Assembly (NCBI RefSeq): GCF_963676935.1
Contig: NZ_OY781470.1
Coordinates: 1,522,680-1,586,679 of the forward strand
Direction: 5' to 3'
Source: Halarcobacter sp.
Lineage (GTDB): Bacteria; Campylobacterota; Campylobacteria; Campylobacterales; Arcobacteraceae
Length of the DNA stretch: 64,000 bases
The translations under genes and the position numbers were made by a program. The stretch's first letter is position 1. Each line of letters begins with the position of its first letter. Below the pieces are notes generated by a model. The model saw only the letters and a program-made list of their open reading frames with translations, searched no databases and was not told the DNA's origin. This document shows positions 1 through 64,000 of this stretch, piece by piece.

Positions 1-699
1 AACAGGTATTGTTCTTGGATTTCCAGCATTATCACTACCTTCTGATAACATCCAAACTGCATCATCCTCTAAACCAATATCATCTAATACAGTTTTAAGC
101 ATAACTCCTGTCCATTGAGCACAACTCATCATACCTTTCATAAATTGAAGATTATTAAATTGTGGTCCTCTCCATCCTGTTGAACCATTTGCAGGACACT
201 CAATAAAGTAAATTCTGCTTTCGCTTGGATATTTTTTTAAGTCATCTAAAGTTAAAACAACTTCTCTTTTAACCTTTCCATGAATCATTAATCTAAATTT
301 ACTTGGATCTACATGTGCAGTTCCTCCATGATCTCTTGTAAAGAAAAGACCATTTGGAGTTATTATCCCCTCAGACTCATGTACAGGACACATCGATACT
401 GATGCATATGCATCACCTGATGATAAAAGATCTGTCGTTCTTCTAGTATTATTGTGTTCATAAGGTGAAGGTATTCCATATAGATTTTTAGTAACCGGAT
501 CACCTAGTTTTACTCCCCATTCAGCTTCTTCAACTATAGTAGCATCATCTGCTTTTAGTTTTACTGGAGATAAAACATTTGCTGCAGCAATAGCTCCCGC
601 TGAATAAACTGCAGTTTTTCTAAAAAAGTCTCTTCTGCTTAATTTTTTATTATCTACAGTTGAAAGTTCTTTTTCAGAATTTTTGATAACTTCCGTCAT
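1..699 (-). CDS. soxC: Sulfane dehydrogenase subunit SoxC (partial, N-terminal 233 residues)
   Basis: The leftward reading frame is open from an ATG at 699 to the window edge, so only the N-terminal half is seen. It starts after a perfect AGGAGG ribosome site. Residues 21-26 are SRRDFF, a twin-arginine export signal followed by a hydrophobic stretch, so the protein goes folded to the periplasm. The body matches the sulfite-oxidase fold: the YGIPSPYE and GIITPNGLFF blocks, and FIECPANG with Cys near 168 as the molybdenum ligand. In the family, SoxC with the cytochrome SoxD oxidises the sulfane sulfur bound to SoxYZ during thiosulfate oxidation. SoxD would be expected downstream, outside the window. 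The divergent neighbour is moeA, which makes molybdenum cofactor, a sensible partner. Sulfite dehydrogenase SorA is the main alternative, but the wording of the motifs favours SoxC. Confidence 0.88.
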   Translation of the reverse strand, partial: MTEVIKNSEKELSTVDNKKLSRRDFFRKTAVYSAGAIAAANVLSPVKLKADDATIVEEAEWGVKLGDPVTKNLYGIPSPYEHNNTRRTTDLLSSGDAYASVSMCPVHESEGIITPNGLFFTRDHGGTAHVDPSKFRLMIHGKVKREVVLTLDDLKKYPSESRIYFIECPANGSTGWRGPQFNNLQFMKGMMSCAQWTGVMLKTVLDDIGLEDDAVWMLSEGSDNAGNPRTIPV

Positions 700-753
700 T
701 ATTCCTCCTTAAAAAATCAGTTACTAACGCCAAACCCAAAATAAATCTACTTT

Positions 754-772
754 ACTTATAATAGTTATAAGT
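754..772. promoter_or_regulatory. Inverted repeat upstream of soxC (possible operator/promoter)
   Basis: ACTTATAA and TTATAAGT form a perfect 8-bp inverted repeat around a 3-bp spacer, 55-73 bp upstream of the soxC start. It overlaps -10-like TATAAT/TATTAT sequences on both strands. It could be a regulator site or only AT-rich symmetry around a promoter. The rest of the 362-bp gap between soxC and moeA (700-1061) holds the palindrome at 796-809 and no coding sequence that I can support. Confidence 0.35.
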
Positions 773-795
773 TGCCCTAATGATGGCTACCCTAA

Positions 796-809
796 AAGTA
801 AATTTACTT
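796..809. promoter_or_regulatory. Perfect 14-bp palindrome in the soxC-moeA gap
   Basis: AAGTAAATTTACTT reads the same on both strands and lies centrally between the divergent soxC and moeA genes. Its position suits a dimeric regulator controlling one or both sides. No binding protein is suggested by the sequence itself. Confidence 0.3.
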
Positions 810-1061
810 AAACTTATACGTATCATAACACCCAATTATATAAGTTTTTGTTATATAATGATGTATCTATTATTACGACATTTTTTCCTTAAGTCAATTA
901 TTTTTCATGTAATATTTTAAAAAATTTCGTTTCGTAACATAATTAATATAACTTGCTATTTAGATGCTATTTTAAACATAAAAATTACTTAAATTAGACC
1001 TCTAAAGTGAACTTTTTTTTAGTATATGTTAATATTCCGTCAACAATTTATGGAGCAAAAT

Positions 1062-2282
1062 ATGAAAAAATATATCAATTATGATGAGTCTTTAACAATA
1101 CTAAGTAATATGGAATTTAAAGGAAAAAATAAGGAAAAACTTTTTTTAATCAATGCACTCGGTAGAACCATTGCTGAGGACATAATAGCGAATAGTAATT
1201 CACCTGAGCACCCTACTTCGGGTATGGATGGTTATGCCATAAAATTTGAAGATCAAAAAAATGAATTTATAGAGATAATAGATAAAAATCCAGCTGGTAT
1301 AGTAATAGATTCTGAAGTTGTTTTAGGTACTACAATTAAAACTTTTACAGGTTCACTTATGCCAAAAGGTGCAGATACTTTAATACCTGTAGAAAATGTT
1401 GAAGTAAAAGATAATAAAATTTATATAATAAATAGTGTACCGAAAGGGTTTGCTGTAAGAAGTATTGGTGAAAACTATAAAAAAGGGGAAATACTTATTA
1501 AAGCAGGTTCTGTTGTAGGTTATGCAGAGATAGGCGTTTTGGCTTCATTAAATATTGGACAAATATATGTTAAAAAGTCTCCTGTAGTAAGTATTGCTAG
1601 TACAGGTAGTGAGATATTAGATATAGGTGAAGAACAAATAAATAATGCACAAATAAGAAGTTCTAACCATCTTACTGTTGAAGCCTTAGCAAAAAAAGCT
1701 GGAGCAAATACTGTTCAAATGGGTATAGTAAAAGATGATATGGATACTATAACGGAGATGATGACAAATGCTTTAGAAGTATCAGATATATTAGTAACCA
1801 CTGGTGGAGTATCAAAAGGTGATTATGACTTTGTTCAAGATGTAGTAAAAGAAAGATTAGGTGCAGAAGTTTTATTTCATGGGGTAAAAGTTAAACCAGG
1901 TGGTCCCCTTTTAATTGCTAAAAAAGAGAATAAACTTATTATCTCATTACCAGGATTTGCATACTCTTCAACAGTGTGTGCTATCTTATATCTTATCCCA
2001 ACGATATACAAATTTATGGGTACTAAAAAGACACACAAAATAGTTAAAGCTAAAATTGATAGAGACTTTCCACGAAAAATGCCAAAAACAGTATTTACTG
2101 CTTGTAATATAAAATATGAAGATGGTGAATATAAAATTGATTTTGATGGTAAAAAACAAGGAACTAGTGCAATTTTAACAAATATGTTAGGAACACCTGC
2201 CTTATTAATTCAAAAAGAAGATAGTGAAGATATAAAAGCTAATGATTTAGTTGATGTATTATTACTAGATGAATTGAAATAA
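1062..2282 (+). CDS. moeA: Molybdopterin molybdenumtransferase MoeA
   Basis: MoeA inserts molybdate into adenylated molybdopterin, the last common step of molybdenum cofactor synthesis in the cytosol. Family motifs are clear: SGMDGYAI near residues 53-60, a FTGSLMPKGADTLIPVEN block, TTGGVSKGDYDFV near 250-262 and PGGPLLIA. The length of 406 aa is normal. I use the ATG at 1062 because GGAG sits six bases before it; an earlier in-frame ATG at 1026 has no ribosome site. One oddity is the segment SLPGFAYSS, where most family members read LPGNPxS; this loop lies at the active site. The divergent soxC encodes a molybdoenzyme that needs this product. The DMT exporter gene follows after two bases, so the two are probably co-transcribed. 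Confidence 0.9.
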   Translation: MKKYINYDESLTILSNMEFKGKNKEKLFLINALGRTIAEDIIANSNSPEHPTSGMDGYAIKFEDQKNEFIEIIDKNPAGIVIDSEVVLGTTIKTFTGSLMPKGADTLIPVENVEVKDNKIYIINSVPKGFAVRSIGENYKKGEILIKAGSVVGYAEIGVLASLNIGQIYVKKSPVVSIASTGSEILDIGEEQINNAQIRSSNHLTVEALAKKAGANTVQMGIVKDDMDTITEMMTNALEVSDILVTTGGVSKGDYDFVQDVVKERLGAEVLFHGVKVKPGGPLLIAKKENKLIISLPGFAYSSTVCAILYLIPTIYKFMGTKKTHKIVKAKIDRDFPRKMPKTVFTACNIKYEDGEYKIDFDGKKQGTSAILTNMLGTPALLIQKEDSEDIKANDLVDVLLLDELK

Positions 2283-2284
2283 CA

Positions 2285-3190
2285 ATGAAAGAGGGACAAG
2301 TATATTTATTATTAGGACTTTGTGTTTTATTTTGGTCTGGAAATTTTGTTTTAGGAAGATTTGTTAGCTCAGAGATGCAAGCAGTAGAATTAGCTTTTTT
2401 TAGATGGCTATTTGTTGTAATATTAACAATTCCTTTATTGTTTAAAATAGATATTAAAAAAGTTATTAAAGTATATAAAGAGAATTTTTTATTTCTTTCT
2501 TTTTTAGCTTTTATAGGAATCACTCTATTTAATACATTAGTATATATAGCATTGCATACAACAACTGCTACAAATGCACTATTAATTAATTCTATTATTC
2601 CTATATTGATTTTAATACTCTCTTTTTTAATATTAAAAACAAAAATTTCAAAACTTCAAACAATAGGAATCTTATTATCAACTTTTGGTGTAATATTTTT
2701 AGTATTAAAGGGTAACTTGTCAAGTATATTTCACTTAGAGTTTACAAAAGGTGATTTATGGATTATTGCTAGTTCTATAACTTGGGCAACATACTCAACA
2801 CTTATAAAGCTAAAACCTAAAGCATTAACACACCTTGAACTGTTTATATTAATTGTATATGTTGGATTTATATTTTTATTACCTTGGTATCTAATACAAG
2901 GATATTCAATACAAAGAGAATTAACTATTTTACAAAACAACTGGTATTTTTTTGTATATGTATCAGTATTTGCATCTTTAACATCTTTTTATTTATGGCA
3001 TTTAGGGATAGAAGAGATAGGTGCAGAAAAAACAGGACAATTTACCCATCTTATGCCTCTTTTTGGAGCAAGCTTAGCATTTATATTTTTAGATGAGATA
3101 CCACATCTTTACCATTTAATAGGTGCATTGTTTATAGGTGTAGGAATCTATTTATCTTTATTTATAAAAAAACAAAAATATAATACATAG
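2285..3190 (+). CDS. DMT-superfamily permease (EamA family)
   Basis: A 301-residue, strongly hydrophobic protein with about ten predicted membrane helices arranged as two EamA repeats. The first repeat contains SGNFVLGRFVSSEM and the second SITWATYSTLIKLKP, both typical of the drug/metabolite transporter superfamily of inner-membrane exporters. The substrate cannot be read from sequence; relatives export amino acids, nucleosides or other metabolites. It begins two bases after the moeA stop with only a weak ribosome site, so it probably depends on translation of moeA. A hairpin terminator follows immediately. Confidence 0.85.
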   Translation: MKEGQVYLLLGLCVLFWSGNFVLGRFVSSEMQAVELAFFRWLFVVILTIPLLFKIDIKKVIKVYKENFLFLSFLAFIGITLFNTLVYIALHTTTATNALLINSIIPILILILSFLILKTKISKLQTIGILLSTFGVIFLVLKGNLSSIFHLEFTKGDLWIIASSITWATYSTLIKLKPKALTHLELFILIVYVGFIFLLPWYLIQGYSIQRELTILQNNWYFFVYVSVFASLTSFYLWHLGIEEIGAEKTGQFTHLMPLFGASLAFIFLDEIPHLYHLIGALFIGVGIYLSLFIKKQKYNT

Positions 3191-3192
3191 AG

Positions 3193-3215
3193 TTTTTAAG
3201 GTTTTTCCTTAAAAA
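3193..3215. terminator. Bidirectional rho-independent terminator
   Basis: TTTTTAAGG and CCTTAAAAA pair into a 9-bp stem with a 5-base loop in the 40-bp gap between the convergent DMT permease and rmuC genes. T-rich tracts lie on both sides, so it can serve both strands. Confidence 0.75.
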
Positions 3216-3230
3216 TTCTTATTTTTAGTT

Positions 3231-4550
3231 TTAATCTTCTAAAAGTTTTTGAGAGTCAATTCTTTTTTTAGTTTTAACACCAAGTTCAATAAACTCTTCA
3301 CTTCTTCTTATAAGATTACCTTTACCTGTAGTTAATTTATTCATAGCATCATCATAAGCTTTATTAGTTCTATTTATATTAAGTCCAATAGCTTCCATAT
3401 CAGTTACAAAACCTGCAAACTTATCATATAAATCAGCTGCTTTTTTAGAGATTAATAATGCATTTTCATTTTGATGTTCATATCTCCATATATTTTCTAT
3501 TGTTCTTAATGTTGCAAATAAAGTTGAAGGAGACACCAGCATAATATTGTTTTCAAAAGCTGTTTTAAAAAGATTATTATCATTTGAAGCAGCTAACATA
3601 AAAGCCCCTTCAATAGGTATAAACATTAAAACAAAATCTAATGTTTTAACAGCATCAATATTTTCATAACTTTTAACACTTAAACCTTTTATATGAGTAT
3701 ATATTGATTTTATTAACTCTTTAGTTGCAAGCTCTTTTTCCACATCATTTTGTGCTTCTGTATACTTCAAATAAGAACTAAGTGATACTTTAGAATCAAT
3801 AACTATATCTTTGTCTTGTGGAAGATGCACAATTACATCTGGTCTTAGTCTTTTTCCATTTTCATCGGTGTAAGAGCCTTGTGTACTATATTCTACCCCT
3901 TCCCTTAAACCTGTTTGTTCTAAGATTTTAGAAAGTATTAATTCTCCCCAATCACCTTGAGTTTTATTTTCACCTTTTAAAGCTTTAGTTAAATTAATGG
4001 CATCTTGTGAAATTTGATTATTTAGATCTTTTAGATTTTTAATCTCAGTAAGTAATGAAACTCTTTGTTTTGTTTCTTCATTATAGATATCATTTACCCT
4101 TTTTCCAAAAGAGGCTAATTGCTCTTTAAATGGATTTAACATCTGATTTAAGTTATTTGAAGATTTTTTAGTATTTTCTTCAAAAAGTTTATTTGCAAGA
4201 TTTTCAAACTCCTCTTTTAATCTAAGTTTTGAATTTTCTAAAAGTTCTATTTTTTCTTTTAAATTCTCTTCTTTAATTATAAATTCATTTTTTAATTGTT
4301 CTTTTTTATCTTTAAAAGATTCAAGCAAAGAGTTGTATTTAATCTTGGCTTTACTTTTTTCATATTCAATTGTATCCGCAAAATTTGTTTCTAGTAGTTC
4401 TATTTTTTCTTCATAAGAGTTTTTAATTAATTCAAGTTTTTCTTCTAAAGTATTTACTTTTTGTCGCAAGATTAGCCAAATCACTAATCCTGAAACAATT
4501 AAACCTATTAAAAATGATATAACTATAAATAGATTACTATCAATTTGCAT
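3231..4550 (-). CDS. rmuC: DNA recombination protein RmuC
   Basis: The 439-aa product has an N-terminal membrane anchor (about residues 7-26) and a long charged coiled coil to about residue 170. The RmuC core follows, with GDWGELILSKILEQTGL, LRPDVIVHLP, DIVIDSKVSL and LMFIPIEGAF. The core belongs to the PD-(D/E)XK nuclease fold; the IDSK segment supplies the catalytic Asp/Lys pair. In E. coli, RmuC limits inversions at short inverted repeats; its biochemical role is not settled. The start overlaps the end of the upstream M48 protease gene by 11 bases, so the two are translationally coupled. Confidence 0.92.
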   Translation of the reverse strand: MQIDSNLFIVISFLIGLIVSGLVIWLILRQKVNTLEEKLELIKNSYEEKIELLETNFADTIEYEKSKAKIKYNSLLESFKDKKEQLKNEFIIKEENLKEKIELLENSKLRLKEEFENLANKLFEENTKKSSNNLNQMLNPFKEQLASFGKRVNDIYNEETKQRVSLLTEIKNLKDLNNQISQDAINLTKALKGENKTQGDWGELILSKILEQTGLREGVEYSTQGSYTDENGKRLRPDVIVHLPQDKDIVIDSKVSLSSYLKYTEAQNDVEKELATKELIKSIYTHIKGLSVKSYENIDAVKTLDFVLMFIPIEGAFMLAASNDNNLFKTAFENNIMLVSPSTLFATLRTIENIWRYEHQNENALLISKKAADLYDKFAGFVTDMEAIGLNINRTNKAYDDAMNKLTTGKGNLIRRSEEFIELGVKTKKRIDSQKLLED

Positions 4551-5790
4551 CGGCGTAAATACTGTCTTTTAGAGCTTCTTCACTATTTTCATGAACATTA
4601 TAACCTAGTTCTTTAAATCTCTCAACTAAAGGTGGATGAGAGTAATAAAAGAAAATATATAAAGGATGAGATAAAGGAAATGATTTATTCTCATTGGCAA
4701 GTTTTAATAAAGCACTTATCAAATCCTCTTTACTTTGCATATTTGATCCAAACTCATCTGCTGCATATTCATTGTGTCTAGAAATCAATGAAATCAAAGG
4801 CATAAGGAAAAATGAAAGAATAGGAGAAAATAGTAAAAATACTGCGATGATTGCATATGGTTCATTATTTAAACCTAAACCTAAAAATATCTCATCACTT
4901 AAGTTACCAAATATAGCAAAGAAAACAAACATTACTACACCCATGATACCAATATTTTTTAATATATCTCCATTTTTAAAGTGTCCCAATTCGTGACCTA
5001 AAACTGCCAACAATTCATTATGTGATAATTTTTCAATTAAAGTATCAAAAAGCACTACTCTTTTTGTACTACCTAAACCACCAAAATATGCATTTAGTCT
5101 ATTGTCTCTTTTACTTGCATCAACAGAAAAAACACCTGAACTTTTAAAACCAACTTGATTTAACAAGTTTATAATTTTTTCTTCCAATTCTTTATCTTTT
5201 AAAGCTTCAAACTTATCAAACATCTTATCTCTAATAACTGGATACAACATATTTATTAAAATAATAACTGAAAAAATAAAAACAAATCCCCAAATCCACC
5301 AAGTAGAAAAGTTACCTATAATCCAAGAGATTGCAGCAATTACAATTGAACCAAATAATAAAAATAAAATACCAGTTTTTATTGTATCTTTTATAAATAA
5401 AGCTGGTGTCATATTTGAAAAACCATATTTTTTATCAAGTTTAAAAGTTGAATATAAATCAAAAGGTAAGCCAAGTAACCAATTTATAATAATAAATAAA
5501 TTGATAAAAACCACAGCTTTTAAGATACTTGATTCTATTAAAATTAAAGAGTCTAAAGTTTTTAGACCAAAACCAATCCAAATAATAAATAAAATAAAGC
5601 TGTAAAACGATGAAACAATTGTAACTTTTTCTTTTTCAATTGTATAATTCGCTGCTTCAGCGTATCTATTTTCATCTAAAATAATAGGCTTCATATTTTT
5701 TGCATTTTTAACAAAACCTATTTGCATAAATGATGTATATATAGAAACTAAAAAATATAAACAATAAGAAATAACAAATACTTCTAACAC
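4540..5790 (-). CDS. M48 family integral-membrane zinc metalloprotease (Ste24-like)
   Basis: A 416-residue membrane protein with about seven hydrophobic helices. The zinc motif HELGH lies in AVLGHELGHFKNGD near residue 264, and a third ligand, Glu, is likely in HNEYAADEFG. This layout (N-terminal helices, a catalytic loop, further helices and a cytosolic tail) matches the Ste24/CAAX prenyl protease type of peptidase family M48. Bacteria mostly lack prenylated proteins, so the substrate is more likely a misfolded or lipidated membrane protein. It is the first gene of a two-gene unit with rmuC. The function beyond protease is an inference from the family. Confidence 0.88.
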   Translation of the reverse strand: MLEVFVISYCLYFLVSIYTSFMQIGFVKNAKNMKPIILDENRYAEAANYTIEKEKVTIVSSFYSFILFIIWIGFGLKTLDSLILIESSILKAVVFINLFIIINWLLGLPFDLYSTFKLDKKYGFSNMTPALFIKDTIKTGILFLLFGSIVIAAISWIIGNFSTWWIWGFVFIFSVIILINMLYPVIRDKMFDKFEALKDKELEEKIINLLNQVGFKSSGVFSVDASKRDNRLNAYFGGLGSTKRVVLFDTLIEKLSHNELLAVLGHELGHFKNGDILKNIGIMGVVMFVFFAIFGNLSDEIFLGLGLNNEPYAIIAVFLLFSPILSFFLMPLISLISRHNEYAADEFGSNMQSKEDLISALLKLANENKSFPLSHPLYIFFYYSHPPLVERFKELGYNVHENSEEALKDSIYADAN

Positions 5791-5864
5791 TAATTTGTCC
5801 TTTGTATAGTAATTAAAAGTGTTATTGTAGCCTTTTAGAACTTGTTATTTATTGAAAATTAGTA

Positions 5865-6875
5865 TCAATTATCTTCGTTAAGGTCATCTTTAGAAAGACA
5901 AACTTTGTTTCTTCCTTGACGTTTTGCTTCGTATAAAGCTAAATCTGCTCTATGAAGTATTGTTTCAAGATTTGGGTCGTCATGATGAAGCATTGTAACT
6001 CCAATACTTACTGTAAACCTTATTTTTTCCTCTTTTAAAGTTTCTATTTCTAAATTTTCAATTTCATTTCTAATATTTTCAGCAGCTTTTAAAGCTCCTC
6101 TTTCAGAAGTATTTGGTAAAACTGCAGCAAACTCTTCTCCACCAAGTCTTCCGAAAATATCTGATTTTCTTAAGGTATCTCTAGCTTTTATTGCCATTTC
6201 TTTAATAACTTTATCTCCAGCTGAATGTCCAAAAATATCATTTATCATTTTAAACTTATCAATGTCTATCATTAATATAGCTAGTTTTTTATTTTCACGT
6301 CTTGCATAATTAACCATTGGAGCAGACGATTCATAAAAGCTTCTTCTGTTACTTACACCTGTTAAAGCATCTGTCGTAGCTAAAACTTCAAGTTTTACAT
6401 TTATATCATTTAACTCTCTTGTTCTTTTTTCAACAGCACTTTCTAATACTCTTTGATAGTCCATAAGTCTTCTATCTTGTGCATTTTGCTTAATAGCTTC
6501 TAATATTATTAATTCAAAATCTACAGTGTCAAATTTTCTTGGGATGATTTGATAAACTGAGGCATTATTTATTATTTTAGATAAAGAATCGATACTAACA
6601 ATATCTTCAAAAAGTATATTTCTTGTAGTTGGTGAGTTTTTATATAATTCAATAACGAACTTATCACAATCCATCTTAGAATTATCATTTCCTAATATAG
6701 TAATAAGTATTTCATTTCCTGCAATTATGTAGTTGTAACAACCTATTAAGGCCTGTTCTGTACTAATATAACTTTCTACTATATAATCAGAATCCACTAT
6801 TCTAGATATTTTATTATATAATGTATCTAATACTTCAATATTATTATCAATACATGCAATTACATACTTAGCCAT
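5865..6875 (-). CDS. Diguanylate cyclase with a degenerate receiver-like N-terminal domain
   Basis: A 336-residue soluble protein. Residues 1-130 have the rhythm of a response-regulator receiver (an acidic pair in CIDNN, then a LGNDNSKMDCDKFV loop where the phospho-Asp should lie). The usual DxxMP-G pattern is altered, so phosphorylation is doubtful. A helix follows (about 135-165), then a GGDEF domain with an intact GGEEF active site near residue 250 and the inhibitory RxxD (RKSD) five residues before it. It should make cyclic di-GMP and be product-inhibited. It stands alone, with no adjacent kinase. Confidence 0.88.
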   Translation of the reverse strand: MAKYVIACIDNNIEVLDTLYNKISRIVDSDYIVESYISTEQALIGCYNYIIAGNEILITILGNDNSKMDCDKFVIELYKNSPTTRNILFEDIVSIDSLSKIINNASVYQIIPRKFDTVDFELIILEAIKQNAQDRRLMDYQRVLESAVEKRTRELNDINVKLEVLATTDALTGVSNRRSFYESSAPMVNYARRENKKLAILMIDIDKFKMINDIFGHSAGDKVIKEMAIKARDTLRKSDIFGRLGGEEFAAVLPNTSERGALKAAENIRNEIENLEIETLKEEKIRFTVSIGVTMLHHDDPNLETILHRADLALYEAKRQGRNKVCLSKDDLNEDN

Positions 6876-7074
6876 AAACGATTTATCCCAACATTATTTT
6901 AAATTATAATTAATAATTATTTATAAAGGCCCGTATTTTATCTAAAAAAAAATAAAAGAAAAGAATACAAAAACATTATTTCTAATTTTAAAAGTTATTT
7001 ATTAAAAAATAATAAATTTTATTTATTATATTAAGGAAAAAATCAAGCTTTAAAGAAATCTAAATTTATTATAT

Positions 7075-7437
7075 TTATTCAAAAATTTCTAAAATTTGTT
7101 TTGGAATTCTTGCAGGCTTTGAGTTTTTTAAATAAACTAACTTAACTTTTGAAAAAAAAAGTAGTTCATTCTCTCTATAAACTTCTTGTAATATTTCTAC
7201 TCTTACAGCAGTTTTTGACAGTACTTTTGTAGTAACATCTAAAAGGTCACCAAATTTTGCAGATTTTATATACTCAGCTTCAATACCTTTAACAACAAAA
7301 AACTCAGTATCTTGATGAGGAGACAAGCCTTTTTCAAAAAATATATTACTTCTAGCTCTTTCACAAAATTTTAAGTAGTTTGCAAAATAAACTATCCCAC
7401 CACAATCTGTATCTTCATAATAGACTCTTATTTTCAT
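7075..7437 (-). CDS. ybgC: YbgC-family acyl-CoA thioesterase
   Basis: A 120-aa single hotdog-fold protein. The opening VYYEDTDCGGIVYFANYLKF followed by ERAR is the family signature, with the catalytic Asp in the EDTD segment and the usual Tyr/Asn/Tyr neighbours. YbgC enzymes hydrolyse acyl-CoA or acyl-carrier-protein thioesters and in many bacteria belong to the tol-pal cluster. No tol or pal gene is adjacent here; the gene stands alone. A GGAAG site precedes the ATG. Confidence 0.9.
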   Translation of the reverse strand: MKIRVYYEDTDCGGIVYFANYLKFCERARSNIFFEKGLSPHQDTEFFVVKGIEAEYIKSAKFGDLLDVTTKVLSKTAVRVEILQEVYRENELLFFSKVKLVYLKNSKPARIPKQILEIFE

Positions 7438-7574
7438 ATTTTTACTTCCTTATACAAAAGAGAAATTATACTTAAACTTAACAAAGTAACAAATCAAAAT
7501 ACATTTGAATTTATGCTAATTCTTTCTATATTTTAGTTGAAAATAAAATTTATACAAAATTGGAATTTTTTGAA

Positions 7575-7775
7575 TTAATTAAGAAAAATCTCTTCCTCAA
7601 TTAGTTTTGGCATCATTAAACCTATCTCTTTATAGTTATATTTTAAACTCTTAACTACAAGAGAATATAGCCTATGATTTTTATATTTTTCATGCCATTT
7701 ATTTTCTTTATTTTCATATATATTAAAATATTCAAATCTTATTTTATAAGCTTCTTTTGTTAACTCTTCTTGCAT
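7575..7775 (-). CDS. Small hypothetical protein (66 aa)
   Basis: A short leftward frame with an ATG at 7775 and a modest AGAG ribosome site. The product is charged and tyrosine-rich (about a quarter of the residues are Lys or Glu), with no signal peptide, no membrane helix and no Cys. I do not recognise a family. It sits alone in the gap between ybgC and a divergent histidine kinase. It could be a chance frame. Confidence 0.45.
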   Translation of the reverse strand: MQEELTKEAYKIRFEYFNIYENKENKWHEKYKNHRLYSLVVKSLKYNYKEIGLMMPKLIEEEIFLN

Positions 7776-7955
7776 CTATTCTCTTTTTTAAAATAATGTT
7801 TATTTAAATCAATTTATCATACAAATAATAATTATTATCCTTTGATTTTAATTATACCTAAAAATAGTACTTTCTATCAATTTTAATATGAATATTTTAA
7901 TTAAAATTACTGTAGAATAATTATTCATTTTATAAATTTATAACACCTGAGCAAC

Positions 7956-9884
7956 ATGAAAAAAAATACAACAACTGAAAAAACACTTATTAATATAATT
8001 AAATATGGTGCAGTCATTCCTATAGTATTACTATCTGTAATATTTACCTATATTTTTATTCAATACAAGAATAAAGAATTAATTGATGAAATAAGTAATC
8101 TTGAAATTAAATTTCTAAATGATAATAAAAGAAATGTTAAAGATGAAGTAAAAAGAGTTATTGATTCTATAAACTATGAAATTGGTATTTCAGAACAAAA
8201 TTTAAAAAAATCTTTAAAAAATAAAGTTTATGAAGCCCATACAATAGCTTCAAATATATATAAAGAAGAGTTAAAAACTGGAAAATCAAAAGAAGAGATT
8301 TTCAAAACTATAAAAAACACACTTGGAAGTATTATATACAATAATGGAAGAGGATATATTTTTATTGATGATATAAATGGTATAAAACTTCTTCAACCAA
8401 CAAATAAAAGCTTTGAAGGAAAAGACTTTTCCAACTTTAAAGATCCACACGGATATAACTTTGTAAAAAAAATCATAAAAACAATTAAAAATAAAACTGA
8501 AACTTTTGATAAATATTATTGGTACAAATCTCAAACTGATAAAACAGCTTATGAAAAAATGAGTTTTTATAAATATTTTGAACCTTACAATGTTGCGATA
8601 GGAACTGGTGAATATATTGTAGATTTTGAAAAAACAATTCAAAAAAGACTTCTAGATAAAATAAAAAGAATTAGATTTAATGATAATGGTTATATAACAA
8701 TTCTAAGTGATAAAGGTGAGTATTTATCATACTTCAAAGAAGATAAAATAGGAACTAATGGTTTTAATCTTCAAGATGAAAATGGAAACTATTATATAAG
8801 AGATATTATAAATTTTGCAAAAGAAAAAAATAATGGATTTTTATCTTATATAGCTTCTTACAAGCCAAATGGTAATAATCAAAATAGAGAAAAAATATCT
8901 TATATAAGTTATTTCAAACAATGGGATTGGGTAATACTTTCTGGATTTTACCTTGAAGAATTAAAAGATCAGATAAAAGATAAAGAGATAGTACTGAAAA
9001 GAAGATACGAAGAGATTATACAAAAAATCATCACTATAAGTTTTATTGTTACTCTCATATTAATTTTATTTTCATTTTATATTTCAAGAATTATTTATAA
9101 TAGATTTAATGAATATAAAGAAGAGATAGAAAAAGAAGTTGACAAAACAATTGAAAAAGAAAAACTTCTTATTCAACAATCAAAAATGGCTATTATGGGA
9201 GAGATGATTGGCAATATTGCACACCAATGGAAACAGCCTTTAAATCTAATAAGTACTTCTAATAGTTTGATAAAACTTAACAAAGAATATGATAATTTTA
9301 GCACTCCTGAACAAATAAATGAAGCTATAGATAATATTGACAATTCAGTAAATCATTTAGCTACAACAATAGATGATTTTAGAAACTTTTTTAAACCAAA
9401 TAAAATCAAATCTGTATTTAAAATAAAAACTGTATTAGATAAAACATTTAAACTTTTAAATACTCAAGTTAAAAACAACAGTATAAAATTAATAACGAAA
9501 ATAGATGACATTGAAATTTATGGTTTTGAAAATGAACTTTTACAAGTAACAATAAACATAATAAAAAATGCAATTGATGAATTGTTTAAAATTAAAGATG
9601 AAAGAATGTTATTTATTACTGCTTATTTAAAAAATGACATTGTTTATATCAAAATAAAAGACAATGCAGGTGGAATCCCTAAAGAACTTAAAGAGAAAGT
9701 TTTTCAAGCTTACTTCACAACAAAAGGTGATAAAGGGACAGGAATAGGTTTATATATGTGTAAACAGATTATTACCAATATTAATGGAGATATAAAAGTA
9801 TCAAATCTTGAATATACACACGAAGATAAAACTTATAAAGGTGCAGAATTTACAATATCAATACCTTTTCAATCCTCTTTTTAA
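7956..9884 (+). CDS. Cache-domain sensor histidine kinase
   Basis: A 642-aa inner-membrane sensor. The first membrane helix is at about 14-34 and a second at about 353-375. The roughly 300 residues between them form a periplasmic sensor of the Cache type, apparently with two modules (RGYIFIDDINGIKLLQ and NGYITILSDKGEYLS). The cytoplasmic part has an H-box IAHQWKQPLN with the phospho-His near 424, an N-box NIIKNAIDEL, and G-boxes DNAGGIP and GTGIGLYMC. The variant AHQWKQPL is common in Campylobacterota sensors. No response regulator is adjacent, so it is an orphan kinase. Ligands of such Cache sensors are usually small metabolites; this one cannot be predicted. Confidence 0.9.
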   Translation: MKKNTTTEKTLINIIKYGAVIPIVLLSVIFTYIFIQYKNKELIDEISNLEIKFLNDNKRNVKDEVKRVIDSINYEIGISEQNLKKSLKNKVYEAHTIASNIYKEELKTGKSKEEIFKTIKNTLGSIIYNNGRGYIFIDDINGIKLLQPTNKSFEGKDFSNFKDPHGYNFVKKIIKTIKNKTETFDKYYWYKSQTDKTAYEKMSFYKYFEPYNVAIGTGEYIVDFEKTIQKRLLDKIKRIRFNDNGYITILSDKGEYLSYFKEDKIGTNGFNLQDENGNYYIRDIINFAKEKNNGFLSYIASYKPNGNNQNREKISYISYFKQWDWVILSGFYLEELKDQIKDKEIVLKRRYEEIIQKIITISFIVTLILILFSFYISRIIYNRFNEYKEEIEKEVDKTIEKEKLLIQQSKMAIMGEMIGNIAHQWKQPLNLISTSNSLIKLNKEYDNFSTPEQINEAIDNIDNSVNHLATTIDDFRNFFKPNKIKSVFKIKTVLDKTFKLLNTQVKNNSIKLITKIDDIEIYGFENELLQVTINIIKNAIDELFKIKDERMLFITAYLKNDIVYIKIKDNAGGIPKELKEKVFQAYFTTKGDKGTGIGLYMCKQIITNINGDIKVSNLEYTHEDKTYKGAEFTISIPFQSSF

Positions 9885-9912
9885 TCCTAAGGCTAAGTTT
9901 AGCCCATAGGAT
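9884..9912. terminator. Bidirectional terminator overlapping two convergent gene ends
   Basis: ATCCTA and GGCTAA pair with TTAGCC and TAGGAT across a small internal bulge. The stem-loop overlaps the stop of the histidine kinase gene and the last codons of the convergent aldo/keto reductase gene. Confidence 0.6.
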
Positions 9913-10918
9913 ATAAAATCTCTTTTTGAATCTCTTGTATTTTTGACATCAATTCTTGACCAATTTCAAAATCTAGTGCTGCTAATGATTCATCTAATTG
10001 TGATAACTCTCTTGCACCAATAATTGTAGATGCAACAAATTTAAAATGCTTAGAATAAGCAACTGCTAATGTAACAGGAGAAACTCCATACTCTTTTGCC
10101 AAAATAACGTATTGTCTTGTTGCTTCTAATGTTTTTTCATTTACAAATCTTGAAGCTTGAGCTTGTACTCTTGGATTTTGGTGTTTTGCATATGCAGTGA
10201 ATCTACACCCTTCTGGATATAATCCACTGTTGTATTTTCCTGATAATACGCCGCCACCAATTGGTGAATATGGTAGTAAAGAGATATTTTCTCTTAAACA
10301 TATGTTCGCTAATTCATCATGAAATCTTGGATTTAATAATGAGAAATTATTTTGAATAGATTCAAATCTAACTAAATCTTTATATTTTGAAACTTCATTT
10401 GCTTTAGTAAGTCCATATGCAGTATCATTTGAAGTTCCAATATATCTAACTTTACCCTCACGAACTAATTCGTCAAAAGCTTTTAAACTCTCCTCAATTG
10501 GTACAATTGTATCCGGCCAGTGCATTTGATATAAATCAAGATAATCAGTATCTAATCTTTTTAGACTTCCTTCAACTGCTCTTTTTATATGAAAAGAATC
10601 AATTGCAGTAAGACCATGTCTTGTAGGCGGAACAAACCATCCTGAAGCTGCACCTGCTACTTTTGATGCAAGAATGATTGATTCTCTTGGTTTACTTTTT
10701 AACCACTCACCTACAATTTTTTCAGTTGTACCTTCATAAGAAGCCTTAGGGGGTACTGGATAGATTTCAGCTGTATCAAAAAAATTGATTCCTCTTTCAT
10801 AAGCTTTATCCATTATTTTGAAAGCTTCAGCTTTATTTGTTGAGCTTCCAAATGTCATTGTTCCTAAACAAATAGGAGTTACTCTTAGTCCACTTTTACC
10901 TATATAGTTATAATTCAT
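9899..10918 (-). CDS. Aldo/keto reductase
   Basis: A 339-residue soluble NADPH-dependent oxidoreductase with the (beta/alpha)8 fold. The catalytic tetrad is visible: Asp in FFDTAEIYP, the Tyr of that segment, Lys in ILASKVAG and His in YQMHWPD. The C-terminal SPVTLAVAYSKH and ASTIIGAR segments bind the cofactor. The length and the NYNYIGKSGLRVTPICLGTM opening put it in the Tas/YajO-like branch. The substrate is unknown. It is a single-gene unit. Confidence 0.9.
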   Translation of the reverse strand: MNYNYIGKSGLRVTPICLGTMTFGSSTNKAEAFKIMDKAYERGINFFDTAEIYPVPPKASYEGTTEKIVGEWLKSKPRESIILASKVAGAASGWFVPPTRHGLTAIDSFHIKRAVEGSLKRLDTDYLDLYQMHWPDTIVPIEESLKAFDELVREGKVRYIGTSNDTAYGLTKANEVSKYKDLVRFESIQNNFSLLNPRFHDELANICLRENISLLPYSPIGGGVLSGKYNSGLYPEGCRFTAYAKHQNPRVQAQASRFVNEKTLEATRQYVILAKEYGVSPVTLAVAYSKHFKFVASTIIGARELSQLDESLAALDFEIGQELMSKIQEIQKEILYPMG

Positions 10919-10961
10919 AATATTACCTTTAAAAAAATGAATTATAACGCTTTATATTTTA

Positions 10962-11939
10962 TTATTCCATTATACAAATCTCTTTTTTAAACATATGTAC
11001 AATTGTTTCTTTTGCAACTAATGAAACTACAAAAATAGTAATTGCCATAAATATATAAGATAAAATTGCATATATATTTTCATGAGTTAACTGATACATT
11101 AAAATAGTTGCAATACTAATTGCAGCCATAGGGAATGTAAAGGCCCACCATGAAATAAAAAACTTGATATTGATATAGTTTTTATACATTACAAATACTA
11201 AAATTGTAAAAAATAAAGCCAAACTATATAAGATATGGGCAAAAAAATCTAAACTTGAAGTTAATTTAATATAAGCCACAAATCCAATTGCTGGTGGTGC
11301 AATAAGTATAAATAGAGTTGGCATAAATTTAGGTGCAAATTGCTTATGGAAAATAATTCTATTTAAAATAATCGCAAAAAGAATAATCCAAAAGAAAATA
11401 CCTATAGAAAAGAAAAAGTATAAAACTGAATCTGATACAAAACCTTTTCCTGCAATAGGAACAATAATATTACCAACAATAGGGATAAACCAAGCTGGAT
11501 TTGAGTGGTGAATTTCTAAGTTATTATTTATCCAATACTTAATTGTATAAAAAGTAAAAAAGAAGTGTAATAAAGCACCTGTAACAAAAAGTACATTTGA
11601 TAATTCACTGATAGAATGTCTAAAAAAAATAGATAATAAAAGAAGTGAAATTGATATAGCTGCAAAGAAATTTACTCTTACTGGATGTGTCATCTCTTTT
11701 TTTACCTCTTCTTTATAAGTAATGATTTTTTTTACATAAAAAAATAAAATTACTAAAAATAGCCCCAAAGAGATATAACCAAAAATCTCAACAATTATAG
11801 TTGGGAAATATAAAACTTCATGCATTTTATGAAATACAATTGATAAACCAGTAAACCCCATAACAATAGCAAACATCATAATTGGAAAAAACTGCAACCT
11901 ATCAGAAGGTATTGATTTAATATGTTCAGTTTGACTCAT
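10962..11939 (-). CDS. SLAC1/TehA-type anion channel or exporter
   Basis: A 325-residue membrane protein with about ten helices, fitting the tellurite-resistance/dicarboxylate transporter (TDT) family. Family-like features are the FPIMMFAIVMGFTGLSI start, HHSNPAWFIPIVGNIIVP in the middle and a WWAFTFPMAAISIAT segment near the end. TehA homologues are anion channels; tellurite resistance is a side effect of overexpression. The physiological ion here is not evident. Divergent from a small ORF at 11995. Confidence 0.85.
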   Translation of the reverse strand: MSQTEHIKSIPSDRLQFFPIMMFAIVMGFTGLSIVFHKMHEVLYFPTIIVEIFGYISLGLFLVILFFYVKKIITYKEEVKKEMTHPVRVNFFAAISISLLLLSIFFRHSISELSNVLFVTGALLHFFFTFYTIKYWINNNLEIHHSNPAWFIPIVGNIIVPIAGKGFVSDSVLYFFFSIGIFFWIILFAIILNRIIFHKQFAPKFMPTLFILIAPPAIGFVAYIKLTSSLDFFAHILYSLALFFTILVFVMYKNYINIKFFISWWAFTFPMAAISIATILMYQLTHENIYAILSYIFMAITIFVVSLVAKETIVHMFKKEICIME

Positions 11940-11994
11940 ATATAAAATCCTTTAAAGAAATCTTTATTTATAATGGTTTGAAAGAAGGAGAATT

Positions 11995-12198
11995 ATGGCT
12001 AAAAAACCAATAATCAATTTAATACCTATGAATTTATCATATCAAGATAGAGATCAAACAATAAAACTGTTAACTTTTAAAAGATCAAATATGACACTGG
12101 ACATTGCCATATATGAAAATGAAAAGTTTATTAAAAATAGTAATATAGTGTTCGCGCATCTTCCAAAAAGTATTAAATCAAAGATCAAACCATTATAA
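11995..12198 (+). CDS. Small conserved-looking hypothetical protein (67 aa)
   Basis: A 67-codon frame preceded by a strong GAAGGAG ribosome site six bases before the ATG, which makes it a likely gene in spite of its size. The product is basic (many Lys), starts MAKKPIINLIPMNLSYQ and has no Cys or membrane helix. I do not recognise a family. It is divergent from the TehA-like gene and convergent with cobC. Confidence 0.6.
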   Translation: MAKKPIINLIPMNLSYQDRDQTIKLLTFKRSNMTLDIAIYENEKFIKNSNIVFAHLPKSIKSKIKPL

Positions 12199-12233
12199 TT
12201 TTGAATTATATATCGTTTAAGTTGAAATTATGA

Positions 12234-12794
12234 TTAAATAAACTTATGATTTAAATATAAGTCCAAATTATAATTAAAAGCATCTAGATAATCAATCTTA
12301 AAAAGGAAATCAGTATAATCTTTATTCATAAGTAAAGAGTGAAGCATTCTCATGGTACCACCATGGGTACAAATCAATATTTTTTTGTTTTTTGGAAGTG
12401 AGTTTAAGAATTCTTTTATTCTTTGTTCAAAAGACTCTATAGGCTCTTCACAAATATATGAATACCAAGTATTTATATTTTCTAAATACTCTTGTTTGTA
12501 ATCATCATTTTGCTCTACTTCCTCAAAAGATTTTCCCTCTATATTTTTTTTGAATTTCATCTCTCTTAATCTATTATCACAAATATATTCATCACTTATA
12601 TGTTTTACAGTATCTACACAACGCTTCAAATCTGAGGTATAAATTAAATCGAAGTTCTGTTTAGAAAGCAACTCTTCAATCTTTGAATGTTCAAACAACT
12701 GCATATCCAAACCAATATCACTATCATAACCTATATATCTCTTTTGATATTCTACAGGTACAGCTGCGTGTCTTAATAGAGTAATCTTAGACAT
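12234..12794 (-). CDS. cobC: Histidine phosphatase, probable alpha-ribazole phosphatase CobC
   Basis: A 186-aa histidine phosphatase. The catalytic His lies in ITLLRHAAVP (normally RHG; here Ala replaces Gly), a second Arg in YTSDLKRC, and the second His in ICTHGGTMR. CobC removes the phosphate from alpha-ribazole 5'-phosphate or from cobalamin 5'-phosphate, the end of nucleotide-loop assembly. The assignment leans on position: it is the last gene of the leftward cobamide operon and overlaps cobS by eight bases. By motif alone it could be any small phosphoglycerate-mutase-like phosphatase. Confidence 0.82.
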   Translation of the reverse strand: MSKITLLRHAAVPVEYQKRYIGYDSDIGLDMQLFEHSKIEELLSKQNFDLIYTSDLKRCVDTVKHISDEYICDNRLREMKFKKNIEGKSFEEVEQNDDYKQEYLENINTWYSYICEEPIESFEQRIKEFLNSLPKNKKILICTHGGTMRMLHSLLMNKDYTDFLFKIDYLDAFNYNLDLYLNHKFI

Positions 12795-13530
12795 AAAAAC
12801 AAACTCCTAAAGCTAATAGTATCTCAATACTTTCTAAAATAAAACCTAAGACATCTCCATTTAAAAAACCTAAAGCTTTTTTCAAAAAAATTGTAATAAA
12901 CAAAGCAATTAAAAATGCTAAAGGAATAAAAATAAGAAAACTAAAATTAGTAAATAAAAAAACCAAAAAACCAAAAAATATAATAGAAGTTAAAAAACTT
13001 TTTGGCTTAAAACTATCTGACATCATAGTTACAAATGGGGATTTAAACCTAGAAAAATAGATTGTAAACTGAACACTTAACCTACTTATTATCAATATAG
13101 CTACAAGCTCTAATAAATAGTCATGATATAAAAGATATGAGAATCCAGCTATTTTTAAAACTACAAAGATAATTGAGTATAAAACTCCTATTGCACCAAC
13201 TGTTGGCTCTTTTATGATCTTATAGGCATCTTTGCCACTATGTTTTGCATATATTGCATCTGCCACATCAAGTATTGCCTCTGTATGTATAAAACCATAA
13301 AGGATAAAATAAACACAAGTAGCAATAATAGCAGCCAATATTGGGATTGAATCAAGTAGTGAGTAAAGAAGTATTGTAAAACTTCCTAAAACTAAACCAA
13401 CAAAGGGTAAGAAGAAAACTGTATAGTTTAAAACCTCTTTTCTTGATATATCATCATCTTTTTTAAAACTTACAGGAAGGATAGAAAAGTAACTAAATAC
13501 AAATTTTAGCCCAAGAATTATATTATTCAT
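12787..13530 (-). CDS. cobS: Adenosylcobinamide-GDP ribazoletransferase CobS
   Basis: CobS is an inner-membrane enzyme that joins adenosylcobinamide-GDP to alpha-ribazole (or its phosphate) to form the cobamide. The 247-aa product is polytopic. It carries the conserved acidic cluster HTEAILDVADAIYAKHSG near residues 80-97 (metal-binding Glu/Asp residues) and the FLNGDVLG segment near the C-terminus. The start overlaps the end of cobQ by eight bases and its end overlaps cobC, showing tight coupling in the operon. Confidence 0.93.
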   Translation of the reverse strand: MNNIILGLKFVFSYFSILPVSFKKDDDISRKEVLNYTVFFLPFVGLVLGSFTILLYSLLDSIPILAAIIATCVYFILYGFIHTEAILDVADAIYAKHSGKDAYKIIKEPTVGAIGVLYSIIFVVLKIAGFSYLLYHDYLLELVAILIISRLSVQFTIYFSRFKSPFVTMMSDSFKPKSFLTSIIFFGFLVFLFTNFSFLIFIPLAFLIALFITIFLKKALGFLNGDVLGFILESIEILLALGVCFYV

Positions 13531-14917
13531 AAATACTCTTTTTTATAGTTTCTATATCAATTCTCTTTTTTAATTGTGAGATAAAACTATTTATAGTTTT
13601 TTGTTTATACTCTTCAAAATCAAAACCTTGATAGTTTTTATCTATAGCTTTAAAAAGTTTGTTTCGTAAACTATCATTATCAAAAATTGCATGGGCAAAA
13701 GTTCCTTTGATATTTTTGTTTTCAAAGTATAAAGGGTATTTTGAAGAGTTACCGTGATGTATCTCAAAGCCATTTACTTTACAATCAAAGATTTCATACT
13801 CTTTTTTCTCTAAAATCTTCTTTTTTTCAAAAACTATCATATCATCTATAAAAGCAAACCCCTCTTCTGCTGTAGGAGTTTCATTTTCTAGGGCATACTT
13901 ATCATCTAAAGAGTTAAAAAGCATCTCATAACCACCACAAATACCAAAAATCTCTTTTTTGAACTCTTTAATATTTTTAAAAAGTCCAGTTTTTTTAAGC
14001 CACAGTAAATCTTTGATTACAAGTTTAGACCCTGGTAAAATAACCATATCATATTTGTCTAAAGGGATATTTGACTCTATAAACTCTAGGTTTATATTAT
14101 CATCTGATACAAGTGGTTCAAAATCGTTGAAATTACTCATATATGGATATGAGATTACTCCCACATTTATGATTGCTTTTTCTTTGTTTTGAATATAGTT
14201 TTTTAAGCTTTGTGAATCTTCAAAGCCAAAATTAAAGGGTGTATATGGAAGCACACCTAAAACTGGAATTTTAAACTCCTCTTGGATAATCCTAACCCCC
14301 TCATCAAAAAGAATTAAATCCCCACGAAACTTGTTTACAATTACACCTATTACATTTTCTCTTAACTTTTTAGGTAGTAAATTATATACTCCATAAATAG
14401 ATGCAAAAACCCCACCTTTTTCTATATCTGCAATAAGTATGATTTTTGTATTGTACTCATCTGCTATAAAGATATTTGAAAGGTCTTTATCCATAAGATT
14501 AAGCTCAACAGGACTTCCAGCTCCTTCACAAACAACAACATCATACTTTGAATCAAGATAATCAAAACATCTTTTTACAGCTGGTTTAAGTATGTCTAAA
14601 TCCCTATAATATTCCTTAACATCTTTATTTGTTACAACCTTACCTTCAACTATAAGAGAAGCTGCACTACCACGACCCGATTTTAATAATACTGGATTTA
14701 AGTGATATGAGGTTTTTACTCCTAAAATCCCAGCTTGAAAATATTGTGCAACTGCAATCTCACTTTTATCATCACACACAAAGGCATTGTTTGAAACATT
14801 TTGAGCCTTAAAAGGAGCCACACTTAAGCCCATATCTTGGATTATTTTTGCTATTACAAAAGTAAGGGTTGATTTTCCCGCATCTGAACTTGTACCAAAT
14901 ATTGAGATATTATTCAT
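13523..14917 (-). CDS. cobQ: Cobyric acid synthase CobQ/CbiP
   Basis: A 464-aa glutamine- and ATP-dependent amidotransferase that amidates four side chains of adenosylcobyrinic a,c-diamide. The N-terminal dethiobiotin-synthetase-like domain has the P-loop FGTSSDAGKST, APFKAQNVSNN and VVCEGAGSPVE. The C-terminal glutaminase domain has Cys in FGICGGYEM and His in GTFAHAIFD. All key residues are present. Its presence means the cell handles cobyrinate-level intermediates as well as late cobinamide. No corrin-ring synthesis genes are in the window; they may be elsewhere or absent. Its start sits next to the cobU stop. Confidence 0.94.
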   Translation of the reverse strand: MNNISIFGTSSDAGKSTLTFVIAKIIQDMGLSVAPFKAQNVSNNAFVCDDKSEIAVAQYFQAGILGVKTSYHLNPVLLKSGRGSAASLIVEGKVVTNKDVKEYYRDLDILKPAVKRCFDYLDSKYDVVVCEGAGSPVELNLMDKDLSNIFIADEYNTKIILIADIEKGGVFASIYGVYNLLPKKLRENVIGVIVNKFRGDLILFDEGVRIIQEEFKIPVLGVLPYTPFNFGFEDSQSLKNYIQNKEKAIINVGVISYPYMSNFNDFEPLVSDDNINLEFIESNIPLDKYDMVILPGSKLVIKDLLWLKKTGLFKNIKEFKKEIFGICGGYEMLFNSLDDKYALENETPTAEEGFAFIDDMIVFEKKKILEKKEYEIFDCKVNGFEIHHGNSSKYPLYFENKNIKGTFAHAIFDNDSLRNKLFKAIDKNYQGFDFEEYKQKTINSFISQLKKRIDIETIKKSIYE

Positions 14918-15409
14918 CTATTTTAATCTACTTTCAAGTCCAAATTTAACTTCATACACCTCATCGCAGATTTTGGCAAGCTTTTGTCCTATGATTCCAG
15001 TTAAATCTACAAATCTTCTACTATCTTTATCAAAAGGGATTACTCCTGAAGTTACTTCATTTAAAACAAAAACTATATTACAATCTAGTTGATCTAAAGT
15101 CTCTAGTTGTTTTAAAAGTTCTTCTTCCTCTTTTTCAATATTATTAAATATCCACATAGAGATACAATCTACTAAATAAGTCTCTTTTTCTTTTATCAAT
15201 TTAGTTAAATCTTTTGACTCTTCTAAAGTTGTAAAATTATCTTCCCTACTCTTTTTGTGTTTATCCACTCTTTTATGCATCTCTTTATCATCATAAGAGT
15301 TATCATAGGTTGCTATATAAAAAGGCTTGTTTGATGCAAGGCTTAAGGCTTTTAACTCCGCAAGGTTTGACTTACCACTTTTTTGTCCACCAAAATATAA
15401 AACTTTCAT
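14918..15409 (-). CDS. cobU: Adenosylcobinamide kinase/guanylyltransferase CobU
   Basis: A 163-aa bifunctional enzyme that phosphorylates adenosylcobinamide and then transfers GMP to it. The P-loop GGQKSGKSNLAE is at residues 8-19. The guanylyl-acceptor His is probably in EMHKRVDKHKK. The family segments YLVDCISMWI and VLNEVTSGVIP, and the terminal TGIIGQKLAKICDEV, are all present. The length matches the family (about 170-180 aa). It lies between cobT and cobQ with two-base or smaller gaps. Confidence 0.93.
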   Translation of the reverse strand: MKVLYFGGQKSGKSNLAELKALSLASNKPFYIATYDNSYDDKEMHKRVDKHKKSREDNFTTLEESKDLTKLIKEKETYLVDCISMWIFNNIEKEEEELLKQLETLDQLDCNIVFVLNEVTSGVIPFDKDSRRFVDLTGIIGQKLAKICDEVYEVKFGLESRLK

Positions 15410-15411
15410 AT

Positions 15412-16470
15412 TTATCCCAAAAAGCTTTCTATTTTTTCTGTTATGGTTTTTTTATCATGTCCATTTAAAAATCCATAAGCTAAAGCAGCCCCTGCTCCAA
15501 CCCCCTCTTTTGCTTCTCCACTATCATAAAGTTTTAGTGCAGGATGGCTTGATAAAGCAAAATCAAAATCAGCATAATAAGCATTTAGTTTAAAATCAAG
15601 CATCTCTAAAAGTGCTTTGATATCACTATTTTTATCATCATATACCCACTTTGTAGTACACAAAGATAAGTTAGAAGTTTCAAACTCTGCTTCCATAGTT
15701 TTTAATACTGCATTTACTATTAGAAGGATACAAGCCATTTGAGTTCCACCTGCTAAGATCACTTTTAGTTTATTGTTTAAGCCTAAAATAACTCCAGCAT
15801 AAAATATAAGCATATTATCTGCAACTTTACTAAGTACTGAAAATAGATCATCCTCTTTTGAAATATTTTCCAAAGCTTTATTGATAGTTGTATTTCTAAT
15901 ACTATTTGGAACCTCTTTAAATGAACTACTAAACATCTCCCTACACTTATATCCCAATGCCAAAGCAGTTGCAGTTGCGGTTGTTGTTCCACTTGGTACT
16001 GATTCTGCTAAGATTAAATAATCATCTTTTAATTCATAAGCTTGTCCAAATACTAATCCCTTTTGAAAAACTGCCATTGCATCTATATTTGCACCCTCAA
16101 CAATTGATTTTGATGGTTCAATTTGCATATTGTGTATTTTGAAGTATTCTAGTTTTGGTTTTACTTCTATACCTAAATCAAGAAGTTCTATATTTGAAAA
16201 GGGGTTTAAAAGATGAACTGCTCTTGTTATAAGTGCAGGGGTAGGAACACCTTTTGGTGTTTTTGCAACATCCTCTAAGCTTCTTACCTCTCCACTACAT
16301 AAAAACTCACTATCTAGTGTTGGGGTTAAATATATTTGACCTGGAATTCCAGCTTGTGTAATCCCTTCTATATTGGCAGTTGCAGTATTGCTCATAGCTA
16401 AAATATATGTTGCTTTTTTACCTCGCAAACTTTCAACAAAATCTATATTTCCAATTATACTTTTTATCAT
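15412..16470 (-). CDS. cobT: Nicotinate mononucleotide-dependent phosphoribosyltransferase CobT, archaeal/cyanobacterial type
   Basis: The product (about 352 aa) activates a lower-ligand base such as dimethylbenzimidazole to its alpha-riboside phosphate. It belongs to the UPF0284/TIGR00303-like branch rather than the common enterobacterial CobT. This is seen in ILAMSNTATANIEGITQAGI, LDLGIEVKP, VPSGTTTATATALALGY, ILAGGTQMACIL and GVGAGAALAYGF. I start at the ATG at 16470 because AGGAAAG lies just before it. An in-frame upstream start at 16521 would overlap bluB by 43 bases and has no better ribosome site. Its position directly after bluB fits the shared base substrate. Confidence 0.88.
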   Translation of the reverse strand: MIKSIIGNIDFVESLRGKKATYILAMSNTATANIEGITQAGIPGQIYLTPTLDSEFLCSGEVRSLEDVAKTPKGVPTPALITRAVHLLNPFSNIELLDLGIEVKPKLEYFKIHNMQIEPSKSIVEGANIDAMAVFQKGLVFGQAYELKDDYLILAESVPSGTTTATATALALGYKCREMFSSSFKEVPNSIRNTTINKALENISKEDDLFSVLSKVADNMLIFYAGVILGLNNKLKVILAGGTQMACILLIVNAVLKTMEAEFETSNLSLCTTKWVYDDKNSDIKALLEMLDFKLNAYYADFDFALSSHPALKLYDSGEAKEGVGAGAALAYGFLNGHDKKTITEKIESFLG

Positions 16471-16478
16471 CTTCTTTC

Positions 16479-17102
16479 CTATAAAGTTTTTATATCTTTT
16501 AAACTCTTTTTCTTTTCCCATTCTATTTTTAATAGTTCAGGCTCTTCTAAAAACTGATCCACATATCCTATTGCTAAATAAGATACTAGTTTATACTCTT
16601 TGCCAATAGCAAGTATTTTCTTTACTTTTTTAGGCTTTAATATACTTATCCAACCAACTCCAATATTATATGCTCTAGCCATAAGCCAAAGGTTTTGTAT
16701 AGCACAAACTACACTATACTCTCCCATTTTCTTTTGAGTTGTTTGCCCTAATATCTTTCTTTTTGGTTTTTCATATAATACGGCTAAATTGATATAAGAC
16801 TCTTTTATACCTTCAAGTTTCAACTTTGGATATATTTCACTGTCATTAAATATCTTTTTTGCTTTCTTGTTTTCTTTTTCAAACTCTTTGTATATCTTAT
16901 TTCTTTTATCTTTGCTTTTTACAATAACAAATTTCCAAGGTTGTGAAAAACCAACAGAGGGTGCACTATTTGCTGCAGTTAAAATCTCATCTAAAATTTT
17001 ATCATCTATTTTCTTTTTTAAAAATCTATTACCTCTAACATCTCTTCTTAGAAGTATAATATCTTTTAGGGTTTTTATATCATTATCATTAAACTGTTTC
17101 AT
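16479..17102 (-). CDS. bluB: 5,6-dimethylbenzimidazole synthase BluB
   Basis: BluB is an oxygen-dependent flavin destructase that cannibalises reduced FMN to make dimethylbenzimidazole, the lower ligand of B12. The 207-aa protein has the nitroreductase fold with BluB hallmarks: LRRDVRGNRFL near residues 18-28, APSVGFSQPWKFVIV near 47-61, GEYSVVCAIQNLW and GVGWISILKP. The Asp of RRDVRG and the Ser of PSVGFSQ are the residues that set BluB apart from ordinary nitroreductases. It implies that the cell makes true B12 under oxygen rather than a norpseudo-cobamide. Located between the kinase-like gene and cobT. Confidence 0.92.
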   Translation of the reverse strand: MKQFNDNDIKTLKDIILLRRDVRGNRFLKKKIDDKILDEILTAANSAPSVGFSQPWKFVIVKSKDKRNKIYKEFEKENKKAKKIFNDSEIYPKLKLEGIKESYINLAVLYEKPKRKILGQTTQKKMGEYSVVCAIQNLWLMARAYNIGVGWISILKPKKVKKILAIGKEYKLVSYLAIGYVDQFLEEPELLKIEWEKKKSLKDIKTL

Positions 17103-17105
17103 CTG

Positions 17106-17960
17106 TTAAATCATTTCATCTATTATTTGGAATTTTTTTAAATACTCGGCGTAATCTTTTTTAGTGTTTTTATATACTCTTTGTAAAGAGTAATATAAAC
17201 AGGCATATAAAAGATATTCTTTAAAGCTTTCTTTTTTTATTTGTAATTTTGAATATTTATTATAAGTGTTTAATATTAGTTCATAAAAACTTTTATTGAA
17301 TCTGTAATCCTTGAAACACCAACTTATTACTACAACAGCTATATCAAAATTTATATTACCAAAACATGACTGTGTAAAATCATATACACCACTTAATTTT
17401 TTATCTATAAACTTTACATTGTCAGGGAAAAGGTCTCCATGTATTAATGCATTTGCTTTTAAATCTATATCTTTTACTTTTTGATACTTTTGTTTTATTT
17501 CTTCTCTTATCTTACAATCAGATAAAGAATAAAGCATCTTTTCAAAATTTTGTTTTGAGTAAACATCATTTTTGCTAACTTCAATCTCTTTTATAGAGTG
17601 CAAGCTTACTAAAAAAAGTGTTATTTGTTTGAGATGATTTTTAGTAATACTCTTTATTACATCCCCTTCAATATACGAAAAAAGTGTTATTGGTCTGTTG
17701 TTATATAGATTTATTTTCTTTGAAAGTACATTTGGGACATTTAAACTTTTTATCGCTTTTAAAATCTTGATTTGATTTTCTATATCTTTAACAGATGAAT
17801 CTTCATATAGTTTAAACACATATTTTTTACTTTTTGACGTTCCAATATATGTAGTATCACTAATACCAGTTGAGGTCTCTTTTATCGCATTAAAACTTAC
17901 TCTTGTATCTTTTATTAAACAATTTATCTCTTTTAATGTAAGCTTTGTTAAAACACCCAA
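17106..17960 (-). CDS. Choline/homoserine-kinase-like phosphotransferase in the cobamide operon (candidate amino-alcohol or threonine kinase)
   Basis: A 284-aa aminoglycoside-phosphotransferase-fold kinase. The catalytic loop is LIHGDLFPDNVKF (His-Gly-Asp...Asn) near residues 173-185 and the metal-binding Asp is in GVYDFTQSC. The nearest look-alike is type II homoserine kinase (ThrB2). It is the first gene of the operon that continues with bluB and cobT. The divergent operon encodes CobD, which needs L-threonine phosphate, and no PduX-type threonine kinase is in the window. It may therefore supply that phosphate; this is inference. The start is TTG at 17960 with AAGG nine bases before it; no in-frame ATG occurs until far inside the conserved domain. 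Confidence 0.75.
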   Translation of the reverse strand: MGVLTKLTLKEINCLIKDTRVSFNAIKETSTGISDTTYIGTSKSKKYVFKLYEDSSVKDIENQIKILKAIKSLNVPNVLSKKINLYNNRPITLFSYIEGDVIKSITKNHLKQITLFLVSLHSIKEIEVSKNDVYSKQNFEKMLYSLSDCKIREEIKQKYQKVKDIDLKANALIHGDLFPDNVKFIDKKLSGVYDFTQSCFGNINFDIAVVVISWCFKDYRFNKSFYELILNTYNKYSKLQIKKESFKEYLLYACLYYSLQRVYKNTKKDYAEYLKKFQIIDEMI

Positions 17961-17986
17961 TAAGTTAAACCTTGATTTTTTATATT

Positions 17987-17992
17987 ATTATA
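17987..17992 (-). promoter_or_regulatory. Probable -10 element of the leftward cobamide operon
   Basis: TATAAT on the minus strand lies 26 bp before the TTG start of the kinase-like gene. It faces a rightward TATAAT at 18045-18050. The two promoters share a 124-bp divergent control region without a B12-riboswitch core. Confidence 0.5.
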
Positions 17993-18044
17993 TCAAAGCA
18001 AGTTATATAGCTTTGTTAAAAGCAACAACTAGGGCAAGATTAAT

Positions 18045-18050
18045 TATAAT
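18045..18050 (+). promoter_or_regulatory. Probable -10 element of the rightward cobamide operon
   Basis: TATAAT lies 34 bp before the phosphoesterase start at 18085, in the divergent gap between the two cobamide operons. Confidence 0.5.
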
Positions 18051-18084
18051 TTCATTAAAAAATAAAATAAAGGTCAATACAAAT

Positions 18085-18837
18085 ATGCAAATAGCGATTT
18101 TATCTGATATTCATTCAAATGTTTATGCGCTACGAGAAGTTATAAAAGATATTAGAAATAGAGATATTGAAGTGGTTTTAAACCTTGGAAATATGTTTTA
18201 TGGACCAATAGAGCCAAGAGCAACCTATGAACTAATAAGAGAGAATAAATTTATAAACATCTGTGGGAATCAAGATAGAGAGATACTTGAAGCAAGTTTA
18301 GACCAATTAGAAAACAATCCTACGTTAAAATACGTATATGAAGATTTGGGGGAAGAGGTTTTATACTGGATCCAAGATTTACAATTTGAAAAGATAATTG
18401 GTGGCACATACTATATGGTTCATGGAACTTATTTTGATGATACACAATATCTATTAGAAGATATCTCATTGGGTGAAGTTAAACTAAGAAGTGATGAAGA
18501 GATTATAAAACTAACAGATGATATAAAAACACCTTTTATCTTTTGTGGACACTCACACCTACCAAGAGTTCATAAACTAAACTCAGGACAAATTGTAATA
18601 AACCCTGGTTCAGTTGGACTGCAAGCATATGAAGATGAACTTCCAACTAAACATAAAATAGAAAACCATACCCCTGATGCTGCATATACTATTTTAACAG
18701 TTGAAGAGAATCAATATAGTATTGAACAAGTAAGAGTTGCTTATGACTTTGAAAAAGCAGCAAAAAAAGCAGAAGAGAGGGGAAGAGAAGATTGGGCATA
18801 TGCTTTAAGAGAAGGGAAAGTTATAAATAAAAAATGA
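18085..18837 (+). CDS. Metallophosphoesterase (YfcE/MJ0936-like)
   Basis: A 250-aa calcineurin-like phosphoesterase. Metal-binding motifs are in order: ILSDIHSN, LGNMFYGP (where GD is more usual), CGNQDREI, VHGTYF and CGHSHLP. The gene for a methyltransferase overlaps its stop by four bases (ATGA), then cobD and cbiB follow. It could therefore be a phosphatase acting in cobamide assembly, or simply a cyclic-nucleotide or nucleotide phosphatase carried in the operon. I use the ATG at 18085, where the MQIAILSDIHSN opening begins the fold; a TTG further upstream adds a non-homologous tail. AAAGG lies 11 bases ahead. Confidence 0.85.
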   Translation: MQIAILSDIHSNVYALREVIKDIRNRDIEVVLNLGNMFYGPIEPRATYELIRENKFINICGNQDREILEASLDQLENNPTLKYVYEDLGEEVLYWIQDLQFEKIIGGTYYMVHGTYFDDTQYLLEDISLGEVKLRSDEEIIKLTDDIKTPFIFCGHSHLPRVHKLNSGQIVINPGSVGLQAYEDELPTKHKIENHTPDAAYTILTVEENQYSIEQVRVAYDFEKAAKKAEERGREDWAYALREGKVINKK

Positions 18838-19631
18838 ATGACATAATAGAAAATACATTTGATGATGTGGCAGAAGATTATGATATAAATGAATATTTTT
18901 TAATTACAGCAGAAAAAATGCTCCAAGATATATCCTATAAAGATAATCTAAATATTCTTGATTTATCATGTGGTACGGGACACACAACATTACTATTAGC
19001 ACAGAAATTTAGAAATTCATCTATTACAGCAATTGACATTTCTGCTTCAATGATTGAAGTTGCAAGTAAAAAAGCAAAAGAAAATAAATTTGATAATATT
19101 ACTTTTAAAAAAGAAGATGTAACAAAACTTGATTTTGAAAAAAACACCTTTGATATAATAACTTGTGGTTTTGGCTTATTTTTTTATCCAAGCATGGAAA
19201 ATTGTTTTAAAAATTTTATGGAAATATTGAAAACGGATGGAACATTTATATTTTCATCTTTTAGCAAAGAAGCTTTTACTCCTTATGGAACAATATTTGA
19301 AAAAACTTTAGAAAAAGATTTTAATTTAGAATATCCAAAAGGTGGCAATAATTTTTTAGAAACAAAAGAAGAGATTGAAGAATTAATCTTTAGTATAGAT
19401 AGTTTAAAATATGAAACAAAAAAAATATCTATATCAAAAAATATTACCCTAAACCAATGGTGGGAAATATTGAATTCAGCAGGATATAAAGGGATGTTAA
19501 ACCAATTATCAAATAAAGATTTAATCAAATTCAAAGAAGAGCATCTAAAAGAGATTTCAGTGCATTGCAAAGAGAAAAAGATTCTTTTACAAACAAATAC
19601 CTTGATTACAAAAGTACAAAAAGATATATAA
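18834..19631 (+). CDS. Class I SAM-dependent methyltransferase
   Basis: A 265-residue protein with the Rossmann-like methyltransferase fold: SAM-binding motif I ILDLSCGTGHTT near residues 39-50, acidic motif II ITAIDISASMIEVA, and motif post-II/IV in FDIITCGFGLFF. It resembles the UbiE/BioC style of small-molecule methyltransferase; the substrate is unknown. Its start overlaps the phosphoesterase stop by four bases and cobD begins immediately after its own stop. It is therefore translated with cobamide genes, although no known late cobamide step needs a methylation. A role in the pathway or in methionine/B12 metabolism is speculative. Confidence 0.8.
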   Translation: MNDIIENTFDDVAEDYDINEYFLITAEKMLQDISYKDNLNILDLSCGTGHTTLLLAQKFRNSSITAIDISASMIEVASKKAKENKFDNITFKKEDVTKLDFEKNTFDIITCGFGLFFYPSMENCFKNFMEILKTDGTFIFSSFSKEAFTPYGTIFEKTLEKDFNLEYPKGGNNFLETKEEIEELIFSIDSLKYETKKISISKNITLNQWWEILNSAGYKGMLNQLSNKDLIKFKEEHLKEISVHCKEKKILLQTNTLITKVQKDI

Positions 19632-20636
19632 ATGAAAAAATTTGAACATGGAGGGGATATAAACTCTTTTGCAAAAGAGTTAAAATGTGAAGTTGAACAA
19701 ATAATTGATTTATCTTCAAATATAAACTTCTTAAAACCAAAAACTAATATTCATAATCTTGATATCTCTTCTTATCCCAAATATGACCTGCTTTATGAAA
19801 GTATTTCAAACCATTATAATATAAAGAGATACAATATAGAGCTCTTTAATGGGGCAAGTTCAGCTATTTTCACTTTGTTTAAACATTTTGAACTACAAGA
19901 TTGTATTATATATTCTCCTGCATATTTAGAATACAAAAAGGCTGCAAAACTCTTTTCATATAAACTTCAAAAAATAAATAGATTTGAAAATTTAGAAAAA
20001 GAAGTTAAAAAAAACTCCCTTGTAGTTTTTGTAAATCCTTCAACGCCTGATGGGAAATATTATAAGCTAGAGAGACTAATGAGATATTGGTTTAAACAAA
20101 ACTGTACAATCTTAATAGATGAAAGCTTTTTAGAGTTTACAAATAAAAAATCAATAACAAAATATATAAATGAATATGACAAACTATATATTCTAAAATC
20201 TATGACTAAGTTTTATTCATGTGCGGGAGTTAGAGTTGGCACTATAATATCTTCCAAAAACAATATAAAAAAGTTAAAAGAAAAAGAGCCTTTATGGAAA
20301 CTTTCTACATATGATATGAATTATATAATTGAAGTTTTAAAAGATACAAAATTCACTAAAAAAACTATCAAAAAAACCAATAAAAATAAAGCCTATTTAC
20401 AAGAGATTTTATCTTCATATAACTTCATAGAAAAAGTGTATAAAAGTGATGCAAATTTTTTACTTTTGAAGTTAAAAAATATTGATAGTAAAACTTTACA
20501 AAATCATCTAAAAAAATATAAAATCATGGTAAGAGATTGTTCAAATTTTGATTTTTTAGATTCTTCTTTTGTAAGGATTGCTGTTAAAAACGAAGACTCA
20601 ATTAAAGCTTTAAAATATGCTTTGGATAGGATTTAA
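19632..20636 (+). CDS. cobD: Threonine-phosphate decarboxylase CobD (PLP-dependent)
   Basis: A 334-aa fold-type-I PLP enzyme. The opening FEHGGDINSFAKEL is typical of CobD rather than of its relative histidinol-phosphate aminotransferase HisC. Further motifs are LSSNINFLKP, ELFNGASSAIF, IDESFLEF and the PLP-lysine segment LKSMTKFYSCAGVRVG. CobD turns L-threonine O-3-phosphate into (R)-1-amino-2-propanol phosphate, the linker used by CbiB. It is followed after two bases by cbiB, as is common. Confidence 0.9.
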   Translation: MKKFEHGGDINSFAKELKCEVEQIIDLSSNINFLKPKTNIHNLDISSYPKYDLLYESISNHYNIKRYNIELFNGASSAIFTLFKHFELQDCIIYSPAYLEYKKAAKLFSYKLQKINRFENLEKEVKKNSLVVFVNPSTPDGKYYKLERLMRYWFKQNCTILIDESFLEFTNKKSITKYINEYDKLYILKSMTKFYSCAGVRVGTIISSKNNIKKLKEKEPLWKLSTYDMNYIIEVLKDTKFTKKTIKKTNKNKAYLQEILSSYNFIEKVYKSDANFLLLKLKNIDSKTLQNHLKKYKIMVRDCSNFDFLDSSFVRIAVKNEDSIKALKYALDRI

Positions 20637-20638
20637 AA

Positions 20639-21526
20639 TTGTATTTTTCTCTTGCTTTAATTGCTTATATCATAGACTATTTTTTTGCAGAATTTGAGAA
20701 AATAAAGTATCTAAAACATCCAATAATATATATGGGAAACTACATAAAATGGTTTGAAAACAGATTCTATTTGGATAATGTTTTTAGGGGTTTTATACTT
20801 ACACTAAGTTTGCTTTGTATAGTGTTTACTATTACTTTAGCTTTAACATATGTGGATAATATATTTTTTCAAGGTTTTCTTTGTTCTTTTGCTATCTCAT
20901 CAAATATGCTTTATAAAAGTGTACAAAATGTAATACAATCAGATAATCCAAAATATGCAATTTCAATGCTAGTAAGTCGTGATACAAAAGATATGAATGA
21001 CAGGGATATAAATAAAGCAGCTATAGAAACTTATGCAGAAAATTTAAGTGATGGTGTTATCGCTCCACTTTTTTATATGATATGTTTTGGTCTTGTTGGA
21101 GCCTTTATTTATAAAGCAATAAATACTTTAGATTCTATGGTTGGATATAGAAATAAAAGATATGAAAAGTTTGGAAAATTTTCTGCAAAACTTGATGATG
21201 TAGCAAACTTTTTACCAGCTAGAATAACAGCACTTTTAATTGCCCTACTTTTCTTTTCAAAAAAAGCTTTTTTACAGTTTCAGAAATATGGTAAAAAACA
21301 TGAAAGTTTAAATGCAGGATTACCAATATCGGCTATGGCTTTAGCTATAAATATAAAACTTGGAGGTCCTACATCTTATTTTGGTAGAGTAAAACAAAAA
21401 CCCTACTTCGGAGATGAAAAAAAAGAGATAAAAAAAGAGGATGTAAAAAATGCTTTGAGTATAAAACTAAAACTAGATATATTTATTATAACAATTTTAT
21501 CTATTCTTACTATTTCTTTTTATTAG
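20639..21526 (+). CDS. cbiB: Adenosylcobinamide-phosphate synthase CbiB
   Basis: A 295-aa polytopic membrane protein that attaches aminopropanol (phosphate) to cobyric acid. Motifs include IMGNYIKWFENRFY, the acidic-rich IETYAENLSDGVIAPLFY near 134-151, NTLDSMVGYRNKRYEKFG, and the C-terminal GGPTSYFGRVKQKPYFGD. The start is a TTG at 20639, seven bases after AGGA; there is no nearby ATG. Its 3' end overlaps the convergent btuC-like gene by 30 bases. Confidence 0.92.
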   Translation: MYFSLALIAYIIDYFFAEFEKIKYLKHPIIYMGNYIKWFENRFYLDNVFRGFILTLSLLCIVFTITLALTYVDNIFFQGFLCSFAISSNMLYKSVQNVIQSDNPKYAISMLVSRDTKDMNDRDINKAAIETYAENLSDGVIAPLFYMICFGLVGAFIYKAINTLDSMVGYRNKRYEKFGKFSAKLDDVANFLPARITALLIALLFFSKKAFLQFQKYGKKHESLNAGLPISAMALAINIKLGGPTSYFGRVKQKPYFGDEKKEIKKEDVKNALSIKLKLDIFIITILSILTISFY

Positions 21527-22459
21527 TAAATATACAAAAAATGGTGCTCCAATAAATGAAGTTACTACTCCAATAGGCATACTAGAAGCTGTATTTAGAT
21601 TTCTAGCTATTAAATCTGAGATTACTAAAAATACTCCTCCATAGAAAAATACAGGGAATATAAGCCTATGTGCACTCTTTTTATAAATAAGTCTTATTGT
21701 ATGAGGTATTATAAGTCCTATAAAGCCAATAGGTCCAACAAAACTAATACTAATACCTACAGCAATAGATACAAGTATTAAAAGAGTTAGATTAACTCTA
21801 TTTACATTTATACCTTTTAAAAATGCCATATCATTTGATACTAAAAGAAGTTTTATCTCAGATTTAAATCTATAAACACAATATAAAAATAAAACTGCAA
21901 TTATAGAAACTATAATAGGTGTGTTAAAACCTACAATATCTAAACTACCTAAAGTAAATCTAACAATTGTATAATTCTCTTGCAAAGTGCTTAAAAAGAA
22001 TACTAACATAAGTGCTGAAGAGTAAAAAAAAGATAAAGCAATACCAACAAGTAAAATTGAGTTTGTTGAAGCTAATAAAGAGTTTTTATTTATAATTCTT
22101 GAAATAAAATATAAAATCATAATAGTTATAAAAGAACCAACTATTCCTGAAATATATAAAGCAAAAGTTGGTAGGAATACTATTGATAAAGCAGTAAAAA
22201 GTGTAGTTCCACTTGCAATACCTAAAGTATATGGAGTAATCAATATATTTTTAAATATCGTCTGAAATATAAGTCCACTAAGACTTAAAATTGCACCAAC
22301 AAAAAAAGCTAAAACAATTCTAGGAACTCTTAAATCCCAAAATATCATATATGATGTAGTATTTGAATCAAAAATATCACCAAAAGATATACTATTCTCA
22401 CCAAAAAATGGAGATAAAACTATCAAAAATACTGATACTATATAAACAATATTTCTCAT
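21497..22459 (-). CDS. btuC: Corrinoid/iron-chelate ABC transporter permease (BtuC-like)
   Basis: A 320-aa permease of the FecCD/BtuC family with about nine to ten helices. Characteristic blocks are DLRVPRIVLAFFVGAILSLSG, FKNILITPYTLGIASGTTLF and VGPIGFIGLIIPHTIRL; the last contacts the ATPase. It is the fourth and last gene of the leftward btuB-btuF-btuD-btuC set. Substrate assignment to cobalamin or cobinamide rests on the adjoining cobamide genes; siderophore or haem uptake is the alternative for this family. Confidence 0.86.
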   Translation of the reverse strand: MRNIVYIVSVFLIVLSPFFGENSISFGDIFDSNTTSYMIFWDLRVPRIVLAFFVGAILSLSGLIFQTIFKNILITPYTLGIASGTTLFTALSIVFLPTFALYISGIVGSFITIMILYFISRIINKNSLLASTNSILLVGIALSFFYSSALMLVFFLSTLQENYTIVRFTLGSLDIVGFNTPIIVSIIAVLFLYCVYRFKSEIKLLLVSNDMAFLKGINVNRVNLTLLILVSIAVGISISFVGPIGFIGLIIPHTIRLIYKKSAHRLIFPVFFYGGVFLVISDLIARNLNTASSMPIGVVTSFIGAPFFVYLLIKRNSKNR

Positions 22460-23154
22460 AAGTTTACCACCAAATGATTATTTACTATTTTTAAAGAACT
22501 ATTATAAAACTTATCTAAATTCTCTTTTGAAAAAAACTCTTCTGAAGTTCCAAAAAATCTTACCTGTCCCTCTTTTAAATAAAGTATTTTATATTTTAAA
22601 TGAAAAGCCAAATCAAGATTATGTGTAATAATTATCTTTTGTTGTAAATATGGCATTTTAAAGAGTGTATAAACCTCTTTTACCCTTGATATATCCATAT
22701 TTGCTGTTAATTCATCAAAGATAGTTATTTTCGCATTATGAATCATACTAGAGGCAAGTAAAAGAAGCTTTTGCTCTCCGCTACTTAACTCTTTACAAGG
22801 TCTATTTTTTATCTCGTCTATACCAATCAATGATATAACTTCATCAATTTTATTTTTTTCTACTTTATCTATAAAACATAATTCTAAAAATTCATATACA
22901 GTAATATATTCATCAAAAATATCTAAATTAGAAGGTATATAGTTTATGTATTCAACTCTTTTTTTATCATCAAGTTTAGAAATATTTTTTTCAAAAAGAG
23001 TTACACTTTCATTTTTTATTATATAAGATAATACTTTCGATAAAGTGGACTTTCCGGCACCATTTTCACCAAGTATAATTAAATCTTCATCTTCTTTTAA
23101 TGAAAAACTTACATTATCTAAAATATGATTTGAATAATTATCTATACTTAACAT
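22456..23154 (-). CDS. btuD: Corrinoid/iron-chelate ABC transporter ATPase (BtuD-like)
   Basis: A 232-aa ABC ATPase. Walker A ILGENGAGKST is near residues 32-42, the signature is ELSSGEQKLLLLAS, Walker B is ITIFDELTANMD and the switch His is in IITHNLDLA. It pairs with the BtuC-like permease, whose start it overlaps by four bases. It also overlaps the end of the btuF-like gene by 17 bases, so the operon is tightly coupled. The catalytic Glu after Walker B is present (FDEL). Confidence 0.88.
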   Translation of the reverse strand: MLSIDNYSNHILDNVSFSLKEDEDLIILGENGAGKSTLSKVLSYIIKNESVTLFEKNISKLDDKKRVEYINYIPSNLDIFDEYITVYEFLELCFIDKVEKNKIDEVISLIGIDEIKNRPCKELSSGEQKLLLLASSMIHNAKITIFDELTANMDISRVKEVYTLFKMPYLQQKIIITHNLDLAFHLKYKILYLKEGQVRFFGTSEEFFSKENLDKFYNSSLKIVNNHLVVNL

Positions 23155-23962
23155 CTTCTAATATCTTTTTAAAATCTTGAATAAAATAGTTTACTCTATT
23201 ACTAGGAATTCCTGCATAATCTTTATCTATCACATAAATATTCCCACTTTTACTTGCATTTATAGGTAACTTATTCCACGAACTTTTTAGTTGCTCCTTT
23301 GTTAAGTTTTGAGATTGCATAAAAGGTGCCAATAAAATTACTATATCAGGATTCATATTTATGATTTTTTCTACATTTACTACAGGTTGGCTTTTTGATT
23401 CAGATTGATAAGCATTTTTATTTCCTGAATAAGTTATTATATCATTAAAATACAAATTATTTCCAGATATATATATTGATCTGTTTAAGTCAAGTCTAGG
23501 ACTTATCACAATCATAATTTTTTTATTTGTTATAATATTTTTTAGGCTATCAAGATTTGTATTAATCTCTTTAATTATATTTTTTGCCCTATTTTGCTTA
23601 TTTAAAATATTACCGATTTTCATTATTGTATTTTGGATAGATTCTAAATTATCTGTTTTAAAACTATAATAATTTAGATTTAAACTCTCTAAGTTTTTTA
23701 ACAACTTTTCATCATAATTTTGTGCAAAAACTAAAGTGGGTTTAGATAAAAGTATTTTTTCCAATGAAATAGTTGAATAACCACCAACTTTTAATATTTT
23801 TTTTGATTCTTCTGGATAATCACTATGTAAAGTATTGGCAACAATATCTTTACCACTTCCTAATGCAAATACTATCTCATTTAATGAAGGGGAGAGAGCT
23901 ACAATTCTCTCTTCCCCTATTAAATTAGAAATTAAAACTAATATAAATAAAAACTTTTTCAT
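23138..23962 (-). CDS. btuF: Periplasmic corrinoid/iron-chelate binding protein (BtuF-like)
   Basis: A 274-aa class III substrate-binding protein. A signal peptide covers about residues 1-16 (MKKFLFILVLISNLIG). Typical blocks are RIVALSPSLNEIVFALGSG, VGGYSTISLEKILLSKPTLV and NMNPDIVILLAPF. It would deliver the corrinoid from the outer-membrane receptor to the BtuCD-like importer. There is no lipobox cysteine, so it is a soluble periplasmic protein. One base separates its start from the end of the receptor gene. Confidence 0.87.
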   Translation of the reverse strand: MKKFLFILVLISNLIGEERIVALSPSLNEIVFALGSGKDIVANTLHSDYPEESKKILKVGGYSTISLEKILLSKPTLVFAQNYDEKLLKNLESLNLNYYSFKTDNLESIQNTIMKIGNILNKQNRAKNIIKEINTNLDSLKNIITNKKIMIVISPRLDLNRSIYISGNNLYFNDIITYSGNKNAYQSESKSQPVVNVEKIINMNPDIVILLAPFMQSQNLTKEQLKSSWNKLPINASKSGNIYVIDKDYAGIPSNRVNYFIQDFKKILEDVKYR

Positions 23963-23963
23963 A

Positions 23964-25808
23964 TTAGAAACTATACTTTAATCCTACTGTAACACTTCTT
24001 GGACTTGATGCATATCCATCAACAACTTGATAATATTTGTCAAACATATTTTCTACTTTTAGAAAAGTAGTAACATCTTTTGTTAGTGTATAATTAGCAA
24101 CAGCATTCCATACTGTATATCTACCTGTTTGAGTACCTTTTTTATCTAATTGTTCAAATCTATCACCTATATATTCACCATTGATATTTAGATGTAAATC
24201 TTTAAATCCATAATAATCTAAACCAAATTTAAAATCATCTTTTGGTCTTCTTGCTAAATATTGATTATCTTTATTTTTAGCACTAAGTCTTGTATAACTT
24301 AAAGATAAAAGAAAATCATCTAAGAAATTTCTTTTATATGAGATTTCAACACCTTCAAACTTTGATGTACCATCTTGGTTAATATAAATTGCATCATTAT
24401 TAAAGTAATTTAATGGTGTTGGATCATACCAATCAATTAAATCATCAACTTTTTGATAAAAGTAAGTGAATTTAAAATCTTCATATTCAAAACCAATATC
24501 ATATGACTTACTTGTTTCAGGTTCTATATTAAAGTTAGTACTTCCCCATGGATTAATATTATTAATTAAAAGAGGTACACTATAAGAAGTTCCTGCATTT
24601 GCAAATAATGAGAAGTCTGAAGTTAAATTATATTTTGCTCCAACTTTTCCTGTTAATTTATTATCAAAATTGTCAAAAGCATCATATCTTAAAGACTCAG
24701 TTAAAATTAAATCTCCAAAACTATTGCTGTTTGTTGCATAAAAATATTTTGTTTTGTTAGATGCAAAGTTAGATGTTCTATCTGCTTTTGTATAATCCAT
24801 CTCATCTTTACCTGCACCCATTCCTAACAATAAGAAATCATTGTCAAAATAAGAGATAGTGTCGGATAATTCAACATTTGTAGTTTCATTATCTGTTAAT
24901 TTAACACCCCACGTTGTACCTTGTTGATCTCTTTTTGTTTTTGTTTTTTCTAAACTAAAAGAGATATTATGATTTTTATATTTTTGTTCAAAACCTAAAT
25001 TATAAATTTTAGTATTAGAATCATTTTTCATAAGAACATCATTTGTCCCACTACTATCATATGCTTTTAAAGAATCTATATCAACAACTGAAAAGTTTAA
25101 TTTTGCAGAATCATTAATATAGTAATTACCTTTTAAACTCAATGTAGTATTATCATATTCATCATTTTCTAAGACATCTAAATATTGATTTCTTATTGCT
25201 TGGGATGAAAAACTATCTGATTCAATTTTTTGAGCATCAAATTTTAAATCAAAGTCTTCATTTTTATATGATAGTTGTGTAGCAAATTTATGTGTATCAA
25301 AGCTTCCAACTTCTGTTGAAACAAAACCATGAAAGCCATCTTTTGCATCTTTTGTAATTATGTTTATTACACCTGCTGCTGCATCTGCACCCCAAATACC
25401 ACTTTGTGCACCTTTGATTACTTCAATTCTCTCAATATCAGTAACCATTAAACTTGAGATATCAGTACCACTGATACTTGAATGATCTTTAAATTTTACT
25501 CCATCAATTAAGATTAAAGTTCTATTATTACTTGACCCTCTTAAGTTCAAAGATACAGTACTTCCTATTCCACCATTACTTGTAAAAGTAATTCCTGGAA
25601 GAGAATTTAATGCATCAATAACTGAAGTAAAATGTCTTTCTTCAATATCTTGTCTTGTTATTACATCAACATTTGAAGTAATATCTTTTATTGATTGTTC
25701 AGACTTAGTTGCACTTACGATTGTGATAGTTGATAATTCTTGTGAAAAAAGATTTGTTGCTAATAGTAGTCCAGCAACTAGACTTGTAGTTATTTTTTTG
25801 TTTTCCAT
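23964..25808 (-). CDS. btuB: TonB-dependent outer-membrane receptor (BtuB-like)
   Basis: A 614-aa receptor. After a signal peptide (about 1-22) comes a TonB-box-like STITIVSAT. The plug domain follows, with NALNSLPGITFTSNGGIGS, LRGSSNNRTLILIDG and VIKGAQSGIWGADAAAGVINI. The 22-stranded barrel ends in the usual C-terminal aromatic, YSF. At about 600 aa it has the compact size of BtuB-type receptors, smaller than most siderophore receptors. It heads the binding-protein/permease/ATPase genes. Upstream is a small leader ORF with its own strong ribosome site. Confidence 0.86.
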   Translation of the reverse strand: MENKKITTSLVAGLLLATNLFSQELSTITIVSATKSEQSIKDITSNVDVITRQDIEERHFTSVIDALNSLPGITFTSNGGIGSTVSLNLRGSSNNRTLILIDGVKFKDHSSISGTDISSLMVTDIERIEVIKGAQSGIWGADAAAGVINIITKDAKDGFHGFVSTEVGSFDTHKFATQLSYKNEDFDLKFDAQKIESDSFSSQAIRNQYLDVLENDEYDNTTLSLKGNYYINDSAKLNFSVVDIDSLKAYDSSGTNDVLMKNDSNTKIYNLGFEQKYKNHNISFSLEKTKTKRDQQGTTWGVKLTDNETTNVELSDTISYFDNDFLLLGMGAGKDEMDYTKADRTSNFASNKTKYFYATNSNSFGDLILTESLRYDAFDNFDNKLTGKVGAKYNLTSDFSLFANAGTSYSVPLLINNINPWGSTNFNIEPETSKSYDIGFEYEDFKFTYFYQKVDDLIDWYDPTPLNYFNNDAIYINQDGTSKFEGVEISYKRNFLDDFLLSLSYTRLSAKNKDNQYLARRPKDDFKFGLDYYGFKDLHLNINGEYIGDRFEQLDKKGTQTGRYTVWNAVANYTLTKDVTTFLKVENMFDKYYQVVDGYASSPRSVTVGLKYSF

Positions 25809-25826
25809 GGGTTATTTGTCCTATTT

Positions 25827-26003
25827 TTATAAATTATTTGTTGAATATTGTTTAACTGGCTTTAATGCTTTAGATAATAAAAGCTTTGTAATTTTTGGTA
25901 AATTAGTACTAATTAGTGATGTGATTCTACTAAAATAAGAGTGTATCTTAATATTAGTTGTAGCTAAAAGAATACCAAAAAATGAAAAGTATTTTTTATT
26001 CAT
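25827..26003 (-). CDS. Unannotated small leader ORF upstream of btuB (58 aa)
   Basis: The minus strand has ATG at 26003, eight bases after a perfect AGGAGG (about as strong as any in the window), and a 58-codon frame ending in TAA 18 bp before the btuB start. The product begins MNKKYFSFFGILLATTN, a positively charged start with a hydrophobic run. This is like a short signal or membrane segment, followed by a Ser/Lys-rich tail. A -10 TATAAT at 26034-26039 is 31 bp ahead. It may be a real small protein or a leader whose translation controls btuB. Codons overlap a perfect 14-bp palindrome at 25901-25914. Confidence 0.6.
   Translation of the reverse strand: MNKKYFSFFGILLATTNIKIHSYFSRITSLISTNLPKITKLLLSKALKPVKQYSTNNL
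25901..25914. promoter_or_regulatory. Perfect 14-bp palindrome inside the btuB leader ORF
   Basis: AATTAGTACTAATT is self-complementary and lies about 95-105 bp before the btuB start, inside the 58-codon leader ORF. It could be an operator or part of an mRNA fold. Confidence 0.35.
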
Positions 26004-26033
26004 AAACTTATACCTCCTTTAAATTTTTTTTGT

Positions 26034-26039
26034 ATTATA
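26034..26039 (-). promoter_or_regulatory. Probable -10 element of the leader ORF-btuBFDC transcript
   Basis: TATAAT on the minus strand stands 31 bp upstream of the leader ORF start and 38 bp from the end of the upstream TauE/SafE gene. It is the only good -10 match in the gap. Confidence 0.5.
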
Positions 26040-26076
26040 GTAAAAAAGATATAAATTTATAGAAATAATAATTTTA

Positions 26077-26787
26077 TTAGATATGACAGCTTAATATAGA
26101 TTTATTTGGATCTGTTAAATACTCATACCCACTATGAATTATATAAATCCCAAAAAGTATAACTAAAATAGATGCTATATTTATAAACAAGTTTCTAAGA
26201 GCTATTTGTTTAAATATACCAACAAAGAAACCTAAAGAAAACATTGCAGGAAGTGTACTTAATCCAAAAATCAACATAACAAAAGCACCCCATAAAGGAC
26301 TTCCTGTACTAGCAGCAGTTATTGCAAACACATAAACAAAACCACATGGCAATAATCCATTTAACATTCCCAATAAATAAAAACTTGTAAGGGAATCTGA
26401 ACCAACTAAAGACCTAAAAGTTTGTTGATATAGTTTTGATTTAGATACAGAATACTCTAAAGATGTAAGAAATTTTAGTTTTCCACTAAGTGATAATCCT
26501 ACTAAAATCATTAGAACACCAGTTGTAACAAGTAAAATTCCACTTGTTACATTATCAAATGTTACAACTCCACCTACAAATCCAAATATAAAACCCAAGA
26601 TAACATAAGTAGTAATTCTTCCAAATGAATATAAAATATGAGAAATAGATTGTCTAGTTTTAGACCAACCATTATCTATCTTTGTACTTGAATAAGCAAC
26701 AACAATCCCTCCACACATACCAATACAATGACCAAACGAACCTAAAAAGGCTATCGAAATAATTGTTAATATACTTATACTTTCCAT
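26077..26787 (-). CDS. Sulfite exporter TauE/SafE (UreH_2-like) family membrane protein
   Basis: A 236-aa protein with six to seven helices. It has the paired motifs GSFGHCIGMCGGIVV near residues 15-29 and LNGLLPCGFVYVFA near 140-153. These Cys/Pro-rich turns define the DsbD-transmembrane-like/TauE-SafE group that is linked to copper and cytochrome oxidase assembly in many proteobacteria. It follows nosL directly (one base apart), so both act in the same process, probably periplasmic copper delivery to cbb3 oxidase or nitrous oxide reductase. The sulfite-exporter name is a family label, not evidence of substrate. Confidence 0.85.
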   Translation of the reverse strand: MESISILTIISIAFLGSFGHCIGMCGGIVVAYSSTKIDNGWSKTRQSISHILYSFGRITTYVILGFIFGFVGGVVTFDNVTSGILLVTTGVLMILVGLSLSGKLKFLTSLEYSVSKSKLYQQTFRSLVGSDSLTSFYLLGMLNGLLPCGFVYVFAITAASTGSPLWGAFVMLIFGLSTLPAMFSLGFFVGIFKQIALRNLFINIASILVILFGIYIIHSGYEYLTDPNKSILSCHI

Positions 26788-27294
26788 CTATTCTTCACTT
26801 AATAATTTTTTTCTTAATAGAGGATTAGTTAAATTCTCACCTCTATACATTTTTAAAAGCATTTCATCAAAAGCTATCATATTTTTACCTTTTTTTTCGT
26901 AAGCACCAAAACCATAATCCATAGGTGTTTTATCTGTTTTCGTATACCAAGCTTTTCTTCCATCGATATATTTTTTTGAATCATTTGTATATACCCAAAC
27001 TGTGGCCTCATCTTGAAATTTTATATTTTTAAACCAAAGTGCAAAACAACCAACATCGTCAAAAAACCAAGTTTTTCCATCTGGAGAGACTGCTTGTACT
27101 GAGTGTTCTAAAGTTTCTATTGTCATTCCACATTGTGTATCTTGAAAATGATGTAAACCAATATCTAATGGTTTATGTTCATGATTTCCTTCTTGAATTG
27201 TAACCATTTTTTTCTGATTTGACATAGATAAAAAAGTTATTACAATTATGATGATTAAAGCTACTACAGTAAATATAGGTAAAAGTTTTCTCAT
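26788..27294 (-). CDS. nosL: NosL-family copper chaperone
   Basis: A 168-aa protein with an N-terminal membrane anchor (about 7-24). A NosL domain follows: TQCGMTIE (Cys-Gly-Met metal site), HSVQAVSPDGKTWFFDDVGC, WVYTNDSKKYIDGRKAWYTK and MDYGFGAYE. NosL binds Cu(I) and serves nitrous oxide reductase maturation. Unlike classical NosL it lacks a lipobox and seems anchored by an uncleaved helix. No nosZ or other nos gene is in the window. With its TauE/SafE partner it forms a two-gene unit, likely for copper-enzyme assembly. Confidence 0.85.
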   Translation of the reverse strand: MRKLLPIFTVVALIIIIVITFLSMSNQKKMVTIQEGNHEHKPLDIGLHHFQDTQCGMTIETLEHSVQAVSPDGKTWFFDDVGCFALWFKNIKFQDEATVWVYTNDSKKYIDGRKAWYTKTDKTPMDYGFGAYEKKGKNMIAFDEMLLKMYRGENLTNPLLRKKLLSEE

Positions 27295-27354
27295 AAATAG
27301 TTATTCCTAAAAAAAAATACGATAATAATATATAAACTATCTTGATATATTAAT

Positions 27355-27382
27355 AAAAAAGCTCCACTTTATCAGTGAAGCT
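27355..27382 (-). terminator. Strand-specific rho-independent terminator (leftward)
   Basis: On the minus strand AGCTTCACT and AGTGGAGCT form a full 9-bp RNA stem with a five-base loop, then six U residues. One position is a G-U wobble that pairs only in minus-strand RNA (C/A on the plus strand), so direction is clear. No leftward gene ends here: nosL starts 60 bp further left, and only the rightward HAD gene lies to the right. Confidence 0.7.
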
Positions 27383-27510
27383 TTATAAAAAAATTGAATA
27401 ATTTGAAAATTAAAATTATAAATAGTAGGAGAAATTTAATTTTCTTGTTAATTGTAGTTTACTAACTTAATGTTAAAAAATTGTTAATTGTCTATTTTAA
27501 CAGTTTTTAT
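27383..27510 (-). ncRNA. Candidate leftward small RNA in the nosL-HAD phosphatase gap
   Basis: A leftward terminator at 27355-27382 has no gene before it. The minus strand between it and 27579 has no ATG and no frame of useful length. A -10-like TAAAAT on the minus strand lies around 27490-27500. An inverted repeat, GAAAATTAAA at 27405-27414 and TTTAATTTTC at 27435-27444, would give the RNA an inner hairpin. The 5' end is only estimated. Antisense transcription from the phosphatase region could also end at this terminator. Confidence 0.35.
27405..27444. repeat. 10-bp inverted repeat in intergenic gap
   Basis: GAAAATTAAA (27405-27414) and TTTAATTTTC (27435-27444) are perfectly complementary with a 20-bp spacer. 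It is not followed by a T-run on either strand, so it is not a plain terminator. Confidence 0.5.
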
Positions 27511-27579
27511 ACAAAGTTTAATGCAATATTTTCCACTAAAAATATATAATAGATTTTTATTTTTAATATAAGGATTTTT

Positions 27580-28203
27580 ATGCGTTTAATTATGTTTGAT
27601 ATGGATGGGACTTTGATTGATAGTGGTACTTCTATAACAAATACTATAAATTATGTTAGAGAAAATTTAGGTTTTGAAAAGATGGAAAAAACTTTTGTTT
27701 TAGAAAAACTAAATGATCCAAATATAAATGCTGCAAAATTCTTTTATGGAACTGAGAATTTTACTGAACAACAAAAAGTACTATTTGAAGATTATTATCA
27801 TAAACACTGTTTAAAAGATTTAGAGATTTATGAAGGTATGGAAAAACTAATTGATGACTTAAATGGTGAATTTACCCTTGCTGTTGCGACAAATGCAAGT
27901 TCTATTTTTGCCAGAAAAATGTTAGGACATTTAGAGATTGAAAAATATTTTAAATCAATATTAGGTTATGATAGTGTAAAAAATCCAAAGCCACACCCTG
28001 AAATGGTATATAAAATCTTAGATAATCACAATATACAAAAACAAAATGCTCAAATGATTGGTGACTCACATAAAGATATAATGGCTGCAAATAATGCAGG
28101 TATAGACTCTGTTCTGGTTAATTGGGGATTTTCAAATCATGATAAAGATGCAATTGAAAATATTGAGGAGCTTGAAAAAAGAATCTATGAAAAGTTTAAA
28201 TAG
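27580..28203 (+). CDS. HAD-superfamily hydrolase, phosphoglycolate-phosphatase-like
   Basis: A 207-aa HAD phosphatase. Motif I FDMDGTLIDSG holds the nucleophile Asp, motif II is in AVATNASS, the conserved Lys is in VKNPKPHPEMV, and motif IV is MIGDSHKDIMAA. The helical cap lies between motifs I and II (subclass IA), as in Gph and related sugar-phosphate phosphatases. The exact substrate is not determined. It is convergent with dgt, four bases apart. Confidence 0.88.
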   Translation: MRLIMFDMDGTLIDSGTSITNTINYVRENLGFEKMEKTFVLEKLNDPNINAAKFFYGTENFTEQQKVLFEDYYHKHCLKDLEIYEGMEKLIDDLNGEFTLAVATNASSIFARKMLGHLEIEKYFKSILGYDSVKNPKPHPEMVYKILDNHNIQKQNAQMIGDSHKDIMAANNAGIDSVLVNWGFSNHDKDAIENIEELEKRIYEKFK

Positions 28204-28206
28204 ATT

Positions 28207-29643
28207 CTAAATCAAAGCTTCTAAAGTTTTGTATTCATTTAAAGCAAAATCATCTGTCATACCTGAAATATAATCAATCAACAATCTAGCTCTATAATAC
28301 CACTCTTGTATCTCATACTTTTCACTATCTTCTTTGTTTAATTTGCCAATAGCATCTTTATAGGCAACTATATGCTTAGCAGATAATCTTCTTATAAGTC
28401 TTTGAGATAAAAAACAAGAGATTCTTTCCCCTTTTACTAACTCTTCAAAATCTTCACTTGAAAGCTCTAAAAGAGGGGTATAATTTTCAAATAGAGAAGA
28501 TAGTATTTTTTGCCCTTTTAACTCTAAAGTTTGAATATCTTTGTAATTGTATATATATTTTATAGAGATATTCTGTAAAACCTCTACAGCTTTTGTATAT
28601 TTTGAATCTTTGTCATATTCTAAAAGTGCACTATTGAAATTACCATTAAAAATATCTTCATGGTTTTCTAAATATATATTTGAAACATGCTCAACTAAAG
28701 CATGTGTTAAGTTAGCTCTTGTAAGAGTTAAAAATAGATTAAACTGATAAGGTTCTTCTTCCTTTTCTTTAGCTTTATTATAAAACTTCCCTACCAATTC
28801 TAAAAGATAAGTTTCTTTCATCTTCTCACACTCATCTTTTATAAGTCTATAAATATCATCAAACTTCAAAATACCTTTATCTACTGCATCTTCCATATCT
28901 GCATTTAGATAACTAATATCATCGGCAGCTTCCATGATATATGTTATAGGAAATCTACAACCATCTTTTAAATCTAAATTCTCTTTTATCTTCTCAACAA
29001 TCTCTTTTTCAGAATAATAAAAACCCGGTTTCTTTTTTAAATAGGAAAAAGGCTCTGTTTTAGATGGTTTACTTTCATATGCTCCTCTTGTATATTTTAT
29101 AACTGAAGCAATCTGAGAATAAGATAGATTTAACCTTTGAAGTTTTGTTACAACTCTTATAGCCTGTGCATTTCCATCAAAACTACATAAGTCTTTAAGT
29201 AACATATCTTTAAAATCTTTATTTTCATGACTTACATCTACTAGATTTTCGAAAATCTTGACGCCTCTTTTACTCATCCAATTATTTATTGCAACTTCTG
29301 CAAAATGACCAAAAGGCGGATTACCTATATCATGAAGTAGACTTGTCATTTCAGCAATAGAAACAAAAGCATCTTGAAGTTTTTCTAAACCAACTCCACC
29401 TTCACTTTTTTTCAAAATTGTTTTAGCAATAAATCTTGCTGTTTGAGAAACCTCCAATGAATGTGTTAATCTACTTCTAACAGCAGCATTTAACTCTAAA
29501 GGAAAAACTTGTGTTTTCTTTTGAAGTCTTCTTAAAGCAGGTGCTGAAAGAATACGTCCCCTATCACTTTCAATAGAGATATTAATATCATCTATAGCAT
29601 AAAATTCTCTATGGTTTGTTATTTTTTTAGTGTAATCAATCAT
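28207..29643 (-). CDS. dgt: Deoxyguanosinetriphosphate triphosphohydrolase (dGTPase)
   Basis: A 478-aa HD-domain enzyme that splits dGTP into deoxyguanosine and triphosphate, controlling dNTP pools and sometimes limiting phage. The metal site residues are visible as His in LTHSLEVSQTARFI, His-Asp in LLHDIGNPPFGHFAE and a later Asp in MEAADDISYLNADMEDA. The opening REFYAIDDINISIESDRGRI and the RLQKKTQVFPLE block are typical. Single gene between the HAD phosphatase and the two-component kinase. Confidence 0.92.
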   Translation of the reverse strand: MIDYTKKITNHREFYAIDDINISIESDRGRILSAPALRRLQKKTQVFPLELNAAVRSRLTHSLEVSQTARFIAKTILKKSEGGVGLEKLQDAFVSIAEMTSLLHDIGNPPFGHFAEVAINNWMSKRGVKIFENLVDVSHENKDFKDMLLKDLCSFDGNAQAIRVVTKLQRLNLSYSQIASVIKYTRGAYESKPSKTEPFSYLKKKPGFYYSEKEIVEKIKENLDLKDGCRFPITYIMEAADDISYLNADMEDAVDKGILKFDDIYRLIKDECEKMKETYLLELVGKFYNKAKEKEEEPYQFNLFLTLTRANLTHALVEHVSNIYLENHEDIFNGNFNSALLEYDKDSKYTKAVEVLQNISIKYIYNYKDIQTLELKGQKILSSLFENYTPLLELSSEDFEELVKGERISCFLSQRLIRRLSAKHIVAYKDAIGKLNKEDSEKYEIQEWYYRARLLIDYISGMTDDFALNEYKTLEALI

Positions 29644-29678
29644 ACTTTATCTTTAATTTTTTTGATATTTTATTGAAA

Positions 29679-30536
29679 TTACTCTTTTATAATGTTTTTA
29701 AGACTTAGAATAAATGAATTTCCCTCTTTTGTAGGTTCAATTTTTATTGCTATTTTATTTTTATCACAAAACTCTTTTACCATAAAAAGACCTAAGCCAA
29801 AGCCAGATTTTGAGCTGTCTTCCTGAAAAAACTTATCAAAGATAACAAATAGATTTTTTGTATCTATCTCTTTTCCTTTATTAAAAATTGTAAGATTTTT
29901 ATTTTTATATGTGATTTTTATTAATCCATTGGTTTCTAAATTATACTTTAATGCATTTGAGATTAGATTGTCTATCATTTTTTGAAAACCGTTTTGATCA
30001 CTTTGTAGTGTAATATTCTCAATATTAACTTCAATTTTTGTATCTTTTTTTAAATCATCAAATTTTTCTAAACTGTGATTAACAATATCATTCAATGAAA
30101 ATGCTGAGATATCAACTCTATCAATCTCTTTTTTTATATGGTATTCCATATCTTCATAAAGTTTTAAAAGCTCATTTGAAGCTAACTTAATACGATTTAA
30201 TCTTTTTATCGCTTTTTCATCTGTTATTTTTTTCTCTAACATCTGTGTATTTAGTTTAATTGTTGAGATAGGTATATTTAACTCATGCAATGTTTCTTTT
30301 ACTGTTTTTTGAAGATTTTCATCACTTTTAAAAAGTGGTTCAAATATTGTTTTACTTAATAAAAGATATAAAACAAGTCCAAAAACTAATACTGTGAAAG
30401 TAACTATAAAAAAAGTATCTTGTGTAAAACCAATAAGTGAAGTAAGATAAAAATTAATAAATAAAGATAAAAGTAAAACAAATACGACAATTATCGAGTT
30501 TGTGATTATAAAATTTTTTCGTTTATTATAACTCAA
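29679..30536 (-). CDS. Two-component sensor histidine kinase
   Basis: A 285-aa kinase with two N-terminal membrane helices (about 11-32 and 38-60) and almost no periplasmic loop, so it senses within or near the membrane. The H-box is VKETLHELNIPISTIKLN, the N-box ISNALKYNL, and the ATP lid GFGLGLFMVKEFC. The start is a TTG at 30536 with AGGA seven bases before it, inside the end of the response regulator gene (11-base overlap). It forms a pair with that regulator and both are divergent from the Na/Pi transporter. Confidence 0.9.
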   Translation of the reverse strand: MSYNKRKNFIITNSIIVVFVLLLSLFINFYLTSLIGFTQDTFFIVTFTVLVFGLVLYLLLSKTIFEPLFKSDENLQKTVKETLHELNIPISTIKLNTQMLEKKITDEKAIKRLNRIKLASNELLKLYEDMEYHIKKEIDRVDISAFSLNDIVNHSLEKFDDLKKDTKIEVNIENITLQSDQNGFQKMIDNLISNALKYNLETNGLIKITYKNKNLTIFNKGKEIDTKNLFVIFDKFFQEDSSKSGFGLGLFMVKEFCDKNKIAIKIEPTKEGNSFILSLKNIIKE

Positions 30537-31185
30537 CTTTGTATCCTACACCTTTTATATTTTTTATTTTATCTTTTCCCAGAAGTTTTTTTAGATTATT
30601 GATATATACTCTAATTGAACCCTCACTATAATCTTCATTAAACTCCCAAAGCTTTTCTATAATCATCTCTTTTGTAACAATTGCCTCTTTTTTTTCTAAA
30701 AAAAGTTCTAATAAGTCAATAACTTTTCCAGCAATATAAATATCTTCCCCATCTTTTAGAACTCTTCTATTTTTAGGATCAAAACTTATTTCATCATTTA
30801 ACTGGATATTTTCCATAACTTTTCCACTTCTTTTTAAAAGTGACATTATTCTTAAAAGTAATTCATCTAAATCAATAGGTTTTTTAAGATAATCATCACA
30901 ACCACATATAAAACCTTCTGTTAATTTTTCTTTATCTTTATATGAAGTTAAATATATAGTTGGAGTATCATCAAGTTTTTCTCTTAACTCTTTTAATGTT
31001 TCTATTCCATCAAGTTTAGGAACATTTATATCAAAAAGGTATAAATCAAATCTATTTTCATAACATATTTCAAGTACTTGTTCTCCATCAGTTGCACCAA
31101 CAACTTCAAAACCTTCATCTTCTAAAAAATCTTCTAAACTCTCTTTAAATAGTTCATCATCTTCTAAAATCAATATTTTATACAA
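30526..31185 (-). CDS. OmpR-family response regulator
   Basis: A 219-aa regulator. The receiver domain has the acidic pair LEDDE, the phospho-Asp52 in LYLFDINVPKLDG, Thr/Ser in IYLTSY and Lys in DDYLKKPIDL. The C-terminal winged-helix domain ends in SEGSIRVYINNLKKLLG and NIKGVGYKVEL. The start is TTG at 31185, with GGAG five bases before it. That GGAG lies inside one arm of a 44-bp inverted repeat (31190-31233). Likely target genes include its own operon and the divergent transporter. Confidence 0.92.
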   Translation of the reverse strand: MYKILILEDDELFKESLEDFLEDEGFEVVGATDGEQVLEICYENRFDLYLFDINVPKLDGIETLKELREKLDDTPTIYLTSYKDKEKLTEGFICGCDDYLKKPIDLDELLLRIMSLLKRSGKVMENIQLNDEISFDPKNRRVLKDGEDIYIAGKVIDLLELFLEKKEAIVTKEMIIEKLWEFNEDYSEGSIRVYINNLKKLLGKDKIKNIKGVGYKVEL

Positions 31186-31189
31186 ATGT

Positions 31190-31233
31190 ACTCCAATATA
31201 TTATTATATGGCATTATTATAATATAATGGAGT
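31190..31233. promoter_or_regulatory. 44-bp inverted repeat covering the regulator's ribosome site
   Basis: ACTCCA at 31190-31195 and TGGAGT at 31228-31233 are the outer ends of a near-perfect hairpin (17 of 19 positions pair). In the regulator mRNA the GGAG ribosome site would pair with the ACUCC of the other arm. It may be a translation switch, or a DNA site for the regulator itself. TATAAT-like boxes lie inside it. Confidence 0.45.
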
Positions 31234-31308
31234 TAATTTAGAGTTAAATTTAGCTTTTTTAAAAAGATATGATAATATATTATTATAATTTTAATATTTA
31301 GGTTTTAT

Positions 31309-33075
31309 ATGGTAAAAAAGATATTAATCATTTTTCTACTTCTAGTTACAGCATTTTATGTAATTTCTCAAGAAAATGTAAAAATCATCTTGGCGGGTAT
31401 TGCTATTTTTCTTATTGGTATGCACTTTATGGAAGATGGATTTAAACTATTTTCTGGTGGTACTTTAGAAAAGATTTTAGAAAATTTTACTCAAAATAAA
31501 TATAAATCTTTACTAACAGGTTTTATTACAACTTCTATTGTTCAAAGTTCTTCATTAATCTCTGTAATTGTAATCTCTTTTTTATCAGTAGAAATTTTAT
31601 CACTTACTCAAGGTATGGCGATAGTATTTGGAGCAAATCTTGGAAGTACTACAACTGCATGGATAGTTTCTGCTTTAGGACTTAAAATAAAAATCTCATT
31701 ATATGCAATGCCTATGATTATTTTTGGTGTAATTTTTAGGTTTTCAAAGAAAAATAATTATATAGGATTAGGTAATGTTCTTTTAGGTTTAGGTTTTATA
31801 TTCCTAGGAATCTCTTATATGAAAGAGGGATTTGATACCCTAAAAGATGCTATTGATTTAGCAAAATATTCACTCCCTGGATTAACAGGAATACTAATCT
31901 ACGTCCTAATAGGTATAGTTGCTACTGTTGTTATTCAATCAAGTAGTGCAACTATGGCTATTATCATTACAGCTTTAGCGGGTTCAAATATTTTGTATAT
32001 AGATGCTTTGGCTTTAGCAATTGGAGCTAATGTTGGTACAACAGTTACTGCAATATTAGGTTCCCTAACCTCTAATCAAAATGGTAAAAGATTAGCTTTT
32101 GGTCACTTTGTTTTTAATATTACAACTGGACTAATTGCACTATTTTTAATATATACCTTAAGAGATATAGTTGATTTTATTTCTCCTTTATTTGGAATTG
32201 CCGAAGATAACTATTCTATGAAACTTGCACTTTTTCATACTATTTTTAATCTCTTAGGAATAATTGTATTATTGCCATTTATCACCTATATTGTTAAGTT
32301 ATCAAAAAGATTTATAAATGATGATAAATATAAAAAAGCATCAAAGCCAAAGTATTTATCAAAAGAGAATATCAAAATACCATATAATGCTATGGTATCA
32401 ATACAAAAAGAGGTTATAAACCTATATGAAAATGCCCAAAAAGCTATTTTGCATGCAATATCAATACATACAAGTGAACTCAAAAAAAGAGAAGACTTAG
32501 ACAAGTTAACATCTCAACCTTTAAATAAAATAGATACCAACTTAGATGATATTTATCAAAACAATCTAAAACTCCTTTATAGTGAGATTATAGAGTTTGC
32601 TTTAATTTCTCAACAACATATGAATAAAGAACAAAATGAATATGTATCACAATTAAAAATAGCTTCAAGTATTATTGTAAAAATATTAAAAGATACAAGA
32701 GATATTCAAAAAAATCTAAATTTTTATCTAAATAGTAAAAATGAAGTAATAAAACAAGAATACCTAAATATAAAACAAGAATTAGCAACATTTATTTTTG
32801 AAGTGAATCAATTAAAAGATAATGATTTAGATGAGCTTGAAACTTCTACTATTATCCAGGTAAATAAAGATAAATTATCTACTTTGGATACAGAAAACAA
32901 CAAAAGAATAGACGAATTAATAAGAAGTGAGCAAATTACATCTAAAATGGCTACATCTTTGATAAATGACACAACTACAACATTCAATATTTGTAAAAAC
33001 TTACTTAGAATTGCAAATATTTTATTAGTAAAAGATGAAAAAATAAGAAAACTAGGGGAACATGATGAAGTTTAA
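31309..33075 (+). CDS. Na+/phosphate cotransporter family protein (PNaS) with PhoU-like C-terminus
   Basis: A 588-aa protein. Residues 1-350 hold an N-terminal helix and two PNaS repeats, marked by TTSIVQSSSLISVIVISF and VVIQSSSATMAIIITALAG; the QSSS motifs form the substrate and sodium site. The C-terminal 200 residues are a soluble helical region like PhoU. Bacterial members move inorganic phosphate or related anions with sodium. It is divergent from a two-component system that may regulate it. Its stop overlaps the next small gene. Confidence 0.88.
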   Translation: MVKKILIIFLLLVTAFYVISQENVKIILAGIAIFLIGMHFMEDGFKLFSGGTLEKILENFTQNKYKSLLTGFITTSIVQSSSLISVIVISFLSVEILSLTQGMAIVFGANLGSTTTAWIVSALGLKIKISLYAMPMIIFGVIFRFSKKNNYIGLGNVLLGLGFIFLGISYMKEGFDTLKDAIDLAKYSLPGLTGILIYVLIGIVATVVIQSSSATMAIIITALAGSNILYIDALALAIGANVGTTVTAILGSLTSNQNGKRLAFGHFVFNITTGLIALFLIYTLRDIVDFISPLFGIAEDNYSMKLALFHTIFNLLGIIVLLPFITYIVKLSKRFINDDKYKKASKPKYLSKENIKIPYNAMVSIQKEVINLYENAQKAILHAISIHTSELKKREDLDKLTSQPLNKIDTNLDDIYQNNLKLLYSEIIEFALISQQHMNKEQNEYVSQLKIASSIIVKILKDTRDIQKNLNFYLNSKNEVIKQEYLNIKQELATFIFEVNQLKDNDLDELETSTIIQVNKDKLSTLDTENNKRIDELIRSEQITSKMATSLINDTTTTFNICKNLLRIANILLVKDEKIRKLGEHDEV

Positions 33076-33301
33076 AAAATTGATAGAAAATTTTGAAAAT
33101 ATATTTTCTTCAGATCAAAAAGAGATTGAAAAAAACAGTGATGAGATTGAAGAACTTATAGAAAAACTTCTTGATAAAAGAAAATCTTTAGAAAAAAAGA
33201 TTAAAAAAGAAAAAAACAAAGAGGAAAAACACAACTTAGGGGAAAAACTAAAAGCAGTAAAACAATTGATAAAAAAAGCTAAAAAGAGTTTAGTTATTTA
33301 A
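33065..33301 (+). CDS. Small highly charged coiled-coil protein
   Basis: A 78-residue protein, nearly half Lys and Glu, with heptad-like hydrophobic spacing over most of its length; no Cys and no membrane helix. It starts inside the end of the transporter gene (ATG at 33062 or 33065; AGGGG is better spaced for 33065), so it is translationally coupled. I do not recognise a family. Its coupling suggests an accessory role to the transporter. It overlaps the convergent trmL gene by eight bases. Confidence 0.6.
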   Translation: MKFKKLIENFENIFSSDQKEIEKNSDEIEELIEKLLDKRKSLEKKIKKEKNKEEKHNLGEKLKAVKQLIKKAKKSLVI

Positions 33302-33758
33302 ACTCTTTAAAGTTTTGCCTTAAAGCTTCATATGCAACTATAGAAACAGAATTTGCAATATTTAAACTTCTTGCTTCATTTGTCATGGGAATAGTTACAC
33401 AATTTTCTTTGTTCCTATCCAATAAACTTTCTGGTAGTCCTGCATCTTCTCTACCAAAATATATAAAATCCCCTACTTTATATTCTGCATCGAAATAAAC
33501 TTTGTCAGTTTTTGTAGTAGCAAAGAAGTGTCTATCAGATAAAGGGTTTTTTGACCAAAAATCTTCAATATTCTCATATTCACGAACATCTAAATCATAC
33601 CAATAATCAAGCCCCGCACGCCTAACCTCTTTTTCTGTAATCTCACCAAAACCATAAGGTTTTATTAGATGCAAAGTACAATTCATGGCAAAAGCTAAAC
33701 GCCCTATTGTCCCAACATTTCCTGGGATTCTTGGTTCTAATAATACTATATTAAACAT
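33294..33758 (-). CDS. trmL: tRNA (cytidine/uridine-34-2'-O)-methyltransferase TrmL
   Basis: A 154-aa SPOUT (trefoil-knot) methyltransferase that modifies the wobble base of tRNA-Leu isoacceptors. The TrmL set is complete: VLLEPRIPGNVGTIGRLAFA at the start, LIKPYGF, RRAGLDYW, FGREDAGLP and the knot segment IPMTNEARSLNIANSVSIV. Single-domain length is typical. Its start lies one base from the stop of purU, suggesting a purU-trmL unit. Confidence 0.94.
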   Translation of the reverse strand: MFNIVLLEPRIPGNVGTIGRLAFAMNCTLHLIKPYGFGEITEKEVRRAGLDYWYDLDVREYENIEDFWSKNPLSDRHFFATTKTDKVYFDAEYKVGDFIYFGREDAGLPESLLDRNKENCVTIPMTNEARSLNIANSVSIVAYEALRQNFKEFK

Positions 33759-33759
33759 A

Positions 33760-34593
33760 TTATAAAATTACTGTTTTATTTCCGAAAACAAAAACTTTGT
33801 CTTCTAAAAGATGTTGAAGTGCAGTAGATAATACAACTTTTTCTACATTTCGCCCTGCTCTTCTCATATCTTGCCAAGAATAAGTATGATCAACTCTTAC
33901 AACATCTTGTGCAATAATTGGCCCTTCATCTAAATCATCAGTTACATAATGAGCTGTTGCTCCTATAATCTTAACACCTCTATGGTGTGCTTGTTTATAT
34001 GGATTGGCTCCTATAAATGCTGGTAAAAACGAATGGTGTATATTAAGTACTTGTTGAGGGAAACTATTAACAAATTTAGGTGTTAATATTCTCATATATT
34101 TGGCTAATACGATTAATTCTGGTTCATACTCTTTGATTTGTTCAATAACTAAATCCTCATGAGCTTCTCTATCCATATCTTCTGCACTAATGCAATGAAA
34201 TGGAATATCAAATTTTTCAACTAAATCTTTAAGATAATCATGGTTTGCAATAACAGCTTTAATATTTGCATCAAGTTCACCATCTATATATCTAATAAGT
34301 AAATCTCCTAAAACATGAGATTCTTTTGTTGCTAAAATTACAATATCTTTTTTAGATTTCAAATTTAACTTAACAGTGGAATCTTTAGGTAAAACCTCTT
34401 TTAATTCTTTTAAAAGTATATTTGGATTTAAATCACCAGAGATTACAGACCTCATAAAAAATTTATTTGTATCTTTGTCAACGAACTCTGCATTTTGTTC
34501 TATATTTAAGTGGTTTGCAAAAAGAATCTTAGATACATTGTAAACAAGACCTTTTTCATCGATAGTATCAATAAGAAGTATATATTCTTTCAT
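33760..34593 (-). CDS. purU: Formyltetrahydrofolate deformylase PurU
   Basis: A 277-aa enzyme that hydrolyses 10-formyl-tetrahydrofolate to formate and tetrahydrofolate, balancing one-carbon pools. The N-terminal ACT domain (about 1-80) opens EYILLIDTIDEKGLVYNVS. The formyltransferase domain carries LNIHHSFLPAFIGANPY with the catalytic His, GATAHYVTDDLDEGPIIAQ with the catalytic Asp, and a conserved Asn in ANHDYL. All core residues are present. Confidence 0.94.
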   Translation of the reverse strand: MKEYILLIDTIDEKGLVYNVSKILFANHLNIEQNAEFVDKDTNKFFMRSVISGDLNPNILLKELKEVLPKDSTVKLNLKSKKDIVILATKESHVLGDLLIRYIDGELDANIKAVIANHDYLKDLVEKFDIPFHCISAEDMDREAHEDLVIEQIKEYEPELIVLAKYMRILTPKFVNSFPQQVLNIHHSFLPAFIGANPYKQAHHRGVKIIGATAHYVTDDLDEGPIIAQDVVRVDHTYSWQDMRRAGRNVEKVVLSTALQHLLEDKVFVFGNKTVIL

Positions 34594-34652
34594 TTTTTTC
34601 CTATATAAACAGTATTATTTCAAAAAGTTTGAAATAATACCATTTATTAGAT

Positions 34653-35912
34653 TTAAATCATTTTAGATAGTTTGTTTTTGTACTCTTCAATATCAAAATT
34701 TTTAACTCTTGCAACACCTGAATCAACAGCAGCTTGTGCAACTGCAGCTGAAACTTCTACAATAAGTCTTTTATCAAATGGTTTTGGAAGGATATACTCT
34801 TTTGAATATACTAAATGGTCTCCAAAAATCTCTTTAATATCTTCTGTTACTGGTTTTTTAGCTAAATCAGCAATTGCTTGTGCAGCAGCTTTTTTCATAG
34901 CCATATTTATTTTCTTAGCCTGTACATCTAAAGCACCTCTAAAAATAAAAGGAAACCCAATTACATTGTTTACTTGGTTATTAAAATCACTTCTTCCTGT
35001 TCCAACAATTGCTTTATCTCTAATAGCTAAAATCTCATCAGGAAATAATTCAGGTGTAGGATTTGCAAGTGTAAATACAATAGGCTCATCTGCCATAACT
35101 GCAATATGTTCTTGTGTGAAAGTACCTGGTCTAGAAAGTCCTAATACAACATCAGCTTCTCTAAAAGCATCAAGTACTGTCAATGGTTCAGAGATAGAAA
35201 ACTCTTTTTTATATTTATTTAAATCATCTCTACCATCATGAATAACACCTTTAGAATCACACATAATAATATTTTCAACACCAACAGCTTTATACATTCT
35301 ACTACAAGAAATAGCTGCTGCTCCAGCTCCAACAACTACAACTTTTAAATCAGATAACTCTTTTTTGATAATATCACAAGCGTTGATTAAACCTGCTGTT
35401 GTGATGATTGCAGTACCATGTTGGTCATCATGCATTACAGGAATATTTAGTTCATCAATTAATCTTCTTTCAATCTCAAAACATTCTGGTGATTTTATAT
35501 CCTCTAAGTTGATTCCCCCGAATGTAGGTGAGATAGCTTTACATACATTTACAAACTTATCTACTTCTACTTCGTCAACTTCAATATCAAATGAATCAAT
35601 AGCAGAAAACTTTTTAAATAGTACAGATTTACCTTCCATAACTGGCTTAGATGCTAATGCACCAATATTACCAAGGCCTAGTACAGCTGTACCATTTGAG
35701 ATTACTGCTACAAGATTTCTTTTTGTAGTATATTTAAATGCATTTTCCGGGTCTTCTTCAATCTCAAGACAAGGAAATGCAACCCCAGGAGTATATGCTA
35801 AAGATAAATCTCTTTGCGTTTTTAATTCTGTCGTTGTTTCAATTGCTAGTTTCCCTGGATTTGGAAACTGATGATATTCTAAAGCTTCTTCTTTAGTTAC
35901 TTGTTTACTCAT
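34653..35912 (-). CDS. maeB: Malate dehydrogenase (oxaloacetate-decarboxylating), malic enzyme
   Basis: A 419-aa malic enzyme of the short bacterial type, converting malate to pyruvate and CO2 with NAD(P). Motifs: LAYTPGVAFPCLEI with the catalytic Tyr, GNIGALASKPVMEGKSVLFKKF with Lys, the metal-binding MHDDQHGTAI, and the Rossmann VVVGAGAAAISCSRMYKAVG. It lacks the phosphotransacetylase-like C-terminal domain of the long E. coli MaeB. It stands alone with an AGGAAGAG ribosome site. Confidence 0.93.
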   Translation of the reverse strand: MSKQVTKEEALEYHQFPNPGKLAIETTTELKTQRDLSLAYTPGVAFPCLEIEEDPENAFKYTTKRNLVAVISNGTAVLGLGNIGALASKPVMEGKSVLFKKFSAIDSFDIEVDEVEVDKFVNVCKAISPTFGGINLEDIKSPECFEIERRLIDELNIPVMHDDQHGTAIITTAGLINACDIIKKELSDLKVVVVGAGAAAISCSRMYKAVGVENIIMCDSKGVIHDGRDDLNKYKKEFSISEPLTVLDAFREADVVLGLSRPGTFTQEHIAVMADEPIVFTLANPTPELFPDEILAIRDKAIVGTGRSDFNNQVNNVIGFPFIFRGALDVQAKKINMAMKKAAAQAIADLAKKPVTEDIKEIFGDHLVYSKEYILPKPFDKRLIVEVSAAVAQAAVDSGVARVKNFDIEEYKNKLSKMI

Positions 35913-36063
35913 TTCACTCTTCCTCTAGTTTAAATTGCAACTAAATTTTATCTTATATTTACTTACAAAAAATGGAAAAATGATAATTTAAACTTATAAA
36001 TATATTAATTAAATCTGATTTACATTTTTTATACATCAAACTTACATAACTACTACATAATTA

Positions 36064-36735
36064 CTATAGGATAGAGATCAAGCCTGCAAATCTACCACAT
36101 GTTTTATCAACTCTATATGAAAAATAGTCTGCTCCTGAGCACATTGTACATCTATCATTTATAGTTATATTTCTAACTCCTAGCTCTTCTAATTGTTTTT
36201 TATTTATTCCTTGTAAATCTAAATATCTATTTTTTTCAAATTCAATTCCAAAATTTATTTTTACAATATTTGAAAGTTTTTCATCAACTTCATAACAACA
36301 TTTTTGAATGGATGGTCCCATAATAACTTCAATATCTTCAAATTTACATCCAAACTCCTCGTTCATCTTCAAAGCTGTTTTTCTTGAAATATTTTGAAAA
36401 GTTGAATTACGACCGGCATGTACTGCTCCAACAACACCCTTAAACTTATCAAACATAAGAATAGGAATACAATCGGCAACCATAACCATAAGAGTTAAGT
36501 CTTTATCTTTTGTTATTATTGCATCACATTCATCTATTACTCTAGGTGAATCTTTTCCTACAACAGTTACACAAGCACCATGAACTTGATTCATAGAGAT
36601 AAGGTTTTTTATGTCAAAATTAAATTTTTTTGATAATGCTAACCTATTTTTATCTACATTTTCTTTTTTATCAGGTACATGGTAAGCTAGATTTCCTTCA
36701 TCTTTATTTGTGAAAGTATAAAAAATATCATGCAT
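36064..36735 (-). CDS. pgeF: Laccase-domain purine nucleoside phosphorylase/peptidoglycan-editing factor (PgeF/YfiH)
   Basis: A 223-aa protein of the multicopper-oxidase-1-like (DUF152) family. The metal ligands are seen in MNQVHGACV (His), MVADCIPILMFD (Cys) and GAVHAGRNSTFQNI (His), with IMGPSIQKCCYEVDE as a further signature. Members act as purine nucleoside phosphorylases/adenosine deaminases, and in E. coli edit wrong amino acids out of peptidoglycan precursors. A very strong AAAGGAG precedes the ATG. It is divergent from aroE. Confidence 0.9.
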   Translation of the reverse strand: MHDIFYTFTNKDEGNLAYHVPDKKENVDKNRLALSKKFNFDIKNLISMNQVHGACVTVVGKDSPRVIDECDAIITKDKDLTLMVMVADCIPILMFDKFKGVVGAVHAGRNSTFQNISRKTALKMNEEFGCKFEDIEVIMGPSIQKCCYEVDEKLSNIVKINFGIEFEKNRYLDLQGINKKQLEELGVRNITINDRCTMCSGADYFSYRVDKTCGRFAGLISIL

Positions 36736-36831
36736 ATTGTAACTCCTTTCGATAAGTGATTATTGTACAATTAAATATTTAATATATTCTTATTGATAAT
36801 TAGATAAAATCACTTCTTTAAAAGGAAAACA

Positions 36832-37632
36832 ATGTCAGATAATAAAGAACTTTTTGCAATATTTGGAAACCCAGTTGAACACTCAAAATCACCACAAATG
36901 CACAATGCAGGATTTGATAATATAAACTACAAAGGTGAATATGTAAAACACCTAATAGAAGATGGTAATAAAGTAAAAGATATATTTTTAGATAAAGCAT
37001 ACAAAGGTGTTAATATAACTGTTCCACATAAAGAGTTTGCATATAAAAATGCAGATGAAGTAAGAGGTTTAGCACAAAAAATAAAAGCTGTAAACACATA
37101 TATAAATGAAAATGGAAAAGTTATAGCATATAACACAGATGCACCAGGATTTTTAAAAGCTATTGAAAGCTTTGGAGAGATTAAATCTGTACTTCTTTTA
37201 GGTGCAGGAGGAACAGCAAAAGCTATTAGTCTTGCTTTACAGGAAAATGGCATAGAAGTAACTGTTTTAAATAGAAGTGAAGGAAAACTAGACTTCTTTA
37301 AAGAACACAATATAAAGTGTTATTCTTGGAAAACCTTCCAAGTAAAAGAGTATGACTTAGTTGTAAACTCAACAAGTGCAGGACTAAAAGATGAATATCT
37401 TCCTTGTGATAAAGAGTTACTTGAAAAAGTATTTAAAACAGCAAAATATGCTTTTGATTGTGTTTATGGAAAAGTTACACCATTTTTAGCTTTAGCAAAA
37501 GAAAATGGCCTTGAGATTAAAGATGGGGAAGATATGCTTCTTTATCAAGGTGTATTAGCTTTTGAATACTTTACAAACACAAAAGCAAATGAAGAACTAG
37601 TTGAAGCTATGAGAAAAGGTTTAAAAGCTTAA
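36832..37632 (+). CDS. aroE: Shikimate dehydrogenase AroE
   Basis: A 266-aa NADPH-dependent enzyme reducing 3-dehydroshikimate to shikimate in aromatic amino-acid synthesis. Motifs: FGNPVEHSKSPQMHNAGF for substrate binding, the catalytic Lys in GVNITVPHKEFAY, the cofactor loop LLGAGGTAKAISLAL, VVNSTSAGL, and the terminal GVLAFEYFTN. The AAAAGGA ribosome site is well placed. It overlaps the convergent tetR-type gene by four bases. Confidence 0.95.
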   Translation: MSDNKELFAIFGNPVEHSKSPQMHNAGFDNINYKGEYVKHLIEDGNKVKDIFLDKAYKGVNITVPHKEFAYKNADEVRGLAQKIKAVNTYINENGKVIAYNTDAPGFLKAIESFGEIKSVLLLGAGGTAKAISLALQENGIEVTVLNRSEGKLDFFKEHNIKCYSWKTFQVKEYDLVVNSTSAGLKDEYLPCDKELLEKVFKTAKYAFDCVYGKVTPFLALAKENGLEIKDGEDMLLYQGVLAFEYFTNTKANEELVEAMRKGLKA

Positions 37633-38267
37633 ATCTCTTCAAACAATATTTTCCCTTTTTTTGTTAAAAGAGGGATAATATTTGTTTTAAAAACTACCTC
37701 TTTCATCTCTTTTATCGTCTCTTTTGTGATTTTTGAATCTATAGTTATAAAATTTTGCCAATAAGTTGAAATAAACCAATTTAGTTTTGCATTTAATTTT
37801 ATTTCCTCTTGACTTAAAGGAATAAATATATCTTTTTGTATAAAAAACTCTATCAAATTTTCAATTTGTGAAATTCTTAGTCTCTCCCTTTCTAGAAATA
37901 TATCTTTTATATTTTCATAAAGTGCAATCAATACAGAACTATCTCTCATCATAAATCTATATTTATAAAAAAGTTCACCAAATCTATCATAAGCATTTGA
38001 TAATTCTATTATAGGGTTTTCACTATTTAACAATTTATCAAAACTATTTAATTGATCAAACTCTTCTGACATCTTTATATAAATATCTTCTATTATTTGT
38101 TCTTTGTTTTTATAGTGATAATAAAGGTTTCCTGTAGATATTTTAGCATACTTTGCAATATGATTTGTAGTTGTAGGAAGTGTACCTTCTTCGTTAAATA
38201 AAAATAAAGCAGCTTCTTTTATCTTTCTTTTTGTCAATGATTCTTTTTTCATAAAAAGATTATACAA
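37629..38267 (-). CDS. TetR-family transcriptional regulator
   Basis: A 212-aa protein with an N-terminal TetR helix-turn-helix: KRKIKEAALFLFNEEG, then TTTNHIAKYAKISTGNLYYHYKNKEQI, with the family's YYHYKNK recognition-helix end. The C-terminal ligand domain resembles the AcrR-like group of about 200 aa; the ligand is unknown. It is divergent from a DinB-like gene, and the 97-bp gap contains a perfect 20-bp palindrome that is its likely operator. Autoregulation plus control of the DinB-like gene pair is the simple model. Confidence 0.88.
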   Translation of the reverse strand: MYNLFMKKESLTKRKIKEAALFLFNEEGTLPTTTNHIAKYAKISTGNLYYHYKNKEQIIEDIYIKMSEEFDQLNSFDKLLNSENPIIELSNAYDRFGELFYKYRFMMRDSSVLIALYENIKDIFLERERLRISQIENLIEFFIQKDIFIPLSQEEIKLNAKLNWFISTYWQNFITIDSKITKETIKEMKEVVFKTNIIPLLTKKGKILFEEI

Positions 38268-38289
38268 ATTTTGAACTTCTAAATATATT

Positions 38290-38309
38290 ATTAGAGTAAT
38301 TACTCTAAT
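38290..38309. promoter_or_regulatory. Perfect 20-bp palindrome, likely TetR-type operator
   Basis: ATTAGAGTAATTACTCTAAT is fully self-complementary and lies 22 bp from the TetR-type gene start and 55 bp from the DinB-like gene start. Length and position are typical of a TetR dimer site controlling both directions. Confidence 0.7.
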
Positions 38310-38364
38310 TTTAAGCTATATTTTATTTATATAGTTATAAAATTTCAATGATTAAGGATTAAAA

Positions 38365-38928
38365 ATGAAATTACAAAAACCAGGAGCTGGTCTTCCCCAA
38401 ATAGAAAGACTTTTTATAAGAAGTATTTTAGTACCAAGTATAAGAATACTTTTAACTTGGAATATGTCCACTTTTTTATTAAAAAGAGAATTGAATATTA
38501 TAAAAAAGATAGTATCAAATGTAGAAAAAGAAAAACTTACTCAAAAGGTGATTATTGATAGAGTTTTCGCTATTGAAGACCATACTAGACAGTTTTCAAT
38601 TAATATGGTTTTAGAACATTTAGTTATTGCCGGAAGTTTAGTAAAAAGTATCATTGAAACTCTATCAAAAGAAGAAAACTTCATAGAAGATGTAAAAATA
38701 GAGAATGTAAAGCCAAGTAAAAACATTGTAGATGAATATACAGAGTTTGAAATATTTTACAATACTTATTTAGATTTTATAAAACAACTTCCTAAAAAAC
38801 AATCTAAAATGAAAAAAAGACATCCGTGGTTTATAAATTTTAACAATTATGATTGGAGTGTATTTATGTTTATGCATACCTTTATTCACAGAAGACAGAT
38901 ACAAGCTATCATAAAGGAATTAAAATGA
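38365..38928 (+). CDS. DinB-like four-helix-bundle protein
   Basis: A 187-aa, mostly helical protein. His residues in MVLEHLVIAGSLV and in MHTFIHRRQIQAI are spaced as in the metal-binding triad of the DinB/YfiT superfamily; the HRRQ ending is typical. Related enzymes are metal-dependent thiol transferases or of unknown role. It faces the TetR-type gene across the palindrome and is coupled by an ATGA overlap to a small membrane-protein gene. Probably an inducible detoxification unit; this is inference. Confidence 0.65.
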   Translation: MKLQKPGAGLPQIERLFIRSILVPSIRILLTWNMSTFLLKRELNIIKKIVSNVEKEKLTQKVIIDRVFAIEDHTRQFSINMVLEHLVIAGSLVKSIIETLSKEENFIEDVKIENVKPSKNIVDEYTEFEIFYNTYLDFIKQLPKKQSKMKKRHPWFINFNNYDWSVFMFMHTFIHRRQIQAIIKELK

Positions 38929-39134
38929 GTAAAAATACTATAGGTACACTGTTTATTATAGGTTTTATCTTTATATCATTAATTGTTTTTTGGATGAGTT
39001 TAACTGCAATAATTTATTTAGCTGTTTGTTTTATATTTAACTTTGAATTATCAATAAAAATATATTTATTAATTTTTTTAGCAGTTATATTATTTAGAAT
39101 GTTTTATCCTAAAAATGTTTTTCAAACAGAGTAG
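38925..39134 (+). CDS. Small two-helix membrane protein (69 aa)
   Basis: A 69-residue protein starting at an ATG that overlaps the DinB-like gene's stop (ATGA), preceded by AAAGGAA. It begins MSKNTIGTLFIIGFIFI and has two long hydrophobic helices (about 8-36 and 42-60). The family is not recognised. Translational coupling implies a joint role with the DinB-like protein. A hairpin terminator overlaps its end. Confidence 0.6.
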   Translation: MSKNTIGTLFIIGFIFISLIVFWMSLTAIIYLAVCFIFNFELSIKIYLLIFLAVILFRMFYPKNVFQTE

Positions 39135-39154
39135 AGTTAATTTATCTCTACTCT
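39128..39154. terminator. Bidirectional terminator between convergent genes
   Basis: AGAGTAGAG and CTCTACTCT form a perfect 9-bp stem with a 9-base loop. It overlaps the last codons of the small membrane protein and of the convergent GGDEF sensor gene. Confidence 0.6.
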
Positions 39155-41398
39155 ATTTCTTCCATTGTTTTTTGCTACATAAACAGCTTCATCTGCTCTT
39201 TTGATAGTTTGGTAAATATCTTCATCTTCTTTATAAACTGAGGCACCTATAGAACAAGTAATATTTTCAATAACAGGAAATATCTCTAACTCAATAACTT
39301 TTCTTAAATGTTCTAAAGCTTTTTCAAGCCCCTCTTTTGAGTTAACTCTAAGAAACAAAATAAACTCTTCTCCACCCCATCTAATCAAAATATCATTTTC
39401 TCTTGAATATTTTTGTATTGTTTTTACAAAATGAATTAAAACTTCATCTCCAACATCATGCCCAAATGTATCATTAACTCTTTTAAAATGATCGATGTCT
39501 AAAAAGGCAATTCCCAATGAAAACCCATCAACAACAAATGATTTTATGATATCAGGAGTGTGTTGTTCAAAATACTCTCTATTGTATGCACTTGTTAATT
39601 TATCATGAATAGTTTTATCTTCTAATTCTATATGATTTAACATTGTTTGTGTAATATCTGTAAAACTTAAAATATATAGATTATCTTCAAATTTATTTAC
39701 AGTTACAGCAAATGCATGAAGGTTGTAATCATACATCAATATTCCCACTACTCTTTTTGAGTGTGGAAGTTTTTCAATATGTTCAATCCAATTTTCATTT
39801 TCTTTTAATTTTCCAAGATGAAAAAACCTATCGTTTTCAACAAATAAATCACATATACATTGAAAGTTTTTATTAAAATTATCTAAAGTTTTAAAACCTG
39901 TAAACTGAAAGAATTTTTTATTTGCAAAACTTAATTGTTTTGAGTTTGTTATGATTACAATATTATCTTGTAATTCAATAAATTTTTCTAATTTTTTATA
40001 CTCATTTCTCTCTTCTGTAATATCTCTTGTTGAAGCATATAAATATATTTCTCCATCAATCTCTACTTTCTTTGCACTTACTTGAACATCAAAAACTGTA
40101 CCATCTTTTCTTCTATGTTCAGTGTTGAAAGTTTGTGGCATTTCTAGTAGTTTATTTATTTTTTTAGGTATTTCTTCCTCAGTAAATTTAGCTTCAAAAT
40201 CTCGTACATTTAGACTTAAAATCTCTTTTGAATTATAACCTAGCATCTTAGCAAAAGATTTATTTGCCTCATAAACATTCCCATTGGTATCCATAATATG
40301 TATACCATCTGATGCTATACTCATCAAATCTTTATATTTTGCTTTCTCTTTTTCAATATATCTTTTTGCTTTTAATGTGATTTCTCTATTTCTCATCATT
40401 TGATAAATAAATAAAAATATTCCAATTAATAAAATTGAAAATAGTATTTTTTTGTTTAATCTATGACTTTCTATTACTTTCAAACTATTGTTATATTCAT
40501 AAAAGACAAAATACATAGTGTTGTCTTCTTTTACATTTAATATTGGTAAAAATGAAACCACATAATGTTTATGTTTTATCTGCTCTTTATAAGAATGACC
40601 CAAAGCAAGGTCTAGATTGAAAGCAACTTTTTCTTTCATATTTAATTGAATATTTTCTAAAAACTGTTTGTTGAAATTAATAGCTTCAAAAAAATCTTTA
40701 TTGGCTACTCTTTTTAATTGTACATATTCTTGATTTTCAATACTGTCTTTATAATAAACTTTATATTCATCAAATACTGTTTTATCAAACTTGTCCTTTT
40801 TTATTAAAAAGTGTGTATAAATATCAGTATATATTTTCTCAATTTCATTTTCAACTTTTTCTATACCAAAAGACATCTCTACACTTCCAATATAATTTTC
40901 ATTTAAAAATATTGGATAAACATTTCTCATACCAGGGAGTACTCTTCCTGTCTCAAGACCATGAATACTTTTTTTAAATCTATTAACATATTCAACTGAA
41001 TATCTAAAAGAACTAAGATTGTCTCCATACTTTTCTGGTTTGTGCATTCTTAAAAATGAAGTATTATCTGGTAGATGAAAATGAACTTGCTTAAATCCTA
41101 AAGATGAAAGATATTTGTAGGTGTCATTTAATAAATTAAATAACTTTTCTCTATCTCTATCTTTAAAAGCTTCTTTTATATCAGGTCTATCAATAAAACC
41201 AATAAAAGTACTATCAGCTAAATTGTTAAGTGACTTATTTATAGTTTTATATTGAGTTTCTACTTTTTTTAAACTTTGTTTTAAAATTTTGTTACTTTCA
41301 TCATCATAGAAAACCCCTATTTCATATAAAAGTACCAATTCAAAAATAATAAAAACAACAACAAGAAATACTCTATTTAATAAGTCTTTTTTTTCCAA
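39137..41398 (-). CDS. Membrane PAS-GGDEF sensor diguanylate cyclase
   Basis: A 753-aa sensor. A first helix (about 9-28) and a second (about 312-332) flank a periplasmic domain of about 280 residues. That domain has a double-Cache-like pattern (FSNxSFLRMHKPEKYGD-type segment, then GRVLPGMRNVYPIF). Next is a PAS domain with SDGIHIMDTNGNVYEANKSF and a second PAS-like region around 480-590. The GGDEF domain has a GGEEF site and an RxxD inhibitory site (REND) five residues before it. It should make cyclic di-GMP in response to an external ligand. It stands alone. Confidence 0.88.
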   Translation of the reverse strand: MEKKDLLNRVFLVVVFIIFELVLLYEIGVFYDDESNKILKQSLKKVETQYKTINKSLNNLADSTFIGFIDRPDIKEAFKDRDREKLFNLLNDTYKYLSSLGFKQVHFHLPDNTSFLRMHKPEKYGDNLSSFRYSVEYVNRFKKSIHGLETGRVLPGMRNVYPIFLNENYIGSVEMSFGIEKVENEIEKIYTDIYTHFLIKKDKFDKTVFDEYKVYYKDSIENQEYVQLKRVANKDFFEAINFNKQFLENIQLNMKEKVAFNLDLALGHSYKEQIKHKHYVVSFLPILNVKEDNTMYFVFYEYNNSLKVIESHRLNKKILFSILLIGIFLFIYQMMRNREITLKAKRYIEKEKAKYKDLMSIASDGIHIMDTNGNVYEANKSFAKMLGYNSKEILSLNVRDFEAKFTEEEIPKKINKLLEMPQTFNTEHRRKDGTVFDVQVSAKKVEIDGEIYLYASTRDITEERNEYKKLEKFIELQDNIVIITNSKQLSFANKKFFQFTGFKTLDNFNKNFQCICDLFVENDRFFHLGKLKENENWIEHIEKLPHSKRVVGILMYDYNLHAFAVTVNKFEDNLYILSFTDITQTMLNHIELEDKTIHDKLTSAYNREYFEQHTPDIIKSFVVDGFSLGIAFLDIDHFKRVNDTFGHDVGDEVLIHFVKTIQKYSRENDILIRWGGEEFILFLRVNSKEGLEKALEHLRKVIELEIFPVIENITCSIGASVYKEDEDIYQTIKRADEAVYVAKNNGRNRVEIN

Positions 41399-41508
41399 AA
41401 GAACCTTTCTTTTTAGTTACTTAATTTTACAACTTTTGTACTTTATAGTTATTTAATTTTTTCTAAGAAGTTCGGTTTATTGGGCTTTATATAGAGAATA
41501 ATTATTTT

Positions 41509-42036
41509 TTAGGAAACTTTTTTATCCATACACTTAAGTATCTCGTAAGTTTTACTTACATCATAAGTAGCACTATGATAAGAAAATGGGTCAAACTCAA
41601 TTCCATAAAAGATACAAGTCTCATCCAGTTTTGGATTTTTGATATTGCCATTTTTATTTAAAGCTTTTACTATATGTTTGTTTTCTTTCATCGTACAAAA
41701 ATGATTTTCAAACTTAACAAGTCTATCAAGATGTCTAAGCTCAAAGTTTATATTGTGAGCTATGAGAGTTTTAACACCATAACAAAACTCAATAAACTCT
41801 TCATCTTCGTTAAAATATGAACTATAACTAGCCCCATCTCTATGTGCAATAATCTTTTCAGGTGTAAGTCTATGAACCTCATAAGAGTAAGGATTAACAG
41901 GATATCGTGAAAGATAATATCTATGAAATTTGTCTGTAACTTTATAATCACCATCTATAAACTCTAGTTTTACAGCAGCAGCTTCTATCACATCTTGAGG
42001 ATTCATTGTATTTGTTTCAAAATCTAAAATAATCAT
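41509..42036 (-). CDS. 3'-5' exonuclease, DnaQ/RNase T-like
   Basis: A 175-aa DEDD exonuclease. ExoI is ILDFETNTMNP with Asp and Glu of motif DxE, ExoII is in LIAHNINFELRHLDRL, and ExoIII is near the end in SYHSATYDVSKTYEIL, with His five residues ahead of Asp (DEDDh subtype). Length fits a stand-alone proofreading-type or RNA/DNA-trimming enzyme. It is a single gene; its exact substrate is open. Confidence 0.85.
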   Translation of the reverse strand: MIILDFETNTMNPQDVIEAAAVKLEFIDGDYKVTDKFHRYYLSRYPVNPYSYEVHRLTPEKIIAHRDGASYSSYFNEDEEFIEFCYGVKTLIAHNINFELRHLDRLVKFENHFCTMKENKHIVKALNKNGNIKNPKLDETCIFYGIEFDPFSYHSATYDVSKTYEILKCMDKKVS

Positions 42037-42183
42037 AGAGGGATTATATCAATTTTTAAATTTATTTAAAAGTCTTGAAAAGTTATTATATAAAAAATTA
42101 AATGATTTTTATTACAAAATTTAATTAGAAAATAGGTATATTTATTTTTTATAACAGTTATACAATACCTAAGGAGCCTAATA

Positions 42184-43233
42184 ATGAAAGGCAAAAAACA
42201 CAATAAATTTCAACAAGCTTTTATATTAATATTGTTGTTTACAGTTCTTATGGGTTTTATTGGAATGATTAAAGAGTTTCTAATAGCTCTTGTACTTGCT
42301 GCAATCTTTGCAGGTATATTGTATCCTTTTTATAACAAAATTCTTTTATATGTGAAAAACAAATCTGCTTTGGCAGCATCTACTGTACTAATAATATCAA
42401 TTTTGGCTGTAGGTTTACCATTGACAATACTTACAGGCATGGTAACAAATGAAGCGATACAATTTAGTGAAAAAACAACTCCTATAGTAAAAGAGATTTT
42501 AGATGAGAAGTTCTCACTAAGTGAACAATTACCTAGTTGGATACCATTACAAGATAAGTTTGATTCTATAAATGAGACTCTTCTTAAAAAAGCTTCTGAT
42601 GCAACTAGTACAATAGGAAGTTGGCTAGTATCAAGTTTATCTAGTGCAACAAAAGGAACTGCGGGATTTCTTATGAGTTTATTTATTATGTTTTATGCAA
42701 TATTTTATTTTTTAATAAATGGACAAAAACTGCTAGATTCTCTCTCTTCTTTAGTGCCTCTTTCAAAAAATGATTATGAAGAACTTATGAATCGTGGACT
42801 TATGGTAACTAAGGCATCACTAAAAGGTATAATTATAATTGGATTTATTCAAGGTCTATTGATTTCTTTAAGTTTCTGGGTTATAGGACTTAATGGACCA
42901 GTATTTTGGGGAAGTGTAGTTTTTCTTCTTTCTGCTGTTCCAGGATTGGGTGCACCTATAGTTTGGTTACCTGCTGTAATCTACTTATTGATAACAGGTA
43001 GTATTGGATGGGGAATTGCTCTTGCTATATGGGGAATAATAGTAGTGGGCTTAGTAGATAATCTTCTAAGACCTTGGATTGTTGGAAATGATGCGAAACT
43101 ACCTGATCTAGTGATACTTGTATCAATACTTGGTGGAATAATAACCTTTGGTCCTGTAGGTATTATCTTAGGTCCAGTAATAGCTGCACTTTTAGATACA
43201 GTTTTAAATATATATAAAAAGAGTTTTAAATAA
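42184..43233 (+). CDS. AI-2E family transporter
   Basis: A 349-aa polytopic protein. Seven to eight helices and the conserved C-terminal half (GFIQGLLISLSFWVIGL, VPGLGAPIVWLPAV, VDNLLRPWIVG and GPVGIILGPVIAALL) place it in the TqsA/PerM family. Named for autoinducer-2 export, many members are instead sodium/proton antiporters or of unknown substrate. An AAGGAG site is 8 bases ahead of the ATG. A TM2-domain gene follows. Confidence 0.88.
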   Translation: MKGKKHNKFQQAFILILLFTVLMGFIGMIKEFLIALVLAAIFAGILYPFYNKILLYVKNKSALAASTVLIISILAVGLPLTILTGMVTNEAIQFSEKTTPIVKEILDEKFSLSEQLPSWIPLQDKFDSINETLLKKASDATSTIGSWLVSSLSSATKGTAGFLMSLFIMFYAIFYFLINGQKLLDSLSSLVPLSKNDYEELMNRGLMVTKASLKGIIIIGFIQGLLISLSFWVIGLNGPVFWGSVVFLLSAVPGLGAPIVWLPAVIYLLITGSIGWGIALAIWGIIVVGLVDNLLRPWIVGNDAKLPDLVILVSILGGIITFGPVGIILGPVIAALLDTVLNIYKKSFK

Positions 43234-43321
43234 AATTAATCAAGCAAAAGAATCTAATAAATAATTTGATATAATCTTTATAATTTATAATTTAATTTAT
43301 TAAAAAAAAAGGATGATAATA

Positions 43322-43633
43322 GTGGCAACAGACTTTGGATTAGAAAAAGCAAAAACAGAACAAAAAAGTGTTGTTCTAGCTTATTTACTTTGGTGGTTTC
43401 TTGGTTGGTTAGGTATTCACAGATTATATGCTGGGATGGAAAAATGGTGGTTATACCCAGTTCTAGGATTAATTGGGGCTATTACTGTTTTTATACTTAT
43501 AGGGTATATTATTTTATTGGGATTATTTATCTGGTGGGTTATAGATGCGGTTAATCTACATAAAGTAATTCAACTTCAAAACTTAGAGGTTATAGAAAAC
43601 TACGAAAAAACAATACAAACTCCAATGTCATAA
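43322..43633 (+). CDS. TM2 domain-containing membrane protein
   Basis: A 103-aa protein with two hydrophobic helices around the TM2 motif: YLLWWFLGWLGIHRLYAG, then a second helix with IWWVIDAVNLH. TM2 proteins are small inner-membrane proteins of unclear role. I use GTG at 43322 because AAAGGA sits eight bases before it; an ATG at 43313 would overlap that ribosome site. -10-like TATAAT boxes lie around 43270-43290. Confidence 0.82.
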   Translation: MATDFGLEKAKTEQKSVVLAYLLWWFLGWLGIHRLYAGMEKWWLYPVLGLIGAITVFILIGYIILLGLFIWWVIDAVNLHKVIQLQNLEVIENYEKTIQTPMS

Positions 43634-43654
43634 AATAGGATTTTCCTATTTTAT
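43630..43654. terminator. Strong stem-loop after the TM2 gene
   Basis: An 11-bp perfect stem (ATAAAATAGGA with TCCTATTTTAT) and a 3-base loop start at the TM2 stop codon. It serves as terminator for the rightward genes and possibly for the convergent oxidoreductase gene. Confidence 0.65.
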
Positions 43655-43718
43655 GTTTAGCTTCATCTATTAGATAAATCTCTTTTTTATTTCTTCTACT
43701 GTTAATTCAATATTGTCT

Positions 43719-44714
43719 TCATTTAGAAAACCAAACTTTTGAGATAAGTTCATATGATTTTATTCTTTTGTCTGGATCATGTATCATTGAGTTTACCATG
43801 ATTTCATTTGCACCAGTTCTTTCAATAAGACGTTCAATTCTTTCTTTAACATATTCTTGTGTTCCCCAGATAGATTCTCTTGTCTTGTGTCTTATACCTC
43901 GTTCTTCCCACTCTTCCCATAAGCTATTCATATCTTCTGTCGGTTGTGGTAATTGTTTATTGTCTCCTCTATGAAGATAAAGAAATTTTTGAAGTTCTGT
44001 TGTAGCTAAATATTGAGCTTCTTCATTTGTATTGGCACATACAATATTGATACAAACCATTACATAAGGCTCTTTTAGTTGAGCAGATGGTTTAAAGTTT
44101 TCATTATATATTCTTATAGCATCATCCATCAAATCAGGTGCGAAATGCGAAGCAAAAACAAAAGGTAAACCTTTTTGGGCAGCTAATTGTGCACTAAAGG
44201 TGCTAGAACCAAGTAACCAAATAGGAATATCTAATCCGAATCCAGGTATTGCTTTTATCCCTTTTTTTCCTGCTTCGTCAGATAAATAGTATTGTAAGTA
44301 TTGAAGCATCGAAGGAAAATCGTCATTATTAATATCTCGTCTTAATGCCATCATTGTTTGTCTATCAGTACCAGGAGCTCTACCTAGTCCTAAATCTATT
44401 CTATTTGGATATAAAGACTCTAAGGTACCAAATTGCTCTGCAATAACTAAAGGGGAATGATTAGGTAACATAATCCCACCCGAACCTATTCTTATATTCT
44501 TAGTTTGTGACCCAATATAACTTAAGATAACAGAAGTAGCAGCACTGGCTATTCCTGGGAAATTGTGATGTTCAGCCACCCAATAACGAGTAAATCCAAA
44601 CTCCTCAACCCCTTGGGCAAGTTTTGTGCTGTTTTCAATAGCTTGAGGTATGGTGAAGCCCTCACCTACTGGAATTAAATCTAATACTGATAATGGTATT
44701 TTTTTATCATTCAT
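43719..44714 (-). CDS. LLM-class flavin-dependent oxidoreductase
   Basis: A 331-aa luciferase-like monooxygenase with the TIM-barrel fold: LSVLDLIPVGEG at the start, FTRYWVAEHHNFPGIAS near residues 44-60, IRIGSGGIMLPNHSPLVIAEQF and IDLGLGRAPGTD near 108-119. This wording matches the bacterial-luciferase-like 'alkanal monooxygenase' group (YhbW-like), using reduced flavin from a separate reductase. Substrate unknown. I use ATG at 44714, which has GGAG before it; an in-frame TTG/ATG further upstream lacks one. Confidence 0.88.
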   Translation of the reverse strand: MNDKKIPLSVLDLIPVGEGFTIPQAIENSTKLAQGVEEFGFTRYWVAEHHNFPGIASAATSVILSYIGSQTKNIRIGSGGIMLPNHSPLVIAEQFGTLESLYPNRIDLGLGRAPGTDRQTMMALRRDINNDDFPSMLQYLQYYLSDEAGKKGIKAIPGFGLDIPIWLLGSSTFSAQLAAQKGLPFVFASHFAPDLMDDAIRIYNENFKPSAQLKEPYVMVCINIVCANTNEEAQYLATTELQKFLYLHRGDNKQLPQPTEDMNSLWEEWEERGIRHKTRESIWGTQEYVKERIERLIERTGANEIMVNSMIHDPDKRIKSYELISKVWFSK

Positions 44715-44993
44715 ATTTTCTCCATATAAAGCATAATATAATATTTGCACTATAGTAAAACAAGATTATAAAAACATTACCTAAAAATGTAAGTTGAAAA
44801 TTTCAGTTATTTTAATTATAGTATCTTAGGATATATAATACTTATACACTTTTCAACTTTTTAAATATCTTGACGATAAAGCACTTTATAAAGTTAATTA
44901 ATCAATATAAGACTATTGAGTTTAAGCTTGGTTTTTTATACCTAAAAAATCATCAATAATAATGATATTAAAAAATATTTTTATTTTAATATA

Positions 44994-45914
44994 TTACATT
45001 TTACAATGATTACAAAAAACCTCTTTCTCACTAAAAGTTTTCAATCCTTTTCGTTGTTCTTTTCCACAACTAATACAAACAAAACTTAACATTTCATTTC
45101 CCATATATTTTTTTGAGTTTTTAATATTTTTAAATTTTTTCATATTTTTTTCATTGTAAATACTATTTTCAATAATAACTTCTTCTACTTTTTCTTCTAT
45201 ATCATTTTTTATTTTATACTTAGTGTTATAATCAATATTTACAGGTTTATGTTCTGATACTAAAATATTCCCTATATTTTTAATCTCTTTTGTTGATGGT
45301 ATTTTGTTTATAATTATTTTTGCGGCAACTGTTAATACCTTTTTAGGACTATGTGCAAATTCATTATAAATAGAATCATAAAAAGTATCTGATCTTAAAA
45401 AGTTTTTTGGAAGAGTTTTATTTTTTATAATTACATTTGGTAAAAATACTACATAAGATAAAATATTTAACTTCATGTTGTATTTATCTAGGATCTTTTC
45501 TAAAACTAGCTCATGTCTTTTAGATTGTTCTAAAGGATTTGCTTGATTATAACTCTTATTTTTTCCATATTTATATAACATAGTTCCATCGTCATTTATA
45601 GTAACTTCTGCTTTTGTATTTTTAGTTTCAAGTAGTATTATTCCTATTGCTTTATTTATAAGCAAATGGTCTATTTGTGCAGTTAAACCATCTATTTCAA
45701 GTCTTAAATCATGAATAATTATATAATTTTCACTATCTTTTAAATTAAAATCTATAAAATAAGCTGTCTCTTTTTCTCCAATTAAACCAGTTTCTAATTT
45801 GGATAGTTCTTGTTTTATTAAATATTTTTGCTTTTCATTTTTTGATAAATTTAGCTTTTCTTTTAAAAGTTTAATATCTTCTTCTTTTTGTTTATCAATC
45901 TCTTTTAATATCAC
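44994..45914 (-). CDS. NERD-domain (nuclease-related) protein with C-terminal zinc ribbon
   Basis: A 306-aa protein. A charged helix (1-40) precedes a NERD domain with GLIGEKETAYF at 43-53, Asp82 in QIDHLLI and Glu96-Thr-Lys98 in LLETKN. These form the D...ExK core of the restriction-endonuclease fold. The C-terminus has two Cys pairs (CISC and CNHC), a zinc ribbon for nucleic acid. The GTG start overlaps the DUF2779 stop by four bases (GTGA) and AAAGGG precedes it, so it is the last cistron of the leftward nuclease string. NERD domains elsewhere are fused to helicases or kinases, which here occur as separate neighbours. Confidence 0.85.
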   Translation of the reverse strand: MILKEIDKQKEEDIKLLKEKLNLSKNEKQKYLIKQELSKLETGLIGEKETAYFIDFNLKDSENYIIIHDLRLEIDGLTAQIDHLLINKAIGIILLETKNTKAEVTINDDGTMLYKYGKNKSYNQANPLEQSKRHELVLEKILDKYNMKLNILSYVVFLPNVIIKNKTLPKNFLRSDTFYDSIYNEFAHSPKKVLTVAAKIIINKIPSTKEIKNIGNILVSEHKPVNIDYNTKYKIKNDIEEKVEEVIIENSIYNEKNMKKFKNIKNSKKYMGNEMLSFVCISCGKEQRKGLKTFSEKEVFCNHCKM

Positions 45915-47389
45915 TTTATACCCTTTAACTTTTCCAATATCTTCACCATAGCCAAAGTATCAAGATTACAATACTCTAAAAGTGAAGTTCTCATTTTCTC
46001 TTTACTTACCTCATCAAGTTTACTAAGATTTGCAAAGGTATTCATAGCTTGGCTTCCATTTTGTACACCATCTAACTCTTTGTAAGCTTTTTCAAATTCT
46101 GGTACAAGTGCTGGAAGTACATACTTTATAGAGTAACTTCCTTGCATACTTGGTGTTACGTACCATTTCTTTTGGAAAGGTACCATTAGGTCTTGCATAT
46201 TTTCATTTATGGCTAGTAGGTGTGAGCTTAAGTCAGGGAAAAGGTTTGCTAGTCTTTTTATCACACCTTTTTCAAAACTCATATTGTAAGCTAATACTGT
46301 AACATCACTTGGGATATCTTTACATAGTTTTAATGCTAACTCATATCTACTATCTACGCTATCCTTGCTCAAATACTCTTTATGCTCTAAAGTTCCATCT
46401 TCATACTCAATATGAAGTGAATATTGAAAAGGGATTTGCTCGAAGGGTTTTATTCCTTTGTATTGTGGTATGGCTTGTTGGTAGGTTTCAAAGTCTAAGT
46501 GATAGATTGGGTATGTGAGGTTTTCTAAAAAGGCTTTGATATTTTCTTTGTCTATATAGCTTGCTTTTGATTTGTAGTTTTCTACTGCTTGAGCTTGATT
46601 TGCAGTCATATCAAAATCTTCTGGAATATCTTCTATATCTATGATACCTTGATTGTATAATTCTACTTGCTTTTTACTTCCTAGATTGAAAATATTAAAG
46701 ATAGAATACTCAGGTATATCTCGCTGACACTTCCAACAATAGTTTTTAGCATCACACTCATAAGGTTTGTTACAATGTTTTCCTATATCTATATCTGGCT
46801 CATTTAGTTTATCTTCTAGATAAGTTTCAAACTCTTTTAATATGCTTGGGATATTTGACTGTAAACTTTGCACTTCACTTGTGACATCAACTATCTTAAA
46901 AAGCTTCTCTAACTCTAAAGACTCACCTCTTACATATTCGTTGTTTATATGTACTACATTTGCACTTTTTATACTAAAGCCTAAGTTTTCTAAAACATAA
47001 TACTGAATAGATACATCATGAAGATATATATCTTTTACTTCAGTTGAGCTTTTAACCTCATAGATAGATACAGCATCACTTTCTACAGTTAAAATATCAA
47101 CCATGATAAGTATGCCCTCATAGTTAAAAGTAGCTTCGTAGATATTTGATACACCCTCTTCCATCCACTCTTTTGTAGTAGTTATCATCTCATCATACTT
47201 TGTAGTGTATGGCACTTCTCTACCATCAGGGAAAAGTTGGCAAGCTAAGTCTCCTACTACATTTCCAGTTTCAAATATAGCCTGTGCTTGTTCATCTGGT
47301 GGTGTTAAGACACTTGGCTTGTATTTTTTAAGCCAAAGTGCTTTGGGGCATTGGATGCCTTTTGTGTATAGGGATTTAGATAGGTTCAT
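45911..47389 (-). CDS. DUF2779 protein: Cas4-like Fe-S nuclease fused to a DEDD exonuclease
   Basis: A 492-aa two-domain protein. Residues 1-225 look like a Cas4/RecB-type nuclease: Cys14 in KGIQCPKALWL, then Asp98, Glu111-Val-Lys113 and Gln129 as the PD-(D/E)XK core. A Cys cluster at 206, 212, 218 and 221 together with Cys14 can bind an iron-sulfur cluster. Residues 290-492 hold a DEDD exonuclease pattern: HLDFETYQQAIP (Asp299, Glu301), VLAYNMSFEKGVIKRL and EYCNLDTLAM. The ATG at 47389 lies inside the 3' end of the PLD gene. A decayed copy of its first 25 codons is at 52063-52139. Confidence 0.82.
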   Translation of the reverse strand: MNLSKSLYTKGIQCPKALWLKKYKPSVLTPPDEQAQAIFETGNVVGDLACQLFPDGREVPYTTKYDEMITTTKEWMEEGVSNIYEATFNYEGILIMVDILTVESDAVSIYEVKSSTEVKDIYLHDVSIQYYVLENLGFSIKSANVVHINNEYVRGESLELEKLFKIVDVTSEVQSLQSNIPSILKEFETYLEDKLNEPDIDIGKHCNKPYECDAKNYCWKCQRDIPEYSIFNIFNLGSKKQVELYNQGIIDIEDIPEDFDMTANQAQAVENYKSKASYIDKENIKAFLENLTYPIYHLDFETYQQAIPQYKGIKPFEQIPFQYSLHIEYEDGTLEHKEYLSKDSVDSRYELALKLCKDIPSDVTVLAYNMSFEKGVIKRLANLFPDLSSHLLAINENMQDLMVPFQKKWYVTPSMQGSYSIKYVLPALVPEFEKAYKELDGVQNGSQAMNTFANLSKLDEVSKEKMRTSLLEYCNLDTLAMVKILEKLKGIK

Positions 47390-48680
47390 TTGAATATTCT
47401 TCAATATTTTTTAAAATTTCACTTCTATCATTTAAAAATGTACCTTTTTCTTTCCTTTCTTCTCGATTTATATCTCCTTTAAAGGATGTCCAATTAAAAC
47501 TTGTTGTAATCATCCAATCTCTATCACAAATTAATATTTTGGAATGATCTTTTTCATTACGTGTAGTATAAACCAGTAAATTATTATATTTACTTCTCAT
47601 TTCATCAAAAAAATTTTTTGATTTTAAATCTAAATCTTCTCTTTTACCCATACCATAATTAAAAGTAATTTTTACATTTCTTCTTAAAGCATTTTCTATA
47701 AATACTTTTTTTTCTTTTATAACTTCCCACCTAATCCAAGGAGAAACTATTACAACTTCTTTTTTTGAATACTTAAATGCATAATCAAAGAACTTAGGAT
47801 GTTCATATGTACTTAATTGAGTACCATTATCTAAGTTATCTATTTCAGAATACTCTTTTATAGTTTTATCGTTTAATAGTTCGTTATGTTCTTCCTTAGC
47901 AAGTTTTGATAAATCAAATAAATTCTTTCCTTTTTGTTCAAAATCACTAACTATATTAGTTAGTTCATCATTAGGTTCACCATTATTTAAAATCAATACT
48001 TTTTTAGGATTATTTTCATTCTTAAAAAAAAGTGCATAATATTTTTTATGAAATTTATATGTATCTAATATTTCTTTTATTTCATATATCTCTTTCTCTT
48101 TATTATTTGTACTTTTTATACTTTCAAATAATACTGTCTGCAATGCTTTATTATTAACATTTTTATCCAATGTTTCAGTTTTGGGATATGGGATTTGTAC
48201 TCTTAAATTATTTTTATTTTTAGATTTATCTTTTTTTCGTTCGTCTGTCATATCTATAGAAATAGGAGTACCTAAAATAGCATCTAAAAGTACATATTTA
48301 TCATCTTCTTGAGTTGTAAGTATTCCACTATCATTTAGTACTTTAATACCTGCATCTGTTAAAGTTAAAATAGGTGTTTCTACAAATAGTTTATCGATAT
48401 GTAAGCGTGCAGCTAATTCTTCAAAGACTTCTTTGTCTAGAGCTAAAAAACTCTCAAGTTCATTTAAATCATTTATACCCTCTTTTATAGCACTTAAAAA
48501 AATCTCTTCTATTATTGATAATTTTGTTTTTTCTCTAAAAATACAATTACACGTGATTTTAAAATAAGGATAATAAAACTCTTGAATATCATACAGTTCA
48601 TATTTTTCATCAAGATAATACTCATAATATTTTCTTGCAAGTATTTCCTTATACTCTATAGTATTTTGTATATTATTCAT
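47376..48680 (-). CDS. Phospholipase-D-superfamily nuclease-like protein
   Basis: A 434-aa protein. The last 150 residues contain VVIVSPWIRWEVI and one HKD motif, HSKILICD (His379, Lys381, Asp386), followed by TSFNWTS, the usual Gly/Ser-Asn-Trp ending. A single HKD motif means that it would work as a dimer, as in Nuc and BfiI-type nucleases. The first 250 residues are helical with a winged-helix-like stretch and no known signature. It overlaps the kinase-helicase gene by eight bases. Its last codons reuse the start of the DUF2779 gene. PLD nucleases are part of several defence systems, for example DISARM. Confidence 0.8.
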   Translation of the reverse strand: MNNIQNTIEYKEILARKYYEYYLDEKYELYDIQEFYYPYFKITCNCIFREKTKLSIIEEIFLSAIKEGINDLNELESFLALDKEVFEELAARLHIDKLFVETPILTLTDAGIKVLNDSGILTTQEDDKYVLLDAILGTPISIDMTDERKKDKSKNKNNLRVQIPYPKTETLDKNVNNKALQTVLFESIKSTNNKEKEIYEIKEILDTYKFHKKYYALFFKNENNPKKVLILNNGEPNDELTNIVSDFEQKGKNLFDLSKLAKEEHNELLNDKTIKEYSEIDNLDNGTQLSTYEHPKFFDYAFKYSKKEVVIVSPWIRWEVIKEKKVFIENALRRNVKITFNYGMGKREDLDLKSKNFFDEMRSKYNNLLVYTTRNEKDHSKILICDRDWMITTSFNWTSFKGDINREERKEKGTFLNDRSEILKNIEEYSNEPI

Positions 48681-51600
48681 CCGTCACCTCTTTAATTTCA
48701 TAGTAATCTTTATTTTGATTAATCAATTCAATAATTTTTTTAAATGGATTATCGCCTTCTTTTAAATTACAACTATAAATAAAATTTGCATCTCCAACTA
48801 AAAACAATAACTCTTTTGTTCTTGAAAGGGCAACATTTAACCTCTTCTCATCAGCAATAAACTCTATATTTACTCTTGAGTCAGATTGACTTCGTACCAT
48901 ATCATAAATAATTATATCCCTATCACTTCCTTGAAATGCATCTACTGAGTTAATGGCAATGTCTAATTTATCAAATTTTGATTTTAATTGTCCAATAGAA
49001 GTTCGTAAATTATCCCGTTGAACCAAATAAGGTGTAATAATTCCTACAGATTTATATTTATCATATTTTGTTGCATTTAATTGAAGTTCTTCTAAAATTT
49101 TTATAATAACTTTTTTATTTGCATCATTAATTTTCCCCGTACCTCTTTGTTTATCAAATCTATCTTCAATATTTGAAGTATTATATAAATAAACTTTCTT
49201 TTCAAAGCCTAGCTGATGTTCTCTAACTAAATCATCTTTAGTTTCAATATTTCCAGAATAGAATACTTCACTGTACAATTTAGCAATACTTGAATGTGAA
49301 CGATAATTATATTTTAAAAAATGTTTAAAATCATTATGCTCTATTTTTTCATATAATTCTTCAAATAGTGTTGTTTCTAAATCTTTTTTATTGTAATCAG
49401 TCATTTTTGATAGAACAGTATCATCAACAATTGGTGGCAATTGATTATGATCTCCTACTAAAATAAATTTTTTTGCTTTTCTAAGTGGTATCATCAACTC
49501 AGGCAAAGTTGCTCTACCTGCTTCATCAACAATAATATAATCAAACTCTATACTTCTAAAATCTTGCCAACTACTTATTCCAACTAAAGTTCCAAAAATT
49601 ACTCTTATTTTTTTAAATAAAAGTGTTTTTAACTCATCATCACCTTGAAGTATAGTACTTTTCCATCTTTTATGAATAGAGTCTAATTTTTCTCCTTTTA
49701 AAAAGTAATTTGTATTATCACTTTCCAACCTTTTTTTAATTTCTTGTAAATAACTATAAAAAACTGATTCTTCATGATATTTTAGTGCTGTATCAGAAAA
49801 TTTACTTTTATCATTACCAAATCTAACAATTTTATTTTCATCTTTACATATTTTTTCCAATACATTATCTACTGCTTGATTAGATTGTGAAGTAACCAAA
49901 ATTTTAGCTAACTTATTTCTTTTCAAAATTTGTTGAATTATTTCTGTTATTACTGTAGTTTTACCTGTTCCTGGAGGTCCTTGAATAACAAGGTATTCAC
50001 CCATTTCTAAACTAAGAGCCTTTTCAACTGCTTCTTTTTGATTTTCATCTAATCTTTTATTAATTAGAAACTCTCTATCTATTTTAGGAATTTCTCTTTT
50101 GGGTGCAAGAGAGTTTGGATTAGAAATCTTACCCAGTAAGTTATCAATAATCGTATTATTGCTTTTTAAATCCTTTATTGAATATTCTTGCTTATTTAAT
50201 ACTCCACTACTACGAGCATAATCAAAAGATATTTTTATTTCATCTGGTATTTTTGATATTTCTTTATCATGTTTTAAATTTATTTCTTTTTTTATAACAT
50301 TTGTGTTTTGTACATAACATTGTGAATTAAACTTATTTTTTTTATTTACTCCCTCAACTATTACATCATCATTTTGTTCAAAAAAATCATCCTCTTCTTT
50401 TTGCTTAATTAAATACTCTGGATACATAAAGAATAATAAACTTGCATTAAATTCAAGTTTTTTCATATTACTTTTAATTTCTTCATATCTTGAAATTAAT
50501 ATATTCTTTACAACTTTTTGTTCTTTTTTTTGAATGATTGAAAGTTTTTTTGCTATATCATTTTTATTATTTTCAAAAAAGAAGTTTTCAATCAAACTAT
50601 TTAATAACTCCAGTAAATCTTGATTATTAGGATCATCAATAAAACCATCATCAAATAGTTTATGTACAAATTTTTCTTCTATTGTACTTTTTAAATGCTC
50701 TTTTTTAATCTTAATATTTGATTGATTAATGACTTTTGCTGTAAACTCTTTTTTTGCCTTCTTTATGTTTTTGGTATATGCATATAATGAAATATTCTTT
50801 TTATCTAGAATTGCTCTTTCAATTTTTAACTGCTGTTCTGTTTTTGTTAAAAAATCTTTTTTTTCTTTTCTTTCTTCTTTTTCTCTTGTTTCTTTTTTAT
50901 CTAATCTAATTAGCTTATCAATTAATTCATCAGTTGAATTATATTTAGATAAAGGACGTCCTTCTGATAATATAAATTTATCTTCTAATATATGTCCATT
51001 TTGTTTAATCGAATCTGGTACTCTTTGAGAATATCTAAAAACATAAAAGTGATCATTACTTTTAATGCCACAATAAAATACTAAATCATTAGTACAAATT
51101 TTTACTTGATCCCTGTCTTCTTGATCTTTACCATATTCTACATATTTGATTTCATTATTAAGTTTCTCATTTATAAATTCTAATATATCCCAAGGAGATT
51201 TATTATAGTCTTCAATTAATTGACTTTTTACTGTTTCACTAAGGTTTAACTCATATTCATTTTCAAAATTAAAGAAACTCAAAATATTGTTTATACGAGT
51301 GATAATTTCTTTAGCATTGTCAAACCTATAGCTTCTATCTTCATAAGTCATTTGTTTTAGAATATTTATTAATTCTTCATTTTTACCATCTGCAAAAAAA
51401 TCTATACTATTTATTAACTCATCTAGAGATATTTTCTTTTCAATGAATTTATCAAATAATTGTTCTTCTACTAAAGTTTCAATTATTGTAACACCCAAAG
51501 AATAAAAATCTGAACGTAAATCTACATCTAGATTATTCTTCTGTTCAGGACTCGCATACCATAATGATAATTCACTTACTGATTTAGTGATAGTATTTGA

Positions 51601-52035
51601 AATAGTTGCTGTCCCAAAATCTAATAAAAAAGGTTCTTTGTTGTAATTTACTATAATATTATTTGGCTTTAAATCATTATGAGTGTAATTATTCAAATGA
51701 ATATAATTTAATGCATCCAATATTTTATTTATAGTTTTTAAAAAACTATATTTTTTTCTATCATTATTTAAATTCCTAAATGCAGAAGAAATAGTTTCAC
51801 CTTGAATATACTTAAATAATAAATAATAATAAGCTTCATCTTCCTCTGAACTTTCAATTTTCACTACATTTTTATGAACTAGCTTTTCTAAAGCTTTTAT
51901 CTCATGAAGATAAATTGTAGAATATTCATTACTATTTTTTGGATATACTTTTACTATTAACTTTTCATCCTTAAGATTTTTTACTAATAATACATTATTT
52001 TTTATTTTTTCAATTAATTCGTAACTTTTTAACAA
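48673..52035 (-). CDS. Serine/threonine kinase fused to a UPF1-like SF1 helicase
   Basis: A 1120-aa fusion. Residues 1-260 are a protein kinase: Lys29, Glu45, HND at 119-121 followed by LKPNN, DFG at 139-141 and ASPEQ at 161-165. All catalytic residues are present, but Arg of HRD is Asn (a non-RD kinase). Residues 260-650 are a charged helical region with no known motif. Residues 650-1120 are an SF1B helicase: Walker A GPPGTGKTT near 684, DEAG near 837, GDHNQLPP, YRSHSSI, DAFQGSDRD and NVALSRTKE. The start is TTG at 52035 with AAGGAT eight bases ahead. It is coupled to the PLD gene. Role in phage or plasmid defence is inferred. Confidence 0.85.
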   Translation of the reverse strand: MLKSYELIEKIKNNVLLVKNLKDEKLIVKVYPKNSNEYSTIYLHEIKALEKLVHKNVVKIESSEEDEAYYYLLFKYIQGETISSAFRNLNNDRKKYSFLKTINKILDALNYIHLNNYTHNDLKPNNIIVNYNKEPFLLDFGTATISNTITKSVSELSLWYASPEQKNNLDVDLRSDFYSLGVTIIETLVEEQLFDKFIEKKISLDELINSIDFFADGKNEELINILKQMTYEDRSYRFDNAKEIITRINNILSFFNFENEYELNLSETVKSQLIEDYNKSPWDILEFINEKLNNEIKYVEYGKDQEDRDQVKICTNDLVFYCGIKSNDHFYVFRYSQRVPDSIKQNGHILEDKFILSEGRPLSKYNSTDELIDKLIRLDKKETREKEERKEKKDFLTKTEQQLKIERAILDKKNISLYAYTKNIKKAKKEFTAKVINQSNIKIKKEHLKSTIEEKFVHKLFDDGFIDDPNNQDLLELLNSLIENFFFENNKNDIAKKLSIIQKKEQKVVKNILISRYEEIKSNMKKLEFNASLLFFMYPEYLIKQKEEDDFFEQNDDVIVEGVNKKNKFNSQCYVQNTNVIKKEINLKHDKEISKIPDEIKISFDYARSSGVLNKQEYSIKDLKSNNTIIDNLLGKISNPNSLAPKREIPKIDREFLINKRLDENQKEAVEKALSLEMGEYLVIQGPPGTGKTTVITEIIQQILKRNKLAKILVTSQSNQAVDNVLEKICKDENKIVRFGNDKSKFSDTALKYHEESVFYSYLQEIKKRLESDNTNYFLKGEKLDSIHKRWKSTILQGDDELKTLLFKKIRVIFGTLVGISSWQDFRSIEFDYIIVDEAGRATLPELMIPLRKAKKFILVGDHNQLPPIVDDTVLSKMTDYNKKDLETTLFEELYEKIEHNDFKHFLKYNYRSHSSIAKLYSEVFYSGNIETKDDLVREHQLGFEKKVYLYNTSNIEDRFDKQRGTGKINDANKKVIIKILEELQLNATKYDKYKSVGIITPYLVQRDNLRTSIGQLKSKFDKLDIAINSVDAFQGSDRDIIIYDMVRSQSDSRVNIEFIADEKRLNVALSRTKELLFLVGDANFIYSCNLKEGDNPFKKIIELINQNKDYYEIKEVTDE

Positions 52036-52062
52036 ATTTTTATCCTTATATTATTTTCTATT

Positions 52063-52139
52063 CTTGGCTTATATTTTTTAAGCTAAAGTGCTTTGGAGCA
52101 TTGGATACCTTTTGTGTAGAGGGATTTAGAGATATTCAT
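52063..52139 (-). pseudogene. Decayed 5' fragment of a DUF2779 gene (25 codons)
   Basis: This 77-bp stretch matches the start of the intact DUF2779 gene (47389 leftward to 47313) at about 69 of 77 positions. It keeps ATG, the KGIQC segment and the Lys-Lys-Tyr-Lys-Pro end, but codon 19 is TAG where the intact gene has Trp. Homology stops abruptly at 52063. The ATG lies one base after the OLD-gene stop, as expected if OLD and DUF2779 were once direct neighbours. It is best read as the footprint of insertion or replacement of the kinase-helicase/PLD cassette. Confidence 0.85.
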
Positions 52140-52140
52140 A

Positions 52141-53910
52141 TTAATGTTCACTAATTTCTTTTAAGTATTTAAGTATTGGAACAGTATCTATACTATCATG
52201 TTCTAAATTACAACTTAATATTTCTTTCCAGTATTTATTAGCAAAATACGGTTTTCCATGTGAACCTGTATATCTTGGTAATCTTAATAACTCTTCAACA
52301 GAATTATCTTGATGAGCAGGTTCAAAGGTAGTATTATGGACTCTTAAGATACCTACATTTAAGTCTGTATTGTCTGAATCTAATTTTATTTGTTCATAAA
52401 TAGTTTTTTGAATTCCTGATGTAAATATAGGATTAGAATATTGATCAACACCTTCTTGTACACTAGAGTCTGTATCACAAATAACATGATATTTAATATT
52501 AAATTTAGAAAAAACTTTTTGGTAAAATGGAATATTATTAACTGTTCCACAATTTACAATAAAAATATCTTTTTTACAATCTACTTCAGAAAAATAACCT
52601 CTTAGAATAATTTCTTCTGTAGGACCTTCAATTAAAATTACTTCATCAGCATAAAAAGATTCACAAATAAAAGGATTAAATCTTAAAACTTCATTCATTT
52701 CATCTTTTAGTTGTGATACTGAAATCTCTTTTACATCTGACAAATATTTATCATTAATTTGAAATAGTTTAGTACCTAATTCATTATTTATCATTCTTAT
52801 TAATGAAGATTTTGGTTTTGAAATATCTATCATTTGAGGGGAATGAGATGCACATAAAACTTGATATGGAAATTTATCTTCTGTAACTTTATAAATTAAA
52901 GTTCTTAGTTCTTTCATTAATCTTGGATGTAAAAATAGTTCAGGCTCCTCAAATAGAACTAGATAATCTTTTCTATTTTCTTCTCTTTTGAATTCTTCAG
53001 CGATATCTCTCATTAATAATAGTGTAAATATTGCAGTTCTTATAGCACCATGACCTACTTTATCATAACTATTAGGAACTGATGAATCTAGTTTTCCATC
53101 TTCTTTTAATTTATTAAAATGTATACTAAATTTTTTACCAAACTTACTTTCTGACCAAACTACTTTATCTTTTTCAGTTAATTCAATTTTAATATTCGGA
53201 AATAAATCTGCAAAATGTTCATTAACATCTTTTTTATATTTTTTTATTGCTTTTGGGTTATACAATTTATCTTGTAAATCTTTAATTGTTTGCTGTGCTT
53301 TTTTTAATTCTTCTCTTTCAGAATCCTTTAAACCTTTTGTTAATTTATCTGCAAGTATAGAATTTATTATATCTTCAACTTCTGTTTCAGAAGGCATTGC
53401 TTTAATAAAAATTGGTCGTGGCAATAATGATTGAAATACACCATCTAAACCTATTCCTCCATAATTTTTTTCTTTCCAATCATTTTCCTCTGGATATTCC
53501 CAATTTTCATTATCATTATTTAAAGTATAATTTTTTACATTCTCAATTTTACCTTGTAATGACAACTCATATATCCTTCTTATTTTAAGACAATTATTCT
53601 TTAGCCATTTATCTTTTAAAGATTTAGATTTTCCCGGAGCATTACTTTCAATTCTACTAAAATCAAGTTCATCAAGTTCAAACATAAAAACAAATTCAAT
53701 TTTAGTTCCTTCTAATTTTTTAAAAAAGTCATCAATGGTAGGTTTTTGGTTTGAAAAGAAAAATTCATAAGATTTTAAAAATGTTGACTTACCAACATTA
53801 TTTTGTCCAAATAAAAAAATTGTGTTTGTATTATTAAAATCAATTAAATTATTTTCTATTCCACCTGATATGCCTCTAAAGTTATTTACACCAAATTCTA
53901 ATATTTTCAT
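52141..53910 (-). CDS. OLD-family ATPase/TOPRIM endonuclease (class 1)
   Basis: A 589-aa protein. The N-terminal ABC/SMC-type ATPase has Walker A GQNNVGKS at 35-42, a coiled insertion around 190-225, Walker B in LVLFEEPELFLHP near 315-328 and a switch His in CASHSPQM. The C-terminal TOPRIM domain has the catalytic Glu in VILIEGPTEE near 425 and the metal Asp pair in HVICDTDSS near 480. Class 1 OLD nucleases act on DNA and include GajA of Gabija. Here the neighbour is a kinase-helicase rather than the UvrD-like GajB. It follows sbcC after 15 bases. Confidence 0.87.
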   Translation of the reverse strand: MKILEFGVNNFRGISGGIENNLIDFNNTNTIFLFGQNNVGKSTFLKSYEFFFSNQKPTIDDFFKKLEGTKIEFVFMFELDELDFSRIESNAPGKSKSLKDKWLKNNCLKIRRIYELSLQGKIENVKNYTLNNDNENWEYPEENDWKEKNYGGIGLDGVFQSLLPRPIFIKAMPSETEVEDIINSILADKLTKGLKDSEREELKKAQQTIKDLQDKLYNPKAIKKYKKDVNEHFADLFPNIKIELTEKDKVVWSESKFGKKFSIHFNKLKEDGKLDSSVPNSYDKVGHGAIRTAIFTLLLMRDIAEEFKREENRKDYLVLFEEPELFLHPRLMKELRTLIYKVTEDKFPYQVLCASHSPQMIDISKPKSSLIRMINNELGTKLFQINDKYLSDVKEISVSQLKDEMNEVLRFNPFICESFYADEVILIEGPTEEIILRGYFSEVDCKKDIFIVNCGTVNNIPFYQKVFSKFNIKYHVICDTDSSVQEGVDQYSNPIFTSGIQKTIYEQIKLDSDNTDLNVGILRVHNTTFEPAHQDNSVEELLRLPRYTGSHGKPYFANKYWKEILSCNLEHDSIDTVPILKYLKEISEH

Positions 53911-53925
53911 TTAAATCCTTATATT

Positions 53926-56900
53926 CTAATTTATATTCAACACACTCGTCCCATCACCTTTAGGCTCAACCTTTATCTGCAATGGAATTCTCTCTTTTAG
54001 TGCTTCCACATGGGAAATCACACCTACCATTTTTCCACTACTTTGTAGTTGATTTAGTGCATTTAGTGCTAGTTCTAAACTATCGCTATCTAGTGTTCCA
54101 AACCCCTCATCTAGGAAAAGTGAATCTATACTTATCTTTTGGCTTGCTAGGCTTGATAGTCCTAAGGCTAAAGATAGACTTACTATGAAGCTTTCTCCCC
54201 CTGAGAGTGTGTTTACACCTCTTACCACATCTCCTTGGAAGCCGTCAATTATCTCTATATCTAAGAGTTTGTTTGATTCTGTGTTTCTTTGGAGTTCATA
54301 TCTTGGGCTTAGTATTTCTAGGTGTTTGTTTGCTAGGTAGATTAGTTGGTCTAGGGTTATACCTTGGGCAAATTTGGCGAATTTATCCCCTTGGCTTGAG
54401 CCTATCATTTCATTTAGTTTTACCCATACTTGGAAGGCTTGTTTTTTCTTTTCAAGTTGTTTTATTTTGTCTTCTGATTTTTTTATATTTTGGGTATTTA
54501 TCTCTAACTCTTTTGAGATACTTCCTATGGTTTCTTGTAGTTGATCTATTGTGCTTTGTAGGTTTTGTAACTCTTTGTTTATATCATCTTTATTTTGATT
54601 TGTAGGGTTTATCTCTTTTTCTAAGAGTTTGTGTTCCTTTAGTTTTTTGTTTGTATCTGTTTTTAGAGTTTGTATTTGTGTGTATTTCTCTTCTATGGTT
54701 TTGCATAGATTTGTTAGGGTTTCAAACTCCTCTTTTGGTAAGTTTGCTTTTTCAAACTCGTCTTGTGAATTGAAGCCATACTCTACTAAAGCTTTTTCAA
54801 ACTTCTCTTTTATGATTACAAGGTTTTGTTTATCATCTTCTTGTTTTTTGTTTAGTTGAATTATCTGTTTTGATAGAGATTCATCTTTTGATTTTAGGCT
54901 TGAAAGATGGTTTTGTAAACTGTTATATTGTTTTGAAACAGTGTCTAAACTCTCTTGGATATTTTTCTCAAAAAAGTCTAAATCTTCTATGTCTAAGATA
55001 TTTTTGCTTTGGATTTGAAGCTTTGTTATCTCTTCTTTTAGTTTTGATTGTTCCTCTTTTAACTCTTTTATAGTGTTTATACTTGTATTTATCTGCTGTT
55101 GTTTTTGTAGCTCTTTATTTAAAGATGCTTGTAGAGACTCTTTTTTTACTTGTAAAGACTCTTTTTGCTCTCTTAAAGCAACATACTCTTTTAGCTCGTT
55201 TTCGCAAAATTGCATTTGCTCTTGTAGTGTGGCTTTTGAGTCTTCTTGTACTTTGAAATCGTTTGTTTTAAAAAACTCTTCTATTTGCTCTTTTGTAGTT
55301 TGTTGTTTTTGTATTTCTAGGTTTGAGCTTTCAAGTTTTGAGCTAAGTTTTGCTAGGTTTATTTGAGCGTTGTTTAGTTCACTGTTTTGCTCTTGTAGAT
55401 AACTTTCTTGCTCTTTTATTTTAGCTGTCGTTTTGTCTATGTCAATATTTAAAGAGTGGTTTATATATGGATGCTCTTTTGAGCCACATAAAAAGCACTC
55501 TTGCCCATCTTTTAGTTTAGCTCTATCTTGCTCGTAGTTTTTGATAAGAAGCTCTTTTTCTCTTGTTTGTTTTAGTGAGTTTAGAGTTTCGTTTATTTGG
55601 TTTATTAGTTTTGTTTTTTCTTGGTTTAGTTTTGTTTGTGATTCTATTTGAACGTTGTATTCTTTTATCTTGTTTTGTTCTTGTGTGATTTGCTCTTGTA
55701 GTGTTTCATAATCACTTAGGGCTTTTAGAAGTACCTCTATCTCTTTTAATTTGGCTCTTGTGTTTTGCTCTTTTTGGTTTATATCTTTTGTTTTGGTTTC
55801 TAGTGCTTTGTATTGTTCTATTAGAGTTTCTAACTGCTCTTTTTTTGTGTCTAGATTTGATGAGAAGTTTTTGTATAGATTGTCTATTTGTGATTCGTCA
55901 TTTAAAAGTGTTTCAAAAGCTATCTCAAAATGCTTTGCTAACTCTTGTAGGTGTTGTGAGATTTTTTTGCTTTTTTCTATGAAAAGTTGGTTTTTACCAT
56001 CACTTTGTGTTTTTATAGTTCTTAGTTCTTTTAGTTTTTTATAGTTTTCATTGTATGTTGTTTGCTCTTTTTCAAGGCTTTGTTTTGAGAGTTTGAACTC
56101 TTGCTCTTTTGTTTGGATTTGTTCTTTTAACTCTTTGTCTTCTTTTTGCAAAGATTCTAAGCTTTGTTTATCATTTGTGATTGTATTTATTAGTTGGTTT
56201 TTCTCTTGGTTTAGTGCTTGTATTCTTATGGCTTTGTTTGCTAATTCAAGCTTTGTAAATTGCTCTTTATTGTTCTCTTTTTCTTTGCTTATTTGCTCGA
56301 ACTCTTGGTTGTATTTTAGACTATCAACTTCTAGTTTATCAAGTGTTTCTAGATAATTTGATAGTTTTTTTAGTTCGGTTTCTTTTTTATCTAGTTCTTG
56401 TTTTTCTTTTTTGTTTGTTTCTAGTTGTTTTGTTTTTTCTTCTACTATGTTTGGCTCTAGTAATTCTATACTTCCTAATGCTATCTCATCTGCTTCTATC
56501 TCTTTTTTCTTGTGTGAGTATGTTTCATAGATACTTTGTGAGATCTGTTTGTAGATATATGTTCCAGTGATTTTTTCTAAAAGATTTGAACGTTCGTTTT
56601 CTTTAGCTTTTAAAAAGGCATCAAAACTTCCTTGGGCTAACATCATAGATTGAACAAATCTATCAAAATCAAGCCCTGAGATTTCTTCTACTACCTTTGG
56701 TACTTTTGAAAGGTACGATTCTAGTATTTTATTTGTGTCTAGTTCAACTATCTCCATCTTTGCAGATTGGAAATTTCCATTTGGATTTTTTCTTGCTCTT
56801 TTTTGCGCCCAAGAACTTCTATAGACTTTGCCTTTGATTTCAAACTCCACTTCACATAAACACTCGCCTGTGTGTCTGCTCATCAGGTCATTTGGGTTTG

Positions 56901-57081
56901 TTAGTCTGGCTGTTCTTCCATATAAAGCACAAGTGATTACATCTAGGATTGTACTTTTCCCTGCTCCAGTTGGTCCTGTTATGGCAAAAAGAGATTCATC
57001 TTTTAGAAACTCTTGAAAGTCTATTTCAAACTCACCTTTTAGGGAGTTTATATTTTGTAGTCTTACTTTTAGTATCTTCAT
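53926..57081 (-). CDS. sbcC: Exonuclease subunit SbcC
   Basis: A 1051-aa SMC-like ATPase of the Mre11-Rad50 type. Walker A ITGPTGAGKST is at about 33-43. Two very long coiled coils (about 180-500 and 550-880) meet at a zinc hook, ECFLCGSKEHP near 525-535. The C-terminal half has the signature NTLSGGESFIVSLSLAL and Walker B SLFLDEGFGTLD. With SbcD it opens hairpins and trims protein-blocked DNA ends. Its stop-poor opposite strand gives many false frames. Its start overlaps the sbcD stop by one base. Confidence 0.95.
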   Translation of the reverse strand: MKILKVRLQNINSLKGEFEIDFQEFLKDESLFAITGPTGAGKSTILDVITCALYGRTARLTNPNDLMSRHTGECLCEVEFEIKGKVYRSSWAQKRARKNPNGNFQSAKMEIVELDTNKILESYLSKVPKVVEEISGLDFDRFVQSMMLAQGSFDAFLKAKENERSNLLEKITGTYIYKQISQSIYETYSHKKKEIEADEIALGSIELLEPNIVEEKTKQLETNKKEKQELDKKETELKKLSNYLETLDKLEVDSLKYNQEFEQISKEKENNKEQFTKLELANKAIRIQALNQEKNQLINTITNDKQSLESLQKEDKELKEQIQTKEQEFKLSKQSLEKEQTTYNENYKKLKELRTIKTQSDGKNQLFIEKSKKISQHLQELAKHFEIAFETLLNDESQIDNLYKNFSSNLDTKKEQLETLIEQYKALETKTKDINQKEQNTRAKLKEIEVLLKALSDYETLQEQITQEQNKIKEYNVQIESQTKLNQEKTKLINQINETLNSLKQTREKELLIKNYEQDRAKLKDGQECFLCGSKEHPYINHSLNIDIDKTTAKIKEQESYLQEQNSELNNAQINLAKLSSKLESSNLEIQKQQTTKEQIEEFFKTNDFKVQEDSKATLQEQMQFCENELKEYVALREQKESLQVKKESLQASLNKELQKQQQINTSINTIKELKEEQSKLKEEITKLQIQSKNILDIEDLDFFEKNIQESLDTVSKQYNSLQNHLSSLKSKDESLSKQIIQLNKKQEDDKQNLVIIKEKFEKALVEYGFNSQDEFEKANLPKEEFETLTNLCKTIEEKYTQIQTLKTDTNKKLKEHKLLEKEINPTNQNKDDINKELQNLQSTIDQLQETIGSISKELEINTQNIKKSEDKIKQLEKKKQAFQVWVKLNEMIGSSQGDKFAKFAQGITLDQLIYLANKHLEILSPRYELQRNTESNKLLDIEIIDGFQGDVVRGVNTLSGGESFIVSLSLALGLSSLASQKISIDSLFLDEGFGTLDSDSLELALNALNQLQSSGKMVGVISHVEALKERIPLQIKVEPKGDGTSVLNIN

Positions 57082-58271
57082 TAGATTTGTTCCTCTTGAT
57101 GAAGATTTGAGACTACTTCTTTAAAAGTTTGAGATAACTGTTCTTTAAACTCTTTATTTTCTATCTCTTCTAACTCTAATCTTTTTTCAAAGACCTCTTG
57201 CACACTTAGTTCATCTAGGCTTATAGCTTTTAACTCTTTTGCTCTTAATTGCTTTTCGCTTTTTTCTATTTTAACAGCTAGGATTGTTAGCTCTAGTTTT
57301 GTGGCTAACTCTCTTATCTTAGTATTTGCAAACATTGGGTTGTCATCTTTTATATGAACTTCTATCCATGTTGTTTTATCTTCGATAGCTTTTAGCTCTT
57401 TTTTTATAGTTTCCAAATCACCTTTGATAACTTGAAGCTTTCTTTTTAAAGGGATTTCTAATTCTTCTACTTCTACATTTTTCCCTATAGTTACTAGATT
57501 TACCTTTTGAGTGTTTTTTGATTCAGAAAAACTAAGTGGTATTGGAGAGCCAGAATATCTTACATGTTCATTTCCTACAGTTTGATTGATATGTAAGTGT
57601 CCTAAAGCTACATAGTCAAACATACTAGCTAAATAATCCCCACCAATATCAAGTGTTCCACCTATATAAATATCTCTTTCACTTTCACTACTTCTACTAC
57701 CAACTGTAGTCAAGTGTCCCATAGCTATAATAGGTGTATTTGAGTCTAATTCTTTTGCTTTGTTGTAGGCTTTTTCATAGTAAGCTTTGATACCATTGTT
57801 TGCTAATTTTTCTTTGTCACTTACTGTCTCACCGCCAAGTGATTGTCTTATGACGCTATCTCTTAAAAATGGTACTGCACAAACTACCGCTTTAGTAGTA
57901 TCGCCCTCTTTTATAGGGATGATTATGTTTTCATTTTCATCACCATTTACTATTACATGTACATTTAGTGCTTCAAGTAGTTGCTTTGGTGCTTTTAAAG
58001 TTGAGACAGAGTCATGATTTCCAGCAGTGATGATTGTAGTATTTAAACTATTTACTTGTGATAGTTGTTTTAAAAAGTTGTAGTAAAGTTCAAGTGCATA
58101 GTTTGGTGGTGTTCCTGTATCAAAAATATCTCCTGATACAAGTAATACATCTATATTATTTTCTTTTATTGTATTTAAAAGCCAAGATAAAAAAGCTTGA
58201 TGCTCTTCAATTCTGCTTTTTCCCATGAAGTTTTGACCTAAGTGCCAGTCAGAAGTGTGTAATAATTTCAA
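57081..58271 (-). CDS. sbcD: Exonuclease subunit SbcD (Mre11-like)
   Basis: A 396-aa metallophosphoesterase nuclease. Motifs in order: LLHTSDWHLGQNF, VSGDIFDTGTPPN, TAGNHDS, MGHLTTVG and LGHLHINQTVG, giving all metal ligands of Mre11-type nucleases. The C-terminal 150 residues form the capping and SbcC-binding region. It is the first gene of the long leftward string sbcD-sbcC-OLD-kinase/helicase-PLD-DUF2779-NERD. Confidence 0.95.
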   Translation of the reverse strand: MKLLHTSDWHLGQNFMGKSRIEEHQAFLSWLLNTIKENNIDVLLVSGDIFDTGTPPNYALELYYNFLKQLSQVNSLNTTIITAGNHDSVSTLKAPKQLLEALNVHVIVNGDENENIIIPIKEGDTTKAVVCAVPFLRDSVIRQSLGGETVSDKEKLANNGIKAYYEKAYNKAKELDSNTPIIAMGHLTTVGSRSSESERDIYIGGTLDIGGDYLASMFDYVALGHLHINQTVGNEHVRYSGSPIPLSFSESKNTQKVNLVTIGKNVEVEELEIPLKRKLQVIKGDLETIKKELKAIEDKTTWIEVHIKDDNPMFANTKIRELATKLELTILAVKIEKSEKQLRAKELKAISLDELSVQEVFEKRLELEEIENKEFKEQLSQTFKEVVSNLHQEEQI

Positions 58272-58488
58272 AATAACCCAACCAAATATATTTTAACAAC
58301 TATTATATAAAGAATATCATTAAATAGTATAAGAGAAAGTTATAAAAAATAATAATTTTATTAAATACGTCACAGTTTATGTCACAAAATCCATTTTTAC
58401 AAAAATAAATAAAATCTTTCATCAAAGTTTATTAAACAATTTAGTAAGATAAATCTTTTAATTTTAATATATATAAAGGGTTTTAAAA

Positions 58489-59109
58489 TTGGCTAATAAA
58501 AATAAACATATTAAAAAACTATCAAACTATGCACTTGTCGGTGGATTAGGTGCTTTTTTAATCACAGGTCTTACAGGTTGTGACAACAAAGGTGTATCTG
58601 GTCAAAATCAAGGGCAAGGTGGTTCTGTTTCTGATGCGACTCAAAAACAAAATGCTTTTGTGATTATTGAAAAAGCACCAGATGGCACTTATTCTATTGC
58701 AGATGAATTTCCTGCATCTAAAACAACAATTGTTTTAAGAAATCCTGATGGAACAGAAAGAATACTTTCTCAAGAAGAAATAGATGCTTTAGTAAAAGAG
58801 GAAGCTGCAAAAATAGATGCAGGAACTTCAGGTCTTACAAATCCACAAATGAGTGAAGGAATGGGTCTTGGTGGAGTTCTTTTATCTTCTATTGCTGGTG
58901 CTATGCTTGGTTCTTGGATTGGTAATAAACTATTTGGTAATCAAAACTATCAAAATCAAAGAAAAGCACAATATAAATCACCACAAACTTATAGTAAATC
59001 TCAAAGTTCATTTAAAAAAGCAGCTACAACATCTAGTAGCACAAAAAAAAGTGGATTTTTTGGAAGTAGATCAGGTAGTTCAAAATCTGGTTCTTTCTTT
59101 GGTGGGTGA
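58489..59109 (+). CDS. UPF0323-family lipoprotein
   Basis: A 206-aa exported lipoprotein. A lipobox is at about residues 28-31 (LTGC), after a basic start and hydrophobic run. The middle has a FVIIEKAPDGTYSIADEFP block and a glycine-rich hydrophobic segment GGVLLSSIAGAMLGSWIGN; the C-terminus is a Ser/Lys/Gly-rich tail ending in FFGG. This matches the UPF0323 family found mostly in Campylobacterota. The start is TTG at 58489 with AAAGGG eight bases ahead. The GspS-like gene begins three bases after its stop. The function is unknown. Confidence 0.85.
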   Translation: MANKNKHIKKLSNYALVGGLGAFLITGLTGCDNKGVSGQNQGQGGSVSDATQKQNAFVIIEKAPDGTYSIADEFPASKTTIVLRNPDGTERILSQEEIDALVKEEAAKIDAGTSGLTNPQMSEGMGLGGVLLSSIAGAMLGSWIGNKLFGNQNYQNQRKAQYKSPQTYSKSQSSFKKAATTSSSTKKSGFFGSRSGSSKSGSFFGG

Positions 59110-59112
59110 TAA

Positions 59113-60291
59113 ATGAAACTAGAAAAACTACAACCACTAACTGATGAATATTTAGAATCAATAGGTTTTGTCTGGCATACAGATGAGGACAATTCTTCAT
59201 ATGTTGTTGATGAAATTGTACAAATCAGTGAAGAGGAAGCAAACACCTATTATGAAGCTGTAAATGAGCTATATGATATGTTTTGTGAAGCTGGTGAATA
59301 TGTAATTGAAAACAATCTATTTCATGATATAAATATACCTTTTAACCTTGTAGAAGTTATAAAAGAATCTTGGGAAAATGATGTTCATTGGCATCTTTAT
59401 TCTAGATTTGATTTAGCTGGTGGAATTGATGGAAAACCTATCAAACTTATTGAGTTTAATGCAGATACTCCAACCTCACTTTTTGAAACAGCTATTATTC
59501 AATGGGCTATGTTAAAAGCAAACAATTATGAAGAAGCTAGTCAATTCAACAATCTATATGAGGGACTAAAAGACAACTTCAAAAGAATCATCACTTTAGA
59601 TACAGAGATAAAAAAATTTGAAGAGTATTACTCAAAACTAAATTGGAAGATTTTATTCTCTTCTATTTCTAGTTCTAGTGAAGATATAAATACAACTAAA
59701 CTTCTTCAACATATAGCATCTGAAGCTGGATTTAATACAGACTTTGAATATATTGAAAATGTACAATTTAGTGATGAAGGTATTTTCAAAGATGAAGAAA
59801 GCTTTGAATTTTGGTTTAAACTTATCCCTTGGGAAGATATAGCTATAGATGAAAATGAACTTGCACTACTTTTAACAGAAATTGTAAAAGAGAAAAAAGC
59901 AATCATTTTTAACCCTGCATATACTTTGATGTTCCAATCAAAAGGTTTTATGAAAATCTTATGGGATTTATACCCAAATCATCCCCTACTTTTAGAAACT
60001 TCATTTGAGCCTTTAGAGGGTAAAAAGCAAGTTGAAAAAAGATGTTTTGGACGAGAGGGTGCAAATACTAAAATCATAAATGCAGATGGTTCTATTGATG
60101 TTGAGACACAAGGTGTTTATGAAGGTCATAAAGCTATTTATCAAGAGTATGTAGAACTTCCAACAGATAGTGAAGGAAACTCTTATCAAGCAGGTGTTTT
60201 TTATGCCTATGAAGCTTGTGGTTTAGGCTTTAGAAGAGGTGGAAAAATCCTTAACAATATGTCAAAATTTGTAGGACATATTATAAAATAA
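59113..60291 (+). CDS. Glutathionylspermidine-synthase-like ATP-grasp protein
   Basis: A 392-aa protein of the GspS C-terminal (synthetase) family, without the amidase domain. ATP-grasp features are LYSRFDLAGGIDGKPIKLIEFNAD in the substrate region, IIFNPAYTLMFQSKG, KRCFGREGANTKII and the acidic GVFYAYEACGLGFRRGG at the end. It may ligate a peptide or amino acid to an amine; spermidine is only the family namesake. It pairs with the preceding lipoprotein, as the E. coli ygiB/ygiC-type pair does. Confidence 0.85.
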   Translation: MKLEKLQPLTDEYLESIGFVWHTDEDNSSYVVDEIVQISEEEANTYYEAVNELYDMFCEAGEYVIENNLFHDINIPFNLVEVIKESWENDVHWHLYSRFDLAGGIDGKPIKLIEFNADTPTSLFETAIIQWAMLKANNYEEASQFNNLYEGLKDNFKRIITLDTEIKKFEEYYSKLNWKILFSSISSSSEDINTTKLLQHIASEAGFNTDFEYIENVQFSDEGIFKDEESFEFWFKLIPWEDIAIDENELALLLTEIVKEKKAIIFNPAYTLMFQSKGFMKILWDLYPNHPLLLETSFEPLEGKKQVEKRCFGREGANTKIINADGSIDVETQGVYEGHKAIYQEYVELPTDSEGNSYQAGVFYAYEACGLGFRRGGKILNNMSKFVGHIIK

Positions 60292-60368
60292 AATATTCTT
60301 TTAATTTTGATGCAAAATCATAATTTTGTAGTATACTTCGCCGTTTTATTTTACTACAAGATTATGAG

Positions 60369-61022
60369 ATGGCACACAGACATTATTTACCAATATTTAA
60401 AGAGATAAAAACAAGTAACTTTTTGAAGTTACAGTCAATCGCACTTTTTATTACAACATATATTGATTGGACTTTGATCCCTTTTGTTACAAAACTTGAA
60501 GGTACTTATTTACCTGTATTTATGATTAGTTTTTTTATGTTAGTTGGGGCTTTAGATGGATTTATACAACCACTTTTTAAAAATATAAAAATATATAACA
60601 TCTATTTATTTACAATTTTATTGGATATCATTCAAATAGGAAGCTACTTTTTCTTTTCATATTCTATTTTATTTTTTACTTACCTAATACTAGTTATATT
60701 TACAATTCAAGCTATAACCTTTGAGATTGCAAGAGTTCATACAGTTGATTTTATGCAAGATGAAAAAATAGAGTTAAAAGATTATTTAATGTTGCGTTCT
60801 TTTATGATATCTTTAGCAATAGTAACAGGAAGTTTAAGTGCTATGCTCTTTGACTATTTTACAAAAGAGTTAAAATATCTTTTGATTTATTTAGCTATGT
60901 TGGGGATTGTTGGAATTTTATTCCAATTTAGACTTTTTGAGAAGTTTAAAAGAAGAGTGATTTTCAATGAGATTGAAATAGATAAAGACAAAACAGAACT
61001 ATTTGAAAAATTTAAGGTTTAA
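60369..61022 (+). CDS. Polytopic membrane protein of unknown family (half-MFS-like)
   Basis: A 217-aa protein with about six hydrophobic helices between residues 22 and 195 and a charged C-terminal tail. A central acidic/basic loop, FEIARVHTVDFMQDEKIELKDY, lies between helices four and five, as in the cytoplasmic loops of major-facilitator transporters, but only half a transporter is present. I do not recognise a family. It overlaps the convergent lpxK gene by 11 bases and follows the GspS-like gene after 77 bp, possibly in the same transcript. Confidence 0.6.
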   Translation: MAHRHYLPIFKEIKTSNFLKLQSIALFITTYIDWTLIPFVTKLEGTYLPVFMISFFMLVGALDGFIQPLFKNIKIYNIYLFTILLDIIQIGSYFFFSYSILFFTYLILVIFTIQAITFEIARVHTVDFMQDEKIELKDYLMLRSFMISLAIVTGSLSAMLFDYFTKELKYLLIYLAMLGIVGILFQFRLFEKFKRRVIFNEIEIDKDKTELFEKFKV

Positions 61023-61965
61023 GATATTGATTAATATATTCATCGATTAGTTTAAAGTTTGCACTATTTATAAACTCCAATTTTAAATCCATCAGAATTA
61101 TATCTTCCATATTAAACTTTTCTAACTTTACAAAATCTTTTGAAGTAGTAACTATAGTGTATCCCTCATATTTATCTTTAATAGTGTTCAATTCTTCCAA
61201 AGTAAAATCATGATGGTCTTCAAAAGCTTCCATTTTAGTACCCTTTGGTAAAAATTCTAAAACTCTTTTTGGTTTAGATATTGCAGTTAAAAAAAGTAAT
61301 TTTAGAGGTAAAACATTTAAAATAGCACCATCTCTTACAAAAGTAACCACTCTTTTAAAATTAACCCCTTCTTTTATCTCCAAATCAGCAAAAGAATAAG
61401 CCATTTTTGGCTCTCTATATCCTCCACTTGGAAGACAAAATATATTTGTAGGTTCCTCTTTTGGTCTAATCAATACATCAAACTTTTTAATATCATATTT
61501 AGAAAAACCATCATCTAAAAATACTATTTTACAACCCAGTTCTTTGGCCTTTAAAATAGCTTTTTTTCTATCTTCACTTACAATAACTGTAGCATTTGGC
61601 AAGGAGTTTGAAAGTAACATTGCTTCATCACCACTAGTTTTAACATCTTCTAATATTTTACCTCTATTTGATACAACAAATAAACCTTTTGATTCTCTTC
61701 CATAACCCCTTAAGATAACAGCTACATCATCATATTTTCCAGCTAATTCTATAGTCATAGGAGTTTTGCCACTTCCACCAACAATAATATTTCCAATAGA
61801 GATAATAGGAATACCAAAGTCAATAGTTTTTGCACTAGCTCGTTTAAAAGCGATAATAAGCATATAAATAAAAGTTAAAGGAAGTAAAATAAAAGAGATG
61901 ATTCGTTGAAAGAAGTTAGGGAAGAAGAGATATTCTTCAACCCATAAAAAAAACTTTTGATTCAA
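61012..61965 (-). CDS. lpxK: Tetraacyldisaccharide 4'-kinase LpxK
   Basis: A 317-aa inner-membrane-associated kinase that phosphorylates the lipid A disaccharide at the 4' position. An N-terminal helix (about 16-38) is followed by the P-loop IGNIIVGGSGKTPMTIEL, VILRGYGRES, GDEAMLLSN and the second-site IVFLDDGFSKYDIKKF. All are family hallmarks and confirm a Gram-negative envelope. It lies three bases after the DegT-type aminotransferase gene. Confidence 0.94.
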   Translation of the reverse strand: MNQKFFLWVEEYLFFPNFFQRIISFILLPLTFIYMLIIAFKRASAKTIDFGIPIISIGNIIVGGSGKTPMTIELAGKYDDVAVILRGYGRESKGLFVVSNRGKILEDVKTSGDEAMLLSNSLPNATVIVSEDRKKAILKAKELGCKIVFLDDGFSKYDIKKFDVLIRPKEEPTNIFCLPSGGYREPKMAYSFADLEIKEGVNFKRVVTFVRDGAILNVLPLKLLFLTAISKPKRVLEFLPKGTKMEAFEDHHDFTLEELNTIKDKYEGYTIVTTSKDFVKLEKFNMEDIILMDLKLEFINSANFKLIDEYINQYLKP

Positions 61966-61968
61966 AGG

Positions 61969-63105
61969 TTATACCCAATCAGTAGCTATTTCAATAATTT
62001 GATCGCAAATATAATTAACCTCTTCATCTGTTAAACCTGGATACATAGGTATCGATAATATTTGTTGATATGAAGTTAATGCTGAACTAAATTCAGTAAT
62101 TTTAATAGAATATTTGTGTTTATAATAAGATAAAAGATGAAGTGGAATATAGTTTAATCCTGTTGCAATTCCTCTTTCTCTTAAAGCTCTAGCAAAAGCA
62201 TCTCTGTTTCTAGAGATTTTGATTATAAAGTGTGTAAAAATATGCTCATCTTTGTGTGATGGTATAGTTACATGTTTAATTCCAGTTAATCTATCTTTAT
62301 AGATTTTTGCAATCTCTTTTCTTCTTTTGATAAACTTGTTTGTTTTTTTAAGTTGAGCTAGTGAAAATGCAGCATCTAACTCTGAAATATCATATTTATG
62401 ACCAATATCAACTACATCATAGATATAATCTAAGTTACCAAAATCATCATATGTAGTAGTAATAGCATGTGTTCTAAGTAGTTTTGCTCGTTCTGCTATC
62501 TCTTCATTGTTTGTAACAATAACACCAGATCTACTTACTGAGTATTTACCATTTGATGGATTTGTAGAGAAGATTGTCATATCAGCTCTTAAGCTTCCTA
62601 CAGTTTCATCATTATAAGTTACACCTAAAGCACAAGTTGCATCTTCTATAAGTATGATTCCATATTTTTCTGCAATATCATAAATTCTATCTAGATCAGG
62701 AGTTTGTCCTGCAACGAAAGTAATTATTGCACCTCTTAATTTTTTTGTTTTATTTTCTGCAAGTGCTTTTTCAAACTTATTAACATCAATATTCATATCT
62801 TCTGTATTGATATCTATAAAAATTGGCTCTGCATCAAAATGTCTAACAACTTCAGGTACATTTACAAAAGAGTTAACAGACATTAAAATCTTGTCCCCTC
62901 TTTTAAGTTTTATTGCACTCAAAGCTAAATGGATTGCAGCAGTAGCATTACAAGTAGCTACAGCATATTTTGCACCTACAAAGTTAGCAATATTGTCTTC
63001 AAACTCAACAACTTTGTTATTATCTTTGTTCAGCTCTAATACTGACTTAATCTGACTTAACTCTTCTTCACCTATTGATGATTGATAAAAAGATATATCT
63101 TTCAT
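61969..63105 (-). CDS. DegT/DnrJ/EryC1/StrS-family PLP aminotransferase
   Basis: A 378-aa sugar-aminotransferase-like enzyme. Family blocks: VEFEDNIANFVGAKYAVATCNATAAIHLAL, VAGQTPDLDRIYDIAEKYGIILIEDATCALG (the Asp binding the PLP nitrogen), and FSTNPSNGKYSVSRSGVIV, where the PLP lysine should lie. That segment is unusual: most members read HPVKHITTGEGG, while here the lysine is in NGKYS, two residues later. Likely acts in nucleotide-sugar or surface-glycan synthesis next to lpxK. I use ATG at 63105 with GGAG before it; the frame is open further upstream without homology. Confidence 0.86.
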   Translation of the reverse strand: MKDISFYQSSIGEEELSQIKSVLELNKDNNKVVEFEDNIANFVGAKYAVATCNATAAIHLALSAIKLKRGDKILMSVNSFVNVPEVVRHFDAEPIFIDINTEDMNIDVNKFEKALAENKTKKLRGAIITFVAGQTPDLDRIYDIAEKYGIILIEDATCALGVTYNDETVGSLRADMTIFSTNPSNGKYSVSRSGVIVTNNEEIAERAKLLRTHAITTTYDDFGNLDYIYDVVDIGHKYDISELDAAFSLAQLKKTNKFIKRRKEIAKIYKDRLTGIKHVTIPSHKDEHIFTHFIIKISRNRDAFARALRERGIATGLNYIPLHLLSYYKHKYSIKITEFSSALTSYQQILSIPMYPGLTDEEVNYICDQIIEIATDWV

Positions 63106-63249
63106 TATTAACTCCACTTTATATTTGCAATTACAGTTAATTTTGCTTTTTTCTATATAATTAGCATTTATGCCATAATTTTTTCTTTTAATTTTCCCCA
63201 AATATTAATAAATTTATCTTATTATTGGGCTAAACCATCTTATTATAAT

Positions 63250-63459
63250 TTAATCTTCCTTTGTTTTTTCATAAATTTCATCTAAAAATAACGAAGTAGT
63301 TTCTTTTATTTTGCTTTTTTGTAACAAAAGTTGCTCTTTTATTGAAATTAACTCATCTAACTGAAAATACTCTAAATAATTTGGATTAATCTCAATTGAA
63401 TCTTCACCAGTGGTTGAAATCAAACTTTTTATATCTTCTATAATCTCTTTTTTTTCCAT
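63250..63459 (-). CDS. Small acidic helical protein (69 aa)
   Basis: A 69-residue Glu/Ile/Lys-rich protein, mostly helical by composition, with no Cys and no membrane helix. Its ATG directly abuts the stop of the [2Fe-2S] mini-protein gene, so it is the third cistron of that small operon. The family is not recognised. Confidence 0.6.
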   Translation of the reverse strand: MEKKEIIEDIKSLISTTGEDSIEINPNYLEYFQLDELISIKEQLLLQKSKIKETTSLFLDEIYEKTKED

Positions 63460-63687
63460 TTACTTTACAAACTTATTTACTATTTGTTCTAAATAAAGTT
63501 CCATTTTTTCTACACCAATGTCTTTATCTGAACTTTGACAACATTTACAACATGTGCCAGCATCTGTTAACTCTCCAATTTTTTCAATTGAATCAGCACC
63601 ATTCTCTTTTATTGAAAAGATTATCTCTCCCAATGTTACACCTCTACATTTGCAAACTTCAAAAGAATGAGGAAAACTCTTAGCCAT
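63460..63687 (-). CDS. BFD-like [2Fe-2S] mini-protein
   Basis: A 75-aa single-domain protein like bacterioferritin-associated ferredoxin. It has Cys-x-Cys in FEVCKCRGVTLGEI near residues 12-14 and a C-terminal TCCKCC near 44-49, which includes the Cys-x-x-Cys pair. BFD-type domains hold a [2Fe-2S] cluster and act in iron mobilisation or as NirB/NasB-like modules. The pair has two extra Cys compared with its upstream paralogue. It overlaps that paralogue by eight bases; GAGG precedes its ATG. Confidence 0.78.
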   Translation of the reverse strand: MAKSFPHSFEVCKCRGVTLGEIIFSIKENGADSIEKIGELTDAGTCCKCCQSSDKDIGVEKMELYLEQIVNKFVK

Positions 63688-63910
63688 CTATTACCTCTTT
63701 TAAGATATCTTTTAAATATATCTCTTTTTTTATTTTTCCAAAATCTGTTTCAGGAAAAATACAATGCCTACAATCTGTACCAGCTGTTGTAAAATCTTGT
63801 ATTTGACCTAAAGTCTTGATTTTATTTGTATTGATAGAAGTTATAAGTTCACCTAAAGTTACTTTTTTACAATTGCAAACTTCATAATCATGTTTAAAAT
63901 TTTCTATCAA
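63680..63910 (-). CDS. BFD-like [2Fe-2S] mini-protein (paralogue)
   Basis: A 76-aa paralogue of the following gene product: EVCNCKKVTLGELI with Cys-x-Cys, and TAGTDCRHC with Cys-x-x-Cys, the four likely [2Fe-2S] ligands. The two share the spacing and the VTLGE block, so they arose by tandem duplication. The start is a TTG at 63910 directly after the stop of the J-domain gene, with AGAGG eight bases ahead. Confidence 0.75.
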   Translation of the reverse strand: MIENFKHDYEVCNCKKVTLGELITSINTNKIKTLGQIQDFTTAGTDCRHCIFPETDFGKIKKEIYLKDILKEVIDG

Positions 63911-64000
63911 TTATATGCCTCTACTTTTTTTGATAAGTTCATAAGCCTCATTTATCTCTTGAAGCTTTTTAGTAGCTTGATTGATAATATCTTCTGAAGC
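63911..64000 (-). CDS. J-domain (DnaJ/DjlA-like) protein, C-terminal end (partial)
   Basis: Only the last 29 codons are in the window. They read as the end of a J-domain helix IV: ATKKLQEINEAYELIKKSRG, the usual KxxEINEAYExL pattern, followed by stop. In Campylobacterota this fits proteins with a TerB-like domain and a C-terminal J-domain (co-chaperone). The preceding domain lies outside the window. Confidence 0.65.
   Translation of the reverse strand, partial: ASEDIINQATKKLQEINEAYELIKKSRGI

What the first reader, a model, noticed from the sequence alone, without database searches (positions are those of the whole stretch)
52063..52139. Decayed duplicate of the DUF2779 gene start marks an insertion or swap
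Seen: 77 bp after the OLD gene match the first 25 codons of the intact DUF2779 gene 4.7 kb away (about 90% identity), with Trp19 turned into a stop and a sharp end of homology. It sits where DUF2779 would start if it once followed OLD directly. Inference: a cassette with kinase-helicase, PLD and a DUF2779 allele replaced or displaced the native DUF2779 gene, leaving its 5' end. This gives a natural right boundary for the mobile unit and suggests a hot spot.
Basis: seen in the sequence. Interest (0 to 1): 0.8.

Follow-up and report, generated by a model that had tools for sequence, protein, structure and literature searches.

The report
Gene-end scar in a defence slot
The 77-base fragment is the leftover beginning of another copy of a boundary gene, in a chromosome and plasmid slot where these bacteria keep swapping anti-phage defence genes; such leftovers mark where cassettes were added and appear to serve as handles for later swaps.

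Summary
In detail: window 52063-52139 (-) matches the first 77 nt of the live DUF2779 gene at 69 of 77 positions, with Trp19 turned into a stop, one base behind the OLD stop codon. Between the copies lie Mokosh MkoA and MkoB. In Arcobacteraceae, sbcDC and DUF2779 bracket a tight slot: 27 loci carry 26 different gene sets, and 26 of 27 have a protein with a PADLOC profile hit. The slot also occurs on plasmids, one of which carries this same fragment and cassette. Extra DUF2779 copies are nearly always gene ends; three are clear internal deletions. Five gene families that directly follow such a scar in one genome follow a full-length DUF2779 in another. So the fragment is best read as the remnant of an earlier DUF2779. 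Against a genus-mate the Mokosh segment differs at 0.8% of sites, the scar at 10%, the live DUF2779 at 9%: the exchanged unit ends in the two DUF2779 5' ends, which behaved as homology arms. Hot spot and boundary are supported; a DUF2779 allele travelling with the cassette is not. Whether the scar formed by decay of a complete copy or by duplication at insertion is open. No OLD-DUF2779 locus without the cassette was found.

The parts
52063..52139 (-). scar: first 77 nt (25 codons) of a DUF2779 gene, Trp19 to stop; left homology arm of the Mokosh cassette
48673..52035 (-). MkoA: protein kinase + SF1 helicase of Mokosh type I
   Evidence: PADLOC MkoA E=4.2e-188; Pfam Pkinase, AAA_11, AAA_12
47376..48680 (-). 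MkoB: PLD-like protein of Mokosh type I
   Evidence: PADLOC MkoB E=1.2e-53; PLDc_2
47313..47389 (-). 5' end of the live DUF2779 gene; right homology arm
45911..47389 (-). live DUF2779 gene (ORF from 47404 TTG, ATG at 47389); right anchor of the slot
   Evidence: PF11074 E=4.4e-47
52141..53910 (-). OLD family ATPase-TOPRIM protein, other cargo of the slot
53926..57081 (-). sbcC, left anchor of the slot
57081..58271 (-). sbcD, left anchor
44994..45914 (-). NERD-domain gene in a second slot, between the DUF2779 stop and its usual 3' flank
   Evidence: PF08378; 3' flank repeats
44916..44998 (-). sequence that follows the DUF2779 stop within about 15 bp in G005, G015 and G002, here displaced behind NERD

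Best explanation
The fragment is a scar: the 5' end of an older DUF2779 gene in an sbcD-sbcC-[defence cargo]-DUF2779 slot found on chromosomes and plasmids of Arcobacteraceae. SHOWN: (1) the slot is tight, mostly co-directional and filled with different genes, many with defence profiles, in nearly every genome. (2) Extra DUF2779 copies in the slot are almost only gene ends, and three are visible internal deletions of a once complete gene. (3) The Mokosh cassette recurs behind the same scar with different left neighbours, once on a plasmid. (4) In the G000-G007 pair the near-identical segment is bounded by the two DUF2779 5' ends. INFERRED: a new cassette arrives next to a resident DUF2779 by recombination that uses DUF2779 (or the sbcC 3' end) as homology. 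One DUF2779 stays live and the redundant copy is lost except for its 5' end. That stump and the live gene's 5' end then act as two homology arms, so that the segment between them can be swapped by ordinary RecA-type recombination, without an integrase, from plasmid or transforming DNA.
For: Repeat and own-genome search. Slot: 27 loci, 26 cargo sets, 101 of 107 cargo ORFs co-directional, median 12 bp from sbcC stop to cargo and 3 bp from cargo to DUF2779. PADLOC profile hits in 26 of 27 loci, 21 scanned directly and 5 by sharing a scanned family. Extra copies per 100-nt window along DUF2779: 19, 16, 5, 3, 1, 1, 0, 0 from the 5' end and 3, 5, 8 at the 3' end; in between only one 5'-truncated gene, which is also among the 3' counts. 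Clear internal deletions in G047, G014 and G079. Five cargo families follow a scar in one genome and full-length DUF2779 in another; pairs G078/G047, G090/G012, G049/G048 aligned. G000 vs G007 differences: scar 8/77, MkoAB segment 36/4673, rest of DUF2779 130/1439; Fisher p = 3.7e-7 for scar vs segment (borders chosen after seeing the alignment). Plasmid siblings break within about 15 bp of the sbcC stop and DUF2779 start in five comparisons. DUF2779 and sbcC trees reject each other.
Against: For the Mokosh scar itself no DUF2779 3' end could be found behind it (score 5.9 in G000; 95% of random stretches lie below 8.9), and in none of the three loci known does MkoA stand directly behind a complete DUF2779. 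No tandem of two complete DUF2779 genes was seen in the 53 loci. In G012 the scars are 96.6% and 98.7% identical to its own live gene, which fits direct duplication at insertion as well as decay of an old copy. If G000 or G007 had received the cassette at a single resident DUF2779, its two 5' ends should match between nt 21 and 69; in each genome they differ at 5 of 49 positions (read off the sequences), so an existing pair of arms, or allele replacement, must be assumed.
Confidence: 0.7

Rival explanations
1. Insertion with long target duplication or homology-facilitated illegitimate recombination: the cassette entered at the 5' end of the one resident DUF2779 in a single step and duplicated about 77 nt of it; a complete older copy never stood behind OLD.
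For: Polarity: where a live gene is present, 5' scars lie only upstream of it (11 scars in 9 loci, perhaps 7 independent events; none downstream), 3' tails downstream (G010, G005, G027). In G012 the second scar is 77/78 identical to its own live gene, and G090 shows the state without that insertion. The Mokosh scar shows no DUF2779 3' end. Precedent in Helicobacter pylori (PMC1643837, passages).
Against: Three scars (G047, G014, G079) still have coding 3' end of DUF2779 behind the 5' part, and four more have its 3' flank, which a plain target duplication does not make. Five cargo families follow scars in some genomes and full-length DUF2779 in others.
Confidence: 0.24
2. The 5' end of DUF2779 is a recombinase attachment site; the two copies are att-like sites of an integrating element.
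For: Direct repeats at both ends of a 4.7 kb unit; two short dyads in the common 5' end (seen by eye).
Against: Scar lengths vary from about 48 to 388 nt. No recombinase, integrase or transposase family among ten window proteins between 43.7 and 60.3 kb. Synonymous conservation of the 5' end is within the range of the rest of the gene. sbcC 3' ends leave scars as well.
Confidence: 0.03
3. The fragment is a conserved leader or regulatory element of mkoA.
For: All three cassette loci keep it with the same junction; in G007 it is an open 36-codon frame ending at the mkoA start.
Against: The frame is closed by TAG at codon 19 in G000 and by TAA shortly behind the fragment in G027; between G000 and G007 it differs at 8/77 while the next 4.7 kb differ at 0.8%.
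Confidence: 0.03

Closest known systems
Core defence hotspots (Pseudomonas aeruginosa cDHS1/2, PMC10250203, passages seen)
   Same: fixed flanking genes, different defence systems in each isolate; exchange by homologous recombination in the flanks was proposed there
   Different: here the flanks are nuclease genes in the same direction as the cargo, the slot also sits on plasmids and in different surroundings, there is no tRNA/tmRNA in the window, and it carries gene-end scars
Insertion with long target duplication of restriction-modification genes in Helicobacter pylori (Nobusato et al. 2000, cited in PMC3031569 and PMC1643837, passages seen; original not seen)
   Same: long direct repeats of target sequence around a defence cassette, in a Campylobacterota
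   Different: several scars here still show the 3' end or 3' flank of a former complete gene, and the arms bound a later exchange
Sequential displacement of T6SS effector modules in Vibrio cholerae (PMC5361080, passages seen)
   Same: stepwise module addition that leaves remnants of displaced genes; transfer of arrays by homologous recombination, homology-facilitated illegitimate recombination proposed
   Different: cargo is anti-phage defence; the remnant is of the fixed boundary gene, not of the displaced cargo
Mokosh type I defence system
   Same: MkoA and MkoB profiles match two adjacent genes
   Different: no difference found; activity not tested

Membership tests
Mokosh type I | MkoA kinase-helicase next to MkoB PLD protein | tested here: met
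   PADLOC E=4.2e-188 and 1.2e-53, overlapping neighbours; the definition of the type is recalled
Mokosh type I | anti-phage activity | not testable with these tools
   no assay
Core defence hotspot | same flanking genes with varying defence cargo | tested here: met
   26 distinct sets in 27 loci; PADLOC profile hits in 26 of 27, not complete systems by PADLOC's rules
Core defence hotspot | one fixed chromosomal position in all genomes | tested here: not met
   genes outside sbcD differ between genomes and some loci are plasmid-borne; so it works like such a hotspot but is not filed as one
Insertion with long target duplication | direct repeats of target sequence flank the inserted genes | tested here: met
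Insertion with long target duplication | uninterrupted single-copy target in a close relative | tested here: inconclusive
   no OLD-DUF2779 locus; for another cassette G090 is such a relative of G012
Integron or att-site element | site-specific recombinase or constant short site | tested here: not met
   none among the ten window proteins examined; scar ends vary

The most novel reading that the evidence does not exclude
sbcD-sbcC and DUF2779 are an active chassis for capturing defence genes. The SbcCD nuclease and the predicted PD-(D/E)XK plus 3'-5' exonuclease DUF2779 process incoming DNA ends, so that cassettes are captured between the 3' end of sbcC and the 5' end of DUF2779: an integrase-free counterpart of an integron, whose scars record the order of capture.
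Probability: 0.1. Interest if true: 0.9.

Novelty: new variant of a known kind. Interest (0 to 1): 0.56.

Why it matters
How defence hotspots are built is described as unexplained for Pseudomonas aeruginosa, and recombination in conserved flanks would, its authors say, leave no scars of mobile elements (PMC10250203, passages). Here the boundary gene leaves scars, so additions, their order and exchange boundaries can be read, and the slot is seen on both chromosomes and plasmids. It also gives a simple handle (sbcC 3' end, DUF2779 5' end) for finding new defence systems in Arcobacteraceae: 10 of 40 cargo proteins scanned had no PADLOC hit.

Tried and rejected
Special DNA site at the DUF2779 5' end: codon-level conservation corrected for codon usage was 0.58 and 0.43 in the first two 13-codon windows for pairs at 70-85% identity, against 0.30 (SD 0.15, maximum 0.67) elsewhere; for pairs below 70% it was 0.17 and -0.09 against 0.18. 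Not exceptional. An uncorrected version was also unremarkable, though third-position GC is raised in the first 20 codons (0.41, elsewhere at most 0.31).

DUF2779 3' end behind the Mokosh scar: not found above chance.

OLD followed directly by DUF2779, or MkoA directly behind a complete DUF2779: not found.

Viral contigs as vehicle: no relatives of DUF2779 or MkoA; this kind of scan finds close relatives only. Solved structures for DUF2779: no sequence match up to E 0.1.

I first read the second sbcC 3' end in G002 as a foreign homology arm; the alignment shows a local tandem duplication across the sbcC/cargo junction instead, so it is not used as evidence for arms.

Literature behind the novelty statement: 'Arcobacter' with 'defense island', none; 'defense islands' with 'gene remnants' and 'recombination', none; 'defense hotspot' with 'homologous recombination' and 'flanking', 5 listed, passages of one seen; 'DUF2779', 6 listed, passages of two seen; Mokosh, 15 listed of 31, none opened.

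Full report
CHECK. The fragment is real and exactly placed. Window 52063-52139 (-) matches the first 77 nt of the live DUF2779 gene (ATG at 47389) at 69 of 77 positions, with codon 19 changed from Trp to stop. The repeat reported by the tool is 102 nt at 84%. A search of the window's own 3.1 Mb genome with those 102 nt found only these two places, the fragment at E = 3.1e-26. The fragment's ATG lies one base behind the OLD stop codon.

WHAT LIES BETWEEN THE COPIES. The 4.7 kb hold MkoA (protein kinase plus SF1 helicase, PADLOC E = 4.2e-188) and MkoB (PLD-like, E = 1.2e-53), that is a Mokosh-type defence system. Upstream are OLD, sbcC and sbcD, downstream DUF2779 and a NERD-domain gene. No tRNA in the window and no recombinase family among ten proteins examined.

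SAMPLE. DUF2779 was sought in 16 genus genomes (13 with a match) and 104 family genomes (55 with a match). I fetched loci from 47 further genomes of those 55; with the window this makes 53 loci from 48 genomes. G037, G052, G055, G058, G059, G074 and G075 were not fetched, nor every copy in genomes with several. Some loci were fetched because they showed fragments, so the sample is not random. 43 loci have a full-length DUF2779; G015 and G027 among them have an early frame break, and G036b looks like a second assembly copy of G036a.

THE SLOT. In 27 of the 43, a near-complete sbcC (one of two versions about 25% identical to each other) lies upstream of DUF2779 on the stretch. The other 16 include short contigs, loci with only sbcC or sbcD remnants, and the most distant DUF2779 genes. 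In the 27 loci the space between sbcC and DUF2779 is 2.6-11.4 kb, with a median of 12 bp from sbcC stop to first cargo gene and 3 bp from last cargo gene to DUF2779. 101 of 107 cargo ORFs point the same way; the other six are in G048 and G049. 26 of 27 sets of cargo families (140 aa or more) are different, the repeat being G029a and G078. I scanned 40 cargo proteins against PADLOC; 30 had a hit at E <= 1e-5. With OLD, MkoA and MkoB of the window this covers 43 of 64 cargo families. Hits include proteins of Lamassu, Hachiman (HamB), Gabija, SIR2-HerA, Qat, Ppl, OLD, dGTPase and PADLOC's candidate systems; Ppl-like hits in G003 and G012 are partial (E about 1e-23). 21 loci have a directly scanned hit, 5 more (G006, G077, G078, G031, G061) share a family with a scanned one, and G047 has none among two scanned. 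These are single-protein profile hits, not complete systems by PADLOC's rules.

PLASMIDS. pAFAEC carries sbcC, SIR2, a HerA-type gene, a DUF6602 gene, the scar, MkoA (93%), MkoB (88%) and DUF2779. DUF2779 matches 30 of 72,556 plasmid records, six of them at 80-90% identity. p133_LEO_107 and pCNAC48 share ParAB, RelA/SpoT and sbcDC; their cargo before DUF2779 is only partly and distantly alike (65-73% over parts). In five comparisons among four such plasmids, matching sequence stops within about 15 bp of the sbcC stop and resumes within about 15 bp of the DUF2779 start.

SCARS. Profiles of 100-nt windows along DUF2779, same strand, were searched in all 53 loci, leaving out each full-length gene itself. 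From the 5' end the counts were 19, 16, 5, 3, 1, 1, 0, 0; from nt 580 to 1220 only G083, a 5'-truncated gene; at the 3' end 3, 5, 8 (G083 in each), then 0 in the downstream flank. Two of the 19 are weak and come from the duplicated G036 contigs. Where a full-length gene is present, 11 scars in 9 loci lie upstream of it and none downstream, with 0.2-7.9 kb downstream available; the G036 hits are left out of that count, and shared descent reduces the 11 to perhaps 7 events. 3' tails lie downstream of the live gene in G010, G005 and G027. Of 18 scar positions examined, 11 are followed by sequence that follows, or ends, DUF2779 elsewhere: coding 3' end in G047, G014 and G079; 3' flank in G012 (twice), G090 and G001; and the first codons of the gene that follows DUF2779 in G081, G084, G077 and G048 (E from 2e-50 to 1e-3; no random control was run). 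The 7 without are the three Mokosh loci, G102, a second scar in G048, G029b and G036a.

BEFORE AND AFTER. Five cargo families directly follow a scar in one genome and a full-length DUF2779 in another: an 896-aa helicase (scar in G081, G084, G077; gene in G031), a 694-aa protein (G048; G049), a phospholipase C-like protein (G047; G078), a Bro-N protein (G012, G001; G006) and a PD-T4-5-like protein (G012, G090; G015). G047 against G078 is a clear internal deletion: nt 1-236 joined, over 13 bp, to nt 1407 onwards, with the following genes 85% alike. G090 has scar-cargo-DUF2779, G012 has scar-cargo-scar (78 nt)-new cargo-DUF2779. So scars generally mark former gene positions, and the array grows stepwise. 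Against this, the scars of G012 are 96.6% and 98.7% identical to its own live gene, and G090's 94.4%, while the others range from 79 to 92%; local duplication at insertion would explain G012 as well.

THE MOKOSH UNIT. Among 398 genomes drawn from the order, MkoA has matches at E <= 1e-60 in G000, G007, G027 and, partial and 47% identical, G255. The first three have the same scar end and MkoA start, behind OLD, a Ppl-type gene and SIR2-HerA plus a DUF6602 gene respectively. G000 against G007: 8 of 77 differences in the scar, 36 of 4673 in the MkoAB segment (19 of them within about 300 bp), 2 of 30 and then 130 of 1439 in DUF2779, gaps left out. Scar against segment gives Fisher p = 3.7e-7; the borders were chosen after seeing the alignment and sites are not strictly independent. 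The last scar difference is at nt 69, the first DUF2779 difference at nt 21. The recently shared DNA is thus MkoAB, bounded by the two DUF2779 5' ends; DUF2779 itself did not travel. Because the two 5' ends within each genome differ at 5 of 49 positions between nt 21 and 69 (sequences), the receiver probably already had two arms (a swap), or an older Mokosh allele was replaced.

FUNCTION OF THE SCAR. It is not a conserved leader: G000 has a stop at codon 19, G027 a stop just behind the fragment, G007 an open frame. It is not a special recombination site by the tests made. Its likely effect is passive: a stretch of homology. The genome has ComEC and DprA family genes, but the same searches ring in 10 and 11 of 14 control genomes, so competence is not shown. 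Plasmids are the better documented vehicle.

TREES. In 17 genomes with sbcD, sbcC of the first version and DUF2779, the DUF2779 alignment rejects the sbcC tree (p-AU 5.6e-4), sbcC rejects the DUF2779 tree (1.5e-34), and sbcD rejects both (1.5e-5, 4.5e-3). G010, for example, has DUF2779 at 92% but sbcC at 74% to the window's. The parts of the locus have separate histories.

DUF2779 is placed in the 3'-5' exonuclease clade of RNase H-like proteins and is accompanied by a DUF83, PD-(D/E)XK-like region (PMC3985635, passages). An Arcobacter cryaerophilus plasmid table lists SbcD, SbcC, DUF2779 and dGTPase in this order, without comment on a slot in the one passage seen (PMC6690266).

VERDICT. Features of known kinds (defence hotspot, module displacement, long target duplication) combine here in a form that I did not find described by the searches named.

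Noticed in passing
window 44916-45914: A NERD gene sits between the DUF2779 stop and the sequence that follows DUF2779 in several relatives, so there is a second slot downstream; plasmids vary likewise between DUF2779 and dgt.
   Followed up: partly
L022 871-4345; also L053, L070, L079, L086, L027, L030, L031: sbcD-sbcC itself occurs in two versions only about 25% alike in the same place, and isolated sbcC 3' ends or sbcD/sbcC stumps remain in other loci, e.g. G099b, G085, G048, G009.
   Followed up: partly
L118 9001-10491 (pAFAEC) and L025 near 8638 (- strand): The DUF2779 genes here have early frame breaks; pAFAEC is annotated with two proteins in that stretch.
   Followed up: no
L119 13645-21594: On Aliarcobacter cryaerophilus plasmid pCNAC48 macrolide resistance genes (ere(B)-like, msr(D), mef(A)) and transposases follow the slot.
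   Followed up: no
L108, L109: Contigs titled Helicobacter pylori PMSS1 (a MAG) carry DUF2779 79-80% identical to the window's and look like a mislabelled Arcobacteraceae bin (the label was not tested further).
   Followed up: no
window 49069-49366: 19 of the 36 differences between the G000 and G007 copies of the MkoAB segment fall here, inside mkoA, which suggests a small recombination tract.
   Followed up: no
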